DNA from: Promethearchaeota archaeon
Lineage (GTDB): Archaea; Asgardarchaeota; Lokiarchaeia; Sigyniarchaeales; SOKP01
DNA length: 34,001 nt
Reading direction: 5' to 3'
NCBI GenBank assembly: GCA_011364925.1
Contig: RDOA01000041.1
Coordinates: 1-34,001, forward strand
The position numbers and the translations under genes were made by a program. Below, one piece after another: positions 1 through 34,001 of the stretch (within the stretch, counting starts at the first letter, position 1; the number at the start of each line of letters is the position of its first letter). The notes beneath the pieces were generated by a model that worked only from the letters and a program-made list of their open reading frames with translations, did not search any database and was not told where the DNA came from.

Positions 1-2
1 TG

Positions 3-2102
3 AAATTTGATAAGGATGGATCTCCCCTAAATGATACCCCAAACTTAATTAGTCTTCCATTTCCAATTATTTTTAATCCCCCTCCCCATACTTCTAAAAA
101 CAATAGAAACCTCGAAACAGTCATAAAATCAGCACAGTCGTTAGGAACGATTGTTATTGTCCCCCAATCTGATTTTTCGAAGGATTTCCTACCATTTAGT
201 AAATCAATATCATTACGATTGAAAAAGGTGCCAAACCAAGAAGAAAAACAACTATTAAAGTTGTCTAAATTAGTTGAAATTGAGGATTTCAGCTTATTAA
301 GAACCGTGAAGAAGATTAATCCCGACATTTTATGTTCAATTTACCTTCCAATAGAGGAAGGGATTGAGACAAAAATACTTTCACTGGTAAGAAAAGGCAT
401 AGATATTATTCATTTAAATTTCAGTTTTTATGGTATGAGTAAACTAGGAGATATTCCGACCGTATTAAAAAGAATACACGATTTTCTGACTGATAAAAAG
501 TGTCGTAACTCAGCAAGTATCATCGTAAGTGGGGGAATAGCTGCTGCTGAACACGTCGCTAAAGCGATGATTTGTGGGGTGGATTGCGTAGCTATCGATT
601 ACGTTCTGTTAATAGCACTTGGATGTTCCTTATGGGCAGATTTATCTTTTCCGTGCGATGCTGAACACGGAGAGATAGATTTGAACTGGGGTGTGAGCAG
701 AATAAAAAATTTAGTTGCTACTTGGAGAGATCAATTACTTGAAATTCTTGGTGCTATGGGTATTCGAGAAATTAGACGAATAAGAGGAGAAGTAGGGAGG
801 GCGATATTTTATAAGAAAGAAAAAGAAGATTTTAAATCGCTTTTTATTTTAGCTAGTACAGAATCACCTTTAGGTTTCCGTGCTCCCCATGAACAACTTA
901 GCGTTGGAGATTGTCGTTGGCCTCTAGAATTAATTCAAGCCACATTCGAACAAGCACGCACGGGTCTCTTACCAAAAAGCTTAGAATACCGGATTGGTAG
1001 GAGTGCAGGAGGTTTTGACCGTCTTGCTTTCATATTTGAGGAAACCGAAAAAGAACTGAGAGACGATCAATCAATTGACCTATCGATTCCTTTAAATTTA
1101 AGGTCTAATGGTCCTAAAATATCGATTCCTATGCCAATTTATTCCGGAGGAATGTCTTTTGGTTCAATTTCTCTTAATGTAATGCTTGCTCGAGCGATGG
1201 CTGCCCAAGAATTAAAATCGTTTGTTTCTACAGGTGAAGGTGGGTATCCTACCGATTTAATACAATATAGAAAACATGTGATAACGCAAGTAGCAACTGG
1301 TTTATTTGGTGTGAGTGAGGCTTCGATTCAAAGGGCTCCTATTGTTGAGTTTAAATATGCTCAGGGAGCAAAACCCGGTTTAGGGGGACATCTACTGGCA
1401 GGAAAGGTTACAGAAGCTGTAGCTAATGCAAGAGAGTCAGTAGCGAATAGAAGTCTATTCTCTCCATTCCCTTTTCACAGTGTTTATTCAGTTGAAGATC
1501 ATAAAAAACATATAGATTGGATAAGACAAGTGAATCCAGAGGCTTTAGTGATCGTTAAGGTTTCAACTCCTACTGATGTAGACATGGTCGCCGTTGGTAG
1601 TTACTATGCTGGTGCCAATGTATTGAATATTGATGGGTCTTATGGGGGCACGGGTGCTGCTCCTGAAGTAAGTAAAAAAAACATAGCAATGCCCGTAGAG
1701 TATGCCATACCAAAGGTACATAATTTTTTGACAAAAGAAGGGATCAGAGACGATATTGTCTTGATTGCTTCTGGAGGAATACGTTCTGGTTATGATATTG
1801 CAAAAGCAATTGCATTAGGAGCGGATGGTGCGATGGTTGGTACAGCCGATTTAATAGCGTTAGGATGCGAACGATTAGGAGTATGTGAAAAGGGAGATGG
1901 GTGCCCAGCAGGTTTAACAACCACAGATCCAAAATTTGCTTCGCTAATAGATCCTCAATGGGGGAAAAGCCGTATAGTAAATCTACGAAAAGCGTGGGCT
2001 ATTCAATTACGCCAAATTTTAAACACATTAGGAATGAAAAGTATAAGAGAATTGAGAGGTAAAGCGGATACATTGTTATATTTAAATAAAGAGGTGCCAT
2101 AA
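3..2102 (+). CDS. gltB: Glutamate synthase FMN/Fe-S (synthase) subunit, tandemly duplicated, 5' partial
   Basis: The frame is open from the first bases of the window, so the gene starts upstream; the TTG at 219 is only the first internal start-like codon. The C-terminal half is a well-preserved FMN-binding glutamate synthase domain, which reduces 2-oxoglutarate plus ammonia to glutamate. It shows SGGMSFGSIS, GEGGYP, KPGLGGHL, NIDGSYGGTGAAP and ASGGIRSGYDIAKAIALGADG. A Fe-S triad follows as C-x5-C-x5-C (CERLGVCEKGDGC), one residue longer than the classic C-x5-C-x4-C. The N-terminal half is a diverged second copy: VSGGIAAAEHVAKAMICGVD aligns with the segment above, and both copies end in a W-G-x-S-R-I-x-N-L stretch followed by IRElRG-like residues. 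That copy has lost the Fe-S cysteines and most FMN-loop residues. The stop overlaps the next ATG (TAATG). Identity as glutamate synthase is secure; the role of the degenerate half is unknown. Confidence 0.88.
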   Translation, partial: KFDKDGSPLNDTPNLISLPFPIIFNPPPHTSKNNRNLETVIKSAQSLGTIVIVPQSDFSKDFLPFSKSISLRLKKVPNQEEKQLLKLSKLVEIEDFSLLRTVKKINPDILCSIYLPIEEGIETKILSLVRKGIDIIHLNFSFYGMSKLGDIPTVLKRIHDFLTDKKCRNSASIIVSGGIAAAEHVAKAMICGVDCVAIDYVLLIALGCSLWADLSFPCDAEHGEIDLNWGVSRIKNLVATWRDQLLEILGAMGIREIRRIRGEVGRAIFYKKEKEDFKSLFILASTESPLGFRAPHEQLSVGDCRWPLELIQATFEQARTGLLPKSLEYRIGRSAGGFDRLAFIFEETEKELRDDQSIDLSIPLNLRSNGPKISIPMPIYSGGMSFGSISLNVMLARAMAAQELKSFVSTGEGGYPTDLIQYRKHVITQVATGLFGVSEASIQRAPIVEFKYAQGAKPGLGGHLLAGKVTEAVANARESVANRSLFSPFPFHSVYSVEDHKKHIDWIRQVNPEALVIVKVSTPTDVDMVAVGSYYAGANVLNIDGSYGGTGAAPEVSKKNIAMPVEYAIPKVHNFLTKEGIRDDIVLIASGGIRSGYDIAKAIALGADGAMVGTADLIALGCERLGVCEKGDGCPAGLTTTDPKFASLIDPQWGKSRIVNLRKAWAIQLRQILNTLGMKSIRELRGKADTLLYLNKEVP

Positions 2103-4537
2103 TGAAGATTTTTAAGAAGGAAATCGAAGGTGGCTGTGGAGTTGTTGGTTTTTGCTCAAATGAAAAAATTACTGGGAAACATTTATTACCTCCGTGTTTT
2201 CAAATGCATAATAGGGGAAATGGAAAAGGAGGAGGTATAATTGCTATGGGATTAGAAGCTACACAACTTGATGTGTCAGAAGAAGTCCTAAATTCACATT
2301 ATTTGATCCAAATTGCCTATCTCGAACCCAAAGTTCGCAAAGAACTAGAAACTCAACATATTTACAAAAATTTTGATGTTCACTTGTTCTATAAAATAAA
2401 AATTAATGAAGATACATCAAAAATGTTTGAGATAACTCCACCTCAAGTATATAGATATTTCTGCCGAGTAAAAAAAACAGTTCTGAAGCAATTTATGAAT
2501 GATAACAGATTTTCAAATGAAGGAAAAGCTGAAGACGAATTTGTGTTTCAGAATAGTTACCGGATAAACAAGAAATTTTATAACGAAAATAAAGCTCAAG
2601 AAGCTTTTGTGTTATGTCATGGAAAAAATATGGTTGTGTTTAAAATAGTAGGGTATGCCGAAGAAGCTATCGAGTATTACAACTTAATGGAATTAAAGGC
2701 TCATATCTGGGTTGGGCACCAAAGATATCCCACTAGAGGGAGAGTATGGCATCCTGGAGGAGCTCATCCTTTTATAGGGCTAAAAGAGGCTTTAGTACAT
2801 AATGGAGATTTTGCAAATTATCACTCTATTTGTGAGTATCTCCTTCAAAATGGAAGGGAACCTTTATTTTCTACAGATACAGAAGTTGCTGTGTTATTAT
2901 TTGATCTCTGGACTCGAACATATAATTATCCATTAGAGTATGCTATCGAGGCTTTAGCGCCTACAACTGAAAGAGATTTCACAATGCTTCCCGTTGAAAA
3001 AAAGAACATTTATAAACAAATTCAGAGCTATCATATAGACAATTCTCCTGATGGTCCTTGGTTTTTTATAGTTGCTAGAAATGATGATTTAGAAGGTCAA
3101 CTCCAATTATTGGGCATAACTGACACTTCTATGTTAAGACCTCAAGTTTTTGCACTACAAGAAAACGATGAGGTAAAGATTGGTATAATAGCTTCTGAAA
3201 AACAGGCAATAGATTCGATTCTTTTAAGTATTTCTGAAGAAGATGACAGATTCTGTCCTATAGCTGATTTATATTGGAATGCTCGTGGTGGTAGTTATAC
3301 AGATGGAGGCGCCTTCCTTTTTTCATTGAAAAATAATATTTTATGTTGTACAGATAAATTTGGTAATGAAATAACAATTCCAAAAAAATTACAAAATAAA
3401 ACAAAAAGACTGAAGTCTTATCAGTTTAATCCAGATTTTAATAAATTTGTTAAGGAAATTCCTTCTATGGATTATGCTGATATATTAGGGTTTTTAAAAT
3501 CTGCTGAAGATCATGCAGAGAATGGTGATTTGCAATATCAAGAATCGATTACCTTACTTACTAAGTTAATTGATAGACATTATTCAGTTGGAGATAAAAA
3601 GCGAAGTAATTTATTAGCACTATATCAGAAGTCGTTATATGCGATATTTCGTAAAAAACTAGTTGGGTTAAAAAAATATAAGCATCTGAATTTTCAATCC
3701 TCAAGCATACCTGTTGCTGATGCAAGAGATCAATTTTTAATAATTGATGCTAGAGATTTTCCTTCAGAAGGTCCTAATAGCATAGCTTCAAGGATGGTTG
3801 AGGCTTTTTCTTACGGATGGATGAACATCATTGTATTTGATCTCAGAGGTCAGAGGTTTTGTGCTTGTGGTTTCGGAAATCATTCAAATTCTATTAGAAT
3901 TGAATTATATGGTTCTCCAGGTGATTATGTAGGCTCTGGTATTACTAATACCGAAATTTATGTGCATGCTAATGGGCAGGATCAATGGGGCCAGATAATG
4001 AAGTCAGGAAAACTTGTTATTCATGGTGATGTTGGACAAACATTTCTTTATGGAGCTAAAGGTGGTACTTGTTATGTTAGAGGAAACACGGCGGGAAGAG
4101 CTTTAATAAATGCAGTAGGGAATCCTCGCGTAATTATTAATGGAAGTTGTCTGGATTATTTAGCCGAATCATTTATGGCCGGTGATGTTTTTCATGATGG
4201 TGGTTTTGCTTTACTAAATGGAATATTTGCTAATAGTGATGGGAATATAGAAGAATATCCCGAACCTTATCCAGGAGGTAATTTATTTTCCTTGGCATCA
4301 GGAGGAGCAATATATATTCGGGACCCTCATCATAAAACTTCAAAAAATCAATTGAATGGTGGGAGTTTTGTTAATCTTACAAAAAAGGACTGGGATATCA
4401 TTAAACCATATTTACAGGAAAACGAAAGACTGTTTGGAATTAAAATCAATGATTTATTGACAGTTAACAATCAAATTAGACCACCAGAGGAAGTATATCG
4501 AAAAATTATTGTAGGAAGTACGGAGGTTTTGCATTGA
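2102..4537 (+). CDS. Glutamate synthase glutaminase subunit: class II GATase fused to GXGXG domain
   Basis: The N-terminus, MKIFKKEIEGG followed by CGVVGF, fits a class II (Ntn) glutamine amidotransferase whose nucleophile Cys12 would be exposed by removing an 11-residue propeptide. Further GATase signatures are GHQRYPTRGRVWHPGGAHPF near residue 203 and HNGDFANY near residue 233. The enzyme would release ammonia from glutamine for the synthase subunit encoded just upstream. From about residue 556 to 710 lies the glycine-rich beta-helix GXGXG domain typical of the glutamate synthase C-terminus (GDYVGSGITN, HGDVGQTFLYGAKGGTCYVRG, FMAGDVFHDGG). About 320 residues between them are not confidently assigned. 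In many archaea the GATase and GXGXG parts are separate genes; here they are fused and the FMN part is separate and first. The gene overlaps both neighbours, so it is translated in an operon. Confidence 0.87.
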   Translation: MKIFKKEIEGGCGVVGFCSNEKITGKHLLPPCFQMHNRGNGKGGGIIAMGLEATQLDVSEEVLNSHYLIQIAYLEPKVRKELETQHIYKNFDVHLFYKIKINEDTSKMFEITPPQVYRYFCRVKKTVLKQFMNDNRFSNEGKAEDEFVFQNSYRINKKFYNENKAQEAFVLCHGKNMVVFKIVGYAEEAIEYYNLMELKAHIWVGHQRYPTRGRVWHPGGAHPFIGLKEALVHNGDFANYHSICEYLLQNGREPLFSTDTEVAVLLFDLWTRTYNYPLEYAIEALAPTTERDFTMLPVEKKNIYKQIQSYHIDNSPDGPWFFIVARNDDLEGQLQLLGITDTSMLRPQVFALQENDEVKIGIIASEKQAIDSILLSISEEDDRFCPIADLYWNARGGSYTDGGAFLFSLKNNILCCTDKFGNEITIPKKLQNKTKRLKSYQFNPDFNKFVKEIPSMDYADILGFLKSAEDHAENGDLQYQESITLLTKLIDRHYSVGDKKRSNLLALYQKSLYAIFRKKLVGLKKYKHLNFQSSSIPVADARDQFLIIDARDFPSEGPNSIASRMVEAFSYGWMNIIVFDLRGQRFCACGFGNHSNSIRIELYGSPGDYVGSGITNTEIYVHANGQDQWGQIMKSGKLVIHGDVGQTFLYGAKGGTCYVRGNTAGRALINAVGNPRVIINGSCLDYLAESFMAGDVFHDGGFALLNGIFANSDGNIEEYPEPYPGGNLFSLASGGAIYIRDPHHKTSKNQLNGGSFVNLTKKDWDIIKPYLQENERLFGIKINDLLTVNNQIRPPEEVYRKIIVGSTEVLH

Positions 4538-5337
4538 ATATTATTGTTTGTTTAAAACAAGTACCAGATGCAGATGAAGTGAAAACAGATCCAGAGACAG
4601 GTCGAATTGTTCGTGAAGGTATTAAAGGGACAGTTAATCCTTTTGACATGTTTATTCTTGAAGAAGCTTTACGGTTAAAAGAACAATTTGGTGGAAAAAT
4701 TACATTACTCAGTATGGGACCTAAAGACGCGATACATACCCTATATTACGGTTTAGCTGTAGGGGCTGATGAGGGTTATTTACTTTCAGATAGTAAATTT
4801 GCGGGATCGGACACATTGGCTACATCTTACGCCTTGTCATGCGCTATAAAGACACTTGGCCTTTATGATTTAATAATGTGTGGTATTAAAACAACAGATG
4901 GTGATACTGGACAAGTAGGAGCAAATTTAGCCGAACTTCTTGATATTCCAAGCGTTTATTATGTTAATAGAATACTAAGTTATCAAAATGATTTTATAAA
5001 AGTGGAAAGGTTTTTAGAAGATAGATCCCAAATTTTAGAGGTGCATCTTCCTTGTCTCATTTCAATAATAAAAGGAGCAAATGTACCTAGAATGCCTACT
5101 TTGGAAGGAAAAATTGAAGCTGAAGGAAAGCAATTAAAAATACTTAATGCTTTCGAAGTGAACGCGATAGAAAAGTATTGTGGTATCGAAGGTTCTCCAA
5201 CTAGAGTAATAGAAATATTTCTTCCTGAAAAAAGGAAAAAGGGTGTAATTTTAAAGGGGTGTCGAGAACAAAATATCACTAAATTAATCCAATTTTTAAA
5301 AAATAAGAAAATATCAATCTTTGGGATGTGTTCTTAA
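4534..5337 (+). CDS. etfB: Electron transfer flavoprotein beta subunit (EtfB/FixA)
   Basis: This 267-residue protein begins MNIIVCLKQVPD and contains NPFDMFILEEALRLKE, GADEGYLLSD and DGDTGQVGANLAELL, then MPTLEGK, all hallmarks of ETF beta (the AMP- or FAD-binding subunit). ETFs pass electrons between flavin dehydrogenases and ferredoxin, NAD or quinone systems. The TTG start overlaps the upstream TGA as TTGA and is supported by a Shine-Dalgarno GGAGG at 4522-4526, which makes it more credible than any later codon. Translational coupling to the glutamate synthase subunit is therefore likely. Length and motifs are normal for the family. Confidence 0.93.
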   Translation: MNIIVCLKQVPDADEVKTDPETGRIVREGIKGTVNPFDMFILEEALRLKEQFGGKITLLSMGPKDAIHTLYYGLAVGADEGYLLSDSKFAGSDTLATSYALSCAIKTLGLYDLIMCGIKTTDGDTGQVGANLAELLDIPSVYYVNRILSYQNDFIKVERFLEDRSQILEVHLPCLISIIKGANVPRMPTLEGKIEAEGKQLKILNAFEVNAIEKYCGIEGSPTRVIEIFLPEKRKKGVILKGCREQNITKLIQFLKNKKISIFGMCS

Positions 5338-5359
5338 AAGTTAATAGGGGCGTTAATAA

Positions 5360-6535
5360 TTGATTACTATTGATAGAGAAAAGTGCATTGGTTGCGGTGA
5401 ATGTGTGGATGTATGTGTATTTGGATCTATTTCTATGAAAGATAATCATCCCATAATCTCAGATGATTGTCGGTTATGCGGATCTTGTGCTAAAGTGTGC
5501 CAATATAATGCAATAGAAATTAAACGAGAGAAGAAAAAGAAAGTTACAGATTGGCGCGGTATTCTTATTTTTGGTGAACAGCGTGATGGGGTAATTTTAG
5601 AAGTGGTTTATGAGCTTTTAGGAAAGGGGAGAAAATTAGCAGATTCTATCAACGAGCCACTTTTATGTGTTATTCTAGGAAAATTTGTAGCAGAAATTAA
5701 TAAACTAGCATTATATGGAGCAGATGAGATACATTACTTCGAAGATGTAAAACTTGAATCGTTTAATTGTGAGATCTATTCAAATATCATTTCAAATTTT
5801 ATTAAAAAGATAAAGCCAAGCATTTTTTTAATAGGAGCGACCTCTATAGGACGCGAACTAGGACCTAGGGTTGCTGCAAAGCTTAAAACAGGACTAACTG
5901 CCGACTGCACTGGTTTAGAAGTAAATAAAGAGGGTTTGTTAGTTCAAACTAGGCCTGCATTTGGTGGAAATATCATGGCATCTATAATATGCCCAAATTC
6001 GCGACCACAAATGGCTACTGTACGCCCAAAAGTAATGAAGAAATTAGAAGCAAAAGAAAGAGAAGGAAAACTATTCAATCACGTAGTAAATTCAGAGTTA
6101 ATTGACTCAAGCATAAAAATATTAGGGGAAATCAAATTTAATGGCCAATGTGATATAAATAATGCTGAAATTATCGTTTCAGGAGGTTTGGGTGTAGGTA
6201 AGAAAGAAGGATTTGATTTATTAGAAAAACTCGCTCTCGAGCTAAATGGAGTAATAGCAGCAAGTAGACCAGCGGTTGATGCGGGATGGGCAGATCCTAA
6301 TATCCAAGTTGGTATGTCTGGAAAAGTTGTGCAACCGCATTTATATGTTGCCTGTGGAATATCCGGAGCTGTACAACACCGTGTTGGTATGGAAACATCT
6401 GATGTCATTGTTGCTATCAATAAAGATGAGCGCGCTCCAATATTTGATATTGCTGATTTTGGAATTGTAGCTGATTTATATGATTTTATTCCAAAATTTA
6501 TCCAAAATTTGAAAAACTCAAAAGCTCAAATATAA
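5360..6535 (+). CDS. etfA: Electron transfer flavoprotein alpha subunit with N-terminal 2[4Fe-4S] ferredoxin domain
   Basis: Residues 1-60 carry two 4Fe-4S motifs: C9-x2-C12-x2-C15-x3-C19 and C37-x2-C40-x2-C43-x3-C47. The ETF alpha N-terminal domain follows, then the C-terminal FAD domain with SRPAVDAGW, VGMSGKVVQPHLYVACGISG and AQ-type GAVQHRVGM, IVAINKDERAPIF and ADFGIVADLYDFIP. Ferredoxin-fused EtfA proteins are known from confurcating/bifurcating systems such as the lactate dehydrogenase-Etf and caffeyl-CoA reductase (CarE) complexes; this is family knowledge, not proof of bifurcation here. The start is TTG at 5360, 22 bases after the etfB stop; it leaves the first cluster intact. As the last gene of the operon it would link ferredoxin to the upstream glutamate synthase or to an unlinked partner. 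Confidence 0.93.
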   Translation: MITIDREKCIGCGECVDVCVFGSISMKDNHPIISDDCRLCGSCAKVCQYNAIEIKREKKKKVTDWRGILIFGEQRDGVILEVVYELLGKGRKLADSINEPLLCVILGKFVAEINKLALYGADEIHYFEDVKLESFNCEIYSNIISNFIKKIKPSIFLIGATSIGRELGPRVAAKLKTGLTADCTGLEVNKEGLLVQTRPAFGGNIMASIICPNSRPQMATVRPKVMKKLEAKEREGKLFNHVVNSELIDSSIKILGEIKFNGQCDINNAEIIVSGGLGVGKKEGFDLLEKLALELNGVIAASRPAVDAGWADPNIQVGMSGKVVQPHLYVACGISGAVQHRVGMETSDVIVAINKDERAPIFDIADFGIVADLYDFIPKFIQNLKNSKAQI

Positions 6536-6616
6536 CGTGATAATTTTAATAACTGAGTTAAATAATGTGTTTGTTACAAAGTTAACTAATAAAAGTAAAA
6601 TAAAATTGATCAATAG

Positions 6617-8266
6617 ATGCATAATTCGGATCTTAAGCTAATAATCGCTCAAATTAATCCTATTGTAGGGGATATTGACTATAACACAGCAAAGATTACT
6701 GAGATTATAAAAAGTCACGAAAATTGCGACATTTTTATTTTTCCTGAAATGTCTTTAGTGGGTTATCCTATTATGGATCATATCCATGATCCTCTTATTC
6801 AGAGAAAAAATAATGAAGCAATTGAAGAAATTAAGGCATTAAACACTACTGCAACAGTTATTCTTGGTTCATTTACCAAACCTGAAAAGTTAAAAGAAAA
6901 AGTCCAACCTTTCTATAATTCAGCGATTATCATTGAAAACAACAAAATAAAAGCTTATGTGAACAAGCGATTATTACCGAACTATGATGTCTTTGACGAG
7001 AGAAGATATTTCTCTTTTGATAATGACTATGAGCCTATTAAAATACATAATTATAAAATTGGAATACTTATATGCGAAGATATATGGGATGAACATTATG
7101 ATACTAATGTAGCAAAGAACTTAGTAGATAATGGTGCTGAACTATTGATTGTTATAAATGCATCGCCGTTTCACATAAATAAATTTCAGATTAGAAGTGA
7201 TTTAATTACAAGAAAATCTAAGAACCTCCATGTTCCTATTGTATACGTTAATATGGTTGGTGGATTAGATGAAATAGTATACGATGGCCAGAGTTTTATT
7301 TCAAATAAATTTGGCCAAATAATTTTTAGAGCAAAAGCTTTTGAAGAGGATATTTCTACTTTTGTGCTTAATATGCAGGGACAAAGCAAAACTCAAGAAC
7401 AATTTAAAGAAGCTGATTGGAGAGAAGATGTAATTAAGGCATTGAAATTAAACTTGTATGACTACTACCATAAGAGTAATATCTTTAATGGCGTTGTATT
7501 AGGTTTGAGTGGGGGAGTAGATTCAGCGTTTACCGCATACATTTGTGCTCAGTCCCTTGGTTCTGACAAGGTGAATGCAATAATGATGCCAACGCGATTT
7601 ACATCAGAAGAAAGCATCGATCTTGCCCGAAAGCTGTGTAACAACTTAGAAATTAAATACAAAATCCATCCAATAGATGAGATTTTTGATCAATTTGAAA
7701 GTAATATAAATGATAATCTAGGGAAACAGCCTTTTGATATCGCTGACGAGAATCTTCAAGCTCGAATAAGAGCAAATATATTGATGTATTATTCAAATAA
7801 GTTTAATTGGTTATTAGTGTCAACAGGGAATAAATCTGAGATCGCAGTAGGTTTCTGTACGTTATACGGTGATACATGCGGTGGAAAGAACGTTCCGGGA
7901 GACCTCTTAAAGGTTCAGATTTACGATATTTGCAATTGGATCAACAAGGAAAAAGAGATAATCCCAAATGGTATTATTGAAAGACCTCCTACAGCAGAAT
8001 TAAGAGAAAATCAAAAAGATAGTGATTCTATACCTCCTTACGATGTCCTTGATGTTATATTAAACGAGATATTTGAACATGGGATTGGTTCTGAATATCA
8101 GAATTTACATGACTTAGGTTATGACAGTAATACAATTGAAAAGGTAAGAAGCCTTTATTTGAACTCCGAATATAAACGAAGGCAATTGGTGCAAACCATT
8201 AAAGTAAGTAAAAGTGCCTTTGGAATTGGAAGAAGATATCCAGTTTTAAAGAAGTTAAAATTCTAA
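6617..8266 (+). CDS. nadE: Glutamine-dependent NAD+ synthetase
   Basis: This 549-residue enzyme amidates nicotinic acid adenine dinucleotide to NAD+ using ATP and glutamine-derived ammonia. The N-terminal carbon-nitrogen hydrolase (glutaminase) domain has the full catalytic triad: Glu44 in FPEMSLVGYP, Lys117 in NKRLLPNYDVFDERRYF and Cys153 in ILICEDIWD. The C-terminal synthetase domain has the PP-loop LSGGVDSAFT near residues 296-302 and STGNKSEIAVGFCTLYGD. The ATG start has no obvious Shine-Dalgarno, so leaderless or short-leader translation is plausible. The gene stands alone, 81 bases after etfA and 318 before the histone gene. It is glutamine-linked like the upstream operon, but that may be coincidental. 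Confidence 0.95.
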   Translation: MHNSDLKLIIAQINPIVGDIDYNTAKITEIIKSHENCDIFIFPEMSLVGYPIMDHIHDPLIQRKNNEAIEEIKALNTTATVILGSFTKPEKLKEKVQPFYNSAIIIENNKIKAYVNKRLLPNYDVFDERRYFSFDNDYEPIKIHNYKIGILICEDIWDEHYDTNVAKNLVDNGAELLIVINASPFHINKFQIRSDLITRKSKNLHVPIVYVNMVGGLDEIVYDGQSFISNKFGQIIFRAKAFEEDISTFVLNMQGQSKTQEQFKEADWREDVIKALKLNLYDYYHKSNIFNGVVLGLSGGVDSAFTAYICAQSLGSDKVNAIMMPTRFTSEESIDLARKLCNNLEIKYKIHPIDEIFDQFESNINDNLGKQPFDIADENLQARIRANILMYYSNKFNWLLVSTGNKSEIAVGFCTLYGDTCGGKNVPGDLLKVQIYDICNWINKEKEIIPNGIIERPPTAELRENQKDSDSIPPYDVLDVILNEIFEHGIGSEYQNLHDLGYDSNTIEKVRSLYLNSEYKRRQLVQTIKVSKSAFGIGRRYPVLKKLKF

Positions 8267-8480
8267 ATTAACAAAATATCCTACGATTTTTTCGTTTATC
8301 CTATTTATAATTTAATAATAAGTCAAGCTGAATTCTATCGTCGCTCATAGTTAGAATAAAAAAAAATCTCTGATCTAAGGGCTCAGCACCACTCTTATCG
8401 CTTTTCTTCTCTTACATCGCAATTTTGCCGATCGAATGATCTTATTAACCGAAACATATCCTATCGAAAAAATTGGGCAA

Positions 8481-8510
8481 CTTTTAAATATTTGAAAGAA
8501 GATATATAAT
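8481..8510 (+). promoter_or_regulatory. Candidate TATA promoter region of the histone gene
   Basis: CTTTTAAATATTTG at 8481-8494 and GATATATAATAT at 8501-8512 both resemble archaeal TATA boxes. Either would start transcription upstream of, or just within, the inverted repeat at 8512-8547, giving a leader of several tens of bases. No experimental start site is available. Confidence 0.5.
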
Positions 8511-8511
8511 A

Positions 8512-8547
8512 TAATAAAGTTCAAAGTAAGTCGTGGGAACTTTATTA
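8512..8547 (+). promoter_or_regulatory. 11-bp perfect inverted repeat in histone gene leader
   Basis: The arms TAATAAAGTTC (8512-8522) and GAACTTTATTA (8537-8547) are exact reverse complements separated by 14 bases. Lying between the TATA candidates and the Shine-Dalgarno, it could fold as an mRNA hairpin or act as a dimeric repressor site. The role is inferred only from position. Confidence 0.6.
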
Positions 8548-8570
8548 AAAAATTTGTAAAAATTAAAAGT

Positions 8571-8576
8571 GGAGGA
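8571..8576 (+). promoter_or_regulatory. Strong Shine-Dalgarno of the histone gene
   Basis: GGAGGA lies 8 bases before the ATG at 8585. It is one of the strongest ribosome binding sites in the window, in keeping with a highly expressed histone. Confidence 0.7.
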
Positions 8577-8584
8577 ATAGAACG

Positions 8585-8797
8585 ATGGCTAAGAAAGTAT
8601 TTGCCTGGTCGCCCGTCAGAAAGTTAATGAAAGATAATGGCGCTGAAATGGTGGCTCGTGAAGCTGTTGACGCCTTAATCGACTATCTTGAAAAAGTCGC
8701 TAAAGGGGTAACGAATAAAGCTTTAGAAATGACTCGCCATGCTGGCAGGAAGAAATTAACTGATGACGATATGAGCTTGGCAATGAAATTGATGTAA
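8585..8797 (+). CDS. Archaeal histone (HMf-like, single histone fold)
   Basis: At 70 residues this has exactly the size of a minimal archaeal histone fold with no tails. Helix alpha1 is SPVRKLMKDNGA, the long alpha2 runs from about residue 22 to 53 (VAREAVDALIDYLEKVAKG onwards), and alpha3 is LTDDDMSLAMKLM, with the HAGRKKLT loop L2 between them. It should form dimers and polymerise along DNA to compact the chromosome. It is a single-gene unit with its own promoter region, inverted-repeat leader, strong ribosome binding site and downstream oligo-T terminator. Identification is essentially certain. Confidence 0.97.
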   Translation: MAKKVFAWSPVRKLMKDNGAEMVAREAVDALIDYLEKVAKGVTNKALEMTRHAGRKKLTDDDMSLAMKLM

Positions 8798-8822
8798 TTT
8801 GGATTTATTTTAAAACTTCAAC

Positions 8823-8837
8823 TTTTTATTTTTTTTT
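8823..8837 (+). terminator. Oligo-T terminator after the histone gene
   Basis: A 15-base T-rich run broken by a single A (five T, A, nine T) begins 26 bases after the histone stop. Oligo-T tracts without a strong hairpin are typical archaeal intrinsic terminators. Confidence 0.65.
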
Positions 8838-8951
8838 ACTATTTCTGTAAAATTCTAAATGAATTCAGTAAAAAACTTACCTCGAACTATCTCGAACTCT
8901 GCAATCATTAAATTAATAATGTATGGAATCTGGTTTATGTTATACAAGTGA

Positions 8952-10148
8952 TTGCTCGTGAGCGACGAAGAATTTAAACAAAAAATTTTTAGAAATGTTT
9001 GGAAATTCTATATATACAGTTTTATTTTGGGGATTCATACAGTTAGGGGTGTTTATTTACCGTATATGACTGAATGGGGTGGATTAACCTATCCGGAGAT
9101 AATGTTCTTGCAAGGTTATTTTATGCTTATGATTTTTTTGTTTGAAATCCCTTCAGGAGCTATTGCTGATTATTTGAGTAGAAGAGCAGCTTTATCTTTA
9201 TCCGCTATATTCGTGGTCTTGGCTACTTTTGCTTATAGTGTTTATCCACACATATTATTATTCTTCTTAGCTGAAACATTATGGGCGTTTAGTATTGCTT
9301 TATCGTCTGGAACTGACGAAGCTTTTATGTTTAGTACGTTAAAAACGAATAATGAAGAAAATAAATTACCAAGGGTTTTGGGAAGAGCTCAATTTATATA
9401 TGTGATTGCAAATGTTATATCCGCACCATTAGGTTCTGTAATTGCTGCCACTATTTCGTTACAGTTTACCATGACTTGTTTGGGATTGATATATATTGGA
9501 GCATTTATAACTTCTTTAACATATAAAGAACCTCCCTTTAGACGAGAAGAAAAAACCATATCATATATATCGATATTAAAGGACGGTTTTAAGGAATTAA
9601 AAAATAATAGAATTTTAAGAATCCTCTGTTTTGATAGATTATTCATAAACATTCCTGTATTCCTCTTATTCTGGACTTACCAACCCTATTTAACAGTTGT
9701 TAACATCCCCATACTGTGGTTTGGATTTATCTTATCTGCAATGAATATATTCAACGCAATGTTCAATGTTTTAATTCCAAAATTCTTGAAAAAAGTTAAT
9801 AAAAAAAAAGATTTATTGATTACTGTTAATATTATTACTGGTTTTGCATTTGTTGTATTGGGTTTTGCAGTAATTCCCGTTATTGGCATTTTAATGTTGT
9901 TTCTTATCGTGGGTTTTGGATACACTCGAGGTTTGATTTATATTAATGGAATAAATAGACAGATCGAATCTGAAAATAGAGCCACCGTTCTTAGCACGAT
10001 AAATATGTTTGGAAGCATAGCTAGGGCAATTCTCTATCCAATCATCGGTTTTATTGTAGAATGGAATCTTTTTGTAATGTTTTTAATAATTGGAATTATG
10101 ATCTTGATTCTTACTGCATTAACAAGGGTTAAGAGTGAGTATCTTTAA
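8952..10148 (+). CDS. Major facilitator superfamily (MFS) transporter
   Basis: This roughly 398-residue integral membrane protein is built of about 11-12 hydrophobic helices. After the second helix it carries the MFS loop signature in the form IPSGAIADYLSRRAALSLS, a variant of G-x-x-x-D-(R/K)-x-G-R-(R/K). Charged loops follow, including a central cytoplasmic loop at residues about 193-218. It should move a small solute across the cytoplasmic membrane by uniport, symport or antiport; the substrate cannot be read from sequence. In frame, a TGA lies just upstream, so translation starts at TTG 8952 or, equally well, at GTG 8958 (MSDEEFK). It stands alone between the histone and acetyltransferase genes. 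Confidence 0.88.
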   Translation: MLVSDEEFKQKIFRNVWKFYIYSFILGIHTVRGVYLPYMTEWGGLTYPEIMFLQGYFMLMIFLFEIPSGAIADYLSRRAALSLSAIFVVLATFAYSVYPHILLFFLAETLWAFSIALSSGTDEAFMFSTLKTNNEENKLPRVLGRAQFIYVIANVISAPLGSVIAATISLQFTMTCLGLIYIGAFITSLTYKEPPFRREEKTISYISILKDGFKELKNNRILRILCFDRLFINIPVFLLFWTYQPYLTVVNIPILWFGFILSAMNIFNAMFNVLIPKFLKKVNKKKDLLITVNIITGFAFVVLGFAVIPVIGILMLFLIVGFGYTRGLIYINGINRQIESENRATVLSTINMFGSIARAILYPIIGFIVEWNLFVMFLIIGIMILILTALTRVKSEYL

Positions 10149-10286
10149 TGCTTTTCTTTTTAAAGTAAATTTAACCGATTAAATTTTAAGAACCTAATTA
10201 CTACAAAATAGATAAAACTTTAAAATCTTCAAATATTTACTATCACTGTTCAAGTTTAGATAATCAAGTAAAAAATAATTTGAATT

Positions 10287-10877
10287 ATGAGTGAACTAAA
10301 AGAAACCGAAACAGGAATAGATGAAGTGTTTCCTTTCATTGAAGGAGAAATCATAGATTTAGTCGCTGGAAATTCCAACTGGGCAAAATTACATTGTAAG
10401 TGGAATAATGCTCCGAACGTACGTCATTACGCTCGAAATTTGTGGCCTATTACACTTGAAGAAGTAAAAAAGTGGTTTGATCCTTCAGTAGAAGGGCGCA
10501 CGAGGGACTTCGTTGTATTTACGATCTATCATAAGGCGGAAGAACGCCCAATCGGTACGATCGGTTTTGGTCGAATTAGATGGGTAGATCGTCGTGCGTC
10601 GATTTCTGGAGTTATTGGAGAGGTAGATTTATGGGGTCGAGGAATTATGCTTGAAGCGGCTAAATTATTAGTCGAATATGGTTTTCGTGAATTAAATTTG
10701 CATAAAATTAACGCAGAGTTGTTATCATCCGATAAAAGATCACTTCGGGTCGCAGAAAAATTAGGTTTTAAAAAAGAAGCAGTTTTTAAAGAACAGATGT
10801 ACGTTGATGGACAGTATCAGGATATAGAGAAACTCTCACTTTTTAAGAGGGATTGGCTAAAATTGAATACGTTGTGA
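10287..10877 (+). CDS. GNAT-family N-acetyltransferase, RimJ/RimL type (copy 1 of 3)
   Basis: This 196-residue protein belongs to the GNAT fold. It has RPIGTIGFGRI for beta strands 2-4, the acetyl-CoA pyrophosphate-binding loop in DLWGRGIMLEAAKLLVEYGF, and the C-terminal RimJ/RimL-type signature RSLRVAEKLGFKKEAVFKE followed by VDGQYQDIEKLSLFKRDW. The family acetylates protein N-termini, lysines or small amines; the substrate here is unknown. It is the first of three tandem paralogues and is very similar to the next one, especially at RPIGTIGFG and YVDGQY. Spacing to copy 2 is about 30 bases, so co-transcription is likely. Confidence 0.9.
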   Translation: MSELKETETGIDEVFPFIEGEIIDLVAGNSNWAKLHCKWNNAPNVRHYARNLWPITLEEVKKWFDPSVEGRTRDFVVFTIYHKAEERPIGTIGFGRIRWVDRRASISGVIGEVDLWGRGIMLEAAKLLVEYGFRELNLHKINAELLSSDKRSLRVAEKLGFKKEAVFKEQMYVDGQYQDIEKLSLFKRDWLKLNTL

Positions 10878-10907
10878 GTAAAAAACTTTTTTATAGAGAG
10901 GTTGGAT

Positions 10908-11501
10908 ATGATAGAAAAAAACAAAGAAAACGACAATAAGTTTGAGGTTTTTCCCTTTATCAAGGGAGATACCATTGACTTGGTTGTTAACAATTCTAAG
11001 TGGTTAGATTTAAGAACCAAATGGGAGAATGATCCAGAAGTAAGACGATATGCTCGCAACACCTGGCCGCGTACAGTTGAGGAATTAAAAAAATGGACCG
11101 AACCTGCGCCGAGAGGACAAATTAAGGAATTTATAAATCTAGTTATATATCATAAGCAAGATAAGAGGCCAATCGGCACTATTGGATTTGGTCATATAGA
11201 TTGGGTAAATCGTAATGCGAATATTGCTGCTATGATAGGAGAACCCGAGTATTGGGGAAAGGGGATAATAGGGGAAGCTTCTAAATTAGTAATTGACTAT
11301 GGTTTTAACGAATTGAATTTTCATAAAATATATGCTGGGATCTATAAACCGAATGAAAGGTCTCTTCGAGCAGCCGAAAAGCTAGGTTTTCAAAAAGAAG
11401 GCGTCCTTAAAGAAGAACAATATGTTGACGGGCAATATCACGATATGCATAAGTTCGCTCTCTTCAAAAGAGATTGGATTAAATTAAACGAGAACGAGTA
11501 A
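10908..11501 (+). CDS. GNAT-family N-acetyltransferase, RimJ/RimL type (copy 2 of 3)
   Basis: The protein is clearly paralogous to the preceding gene, sharing FPFIxGxxIDLV, RxYARNxWPxT, RPIGTIGFG, RSLRxAEKLGF and EQYVDGQYHD. Its acetyl-CoA loop is canonical (YWGKGIIGEASKLV), better conserved than in the other two copies. A TTG at 10902 would give a slightly longer protein, but GAGAGG at 10896-10901 is a Shine-Dalgarno placed 6 bases before ATG 10908, so I prefer the ATG. Substrate unknown. It sits in an apparent operon with its two paralogues. Confidence 0.9.
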   Translation: MIEKNKENDNKFEVFPFIKGDTIDLVVNNSKWLDLRTKWENDPEVRRYARNTWPRTVEELKKWTEPAPRGQIKEFINLVIYHKQDKRPIGTIGFGHIDWVNRNANIAAMIGEPEYWGKGIIGEASKLVIDYGFNELNFHKIYAGIYKPNERSLRAAEKLGFQKEGVLKEEQYVDGQYHDMHKFALFKRDWIKLNENE

Positions 11502-11519
11502 CACAGTTTTGATATCAAT

Positions 11520-12116
11520 ATGAGCGATCAAAGAATCTCGGTATTTATTACAGGAAACTTAGTGGACTTAATCCCTTTAAATAGTGAACACATTAATTTA
11601 TATGCGAAATGGGAAAATGATCCTTATGTACGTTTATACTCACGTAACATAATTCCGAAAACACCTGAAGATATGACAAGATTTTTAGAACCTTCTGAAA
11701 AAGGAACTATGAAGGAAGAGATAAGCTTTGAAGTATGGCATCAAAAAGATAACAAACCTATAGGATACGGAGAAGTTGCTGATATCGATTGGTATAGTCA
11801 AATAGGATGGTTGGGTTTAGTTATAGGAGAACCCGAATATTGGGGGCAGAAAATAGGAGAGGAAGTAATAGCTTTAATGATAGAGTACGCTTTTAGCGAA
11901 TTAAATTTTTTTAAACTGCACGCTGGAGTAATTTCCGCTAACATTGGATCTTGGAAATGTATCGAAAAGAATGGTTTTATCCGTGAAGCCATCCTAAGAA
12001 ATGAAACTTATGTTCATGGAAAATATTACGATTATTTTATTTATTCGCTCTTTAAAGATAATTGGGTAGAAAATAAAAAACAAATAACTCAAAAAAGAAA
12101 AAATAATAAATTTTAA
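11520..12116 (+). CDS. GNAT-family N-acetyltransferase, RimJ/RimL type (copy 3 of 3, diverged)
   Basis: The third paralogue has 198 residues and keeps the overall pattern (KWENDPYVRLYSRN, PIGYGEVADIDW, GEPEYWGQKIGEEVIALMIEYAF, GSWKCIEKNGFIREAILRNE). It differs in the acetyl-CoA loop, where WGKG is replaced by WGQK, and the VDGQYxD segment has become VHGKYYD. It therefore probably has a different substrate or weaker cofactor binding. It starts 18 bases after copy 2 and ends with a lysine-rich tail. The convergent MoaD/ThiS gene begins only 7 bases beyond its stop. Confidence 0.87.
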   Translation: MSDQRISVFITGNLVDLIPLNSEHINLYAKWENDPYVRLYSRNIIPKTPEDMTRFLEPSEKGTMKEEISFEVWHQKDNKPIGYGEVADIDWYSQIGWLGLVIGEPEYWGQKIGEEVIALMIEYAFSELNFFKLHAGVISANIGSWKCIEKNGFIREAILRNETYVHGKYYDYFIYSLFKDNWVENKKQITQKRKNNKF

Positions 12117-12123
12117 TTCTACT

Positions 12124-12375
12124 TTATCCTCCCGCGAGTGGAGGGAAAATCGCTACAATATCACCGTTTTTTATAACAGTTTCTTTTGTTTGGTGTGGAA
12201 GACCGTTAATGAGAATAATTAATTTTGTTTTTTCTGAAATCTCATACATTTCTAAAATAGTATTTACAGTACTACCTCGATGTAAGGTTATACTTTCCTT
12301 AGCTGGAGCAAAATTTCGTAATGTAGCAAAAAATTTCACTGTTACACTGATCTCTTCTCCTTTATTCGTCTTCAT
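12124..12375 (-). CDS. MoaD/ThiS-family beta-grasp sulfur carrier protein (C-terminal Gly-Gly)
   Basis: The 83-residue protein has the ubiquitin-like beta-grasp pattern VTVKFFATLRNFAPAKESI, ILINGLPHQ, NGDIVAIFPPLAGG and ends exactly in Gly-Gly. That terminus is activated as a thiocarboxylate in MoaD, ThiS and SAMP proteins. Being the last gene of the AOR operon, it most likely supplies dithiolene sulfur for the tungsten pterin cofactor; tRNA thiolation or protein modification are alternatives. Its start overlaps the end of the preceding gene by 14 bases, so translation is coupled. Confidence 0.85.
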   Translation of the reverse strand: MKTNKGEEISVTVKFFATLRNFAPAKESITLHRGSTVNTILEMYEISEKTKLIILINGLPHQTKETVIKNGDIVAIFPPLAGG

Positions 12376-12649
12376 GTCTTGTGAAATACCATTTGTATAA
12401 TAGTTTCATATTACTCGGGAATAAACCAACGCGATCGCCATCTCTAACTTTTTTAGAAAATCCCGAATAGGTTCCATTGACGAATAGATGGCCCGTGTCT
12501 TCATTTTCAATTCCATATTTCTCTAATATATCTGAAATAGTATTTATTCCATCACTCTCAATATGCAAATTTAGGGGTAATGAGTTAGTAGCTTCAAAAC
12601 CCTTAATTTTTTTCCGTAAGTCTCCAAAAATTTTCACTAAGATGGCCAT
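12362..12649 (-). CDS. MoaD-like beta-grasp protein lacking the Gly-Gly tail
   Basis: This 95-residue product looks like a second beta-grasp protein: AILVKIFGDLRKKI at the start, then TISDILEKYGIENEDTGHLFVNG and VRDGDRVGLFPSNMKLLY. After the FPP-equivalent segment (LFPSN) it continues with an aromatic and charged tail rather than ending in Gly-Gly. It therefore cannot work as a classical sulfur carrier unless it is processed. It lies 8 bases after the AOR gene and overlaps the Gly-Gly partner. A scaffold or chaperone role in AOR maturation is a guess. Confidence 0.72.
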   Translation of the reverse strand: MAILVKIFGDLRKKIKGFEATNSLPLNLHIESDGINTISDILEKYGIENEDTGHLFVNGTYSGFSKKVRDGDRVGLFPSNMKLLYKWYFTRHEDE

Positions 12650-12657
12650 TTTTTAAA

Positions 12658-14391
12658 TTATCCGCCCCAAACCTTGTCTAATTCCTCGTCCGTAACACCA
12701 AAAACATCATTACCAGGGGGTAAAGGCTCTTTTAAAAAGAACTCGGGTAATCTATCGTGTTTGTTAGTAAAACCTGCTGCTTTATTAAACTCTCTTTCAG
12801 TATCGATGATTGATTGTCCGTAACCGGGAACGTCATTAACAGTAAGGTTTGTGCCCAATACGCCATTTAATGTATCAACGACGCCTTCTAACCCTTCGGC
12901 AATATCTAAAATTGCAAAGGCAATGAAGAGACAATATCCTGTCGAATCCACTGCAGCAGTAGCAACTTGCAAGTTTCGCGATAACTCAGCTTTCTTAGTG
13001 TCTTTAGGATCTGCTGTACCGCCCACTCCTAGAATTTCGGTCGCAATTGCGTATCCAGCTGTGTGATCTGCACCCTGAGTTGTTGTTGCGTAAGTTACAC
13101 CTATTCCTTTTATTGCCCGTGGATCATACGCTGGCAGACTCTGCCCTTTAACAACTGGAACTCTGGTTACTCCATAAGCTTGTCCAACAAATGCGGCACC
13201 GTTAGCTAAAATTCTCCCTGTAGGTGTTTTATTCTTAATTTCGTCCATTAATTTTAAAGCATCTTTACCGTCCCCAAAATCAATTAATCCACCTTCCATT
13301 GCTACTCCAAGCAAGCCACCTGCTTCAATTGTATCCAGACCTAAATCGTTACACGCTCTATTTAGTTCTCCAATGGTATCTAAATCGTAAATCCCGCAGT
13401 TAGGACCTAGTGCCCAAACGCTTTCGTACTCTAAAACACCAACTGGCTCTTTTCCTCCAGGTTTTGTCCACACTTCCGAACATTGAATAATACATCCTGG
13501 GCTACAAAAGTGAGGACGAGCGCCTCCTCGTTTTTTGATTTCATCAGCTTTCACTTCTCCAGATACTTTTTCAGATTGATCATCTTGACCTGCCGAAAAG
13601 TTCCGTTGTGGTAAACCTCCAGCTTCGTTGATAATATTAACAAGCACACTTGTACCATATGAGTTTAAAGCCCCACCTGGTTTAGTTACATCGTGAGTTG
13701 TTAGGGCATCTCTTAACTTTTTAACACCCATATCAAAAGCTTCTTGATTTTTTATTTCCACTCCTGGAGCTCCTGTTTCGTCAACAATTATGAATTTTAA
13801 TCCTTTTGAAGCCATAACAGCTCCAAGTCCACCTCGACCTGCGTATCGACTAGGTAAGCCTTCAGGATCGTTAAAACATACGCCTGAGGCAGCTCCCATT
13901 AATTCACCCGCAATACCCGTGGCACAAATACCTACTTTATCTCCAAATTCTTTGAATAAATCTTTGTAGACTCCATATAGCCCCTTTCCAAACCATTTTT
14001 GAGCGTCCATGAATTCAACGCCATCCATTGTGACTTTAAGTAGGTGATAATGATCCTTCTGTTGCCCTTCAACTACAATTGCTGCTATCCTCATTCTTGC
14101 TAATTTTTGAGAGAAACTGGTCCCAGCATTTGCCTCCTTTATACCTCCTGTTAATGGAGATTTTGCTCCAACTGAAATTCGTCCGGAAGTTGGAGCTTTT
14201 GTTCCTGTTACCAAACCAGGAGCAAATACAAGCTTATTATTTGGACCTAATGGATGGCAAAGTGGATCAACTTCCTTCGCAACGATAGTCGATGTAAGAG
14301 CGCGTCCACCTAAAGCTACGAAATCCGCTGGTAAATCTTCAAATTTCGCTTCAAGTTTTGTCATATCTACTCTTAAAATTCTTTTTGACAT
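12658..14391 (-). CDS. aor: Tungsten-containing aldehyde:ferredoxin oxidoreductase (AOR)
   Basis: The 577-residue enzyme oxidises aldehydes to acids with ferredoxin as acceptor, using a bis-tungstopterin and one 4Fe-4S cluster in the cytoplasm. The N-terminal AOR domain shows LGGRALTSTIVAKEVDP, GPNNKLVFAPGLVTGTKAP and SGRISVGAKSPLTGGIKEAN. Cluster ligands are HFCSPGCIIQC near residues 295-303, with the distal cysteine in GYCLFIAF near residue 484. ATTTQGADHTAGYA is the usual pterin-side segment. The spacing C-x3-C-x3-C differs from C-x2-C-x3-C of the Pyrococcus enzyme. The start has a clear Shine-Dalgarno (GAGGTG) upstream. It leads a three-gene operon with two beta-grasp proteins. Length is slightly short of the usual 600 but complete. 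Confidence 0.93.
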   Translation of the reverse strand: MSKRILRVDMTKLEAKFEDLPADFVALGGRALTSTIVAKEVDPLCHPLGPNNKLVFAPGLVTGTKAPTSGRISVGAKSPLTGGIKEANAGTSFSQKLARMRIAAIVVEGQQKDHYHLLKVTMDGVEFMDAQKWFGKGLYGVYKDLFKEFGDKVGICATGIAGELMGAASGVCFNDPEGLPSRYAGRGGLGAVMASKGLKFIIVDETGAPGVEIKNQEAFDMGVKKLRDALTTHDVTKPGGALNSYGTSVLVNIINEAGGLPQRNFSAGQDDQSEKVSGEVKADEIKKRGGARPHFCSPGCIIQCSEVWTKPGGKEPVGVLEYESVWALGPNCGIYDLDTIGELNRACNDLGLDTIEAGGLLGVAMEGGLIDFGDGKDALKLMDEIKNKTPTGRILANGAAFVGQAYGVTRVPVVKGQSLPAYDPRAIKGIGVTYATTTQGADHTAGYAIATEILGVGGTADPKDTKKAELSRNLQVATAAVDSTGYCLFIAFAILDIAEGLEGVVDTLNGVLGTNLTVNDVPGYGQSIIDTEREFNKAAGFTNKHDRLPEFFLKEPLPPGNDVFGVTDEELDKVWGG

Positions 14392-14513
14392 AATTTCACC
14401 TCTTTTTTAGGCATTTAATGTTGTGTTAGAATGGTATTTAAATTTACGTTATGCATGGTATGTAATAACGCGTTCCCTTTCGTTTAGACAAAAGAAAGCA
14501 GGCCCGGGGAGAT

Positions 14514-14542
14514 GTGTTCATAAACGAGAAGTACGTTTCATA
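14514..14542 (-). other. tRNA-Arg intron 2 (29 nt, T-loop position 58/59)
   Basis: The central helix is GTTC (53-56) with GAAC in the intron, with bulges AAT and ACA cut as AA^T and AC^A. The rest of the intron forms its own hairpin (ATGAAACG with CGTTTAT, one bulged G). Excision yields the consensus T-loop TTCAAAT joined to CTCCC, which strongly supports the boundaries. Confidence 0.85.
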
Positions 14543-14563
14543 TTGAACTCCCGACCTTCTGCT

Positions 14564-14581
14564 GTCTCCAATCTAAGGAAG
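14564..14581 (-). other. tRNA-Arg intron 1 (18 nt, position 37/38)
   Basis: The exon bases CTCC (32-35) pair with GGAG inside the intron, giving a 4-bp central helix. The 3-base bulges are TAC and ACA, cut as TA^C and AC^A. These are canonical bulge-helix-bulge cleavage positions. There is no second helix beyond the central one, so it is a reduced (bulge-helix-loop) form. Confidence 0.87.
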
Positions 14582-14828
14582 TAGGAGGCAGCTGCGATAT
14601 CCATGCTTCGCTACGGGCCTTTATATATTAAAAATTCTAGTAATTAATACCATAAATGTTTTTTGATTCTCAATAGCACATCATTTAAAAAGCCATTAAA
14701 AGCTTGGTTGTTTAATGTGTTCTTTTTAAACTTCTAAGAATAAATAAACAAAAGGTTTTAATTATCAATTTCAATGTAAATTATTATAATAGATTTTTTT
14801 GAACTATTTTGTTTTAGTGTTAATCAAT

Positions 14829-15101
14829 ATGGAAAGGAGAAATTATCAACAGGGTAGACCTAACAGACCTATAGACTATCTAAAGAACTCTGTTAATAAG
14901 GTCATTTTAATAAAAGTTAAGCGAAATCGTTTGTTTAGAGGAATGCTTATGGGTTTTGATGAACATCTTAATCTCTATCTTGAAGGAACAAGTCAACTTT
15001 TCGAATATATGGACGAAGATGGAGCGATTAAGGAAGAACACGAAACTCTAGGAAATATCGTCGTCAGGGGCGATAATGTGATATTTGTTAATCTAGCCTA
15101 G
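14829..15101 (+). CDS. Sm-like archaeal protein (SmAP/LSm)
   Basis: The 90-residue protein has Sm1 in FRGMLMGFDEHLNLYLEG and Sm2 in LGNIVVRGDNVIFVNL, with the archaeal N-terminus ERRNYQQGRPNRPIDYL. SmAPs form heptameric rings that bind U-rich RNA and take part in RNA processing. A TTG at 14799 extends the frame by ten hydrophobic residues, but family alignment of MERRNYQ and the TATA-like element at about 14782-14790 favour ATG 14829. In many archaea the lsm gene is followed by ribosomal protein L37e; I cannot find L37e in the following 219 bases. Confidence 0.93.
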   Translation: MERRNYQQGRPNRPIDYLKNSVNKVILIKVKRNRLFRGMLMGFDEHLNLYLEGTSQLFEYMDEDGAIKEEHETLGNIVVRGDNVIFVNLA

Positions 15102-15175
15102 GTTCGGGATCCCTTCCTCTGCTAGATTACCGAACGGGCGGAAAAGATTGCAAATCTCGAATTGGTAGATACCCT
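15102..15175 (+). other. Structured, relatively GC-rich segment downstream of lsm
   Basis: Three hairpins follow the lsm stop in series. The first is GTTCGG with CCGAAC, extended by ATC with GAT. The second is AGATT-GCA-AATCT. The third is GGTA-GA-TACC. No start codon and open frame of note is present, and no T-run follows, so it is not a plain terminator. It could be a small RNA or 3' UTR structure; I could not fit it to a tRNA. Confidence 0.35.
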
Positions 15176-15320
15176 GAAATTATTAATGATATTTAACGAA
15201 AAAGTTATGCGCAAATTTTAAATGCAGTCCCAATTATCATTAAGATCAAATAAAAACTTATTAGGTCTTGAGTCTTCTTCAAATAGTAGGTAATGAAATT
15301 ATATTGAAGCAATTTGACAC

Positions 15321-17402
15321 TTGATTGAATCTGAGTCCATTCGACCTAAGAACGCCTTATTGATTAGCCCAAATTTGGGGCATCCCTTATTCTTAACCAT
15401 AGATAATGAGAATGACCCTCGTGAATTTGAAACAAAATTATTGTTTGTTAGCAATCTCGATTCCACAACAAGTTTTGAAGAATATATAAAAAAATTTATC
15501 AAATTAACTCCTATTCTTGAATACAAATGGAAACTATTAGAGCATTTTAAGAGAATAAGAAAAAAAAGTATTTGGAGTAGATTCAAAGCAATTTTTACAC
15601 GCCGAAAAAAAAAAATCCCAATTTCAGGTGAACTTATAGATTCTAAAGGGAAGAAATTTAAGATTGTTCCACCTGAAAAAATTAACAGATTAAAACCCAG
15701 AGCCTTTCGGGGGGATATAATTACACCTTTTGTGATGAATGTTGAAGTTGCAAACTTTTTTGAGATAGATGATCTAAGGTATGATAACTACTGTAATCCT
15801 CAAAACTATCTAATCAAGCACGAAATTTACGACAGTTTAAATAAATATTACACAGTAAGTATAAACTTTAAAATCTCTAATGAAATAATTGATTTCCTTA
15901 ATGAATTTAACTTTATTATGTTTGATGTTGAACTTGAACTCCCTAATAGAGATGTTTGGATCAACTATCATTCGCTTGTTCTTTCAAAAAGTGAATGGAA
16001 GAATTTCAAGTTTTTTCACGCAACTGATCTCCACTTAGCTGAACGCAATGATAGAATTTATGAGATTGTAAAAAAGTGGAAATCCTTAGTTAGAAGATCA
16101 GATGCGAGCGAAATTATTGCTCAAAGTGCGAAGGCGATATCATTTTTTCAGCGTTTATTGATGAGAAAACCTGAGGAAAAAGCTAAAACGATAAAACCCC
16201 TTCATAAGAGATACATCAATCCAAATAATAATTTTCGTAATTTTATTAAGCTAGCTAATAAGCAAATAATACAAAATGATTTAGATTTTATTATACTCAC
16301 GGGAGATCTTATAGATTTTTGCATCCTTTCTAATATAGATAAAGAAAAAAGAAAAAACGTAAATTTTGATTATGAATACAGTAATTGGCGGATTTTTAAA
16401 GAAATAGTTTTAAACTTACCTCAAAAGAGAAGAAGAGGGATGGTTTCTGGTGAAGAATTATTATGCCCCATATTTACAATTCCGGGAAACCACGATTTTC
16501 GACCATATCATTACGACCTTCGTTGGGGTAATTTATATAAGAAAATAGGATTAACAGGAGAAGAAGCAATCGCTTTAAACGATGAATTATTGGCAAATCC
16601 GATAAGCTCAATCACTAAAAGCTTTTTATCGTTAAAGGCTTATTTAAGAGAAATTAATGCATCTTTGGATTATTCACTGAGATTGGGGGAAATTAATTTT
16701 GTATTCTTAAATTCAGGTTCAGATTCTTTTAAAAAGATTATAGATTTTGTGAGTGGGCACCCTTCTGTTACTGGAGTTACGAACAAACAAATAAGATATT
16801 TGGAAAATATAGTTAATGCCGTAATAAAACCAGGAAATAATACTTTTCTTTCAATTCACGGTCCTCCGATCAATCCTAAAAAGAATATTAGTTCTTTTAA
16901 GCGATTTTCAGTATCAAGAGCGCCTCAAGAAATGTTTACATCAATAGAGCAGTATAAAGAATCTAATCTGGCGAAAGCGGGGATAACAGGCCCCTCAGCT
17001 CGAATCGATGATAAATTTGATGTTAGATACGGGAGTATTTCTTCAAACTGGGCGAAACTTCTTAAGTTTTGTCTTGATTTTTGTGTCCTTACACTTTCAG
17101 GACACACTCATCAATTAAAAGAGTTTCGATTAACTGCTCTACAGAATTCTTCGATAAATACTTCTAACAAACGACCTTATGTTTTAGAAAAGTTAGAAAC
17201 CCCCTCGGGGATTTTTTACGATATTTATTCTGAACAATATCAGACACAAACAGAGGTAGAACATAATGCTCCCTATGTCGTTCAAACTCCCGCGTTAGGT
17301 TTAGGAAGCTATTTTAAGCCAACTTTAGCGGGAGCTTTTCGAGAAATTATTATTAAAGAAAATAAGTTAAGTTCCTTTAAAATCAGGTATATTACCCGTT
17401 GA
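15321..17402 (+). CDS. Calcineurin-like metallophosphoesterase with long N-terminal extension
   Basis: The 693-residue protein contains a full metallophosphoesterase core: D236-x-H238 in HATDLHLAE, GDLID near 329, GNHD near 391, a histidine in SIHGPP and SGHTHQ near 595. These build a two-metal site for phosphomonoester or phosphodiester hydrolysis; the substrate is unknown. About 230 residues precede the core and contain lysine/arginine-rich stretches (FKRIRKKSIWSRFKAIFTRRKKK) that may bind nucleic acid or membrane lipids. I see no signal peptide or membrane helix. The TTG start at 15321 is preceded by an in-frame TGA at 15315, so it is the earliest possible. The segment just upstream is AT-rich and the gene is not in an obvious operon. 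Confidence 0.85.
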   Translation: MIESESIRPKNALLISPNLGHPLFLTIDNENDPREFETKLLFVSNLDSTTSFEEYIKKFIKLTPILEYKWKLLEHFKRIRKKSIWSRFKAIFTRRKKKIPISGELIDSKGKKFKIVPPEKINRLKPRAFRGDIITPFVMNVEVANFFEIDDLRYDNYCNPQNYLIKHEIYDSLNKYYTVSINFKISNEIIDFLNEFNFIMFDVELELPNRDVWINYHSLVLSKSEWKNFKFFHATDLHLAERNDRIYEIVKKWKSLVRRSDASEIIAQSAKAISFFQRLLMRKPEEKAKTIKPLHKRYINPNNNFRNFIKLANKQIIQNDLDFIILTGDLIDFCILSNIDKEKRKNVNFDYEYSNWRIFKEIVLNLPQKRRRGMVSGEELLCPIFTIPGNHDFRPYHYDLRWGNLYKKIGLTGEEAIALNDELLANPISSITKSFLSLKAYLREINASLDYSLRLGEINFVFLNSGSDSFKKIIDFVSGHPSVTGVTNKQIRYLENIVNAVIKPGNNTFLSIHGPPINPKKNISSFKRFSVSRAPQEMFTSIEQYKESNLAKAGITGPSARIDDKFDVRYGSISSNWAKLLKFCLDFCVLTLSGHTHQLKEFRLTALQNSSINTSNKRPYVLEKLETPSGIFYDIYSEQYQTQTEVEHNAPYVVQTPALGLGSYFKPTLAGAFREIIIKENKLSSFKIRYITR

Positions 17403-17422
17403 ATTAAAAGAAAAAGAGTAAA

Positions 17423-18913
17423 TTAGTCATCTAATCCAATTGGTCTTGATTTTTTGTGAATCGCCATTCCAAACACATCTTCCATTCCTTCAAGAACCAT
17501 TTCGGATAAAGTTGGATGACTGTGAATTGTTTCAACTACTTGATGAACTGTTAAATCGTTTTTCATAGCTAAGGCAACTTCAGCGATTAAATCGGGAGCT
17601 GCTGCTCCAATGCAAGAAGCTCCTAAAATTTTACTTGTTTTTTTGTCAGCTAATATAAAGATAAATCCACGTTCTTCTCCAAGACATTTCGCTTTTCCAA
17701 GGGCTGAATAAGGAAATCGCCCAAAAAGCACATCGTAACCCATATCCTTGGCTTGCTTTCTACGGAGTCCTACTGAACCGATACTTGGACTCGTAAAAAT
17801 CGAAGCTGGAATGACCCGATAATCAGTAGACCTTTCTTTTACTGGAAAGTTACCAATGCTAGCTAAAGCGTTGGAGACGGCAATAATTCCTTCGTGTCGT
17901 GCAACATGCGCTAACATTATACCACCAGTTACATCTCCAATTGCGTAAATCCCCTTTTCCGAAGTCTCTAAAGTTTTAGGATTGACTTTAATTGCACCCC
18001 GTTGGGTTTGTATATTAAAATTTTCTAATCCTAAATTACTAGATTCCTTTGCGCGACCAATTGATATTAAGCAATAATCTGCTTCGTAGTATATTTTATC
18101 AGCAGTCTTGATTTGGTCGCTGGGAACATCAGTTGAACAAACAGTCGCTTTTACACCTGAACCAGTATTTTCAATGGATAGTACGTTTTGAGAAACAAGA
18201 ATTTCAATCCCGAGTTCTTTAAATTTTTTCTCAAGTTCCTTAACCACCATAGGTTCTTCTGTCGCAATTGGTGAAGGTAGGTATTCTAATAGGGTTACCT
18301 TGCTTCCAAAATTAGCAAAAATGTTAGCAAATTCACACCCTGCAATTCCTGCCCCTATAATAAGTAAGTGTTTTGGAACGATTTTGAAATCGGGAGCTAG
18401 AATATCGTCGCTCGTCAAAATTCTATCGTGATCTATGTTAAATGACGGAATCAGGACAGGAATGGAACCCGTAGCAATAATGACTCTCTTAGCTTTGATG
18501 CTTTTACTATTTTCTCCTTCTATAGCGATCGTAAACCCATCGTTAGCATTACCATTTAAAAGTTTGCCATGTCCCATAAAAACATCGTTGTTCCACTCTT
18601 TTTCAAGAAAAGCAATTCCATCAGTTAACTCTTTTACGACTTTATTTTTTCTATCAACTGCTTTCGCAAAATCCAATTTCAAATCGCATATAATGCCATG
18701 ATCATCTGCTGTTTCTCTGAGTCTTTGTATAAGATCGGCTGACGCGAATAAAGATTTTGCGGGAATACATCCTACGTTTAAACACGTTCCTCCTAGTTTA
18801 TCTTTTTCAATTAAGGCAACTTTAGCACCATATTGTGCTGCTCTGATCGCAGATTGGTATCCTCCCGGTCCAGAGCCAATGATAACCAGATCATAGATTT
18901 TAGAATTTGACAT
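17423..18913 (-). CDS. lpdA: Dihydrolipoamide dehydrogenase
   Basis: The 496-residue flavoprotein disulfide oxidoreductase carries the FAD dinucleotide motif GSGPGG (residues 13-18), the redox disulfide C44-x4-C49 in GGTCLNVGCIPAKS, the NAD-binding IIGAGIAGCEFANIF, the second FAD motif YAIGDVTGGIMLAHVA, and the catalytic HSHPTLSEM near the C-terminus. It would reoxidise protein-bound dihydrolipoamide with NAD+. No lipoyl enzyme (E2, glycine cleavage H protein) lies in the window, so the partner is elsewhere. It is transcribed alone, divergently from glycerate kinase, with a TATA-like element at 18949-18956. Confidence 0.94.
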   Translation of the reverse strand: MSNSKIYDLVIIGSGPGGYQSAIRAAQYGAKVALIEKDKLGGTCLNVGCIPAKSLFASADLIQRLRETADDHGIICDLKLDFAKAVDRKNKVVKELTDGIAFLEKEWNNDVFMGHGKLLNGNANDGFTIAIEGENSKSIKAKRVIIATGSIPVLIPSFNIDHDRILTSDDILAPDFKIVPKHLLIIGAGIAGCEFANIFANFGSKVTLLEYLPSPIATEEPMVVKELEKKFKELGIEILVSQNVLSIENTGSGVKATVCSTDVPSDQIKTADKIYYEADYCLISIGRAKESSNLGLENFNIQTQRGAIKVNPKTLETSEKGIYAIGDVTGGIMLAHVARHEGIIAVSNALASIGNFPVKERSTDYRVIPASIFTSPSIGSVGLRRKQAKDMGYDVLFGRFPYSALGKAKCLGEERGFIFILADKKTSKILGASCIGAAAPDLIAEVALAMKNDLTVHQVVETIHSHPTLSEMVLEGMEDVFGMAIHKKSRPIGLDD

Positions 18914-18948
18914 CCTTTTATTGAGATCCTTGTTTATGATTAAATACT

Positions 18949-18956
18949 TATATAAA
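18949..18956 (-). promoter_or_regulatory. TATA-like element upstream of lpdA
   Basis: TTATATAA lies about 39 bases before the lpdA start, which would give a leader of roughly a dozen bases using normal archaeal spacing. Sequence and position only. Confidence 0.5.
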
Positions 18957-19019
18957 TGAGATAGATTCTACATACAATATTAATTTTAATTTATTATCCC
19001 AATTAAACCACCATTAAAT

Positions 19020-20450
19020 GTGTTTGTAAAAAATCTTTCGCGATTAACACCTAATAACATTAGGAAAGAATTGTTAGCATTAAGAAAAATTGGACTGAAT
19101 GCTTTAGAGATAGCACTTAATTCTGTTGAACCTAAAAAATTAATACAAAATTCAGTCAAAATTAGCGAAGAGAAACTTATAATTCAGAGCGATACATTCG
19201 ATCTTTTCTCCTTTAGAGAAATTTTAATCATAGGCGGGGGGAAAGCATCAGCACAAATGGCTCTGGCGCTCGAGGAACTTCTAAAAGAACATAATATACT
19301 TAATTATAAGGGCTTAATTAATGTATTAAGCAGTTTAAAATTCAACAATTATTCTCCTTTAAGTAAAATAAAAATGAATCCGGCTTCCCATCCAATACCA
19401 GATATTGGTGGGTTTAATGGAACAAAAATTATGTATAATTACATTGAACAAACTACTAAAGAAGATCTAATTATCTTTTTGTTATCTGGAGGGGGATCTG
19501 CTCTTTTACCGATGCCAAAACAAACCATATCCTTAAAAGATTTACAGACAACTAATTCTCTATTGATAGCTTCAGGAGCATCGATTCATGAAATTAATAT
19601 TGTCCGTAAGCATTTATCCGACTTAAAAGGTGGAAAATTAGCGAAGAAAGTATACGAAAGTAGCGGGGCTAAAGTAATAGCTTTAATTATTTCAGATGTG
19701 GTTGGTGATAAGCTAGAAACCATTGCGTCTGGACCTACAATTCCCGATGTAACCACTCCCAAAGATGCGTATGATGTTTTAAAAAAATATAAATTAGTAT
19801 CTAGGGTACCCTCTTCAGTTAAACAGCTGATTGAAACAGGAATGAATGATCCCTTGTTGAACAAGCCTTTAAACGATCCTAAGTATTTTGAAAACATTCG
19901 CAATTATTTAATTGGAAGCATTGAGTCAGCTGTCAAGGAAATCACTGATTATTTAAAGGAATTAGGCTTTCACACTGACTATTTTTCAAATAGTGTGATT
20001 GGTGAAGCTTCTAAATTTGGTGAAAATCTAAAAGCAATTATTTCGAATAGAATTTCTCAATTACCAAAATTGCCGAAAAGAAAGGTTGCGTTAATTGGAA
20101 CTGGTGAATTGACAGTAACAATTAAAGGGAATGGAATTGGGGGACGGAACCAAGAAATGTTGTTAAATTTTCTTAATAAAATAAAACACAAGCCTTTAGA
20201 TTTTATATTCTTAATCATTGGGGCAAACCTTGATGGAATTGAGGGAAATAGTAAAGCTATGGGAGCTTTAATAGATAATGTCGTTCTAACTCAAATAAAT
20301 GAAAAGGAAATTAAACTTGATAAGTATATCAGAAATAACGATTCAAATCGCTTTTTTAAAAAGGTAAATACTGAAATTATAACGGGCTCTACTGGTTTGA
20401 ATGTAAACGACTTAATTCTTATATTAATAGAACTTAATGGCAAAATCTAA
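19020..20450 (+). CDS. Glycerate 2-kinase (DUF4147/MOFRL family)
   Basis: This 476-residue protein matches the class II glycerate kinase family, which phosphorylates D-glycerate to 2-phosphoglycerate with ATP. The N-terminal DUF4147 part has GGGKASAQMALALEE, NPASHPIPD, FLLSGGGSALL and the NIVRKHLSDLKGGKLA and DVVGD segments. The C-terminal MOFRL domain has GTGELTVTIKGNGIGGRNQEML. The Lys of GGGKAS and the Arg of GGRNQE correspond to the catalytic residues discussed for the Thermotoga enzyme. The start is GTG 19020, which overlaps an out-of-frame ATG. Family members make 2-phosphoglycerate in nonphosphorylating Entner-Doudoroff or serine routes; which applies here is not shown. Confidence 0.9.
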   Translation: MFVKNLSRLTPNNIRKELLALRKIGLNALEIALNSVEPKKLIQNSVKISEEKLIIQSDTFDLFSFREILIIGGGKASAQMALALEELLKEHNILNYKGLINVLSSLKFNNYSPLSKIKMNPASHPIPDIGGFNGTKIMYNYIEQTTKEDLIIFLLSGGGSALLPMPKQTISLKDLQTTNSLLIASGASIHEINIVRKHLSDLKGGKLAKKVYESSGAKVIALIISDVVGDKLETIASGPTIPDVTTPKDAYDVLKKYKLVSRVPSSVKQLIETGMNDPLLNKPLNDPKYFENIRNYLIGSIESAVKEITDYLKELGFHTDYFSNSVIGEASKFGENLKAIISNRISQLPKLPKRKVALIGTGELTVTIKGNGIGGRNQEMLLNFLNKIKHKPLDFIFLIIGANLDGIEGNSKAMGALIDNVVLTQINEKEIKLDKYIRNNDSNRFFKKVNTEIITGSTGLNVNDLILILIELNGKI

Positions 20451-20494
20451 CCTAAGAAGAAATAAAGTTATAAATGAATACATCTAGATGATCA

Positions 20495-20662
20495 ATGACA
20501 AATATGAGTTCTAATCTTATTATCACATGCCCTGTATGTGGATATACTTTTAAAAACGATAATTTCGGGGTAAAGAAAGAGAAATTAATGTGTCCCATGT
20601 GTGGACATCAATTTAAAGACCCGAATATTCCACCTGACAGATTAGATGAATTTATAATTTGA
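20495..20662 (+). CDS. Small two-knuckle zinc ribbon protein
   Basis: A 55-codon gene with two zinc knuckles, TCPVCGYTF and MCPMCGHQF, about 20 residues apart, so the four cysteines would bind one zinc. Two in-frame starts exist, ATG 20495 and ATG 20504, right after an in-frame TGA. The tail DPNIPPDRLDEFII is acidic and short. Zinc ribbons of this size in archaea often serve in transcription or nucleic acid contacts, but function is not known. It follows glycerate kinase by 44 bases. Confidence 0.72.
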   Translation: MTNMSSNLIITCPVCGYTFKNDNFGVKKEKLMCPMCGHQFKDPNIPPDRLDEFII

Positions 20663-20696
20663 CTTTTGAACACACAAAATAATGTCGGTTTATTTT

Positions 20697-20722
20697 ATAG
20701 TTAAAAAATCTTTTTTAACTAT
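20697..20722. promoter_or_regulatory. 26-bp perfect inverted repeat
   Basis: The arms ATAGTTAAAAAA and TTTTTTAACTAT are exact reverse complements with only TC between. It lies 34 bases after the zinc ribbon stop and 75 before the next start. There is no T-run after it, so an operator is as likely as a terminator. Confidence 0.6.
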
Positions 20723-20797
20723 CGCGAGTATATCTATTATTAATCCATAGATATTAATGGATGTTTACGAAAATGTATAAAAACATGGTATACTATT

Positions 20798-22978
20798 ATG
20801 GCACGAAAGAAAGATAAAAAGCCACGAGAAGAATCTAGACCAAGTTATGGTTGGGCACCTGAAGAAGCGGCTGAGGAAAAACTAGCTGAAGGTCTTAAAA
20901 GATCCGATTTAGACGAGCGCAAAGTGACACTCGTTGATCGAGACATAAGTACCCCGGTAATTGAAACATACGATGCAGAAACGGGTGAATTAGAAGGATC
21001 GATATTACTTAAAGATGGAAATCGCGAAGGCTTAACTGGGTTAGTGAAAATTATTGAAAATGTTGATGTAGAGTTAGATCACGACTCTAATATTGAGTCA
21101 ATTAATTTTAGGGGGAAATTAAATGTAGAAAATCCCTCTACTAAAGATAGGCTTTGGGATATCGATTTATCACTAAAGAATATCGGTAGTACTAATCTCA
21201 AATCGAAAGATATCAAGATCAGAGAGCTCGGAACTGATACCAAAACCAATACATATTCTGAAAATTTCGTAATCAAAGAAGAAATAAAAAACTTGCTTTT
21301 AATTCAAGAATATGTTAACACACTTCCCGATGCTGATAGAATATTAAATATTAGAGATATTGAAACCAATTTAATGTTAGCTAAAGAAAAAACAAGTAAG
21401 GCTGGGGCTAATGTTAAAGAAAGGGTTACTCCCGTCGAAGAGGAGGAAGAAGAAGAGGAGGAAGAAGAGGAAGACGAGGAGGAAGACGAGGAGGACGATG
21501 ATTCAATGGATGATGGAGGTACCGCATCAGATGAGTATTCCCTGCAATCTTTTGGGATTTCTATTGATAAAGCGAATACAGTTACATTTGCAATTGCAAT
21601 GAGAAGCTTATTCGAGAAACCAATTAAAAACGTAAAGGTAGTAAAAAACATACCCGGTGATTTTAGCAATCCTACTATTAGAGATACTACAGTTGGAAAA
21701 GCAGGAGTCGAAGGGAAGAAAGTGGTATGGACAATTGAGAAATTGGCGCCAAAACAAACTGTAATATTAAAGTTTACATGTACAATAACGGTTACTGACA
21801 TAACGAAGAGGAAAACGGGTACTATAGATGTAACGTACGAAGCAGCATCTTCTTTTGCAGAGGGATTGGATATCGATAAATACGACGCTTATACAAGGAA
21901 TAAATTCTTTGTTGATACCGTGGAAAGAGACGAAGAACCCGGCGTATGGGATTGTAAGCTTGTTTTTGAAAATCCATCTGAATTTATTATCCAATTATTT
22001 AACGCAGATGTGTATGCAGCGGAAAATGAGTCCCTCAAATTTGTTGATATCGACCCAAGAGATGTTCCACTTTTACCTGCCGGCGCTCAATGGCATTCTA
22101 ATAAATGGAAATATGAATCCGAAGAATATCCTGCTTTTAGAAAAAAGCTTGAATTCAGAGTCATGCCAGATTTCCAAACTACCGTATTCGGAACCGCAGC
22201 AATATCAGATGTAATTCTAGAAATTGCTAGTATAACTGGTGATATGGAATACGATATTGATCAAGTTCCAACTTACAAAGAAAAGGATGTTATTGCTACA
22301 CTAAAAATGGTTAACAATGGCTCAGCTCCGTTGAACGAGGTTTCTGTTGTTCAACAATTCTTCACTAACGAATACCAACCTCCTAAAGCAGGCGAAATAA
22401 AGCTGCTATGGGATGGGAGCGAAGTAGATTTAGATTCAAGCTCAGTTAAATTCGATGGAAGCGTTTTTAAGATCTCACTTAAAGATCTTAGAAACTCTAG
22501 TACTGGAATGTTCTTGCCAGAATCTGCTTTAGAATTCCAATATCCAATCCATTGTGTTAACCCAGCTCAAGATTCTAAATTCGAATCAGAAATCATTTAC
22601 TTCACAAATACTTTCCCAGTATCGCAAGAGTTAGAGTTTAGACCGGAAGTTCCTGTAATAGAAGCTCTACACCTAAGGAGACGATTCAGAATTGGAAAAG
22701 AGGTCTTACCAGTTGGTTCTTTAGGGAATTACCAGATAATCTTGACTGTAGAGAATATAGGATCTGCTCCGCTTCAGAAATTAACTCTTCTAGATAAAGT
22801 CCCTGATAGTTTTGAGTATGGAGAGTATTCAAAGAAACCAGAGATAACTGACGAAGTAGGAGAAGACACATTGAAATGGACTATTGATAAGTTAGAAGCA
22901 GGAGAAATGATTGAAATATCTTATAAAATTAGTGGTACAGGTGCTTACAGTCCAAGTGAAGCACAACTTGGTCTATAA
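20798..22978 (+). CDS. Large cytosolic acidic protein with DUF11-like beta-sandwich repeats
   Basis: This 726-residue protein has no signal peptide or membrane helix. It opens with a charged region (MARKKDKKPREESRP), and residues about 214-240 are an almost pure Glu/Asp tract. Several repeats resemble DUF11/CARDB-type beta sandwiches: AIAMRSLFEKPIKNVKVVKN followed by GKKVVWTIEKLAPKQTVILKF, and near the C-terminus LTVENIGSAPLQKLTLLDKV followed by DTLKWTIDKLEAGEMIEISYKI. At least four such units can be traced from residue 60 onward. DUF11-like repeats usually occur on secreted or surface proteins, so their presence in a protein with no export signal is unusual. I do not know its function. It precedes the propeller gene on the same strand, with a T-run between. 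Confidence 0.75.
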   Translation: MARKKDKKPREESRPSYGWAPEEAAEEKLAEGLKRSDLDERKVTLVDRDISTPVIETYDAETGELEGSILLKDGNREGLTGLVKIIENVDVELDHDSNIESINFRGKLNVENPSTKDRLWDIDLSLKNIGSTNLKSKDIKIRELGTDTKTNTYSENFVIKEEIKNLLLIQEYVNTLPDADRILNIRDIETNLMLAKEKTSKAGANVKERVTPVEEEEEEEEEEEEDEEEDEEDDDSMDDGGTASDEYSLQSFGISIDKANTVTFAIAMRSLFEKPIKNVKVVKNIPGDFSNPTIRDTTVGKAGVEGKKVVWTIEKLAPKQTVILKFTCTITVTDITKRKTGTIDVTYEAASSFAEGLDIDKYDAYTRNKFFVDTVERDEEPGVWDCKLVFENPSEFIIQLFNADVYAAENESLKFVDIDPRDVPLLPAGAQWHSNKWKYESEEYPAFRKKLEFRVMPDFQTTVFGTAAISDVILEIASITGDMEYDIDQVPTYKEKDVIATLKMVNNGSAPLNEVSVVQQFFTNEYQPPKAGEIKLLWDGSEVDLDSSSVKFDGSVFKISLKDLRNSSTGMFLPESALEFQYPIHCVNPAQDSKFESEIIYFTNTFPVSQELEFRPEVPVIEALHLRRRFRIGKEVLPVGSLGNYQIILTVENIGSAPLQKLTLLDKVPDSFEYGEYSKKPEITDEVGEDTLKWTIDKLEAGEMIEISYKISGTGAYSPSEAQLGL

Positions 22979-22996
22979 ATTTTAAACCAAAACTTA

Positions 22997-23004
22997 TTTT
23001 TTTT
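22997..23004 (+). terminator. Oligo-T tract after the acidic repeat protein gene
   Basis: Eight consecutive T begin 18 bases after the stop codon, inside a longer T/A-rich stretch. This fits an archaeal oligo-T terminator, so the next gene probably has its own promoter. Confidence 0.5.
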
Positions 23005-23106
23005 AATATTATTTTATATTATCATAAACGTTTAATAGGTTGCAAGAGCTAAATGTAGTTTTTGTGAAGTAAATTCGTAAACTCTTATAATAAAGGGGAA
23101 AAATTA

Positions 23107-24798
23107 ATGTCAACGCTTAAAAAACATTTCAATGTGAACTGGATGTTTGAATGCCCAGATGCAATTTTAACTTGTTCAACATTAAAGTGTGGAGATAAAA
23201 CATATATTGTATTTGGGGGTCATGATAAGACTTTATATTTAATGAACGAAGAATTAAACATCATTGATAGCGTAACTTTTGATGGATGGGTTAGAACAAC
23301 ACATGCAGTTGATATCACAAATGATGGTTGCGAGGAGATACTTGTAGGCGCTGGAGATGGAAATTTTTTGGTAGTTAAGCTGGTGAAAGGGATAGAAAAG
23401 TTAGCAGGTATCATGAACTATAAATCCAAGGGAAAAGTGTTATCTGTTATTGCTGGAGATTTTACAAGAGATGAAAATGTTGAATTAATTTATGGAAGCG
23501 AAGACAAGACATTAAAGATTTTTGAAAATATTGATTCAAAAGAACCAAAATTCACTCTTTATTACGATTCGTGGGTAACTGCTTGTACTTTAGGTTACTT
23601 AAAGTTACCCGAGGTTGAAGTACCTATATATGGTTTATTGGCTGGGACTAAAAATGGGATGCTCCAACTAATAGAATTTAAAGAAAAGAGACCAGATATT
23701 GTATGGCAAAAAGAATTGGGGTCGCAAATAAATACCATCCAAATTGGTGATGTTTCTAATGATGGATATCACGAGATTGTGGTTGGAACTGATGATTCAT
23801 TTGTTAGAATTTTTAATAGCAGCGGTGAAGAACTAAAAGCAATAAAAATTGAAGATAGTCGTCCCATTTCTTTAAAAATTATTGATATTGATGGTGACAA
23901 CGCGAAAGAAATTATTGTTGGATGTGCTAATGGAACGCTGAACATCTACCATAATCCTAATATAGATTCATTAGATATTAAGTTAAAATGGAAGACTTCT
24001 GCTTCAAATTCAATTAAAATCGTCTCATCAATAATTAATCCGGAGGATGGTAAAACAAATATTTTGTTTGGAGGATATGATCGAAGTATTCGGTGTATAA
24101 GCGATCTTGATTGCGGTGAAACCCCTCAATTAGATGTTCCCAATAACATGACGATTCCAGAACCTCAGCCCACAACCGTAGAAGCGACTCCCGGAAAATC
24201 TATTGTATTCGAAACAGTGCCAACTAACATTAGAGAATATATATTTAAGTATTTAATAGATAATAGAATTATTGAGGGGATTGGAGCAGAATTAGAAAAA
24301 AGAGGATACCTCACCGATAGCGTTGTTGAAGAATTTCAAAGAATGATCTCAGAAAAAGCTGATGCTTATAATAAAATCACGTATTCTGTCTGGTCACTCT
24401 CAGAAGAACAAATTGGCGAAGGTGGTACCGTCGCAACACCTCCTAAAGTTCCTGCGAAGAAAAGTAAGAAAATAAAACCAGTGGTTATAGAACAAGAAGT
24501 ACCTTCTCAAAAGGGCGAAACTTTGATTGAAGCTTTTAAAACACTTCCTGAGAAAGGAAAAGAGATTGAACAAAAATCAGTTGCCGACACAGCAGCAGAA
24601 GTAAACATCAAAACAATTATCATCACTCATTTAGAAAGATTTAAACTAGTACCCACCAAAAATCAATTGATCGAGGATATTGCCATGTTGGGATATAATA
24701 AAGATATGGTGGAACAACAAATTGACAAGTTGCGGATGGAAGGTGTTCTAATTTACTCTCGTACAGATCCAAAGGGTTGGAGTTTAGGAGATTATTAA
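23107..24798 (+). CDS. Cytosolic beta-propeller protein with C-terminal winged-helix-like domain
   Basis: Residues 1 to about 335 form six or seven propeller blades. The blades carry FG-GAP/integrin-like or WD-like motifs: DITNDGCEEILVGAGDGNF, DVSNDGYHEIVVGTDDSFV, DIDGDNAKEIIVGCANGTL and ILFGGYDRSIRC. The D-x-(N/D)-x-D-like loops could bind calcium. A helical segment (about 372-440), a Lys/Pro-rich linker and a C-terminal winged-helix-like domain (about 500-563: IITHLERFKLVPTKNQLIED, then MVEQQIDKLRMEGVLIYSR and GW) follow. There is no signal peptide, so it is cytosolic, unlike typical FG-GAP proteins. A scaffold or DNA- or protein-binding platform is a reasonable guess. GGGGAA upstream may act as ribosome binding site. 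Confidence 0.78.
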   Translation: MSTLKKHFNVNWMFECPDAILTCSTLKCGDKTYIVFGGHDKTLYLMNEELNIIDSVTFDGWVRTTHAVDITNDGCEEILVGAGDGNFLVVKLVKGIEKLAGIMNYKSKGKVLSVIAGDFTRDENVELIYGSEDKTLKIFENIDSKEPKFTLYYDSWVTACTLGYLKLPEVEVPIYGLLAGTKNGMLQLIEFKEKRPDIVWQKELGSQINTIQIGDVSNDGYHEIVVGTDDSFVRIFNSSGEELKAIKIEDSRPISLKIIDIDGDNAKEIIVGCANGTLNIYHNPNIDSLDIKLKWKTSASNSIKIVSSIINPEDGKTNILFGGYDRSIRCISDLDCGETPQLDVPNNMTIPEPQPTTVEATPGKSIVFETVPTNIREYIFKYLIDNRIIEGIGAELEKRGYLTDSVVEEFQRMISEKADAYNKITYSVWSLSEEQIGEGGTVATPPKVPAKKSKKIKPVVIEQEVPSQKGETLIEAFKTLPEKGKEIEQKSVADTAAEVNIKTIIITHLERFKLVPTKNQLIEDIAMLGYNKDMVEQQIDKLRMEGVLIYSRTDPKGWSLGDY

Positions 24799-24805
24799 CT
24801 GGCTT

Positions 24806-25243
24806 TTAGGCAAAAATAAATCCCTTTATCTCATTTTGAAAAGGTTCAAACTGGTTGACCTCTGAAAAATCTGTATCAGTATATCTTGAAATAAATAATG
24901 TTAAGATAGGCTCGATTTTTTGGAGAAATTTTTTAACATACTTATCAGTATCTTTTTTAGTCTTGTCGATTAGACTGTATAAAATGATGGGCTCTTTTTC
25001 CTCAAAATCAGTAGTTTGTATCTCAATTGCTTTGAACACAAACAAAATGTTACTCGATTCTAAATACTCTAATGACAAATTGTTAAAAGCATTCTTGGCA
25101 AACGTGTTAATCGCTGAGATAAAGCTCCCTCTCAAATCCTTATTAGCTTTTGAAGGGTTGTCTTCTTTTTCTAATTTTTTAAACTCATAATGGACTAATA
25201 TAAAACCTCGAAAAACAATGCCTATTTCGTATAATTCTTTCAT
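24806..25243 (-). CDS. Longin-like small protein (candidate GTPase-regulator fold)
   Basis: The 145-residue product has the layout I associate with Asgard longin/roadblock-like proteins. An opening beta strand (YEIGIVFRGFILVHYEF) precedes a helix RGSFISAINTFAKNAFNNLS, then strands EYLESSNILFVFKAIE and EPIILYSLIDKT, and a long C-terminal helix DKYVKKFLQKIEPILTLFIS. Such proteins are expanded in Asgard archaea and are thought to work with small GTPases. No catalytic motif is visible. It is convergent with the propeller gene, only 7 bases away. The fold assignment comes from pattern alone and needs structure prediction. Confidence 0.55.
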   Translation of the reverse strand: MKELYEIGIVFRGFILVHYEFKKLEKEDNPSKANKDLRGSFISAINTFAKNAFNNLSLEYLESSNILFVFKAIEIQTTDFEEKEPIILYSLIDKTKKDTDKYVKKFLQKIEPILTLFISRYTDTDFSEVNQFEPFQNEIKGFIFA

Positions 25244-25358
25244 ATTTCTTCGAACGCTAGCTAATCGATCTTAAACCTATAATCCATATAAAAATTTACA
25301 TATTTATTATTGCTCATAAAATTTTTAGAACAACCCTATAAATAAGAAAAAGTCTAAC

Positions 25359-26165
25359 TTATAGCGATTTTGATTTTAATGAAATCGCGTTTTCCGGGCA
25401 TTTAGAAATACAAATACCACATCCGAAGCAATTTTCTGACTTTAGAGTTAAAGATCTATTGTTATACATTCTTGCTCCAAAATAACACCAATTACTACAG
25501 ATTCCACAATCACTACACATTTCAAGGTTGGTCTCAGCAATAAAATCGCTTTTAATCATTTGAGGAGAGCCATTTTTTAAGAATTTGTTCATTACAACGC
25601 AGCAGCAAGGGCAGCAATTGCACACAACATAATAAAACGACGGATTTGGAAAAAAAATGATCTGGTGTACTAAACCTCGTTGATCGCATTCTTCCAAAAG
25701 ATGTCTTACCTCGCTTTTTGTAACTTTAACTAAATTTTCTGACTTGTATGGAATTTCTCGCAGCGATTTGCCAAACCCTATATGGATACACGTATTTATA
25801 GGATGGTTACAATTAGGTGCGCTTGAATGTTTTCTTTGCGTATCTCTACAGTAGCATGTAGAAACTCCCGTTACTTTTGATCGACATAAAAGTGCTAAAA
25901 CCTCCTGGGAAGGAAGAAACCTTGTTTCAGTTTCAAAGTTTAAATTTAATGGAATAACTTTACCGCCCCATCTATTCTTGAGGATGTACCGATTTGCTAC
26001 TTCAAATGCGTTAATGTTTAGTTTAGTATCGATATACCTGAAAGTTTCGAGTATAAGATTTTCAAACGCTCCGAAAGTAAAAGTTAGAATTTTACCTAGT
26101 ATAGGTATTCTGTCTAAAAGAAGATCGAATCTATTATGGAAATACCTAGAAGAAATAGATACCAT
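25359..26165 (-). CDS. Cysteine-rich protein with C-terminal 2[4Fe-4S] ferredoxin domain
   Basis: The 268-residue protein ends in two 4Fe-4S motifs, CSDCGICSNWC and CFGCGICISKC followed by PENAISL. Upstream are two unusual cysteine clusters, VSTCYCRDTQRKH...CNHPINTC near residues 97-123 and VCNCCPCCCVVMN near 180-190, which could hold additional metal. The same arrangement is familiar to me from uncharacterised iron-sulfur proteins of anaerobes. It is likely a soluble electron carrier or redox-enzyme component. The N-terminal 90 residues have amphipathic, aromatic segments but no clear signal. It is divergent from the C_GCAxxG_C_C gene. Confidence 0.8.
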   Translation of the reverse strand: MVSISSRYFHNRFDLLLDRIPILGKILTFTFGAFENLILETFRYIDTKLNINAFEVANRYILKNRWGGKVIPLNLNFETETRFLPSQEVLALLCRSKVTGVSTCYCRDTQRKHSSAPNCNHPINTCIHIGFGKSLREIPYKSENLVKVTKSEVRHLLEECDQRGLVHQIIFFPNPSFYYVVCNCCPCCCVVMNKFLKNGSPQMIKSDFIAETNLEMCSDCGICSNWCYFGARMYNNRSLTLKSENCFGCGICISKCPENAISLKSKSL

Positions 26166-26219
26166 AAAATAGAATAGAAACTAGTTTTAAATTAAATGTG
26201 AGAATAATGGAATTAATTT

Positions 26220-26247
26220 AATTATTATTCTTTAATTATTATTCTTT
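26220..26247. repeat. Perfect 14-bp tandem duplication in a divergent promoter region
   Basis: AATTATTATTCTTT occurs twice back to back (26220-26233 and 26234-26247) between the divergent starts at 26165 and 26301. It may be two adjacent regulator sites or simple slippage in AT-rich DNA. Confidence 0.65.
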
Positions 26248-26300
26248 AAGTTTATAATAACTATAATTAAATGATATAATTAATAGTATAGTTGAAATTT

Positions 26301-26819
26301 ATGAGTAAAACGAACGAGGAAATAATTGAGAAAGCGTTTACTTTAGGAAAAAAGTACGAACAAGAATGCACGGGATGCGCTCAAACTACAATTGCAGCAA
26401 TTTTTGAAGCTTTAGGTATCTGGAACGAGGATGTTTTCAAAGCAGGGAGCGGTTTAGCAGATGGGTTAGGCTTGACAGGAGATGGATCGTGTGGCGCGCT
26501 CGTAGGAGCGTCTATGGTAATTGGATATCTATTTGGAAGAAGTCGTGATAACTTTAAAGATATGTACAATCCTATGAAATCGTACACTCTCGTAAAAAAA
26601 ATGCACGATAAATACGTTAAACAATATGGTTCTTGTCGCTGCTACGATGTGCAAGAAAAACAGATGGGAAGAACATTCAATTTATGGAATGCCGAGGAAA
26701 TGAAAGCAGCTTACAAAGCAGGAATGATGGATCATTGCTCTACATTAGTTGGAAATGTTGCTAAACTCGCTACTAGGATTATTTTAAAAAGTGGGTTTAC
26801 CCCTGAGCCTAAAGAATAA
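26301..26819 (+). CDS. C_GCAxxG_C_C family redox protein
   Basis: The 172-residue protein carries the defining cysteine pattern of this family: CTGCAQTTIAAIFEALG, then GDGSCGALVGASMVIGYLFG, CRCYDVQ, and a final cysteine in MDHCSTLVG. Family members are small, putative metal-binding or redox-active proteins of anaerobes with unproven function. TTG 26292 would add three residues, but ATG 26301 fits the family start better. A TATA-like ATGATATAATT about 25 bases upstream suggests a leaderless message. The diaminopropionate ammonia-lyase gene starts 5 bases after its stop, so the two form an operon. Confidence 0.87.
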   Translation: MSKTNEEIIEKAFTLGKKYEQECTGCAQTTIAAIFEALGIWNEDVFKAGSGLADGLGLTGDGSCGALVGASMVIGYLFGRSRDNFKDMYNPMKSYTLVKKMHDKYVKQYGSCRCYDVQEKQMGRTFNLWNAEEMKAAYKAGMMDHCSTLVGNVAKLATRIILKSGFTPEPKE

Positions 26820-26824
26820 ATAGA

Positions 26825-28042
26825 ATGAAGCAAATAAAAGTTTTCTTTAATATCAACTCGAGAACTCAATTGCGTGGAAAATGCTCCGTTGAGTTTATGT
26901 CTCAAAGCGTATCTCGAAGAGTTCGGGAATTTCATCGGTTGTTTCCCGATTACCAACCAACACCACTACAATCTCTAAGGCAGTTGGCCAAAAAAGTCAA
27001 TGTAGACAAAATTTGGATTAAGGATGAATCTTTTAGGTTTGGATTAAACGCATTCAAAGTTCTTGGCGGTTCGTACGCAATTGGAGTTTACCTGAGTAAA
27101 TTAATCGGAGTTGATGAAGGAGATTTTTCTTTTGAATTATTGAAATCTCAAGAATATAAAGAAAAAGTTGGAAATCTTACTTTTATAACAGCCACGGATG
27201 GTAATCATGGGCGAGGTGTTGCTTGGAGTGCTAAAGTGTTTGGACAAGAAGCTGTTGTATTCATGCCTAAAGGAAGCTCTAAATACAGGATCAATAATAT
27301 CAAAAAAGAAAACGCTGAAGTTGTTGTAACCAACGAATATTACGACGAAACAGTCAAAATCGCAGCTAATTTTGCTCGAGAAAATAACGGAGTCTTAATC
27401 CAAGATACTGCCTGGAAAGGATACGTTGAAATTCCTACTTTGATTATGCAGGGTTATTCAACTTTGATCGATGAAATAATGGAAGACCTTGAAAAACAAG
27501 GAGAATCACTTCCAACACATGTTTTCCTGCAAGCAGGAGTTGGATCTCTAGCTGCAGCGATCCAAGGATACCTCATCACTAGATTTGGAGATAATAGGCC
27601 GCTAACGGTTATTATAGAACCTCACAACGCGGCTTGTTTGTACAAATCTGTAAAGAAAGGAGATAAGAAACCTCATTCTGTTAAAGGATCTTTATCAACG
27701 ATAATGGCAGGATTAGCTTGTGGTAAACCGAATATACTCGCTTTGGAGGTTTTACGAGATTACGCAGATTTTTTCGTATCTTGCTCAGACGAGATTGCTG
27801 CTAAGGGTATGAGAGTTTTAGGAAATCCCCTTGTAAATGACCCTAAGGTAATTTCAGGAGAGTCTGGAGCAGTGGGTTTAGGGTTATTGATCGAAATACT
27901 CGAAAACAAATTGTTCAGCGGTTTTAAAGAGAAAATGAATTTAACTGAAGACTCTCGGATTTTAGTTATTAGTACTGAAGGTGATACAGATCCAGATCAT
28001 TATAGAAATGTAGTATGGGATGGAAAGTACCCTTCTCGTTAG
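26825..28042 (+). CDS. dpaL: Diaminopropionate ammonia-lyase (PLP-dependent)
   Basis: This 405-residue fold-type II PLP enzyme converts 2,3-diaminopropionate to pyruvate and two ammonia. The PLP lysine lies in RFGLNAFKVLGGSYA, a stretch diagnostic of DpaL rather than threonine dehydratase. Other motifs are FITATDGNHGRGVAW, VFMPKGSSKYRINNIKKENAE, DTAWKGYVEIPTLIMQGY, the phosphate loop QAGVGSLAAAIQGY, STIMAGLACGKPN and SGESGAVGLG. The size matches E. coli YgeX (about 398). It is immediately downstream of the C_GCAxxG_C_C gene. The released pyruvate and ammonia suit amino acid fermentation. A close relative with another beta-substituted substrate cannot be excluded. Confidence 0.9.
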   Translation: MKQIKVFFNINSRTQLRGKCSVEFMSQSVSRRVREFHRLFPDYQPTPLQSLRQLAKKVNVDKIWIKDESFRFGLNAFKVLGGSYAIGVYLSKLIGVDEGDFSFELLKSQEYKEKVGNLTFITATDGNHGRGVAWSAKVFGQEAVVFMPKGSSKYRINNIKKENAEVVVTNEYYDETVKIAANFARENNGVLIQDTAWKGYVEIPTLIMQGYSTLIDEIMEDLEKQGESLPTHVFLQAGVGSLAAAIQGYLITRFGDNRPLTVIIEPHNAACLYKSVKKGDKKPHSVKGSLSTIMAGLACGKPNILALEVLRDYADFFVSCSDEIAAKGMRVLGNPLVNDPKVISGESGAVGLGLLIEILENKLFSGFKEKMNLTEDSRILVISTEGDTDPDHYRNVVWDGKYPSR

Positions 28043-28144
28043 GGTGATTTCTATAGTGAAAATTGATAATTTTTTAAACAAATAGTATTTTATTAAACTT
28101 ATTCTATAATATTTATATTATATTTTTCAAATGTGATTAAAGCC

Positions 28145-28390
28145 ATGTCTGAAGAAACTGAATCGAGATTCTGTCCATATTGCGGAATAAAACTTAAACA
28201 TCCATATTGGGAACATGTTCAGTCAGAACATCCAGAGAGATATACACAAAAAGAAACCTGGGTGAAACTTTATCAAGATTATAGAAACCTTGGAATGGAT
28301 GAAGAAATTTCGTTAACAGTGATCTCTGAATTGTTTAACGCAACAATAGAAGAAATTAAGTCCTTTTTGAAAAGTAAAAATGCTTTTTAG
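28145..28390 (+). CDS. Small zinc-finger protein
   Basis: The 81-residue protein (MSEETESRF start) has a C2H2-like finger: FCPYCGIKLKHPYWEHVQSEHPE, with two cysteines and two histidines. A helical C-terminal part follows (SLTVISELFNATIEEIKSFL), which looks like a small helix-turn-helix or dimerisation unit. A GTG at 28133 would add four residues; the ATG is preferred. A TATA-like run (TATAATATTTATATTATA) lies just upstream. A DNA- or RNA-binding regulator is likely but unproven. Confidence 0.68.
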   Translation: MSEETESRFCPYCGIKLKHPYWEHVQSEHPERYTQKETWVKLYQDYRNLGMDEEISLTVISELFNATIEEIKSFLKSKNAF

Positions 28391-28394
28391 GCTC

Positions 28395-28410
28395 TCCTTA
28401 TAACTAAGGA
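28395..28410. terminator. Short hairpin between convergent genes
   Basis: TCCTTA and TAAGGA form a 6-bp stem with loop TAAC, 5 bases after the zinc-finger gene stop. It may assist termination; no T-run follows, so this is tentative. Confidence 0.3.
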
Positions 28411-28476
28411 TATAATAAGAATTTGAAAAATAAATAGAAAAATTGTAAAAGATCTATAAATTAATGCTTAAATAAA

Positions 28477-28764
28477 TCAGAACTCCTCTTCGTCTTCCTC
28501 TAAGAGTCCAGCTTGCTTTAGTAAATCCTCAACACTGTCTCTCATTTTCATGACTTGCTCGTTATCTTTGAGTTTTAGATTGTCGATGACGGTATCAGAA
28601 AATTCCATAAACTGTTTAATTGACTGACTGGAGAATTCTTTGATTTTTTCTGAAGTGTCTTCAATAAATTCTTTACCGCTTTCACCAAATGCCCCACCAA
28701 CGAAATCTATAAACGCATTGTTTAATTTGTCTAAGAGATTTTCTTTCTTCCCTTCTTCACTCAT
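28477..28764 (-). CDS. Small acidic helical protein, unknown function
   Basis: The 95-residue product is rich in Glu, Asp and Lys and predicted almost wholly helical: ENLLDKLNNAFIDFVGGAFG, then KEFIEDTSEKIKEFSSQSIK, then MRDSVEDLLKQAGLLEEDEE. No membrane segment or catalytic motif is present. The heptad-like spacing of Leu, Ile and Phe suggests a coiled coil or helical bundle. On the coding strand AAGGT about nine bases upstream of the start may serve as ribosome binding site. I do not recognise the family. Confidence 0.6.
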   Translation of the reverse strand: MSEEGKKENLLDKLNNAFIDFVGGAFGESGKEFIEDTSEKIKEFSSQSIKQFMEFSDTVIDNLKLKDNEQVMKMRDSVEDLLKQAGLLEEDEEEF

Positions 28765-28975
28765 AGTTTTTTACCTTACTTTTAATTGATTCTATATTTG
28801 TTTCGTTTTTTAATGAACATTCTTTAAATAAATTTTTCCATCTATTTTATAAATTTGGCTTTTGGAAAATACTCACTGTATTTTAAAAAAACAAAAATGT
28901 TTTTAAAGAAATAAGAGGATAATTAGATATCAATTAGCTTATACAGAAGATTAAGTATTTAATTAGGTTATACTG

Positions 28976-29092
28976 ATGGGAAAAGATAAGAAGAAGAAAA
29001 AAAAATATGGGATGGACGATCTCGTAGAAGCTGCGGCGTATGAAGGAATGGAAGAAGGAATTAAAAAAGGAGTAGAAGATGCGTTGAATTGA
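28976..29092 (+). CDS. Very small lysine-rich ORF, possibly 5' part of a frameshifted gene
   Basis: Starting MGKDKKKKKKYGMDDLVEAA and running on through YEGMEEGIKKGVEDALN, this 38-residue frame has strongly biased, protein-like composition. It stops at a TGA inside TTGA, where the next frame begins. It may be an independent micro-protein or the first part of a gene that continues after a -1 shift. No homologue is known to me. Confidence 0.4.
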   Translation: MGKDKKKKKKYGMDDLVEAAAYEGMEEGIKKGVEDALN

Positions 29093-29178
29093 AAGCAGCG
29101 GGTAAAGAAGATATGTTAGATGATGTTCTCAAAGGTTTAAAAGAAGAAGGATACGGCCTTAAAGACGACAAGGAATAA
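29089..29178 (+). CDS. Very small ORF overlapping the previous one, possible 3' part of the same gene
   Basis: TTG 29089 overlaps the preceding TGA and opens 29 codons, including GKEDMLDDVLKGLKEEGYGL and ending in KDDKE. Composition matches the upstream frame, suggesting one gene split by a frameshift near 29075-29090. The TTGA start-stop overlap is, however, the same as between the glutamate synthase subunit and etfB genes. Confidence 0.35.
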   Translation: MKAAGKEDMLDDVLKGLKEEGYGLKDDKE

Positions 29179-29199
29179 AACAAAAAAAATTAAAGTGTG

Positions 29200-29209
29200 T
29201 TTTTTTTTT
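29200..29209 (+). terminator. Oligo-T terminator between convergent genes
   Basis: Ten consecutive T (29200-29209) end the plus-strand micro-genes. A run of eight A at 29182-29189 gives the matching T-run on the minus strand for the cyclodeaminase gene, so the 39-base gap probably ends transcription from both sides. Confidence 0.6.
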
Positions 29210-29217
29210 AACAGTGT

Positions 29218-30207
29218 TTAAAAGTCAATATCCTGACCAACACCTTCTTGCAGGGCTCTATCATAAACCAGTTTTCCAACTGCTACATCTTGAGCGCTAA
29301 TCCCTACAGATTTGAATACTGTAATTTCTGTATCAGATGTACGGCTATTCTTCTTTCCCGTTATAATGTCTCCTATTGAAATGATAGCATCTTTAGAAAT
29401 AATTCCTTCATTAATTGGAATTATGTAATCTCCTGCTTCTGCTAAGCATGCTTCTTTCAATCCAGCTATAAGCAAGGATGCTCTCTTAATTGTTGTAGAA
29501 TCTAATTCCCGAGCTTCTGGGGCGTGCGCACCGATAGATGAGATGTGTGTACCTTCCAATACCTTTTCACCAGCGAATATTGGAGTAGTACTAGTAGTAG
29601 CTGCTACGATAATGTCTGTATTTGAAAGTAAATCTTCACCAGAACTCATAATTTCAACATCAATTCCTAACTCTTTTTCGATTTCCGTTTTGAAACTTTC
29701 AGCGGTGTCTTTTTTAAGATCGTAGACTTTACATTTTTCTAATTTTTGGTTTAATCCGTAGAAAACACCAGAAACTTGCTTTCTAGCTTGAACCCCTGCG
29801 CTATATATGCTCATCGTGTTACTATCTTTACGCGCTAAGAATTTAACAGATACTCCCGTAGCTGCTCCCGTTCTCATCGCTGTTATAAGACTACCGTCCA
29901 TAATTCCAACTATATCACCAGTGTTAATGTCTTGAACCATAATTTTTGCCAACACAGTGGGTATATTGTATAACTCTGGATTTTTCTTATAAACAGACAC
30001 AATTTTAGTTGCTAAGGCGCTCATTTCCCCTCCTATAATACCAGGCATTATTAATGTTAGCCCTGGAGCGGGGTCTGTAATAGCTATTCTCTGTGGCACA
30101 AGCGCATTACCCAGTGTCAATTGTTTGTAAGCTTCCTCTACGTATTCCAACGCGTCTGCCATGTTTAATAACTCAGAAACATTATCCTTTGTTAAAATCC
30201 TTACCAT
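29218..30207 (-). CDS. Ornithine cyclodeaminase / mu-crystallin family protein
   Basis: The 329-residue NAD(P)-binding enzyme has the family pattern: RIAITDPAPGLTLIMPG, ATKIVSVYKKNPE with the substrate-side lysine, GDIVGIMDGSLITAMRTGAATGVSVKFLA, then DIIVAATTSTTPIF and GTHISSIGAHAPEARELD. The family includes ornithine cyclodeaminase, archaeal alanine dehydrogenase, ketimine reductase and SbnB of diaminopropionate synthesis, so the exact reaction is open. The nucleotide loop reads IYSAGVQAR, with Ser in place of the usual first Gly of G-x-G-x-Q-A. It is 1.2 kb from dpaL, on the opposite strand, which is suggestive but not an operon. Confidence 0.87.
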   Translation of the reverse strand: MVRILTKDNVSELLNMADALEYVEEAYKQLTLGNALVPQRIAITDPAPGLTLIMPGIIGGEMSALATKIVSVYKKNPELYNIPTVLAKIMVQDINTGDIVGIMDGSLITAMRTGAATGVSVKFLARKDSNTMSIYSAGVQARKQVSGVFYGLNQKLEKCKVYDLKKDTAESFKTEIEKELGIDVEIMSSGEDLLSNTDIIVAATTSTTPIFAGEKVLEGTHISSIGAHAPEARELDSTTIKRASLLIAGLKEACLAEAGDYIIPINEGIISKDAIISIGDIITGKKNSRTSDTEITVFKSVGISAQDVAVGKLVYDRALQEGVGQDIDF

Positions 30208-30324
30208 TATTTATAATACACCAATTTTGAATCTATAGAATTAATTAATGTATTATTCTTGAGTTATTAAATATATAGCTTTACATCTAAGGATTAATTC
30301 TAGATTAATTTTTCAGCGATCTAA

Positions 30325-30353
30325 ATTAAAATCTTTAAATATTAGATTTTAAT
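30325..30353 (+). promoter_or_regulatory. 10-bp inverted repeat flanking a TATA box
   Basis: ATTAAAATCT (30325-30334) and AGATTTTAAT (30344-30353) are exact reverse complements. Their 9-base spacer, with the preceding T, contains the TATA-like TTTAAATA. The position, about 25-40 bases before the gene start, suggests an operator that would block TBP binding. Confidence 0.6.
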
Positions 30354-30386
30354 AAGATGCGATATTTTCCCATGTAAGTGAAGATT

Positions 30387-31871
30387 ATGAGTGAACAGCA
30401 TTTCCTTCATGGATTCTTAAACCCTAAAAAAAGCGTGGCATTTTACGGTGCAAACAATAAGGGAGGCTCGCTAGCAGCGATTCAAATAATGGATTTAATT
30501 AAGTCTGGATATGATGGAAACATTTATCCTATTCACTTGAAATTAGATTCAGTTATGGGATTCAAAGCGTACAAATCATTAGCAGAAATTCCGGAAATAC
30601 CCGATCTTGTAATCATTGTACTTCCCGCTAAAGTAGTGCCTCAGATATTTAAAGAATGCGGCGAGAAAGGCGTTAAAAAAATAATCTTAATCTCTGGAGG
30701 ATTTAGAGAATTAACAGACGATCGAAAAAACAGTCTCACTGAAGAAATATGCAATATCGCGGATAGCTATGGAATGCGCTTTATTGGTCCTAATTGTTTG
30801 GGCGTATTCAATAATTGGTACCACCCTGAAAACGAATATTCGGCGTTTAATATCGCCATTTGGGAGAAATTAAAAAAAGGCAATTTTTCGATTGCCTCCC
30901 AAAGCGGAACTCTAAGTTCTCATATCTGGTTCGATCCAAGTAGCGTAGATGTTGGTCTAAGCAAGTCTTTATCAGTAGGAAACGAAGCCAATATTGATAT
31001 CGTGGATTGTTTAGAGTACTATAAAAATGACGACCAAACGCAAGTTATAGGATTGTACATTGAAGAATTAAAGAGAGGAAAAAAATTTTTGGAATTGGCA
31101 AAAGAAGTTACATCAACTAAACCAATTGTGAGTATCTATGTGGGAGGTACCGAAGCAGGTAATCGTGCTCTCCAAAGTCACACGGGTTCCTTAGCAGGAA
31201 ATAGTAGGTTGTACGATGCTGCTTTTAAAGCGACGGGAATTATTAGAACGGATTATGTACAAGAATTTTTAGATGTCGCACTTATACTATCTAATGGCGT
31301 ATTACTCAAAGGCAATCGTTTAGGAATTATTACAAATTCAGGAGGACCGGGCGCAATGATAGCGAATAACGCCGAAAAGAAAGGATTAATCGTTCCCGAA
31401 TTTTCTAAATCGCTTCAAATTGAACTTAAAGAACATTTACCGTCAAATGCGAGCTTTAAAAATCCAGTCGATTGTGCTTTTGATATGGATTTGCCTTACT
31501 TTTACATTACTTTACCAGAACTTTTAATGAAATCTGGAGAAGTAGATGCTATTATCCAATATGGTGTTGTTGGATTCCAAGATGTACTGGATGATTTCCT
31601 CAACTATGAGAAAATAGCAAAAAGCGCAGAGTTTACAAACCAACCTGTTGAAGTTGTAGATAATTTAGCTAAAAAACTTGTGATCCCAACAGTGCAAAAT
31701 TCACGCAAGTATCAAGTCCCAATATTGCATGTCAGTCCAATGCCCTTCAATAGTCCTTGGTCAAAGAGGTTAAGAGAAAACGGTTTCCTCCTCTTCAGGT
31801 TATGGGATAGACCCGTAAATGCTTTAGCCAAGGTATATGAGTATGTCTCGTATATCCAAAAGTCAAAATGA
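30387..31871 (+). CDS. acdA: NDP-forming acyl-CoA synthetase, alpha subunit (CoA-binding and ligase-CoA domains)
   Basis: The 494-residue protein opens with a Rossmann CoA-binding domain (PKKSVAFYGANNKGGSLAAI, PDLVIIVLPAKVVPQIFKECGEKGVKKIILISGGF, RFIGPNCLGVFN) and continues with a succinyl-CoA synthetase-like flavodoxin domain (ASQSGTLSSHIW, SVGNEANIDIVDCLEYY). The phosphorylated histidine is His265 in QSHTGSLAG. This family makes ATP from acyl-CoA, typically acetyl-CoA, in archaeal fermentation. The beta subunit with its ATP-grasp domain is absent here, so it must be encoded elsewhere. A GTG at 30378 could be used instead of ATG 30387, adding three residues. Confidence 0.88.
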   Translation: MSEQHFLHGFLNPKKSVAFYGANNKGGSLAAIQIMDLIKSGYDGNIYPIHLKLDSVMGFKAYKSLAEIPEIPDLVIIVLPAKVVPQIFKECGEKGVKKIILISGGFRELTDDRKNSLTEEICNIADSYGMRFIGPNCLGVFNNWYHPENEYSAFNIAIWEKLKKGNFSIASQSGTLSSHIWFDPSSVDVGLSKSLSVGNEANIDIVDCLEYYKNDDQTQVIGLYIEELKRGKKFLELAKEVTSTKPIVSIYVGGTEAGNRALQSHTGSLAGNSRLYDAAFKATGIIRTDYVQEFLDVALILSNGVLLKGNRLGIITNSGGPGAMIANNAEKKGLIVPEFSKSLQIELKEHLPSNASFKNPVDCAFDMDLPYFYITLPELLMKSGEVDAIIQYGVVGFQDVLDDFLNYEKIAKSAEFTNQPVEVVDNLAKKLVIPTVQNSRKYQVPILHVSPMPFNSPWSKRLRENGFLLFRLWDRPVNALAKVYEYVSYIQKSK

Positions 31872-31958
31872 TTTCAGTATAAGTATTACTAATAACAACT
31901 CCATTCTATTTTCCTAATACCTAAATTGTAATCAATTATAAGTAGCAATCCAATTAAT

Positions 31959-31973
31959 TCTATAGTCTATAGA
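31959..31973. promoter_or_regulatory. 15-bp perfect inverted repeat upstream of the transglutaminase-like gene
   Basis: TCTATAG-T-CTATAGA is an exact palindrome around one base and lies 36 bases before the next ATG. It is a plausible dimeric regulator site; no regulator is identified. Confidence 0.45.
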
Positions 31974-32009
31974 GGGATAGTTTAAATTAGTGCAATTAAA
32001 ACCTAACAT

Positions 32010-32606
32010 ATGGATTCGTATGATAAATTACCAGATGCAGAGATTCTACCAGTAGGAGACCTTTCAAAAAAGTTTTTAAGCTTAGGTATTAATTCTTTTA
32101 AGGGTGCGTGCGATTATGTTCATAATATAACATATGGTTATAATACAGACTATGAAGATAGGATGATATTTTTTAAAGAAAAAAAAGGTTCCTGCACTAC
32201 CAAGCATGCTGTTATCGCTGGACTCGCTCAAGAGCTTGACATTCCCTTATATAAGCAAGTATGCGTGTATAAATTTACAGAAGATATCACGACAGGAGTC
32301 CAAGAAATTCTAAATAAGTACGAAGTCCCCTATATCCCTATGGTTCACTGCTTTCTCGTGTATAAAAACTATAAATTTGATCTTACAGAAGGAAATTACA
32401 ACGGTAAAAAGAAAGCTATAGACGACTATATTTACGCAGAACGAGTTGATCCATTCATTAGCAGAAAAGACGAATACTTACTTTATAAAAAGATATTAAG
32501 AGAAAAAATTCTCCCATCAAAAGAAATGGAAGGAATAGCGGAAAAAACAATATTGAAAGCTAGAGAGGAAGGTATTAAACTCTTGAAAGCTTGTATTCTA
32601 ATATAA
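32010..32606 (+). CDS. Transglutaminase-like cysteine protease-fold protein
   Basis: The 198-residue protein shows the transglutaminase-like catalytic triad: Cys62 in KKGSCTTKHAVIAGLAQEL, His113 in PMVHCFLVYKN and Asp124 in YKFDLTEGN. Proteins of this class act as proteases, peptide hydrolases or acyl transferases in archaea; the substrate is unknown. No signal peptide or membrane helix is seen, so it is cytosolic. The N-terminal 55 residues form a small helical lead-in (SFKGACDYVHNITYGY). It is 45 bases upstream of an AAC(3)-like gene and may be co-transcribed with it. Confidence 0.83.
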   Translation: MDSYDKLPDAEILPVGDLSKKFLSLGINSFKGACDYVHNITYGYNTDYEDRMIFFKEKKGSCTTKHAVIAGLAQELDIPLYKQVCVYKFTEDITTGVQEILNKYEVPYIPMVHCFLVYKNYKFDLTEGNYNGKKKAIDDYIYAERVDPFISRKDEYLLYKKILREKILPSKEMEGIAEKTILKAREEGIKLLKACILI

Positions 32607-32651
32607 TCTGAGTAAAGAAAAGTAAATATTTAATCTCTTATTGTAAATATT

Positions 32652-33491
32652 ATGGTATACAATAGGAAGAAAGAGACTGAGAAAAGCGTCGTAAACTCTA
32701 CAACGGAGCCTAACACAATTACTTCCCTGAAACACGATTTTAAAGCGCTTGGTGTTAAACAAGGTGCCAATGTTATTCTGCATGTTTCCCTAAGTAAAAT
32801 TGGCTGGATAATTGGAGGGTCAGTTGCATTGCTTAAAGCGTTAATGGAAACTTTAACCGAGGAAGGAACATTAGTAATACCAACATTTACGGGAGACAAC
32901 TCTGACCCATCGTATTGGGAGAATCCACCCGTACCTAAGAGTTGGTGGGAAAAGATTAGGAAAGAAATGCCCGCTTTTGAACCCGAAATAACACCCTCGA
33001 GAGGGATAGGAAAAGTTGCAGAGACTTTTAGAAGTTGGCCCGGTGTATTACGGAGTAATCATCCCATCGCTTCATTCGCAGCATGGGGTAAAAACGCAAA
33101 TTTTATTACTGAAAACCATGAGTTAGAGATTGATCTTGGTGAAGGTTCGCCGATCTCTCGACTTTACGATCTTGATGGTCAGATTTTGTTAATTGGAGTT
33201 TCCCATATCAACAATTCATCGTTACATCTTGCAGAATATCGAAGTGATTTCCCTGGTAAAAGAAGAAGGATGACTGGGAGCGCTGTAAAAGTCGATAACC
33301 GGAATCAATGGGTAGAATGGGAAGAATTAGATATTAATAGTGATGATTTTGACCGCCTTGGAAAAGATTTTGAGCTTATGACTAATTATAACCCCGGAAA
33401 AATCGGATTAGCAGAAAGTCGATTGATCTCTGTCAGAGAAATCGTAGATTTTGGAGTAGAATGGTTAAAGAAAAACCGAAAAGCTCCTTAA
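32652..33491 (+). CDS. AAC(3)-family N-acetyltransferase (Antibiotic_NAT fold)
   Basis: The 279-residue protein has the family signature: LHVSLSKIGWIIGGSVALLKAL (His44), EEGTLVIPTFTG, PSRGIGKVAETFRSWPG, RSNHPIASFAAWGKNA and LLIGVSHINNSSLHLAEYRSD. The family uses acetyl-CoA to acetylate the 3-amino group of aminoglycosides, but many environmental members act on other amines or sugars. Aminoglycosides target bacterial-type ribosomes, so resistance is unlikely to be its native role in an archaeon. It lies between the transglutaminase-like gene and an SDR gene, all on the plus strand. Confidence 0.88.
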   Translation: MVYNRKKETEKSVVNSTTEPNTITSLKHDFKALGVKQGANVILHVSLSKIGWIIGGSVALLKALMETLTEEGTLVIPTFTGDNSDPSYWENPPVPKSWWEKIRKEMPAFEPEITPSRGIGKVAETFRSWPGVLRSNHPIASFAAWGKNANFITENHELEIDLGEGSPISRLYDLDGQILLIGVSHINNSSLHLAEYRSDFPGKRRRMTGSAVKVDNRNQWVEWEELDINSDDFDRLGKDFELMTNYNPGKIGLAESRLISVREIVDFGVEWLKKNRKAP

Positions 33492-33525
33492 ATTTGAAGT
33501 ATAATCATAAATAGAGTGATACAAA

Positions 33526-34001
33526 ATGAAAATGATAAATGAAACCGCAATAGTAACCGGTTCTACTAGTGGAATCGGAAAAAAAATTGCAGAATTGTTC
33601 CTTAGAGAAGGATGTAAAGTTGCGATCTGTTCTCGAAACGAAAATCGAGTTACTCAAACTCTTTCGGAGTTCAAAGAACAATTCGGAGATTCTGTAATCG
33701 GATTACCATGCGATGTTACTGATCCAGTTGCACTTAAAAAACTCGTTGACATAACTATAGAAGCATTTGGCTCAATCCGTATTCTAGTGGCGAATGCTGG
33801 CCTTAACTTAACTTATGGACCTTTTCGATATTTAACTCCAGAAAAAGTTTATTCCGACGCAAATGAGATAATTGGGACAAATTTAATCGGAGTATTAAAT
33901 TCAATCTCAGCTGTGCTGCCTTTTATGATAGAACAAAAATACGGCAGGATTATAACCTTATCAGGTGGAGGCGCCGATAGACCCCTGGAGAACATGACGA
34001 T
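33526..34001 (+). CDS. Short-chain dehydrogenase/reductase (SDR), 3' partial
   Basis: The gene starts at ATG 33526 and runs off the window after 158 codons. It shows the classical SDR cofactor loop TGSTSGIG (near residue 12), an NADP-type basic residue in CSRNENR after beta2, CDVTD, the NAG motif as VANAGL, and GRIITLSGGG, where the catalytic serine is expected. The catalytic Tyr-x3-Lys lies beyond the edge. It would be an NAD(P)-dependent alcohol or ketone oxidoreductase of unknown substrate. A weak GAGTGAT before the start may be its ribosome binding site. Confidence 0.9.
   Translation, partial: MKMINETAIVTGSTSGIGKKIAELFLREGCKVAICSRNENRVTQTLSEFKEQFGDSVIGLPCDVTDPVALKKLVDITIEAFGSIRILVANAGLNLTYGPFRYLTPEKVYSDANEIIGTNLIGVLNSISAVLPFMIEQKYGRIITLSGGGADRPLENMT

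Follow-up and report, generated by a model that had tools for sequence, protein, structure and literature searches.

A four-gene cassette linking a glutamate synthase with a bifurcating-type electron-transfer flavoprotein in Lokiarchaeia

Genes at the locus

The window analysed here, a stretch of 34,001 nucleotides, is the start of contig C51 in an assembly of 3.9 Mb and 112 contigs. Because it starts at base 1 of the contig, the first gene is truncated and its upstream neighbour is out of view. Four genes on the forward strand form a cassette, with a glutamine-dependent NAD+ synthetase gene outside it:

1..2102 (open reading frame 3-2102), + strand: GltFMN, 5' end cut by the contig start; Pfam Glu_synthase (PF01645) 8.3e-102, Glu_syn_central 5.9e-8
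about 3-890, + strand: N-terminal half of GltFMN, similar to the GltS central domain (Pfam)
573..656, + strand: four cysteines in this half (C-x3-C ... C-x9-C; C312, C316, C329 and C339 in the L038 ortholog), a possible extra Fe-S site (alignment)
about 897-2099, + strand: C-terminal half of GltFMN, FMN synthase domain (Pfam)
1866..1904, + strand: C-x5-C-x5-C by the FMN site, a predicted ligand set for [3Fe-4S] like that of the bacterial GltS alpha subunit (alignment)
2102..4537, + strand: fusion of a glutaminase (Ntn amidotransferase) with a GXGXG beta-helix, 811 aa; GXGXG PF01493 1.3e-11, GATase_6 2e-6
4534..5337, + strand: EtfB, beta subunit of a bifurcating-type electron-transfer flavoprotein (ETF); ETF domain 2e-34, best PDB match LctB 7QH2 at 1.1e-61
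4897..4923, + strand: b-FAD recognition stretch of EtfB, DGDTGQVGA (DGDTAQVGP in A. woodii LctB), Gly123 kept (alignment)
5360..6535, + strand: EtfA with an N-terminal 2x[4Fe-4S] ferredoxin domain; ETF, ETF_alpha and two 4Fe-4S motifs, best PDB match CarE 6FAH at 8.2e-111
6617..8266, + strand: glutamine-dependent NAD+ synthetase (NF010588, 1e-180)

The first-pass annotation had described four adjoining genes that overlap or nearly touch, and the reading frames, their strands and all three junctions agree with this (TAATG at 2100-2104, TTGA at 4534-4537 and a 22-bp gap at 5338-5359). It had called the first gene an FMN/Fe-S subunit, and the central-domain-like N-terminal half has to be added to that description. 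Compared with its ortholog of 821 aa at locus L038 (Glu_syn_central 4.5e-9 in the central-like half, Glu_synthase 6e-102 in the FMN domain), the window's GltFMN is without about the first 121 codons. The FMN/substrate motifs and the three cluster cysteines are conserved. The C-x5-C-x5-C arrangement resembles the three-cysteine [3Fe-4S] motif of bacteria, but has one extra residue. The four cysteines of the N-terminal half, possibly a new Fe-S site, are conserved in all four of the ETF-linked proteins described below; in relatives with separate central and FMN genes they do not occur as a conserved set. The glutaminase retains its catalytic Cys12 after an 11-residue leader together with R38, H206/R208, N234-G235 and D259. 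The catalytic cysteine is present in 12 of 12 readable homologs, and the HNG motif and the aspartate in 13 of 13. AlphaFold2 single-chain models built from two-sequence alignments reached a pLDDT of 30 for GltFMN (L038) and 35 for the glutaminase-GXGXG protein and were set aside. The four cysteines at 573-656 are placed similarly to the loop that carries the cluster in the FMN half.

Distribution of the cassette and its electron input

A total of 228 Asgard genomes were searched with the glutaminase-GXGXG protein and with GltFMN, and both queries returned the same 14 genomes. Fused GltFMN (821-823 aa at full length) occurs in four of these, namely G000 (the genome of the window), G012, G151 and G040, which belong to one order of Lokiarchaeia and to three genera in two families. 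EtfB and ferredoxin-EtfA lie directly 3' in all four, in the order GltFMN, glutaminase-GXGXG, EtfB, ferredoxin-EtfA. The order is found in four genomes, and a one-off arrangement is rejected. Misassembly or a binning artefact is rejected as well, since in the other genomes the same order recurs on two long contigs (303 and 127 kb) and on one of 10 kb.

The glutamine synthetase gene (glnA) is directly upstream of the cassette in G012 and G151, and in G040 the upstream gene is divergent and encodes what is presumably an Lrp/AsnC-like regulator (family assigned by eye). NAD+ synthetase follows the cassette in G151 also, where the ortholog (locus L059, 72% identity) has the corresponding position. 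No GltD-type beta subunit was found within the window or beside the orthologs. The earlier statement that none is adjacent agrees with glnA occupying the upstream position at two orthologous loci, the window's own upstream side being cut off. GlnA of L038, used as a query, gave a match in 18 of the 22 genomes searched and none in G000, where glnA presumably lies beyond the contig end. The remaining ten of the 14 genomes also have a glutaminase-GXGXG protein of this family and encode the central and FMN parts in separate genes; no ETF was found there among the reading frames downstream of the glutaminase-GXGXG gene, several of these contigs being short. In addition to the 228 genomes of the phylum, 165 others were searched and yielded no match; plasmids gave distant glutaminase-domain matches only.

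Comparison of close relatives indicates how the cassette comes and goes. G009 and G014 belong to the genus of L038, and around glnA they match L038 at 92-93% identity on either side of the cassette site. The alignment ends at L038 position 1632 and picks up again at about 8771-8785, with about 0.1 kb between. These two genomes are without the four cassette genes, about 7.1 kb between glnA and a GNAT gene, and the GNAT gene comes straight after glnA. The same empty site is seen in G155 when it is compared with G151 of the same genus, and there the NAD synthetase gene lies within the extra block. Since the whole block is either present or absent, the ETF and synthase genes share one fate. The four genes are gained or lost as one unit, the alignment fitting either direction.

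Synthases with and without the ETF differ in the module through which electrons may enter. The split Asgard glutamate synthases (G112, G096, G058 and others) share the glutaminase-GXGXG fusion at 46-55% identity and have homologous central and FMN proteins, but their central and FMN genes are separate and no ETF adjoins them. An N-terminal Fe-S module (e.g. CTGCMRCVLEFPEFC) opens all five of the split central proteins long enough to read, whereas none of the three ETF-linked proteins whose N-terminus can be read has it (that of the window being cut off). Near the FMN the split relatives carry C-x2-C-x2-C-x5-C, with four cysteines in seven of the eight aligned and three in L064, which is without the last one. 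The glutaminase-GXGXG proteins of the ETF-linked set form one group (support 100/99). Judged from these sequences, the built-in Fe-S input has been exchanged for the ETF. Because the module is gone wherever the ETF is present, this is the strongest argument for EtfAB as the electron donor, and it is independent of gene order. In the split synthase of G058 (L065 11156-14079) the FMN protein opens with extra 4Fe-4S motifs (CTECGGCAEACP, CVGIECRRCEEVC), which suggests yet another version of the electron input.

At E<=1e-20, three of the four carriers (G012, G151 and G040) gave no glutamate synthase other than that of the cassette. G000 has a second one, of the three-gene archaeal type, on contig C66 (L041 8535-12086). 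Its likeness to the cassette lies in separate genes for the synthase functions and a homologous FMN core; it differs in a ferredoxin-FMN fusion, separate glutaminase and GXGXG genes, the lack of a central domain and the lack of an ETF. No synthase of this type was detected in ten relatives checked at E<=1e-20. The C66 synthase has its ferredoxin domain at the N-terminus of the FMN subunit, and a gene for an HdrBC-like protein precedes it.

Signatures of bifurcating ETFs in EtfAB

A tree of 30 Asgard EtfAB pairs places the four cassette pairs in one group (100/100). Cassette EtfAB proteins are 54-82% identical to those of the window, compared with 38-48% for the remaining Asgard EtfAB; for EtfA, identity is 60-79% within the cassette clade and at most about 50% outside it. 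Many other Asgard ETFs adjoin acyl-CoA dehydrogenase genes. G000 has such an ETF on contig C69, separate from that of the cassette. The cassette ETF as partner of an acyl-CoA dehydrogenase was accordingly rejected.

The five best PDB matches of EtfA and of EtfB are all bifurcating-type ETFs and rank ahead of the human and Methylophilus ETFs. CarCDE, the caffeyl-CoA reductase-Etf of A. woodii (6FAH), and Ldh-EtfAB (7QH2) share with the cassette a bifurcating-type EtfAB and an N-terminal ferredoxin domain, and CarE has two [4Fe-4S] sites as does cassette EtfA. The partner differs, being an FAD-containing acyl-CoA or lactate dehydrogenase in those enzymes and a two-subunit FMN/Fe-S glutamate synthase in the cassette. 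The stretch DGDTGQ(V/I)GA is found in four of four cassette EtfB proteins, with Gly123 kept; A126G and P130A differ, which counts against the assignment. The SPT anchor of EtfB and the arginine of TRPA(F/Y)GGN in EtfA are likewise present in all four, this arginine being R205 of LctC, which contacts N5 of b-FAD. All eight cluster cysteines of the ferredoxin domain are conserved (window positions 5384-5416 and 5468-5500). Mutations in Ldh-EtfAB have shown which residues matter for bifurcation (Ldh-EtfAB study, PMC9232219), and these residues are mostly kept in cassette EtfAB. In sequence terms, cassette EtfAB has most of the signatures of bifurcating ETFs.

The most serious of three alternatives is an ETF that is coupled to the synthase without bifurcating, so that EtfAB would hand on electrons from NADH or another dehydrogenase and the ferredoxin domain would be a relay or a vestige. 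The best HMM match of EtfA is an acryloyl-CoA reductase ETF subunit, and the C. propionicum ETF has been described as non-bifurcating despite its close kinship to bifurcating ETFs. The NAD-site motif RxFxG of EtfB keeps FxG in all four proteins, while the arginine is found in G040 only and is serine or isoleucine in the other three (S/I-K-F-A-G). This makes the nicotinamide donor less certain, and the arginine is variable in other Asgard ETFs too. An ETF of this kind is nevertheless judged unlikely in view of the joint conservation of Gly123, DGDT-Q(V/I)G, SPT, the EtfA arginine and the eight ferredoxin cysteines; Gly123 is invariant in bifurcating ETFs according to a 2025 paper, whereas canonical ETFs have a bulky residue at this position (PMC12630350).

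A candidate bifurcating glutamate synthase

The proposal that the glutamate synthase is wired through the ETF is well supported by the behaviour of the four genes as a unit, the ETF clade of its own, the bifurcating-type motifs and the loss of the Fe-S module. It is very probable that EtfAB is the dedicated electron donor of the cassette synthase. Two points bear on this from the other side. To our knowledge, none of the known partners of ETFs belongs to the FMN/Fe-S amidotransferases, and docking of the ETF to the synthase is putative. The other point, a caveat, is an unlinked GltD-like protein of 476 aa in G000 (contig C112, L107 6201-7631), which adjoins histidyl-tRNA synthetase and has an ortholog, 64% identical, in G151 only among 16 genomes. 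It offers some room for co-location being incidental, with the ETF serving another, unlinked dehydrogenase and the synthase running on free ferredoxin or on the GltD-like protein. This is improbable given the overlapping genes, their joint presence or absence, the separate ETF clade and the missing input module in the ETF-linked clade, and no GltD-like protein was found at E<=1e-60 in G012 (88% complete). The NADPH-dependent GltBD of Azospirillum (PDB 2VDC) shares with the cassette the FMN synthase domain, the three-cysteine cluster motif and the central, glutaminase and GXGXG domains. The cassette differs in that these domains are split over two genes, as central-FMN and glutaminase-GXGXG, and in having an ETF instead of a linked GltD.

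With EtfAB as donor, the cassette would encode one enzyme, a glutamate synthase fed by its own ETF. The glutaminase-GXGXG subunit would release ammonia from glutamine and channel it to the FMN domain, where 2-oxoglutarate and ammonia would be reduced to glutamate. FMN would receive its electrons from the shuttling alpha-FAD of EtfAB via the probable [3Fe-4S] cluster and perhaps the Fe-S site of the N-terminal half. The second FAD, b-FAD in EtfB, would take a hydride from NADH and split the electron pair, sending one electron uphill through the ferredoxin domain of EtfA to ferredoxin and the other downhill through alpha-FAD to the Fe-S and FMN centres of the synthase. The net reaction would be 2 NADH + 2-oxoglutarate + glutamine + oxidised ferredoxin (2 e-) -> 2 NAD+ + 2 glutamate + reduced ferredoxin. 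Together with the neighbouring glutamine synthetase, this would make up a GS/GOGAT system in which some of the energy otherwise lost in glutamate synthesis is regained.

Glutamate synthesis by GOGAT runs down a steep redox gradient, and the energy is ordinarily wasted by the cell. Textbook potentials give, by our own estimate, about -50 kJ/mol for NADH-GOGAT and +20 to +35 kJ/mol for electron transfer from NADH to ferredoxin (2 e-), so that bifurcating coupling is thermodynamically allowed. Complex formation, NADH as donor and bifurcation itself are predicted from sequence features, and the full NADH-bifurcating scheme is favoured with moderate confidence. The chances are about even that ammonia assimilation itself reduces ferredoxin and that the possible new Fe-S site of the central domain relays electrons from the ETF.

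The first-pass annotation had also allowed for the reverse direction, starting from glutamate, which is unlikely because glutamine synthetase is the neighbour. A reading in which reduced ferredoxin, by itself or together with NADH (confurcation), feeds the ETF, or in which the system is reversed to oxidise glutamate, is highly improbable, as drawing on ferredoxin would be wasteful where NADH alone is enough, glutamate synthase is regarded as practically irreversible and the adjoining glutamine synthetase points to assimilation. In favour of such a reading, the ferredoxin domain could work inward as well as outward, and Ldh-EtfAB operates by confurcation (PMC9232219).

Of the twelve kinds of bifurcating enzyme listed in a 2018 survey, none has glutamate synthase as its catalytic partner; the survey mentions glutamate synthase solely as a paralogous outgroup to Nfn (PMC6085437). 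No precedent for a bifurcating or ETF-coupled glutamate synthase was found in the open-licence literature, and the genome survey covered the 228 genomes of the phylum and 165 others, so the lack of precedent is provisional. The parts of the cassette are known; neither their combination nor this arrangement of domains was known to us. If the bifurcating glutamate synthase is real, flavin-based bifurcation would gain a new reaction, and for the first time an ETF would have an FMN/Fe-S amidotransferase as its partner instead of an FAD dehydrogenase. The data suggest that some Lokiarchaeia couple nitrogen assimilation to the production of low-potential reduced ferredoxin. Use of a bifurcating ETF here would let an anabolic reaction conserve energy, and this in the closest archaeal relatives of eukaryotes. 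The cassette offers a small and direct four-gene test case, and other anabolic reductases coupled to an ETF are worth seeking.

Two genes further along the window are recorded as separate observations. Positions 12658-14391 encode a protein of the aldehyde ferredoxin oxidoreductase family (AFOR_N, AFOR_C), and positions 20798-22978 encode a protein of 726 aa that weakly matches the medium-subunit family of adaptor complexes (PF00928, 3.6e-8), a eukaryote-like trafficking domain.
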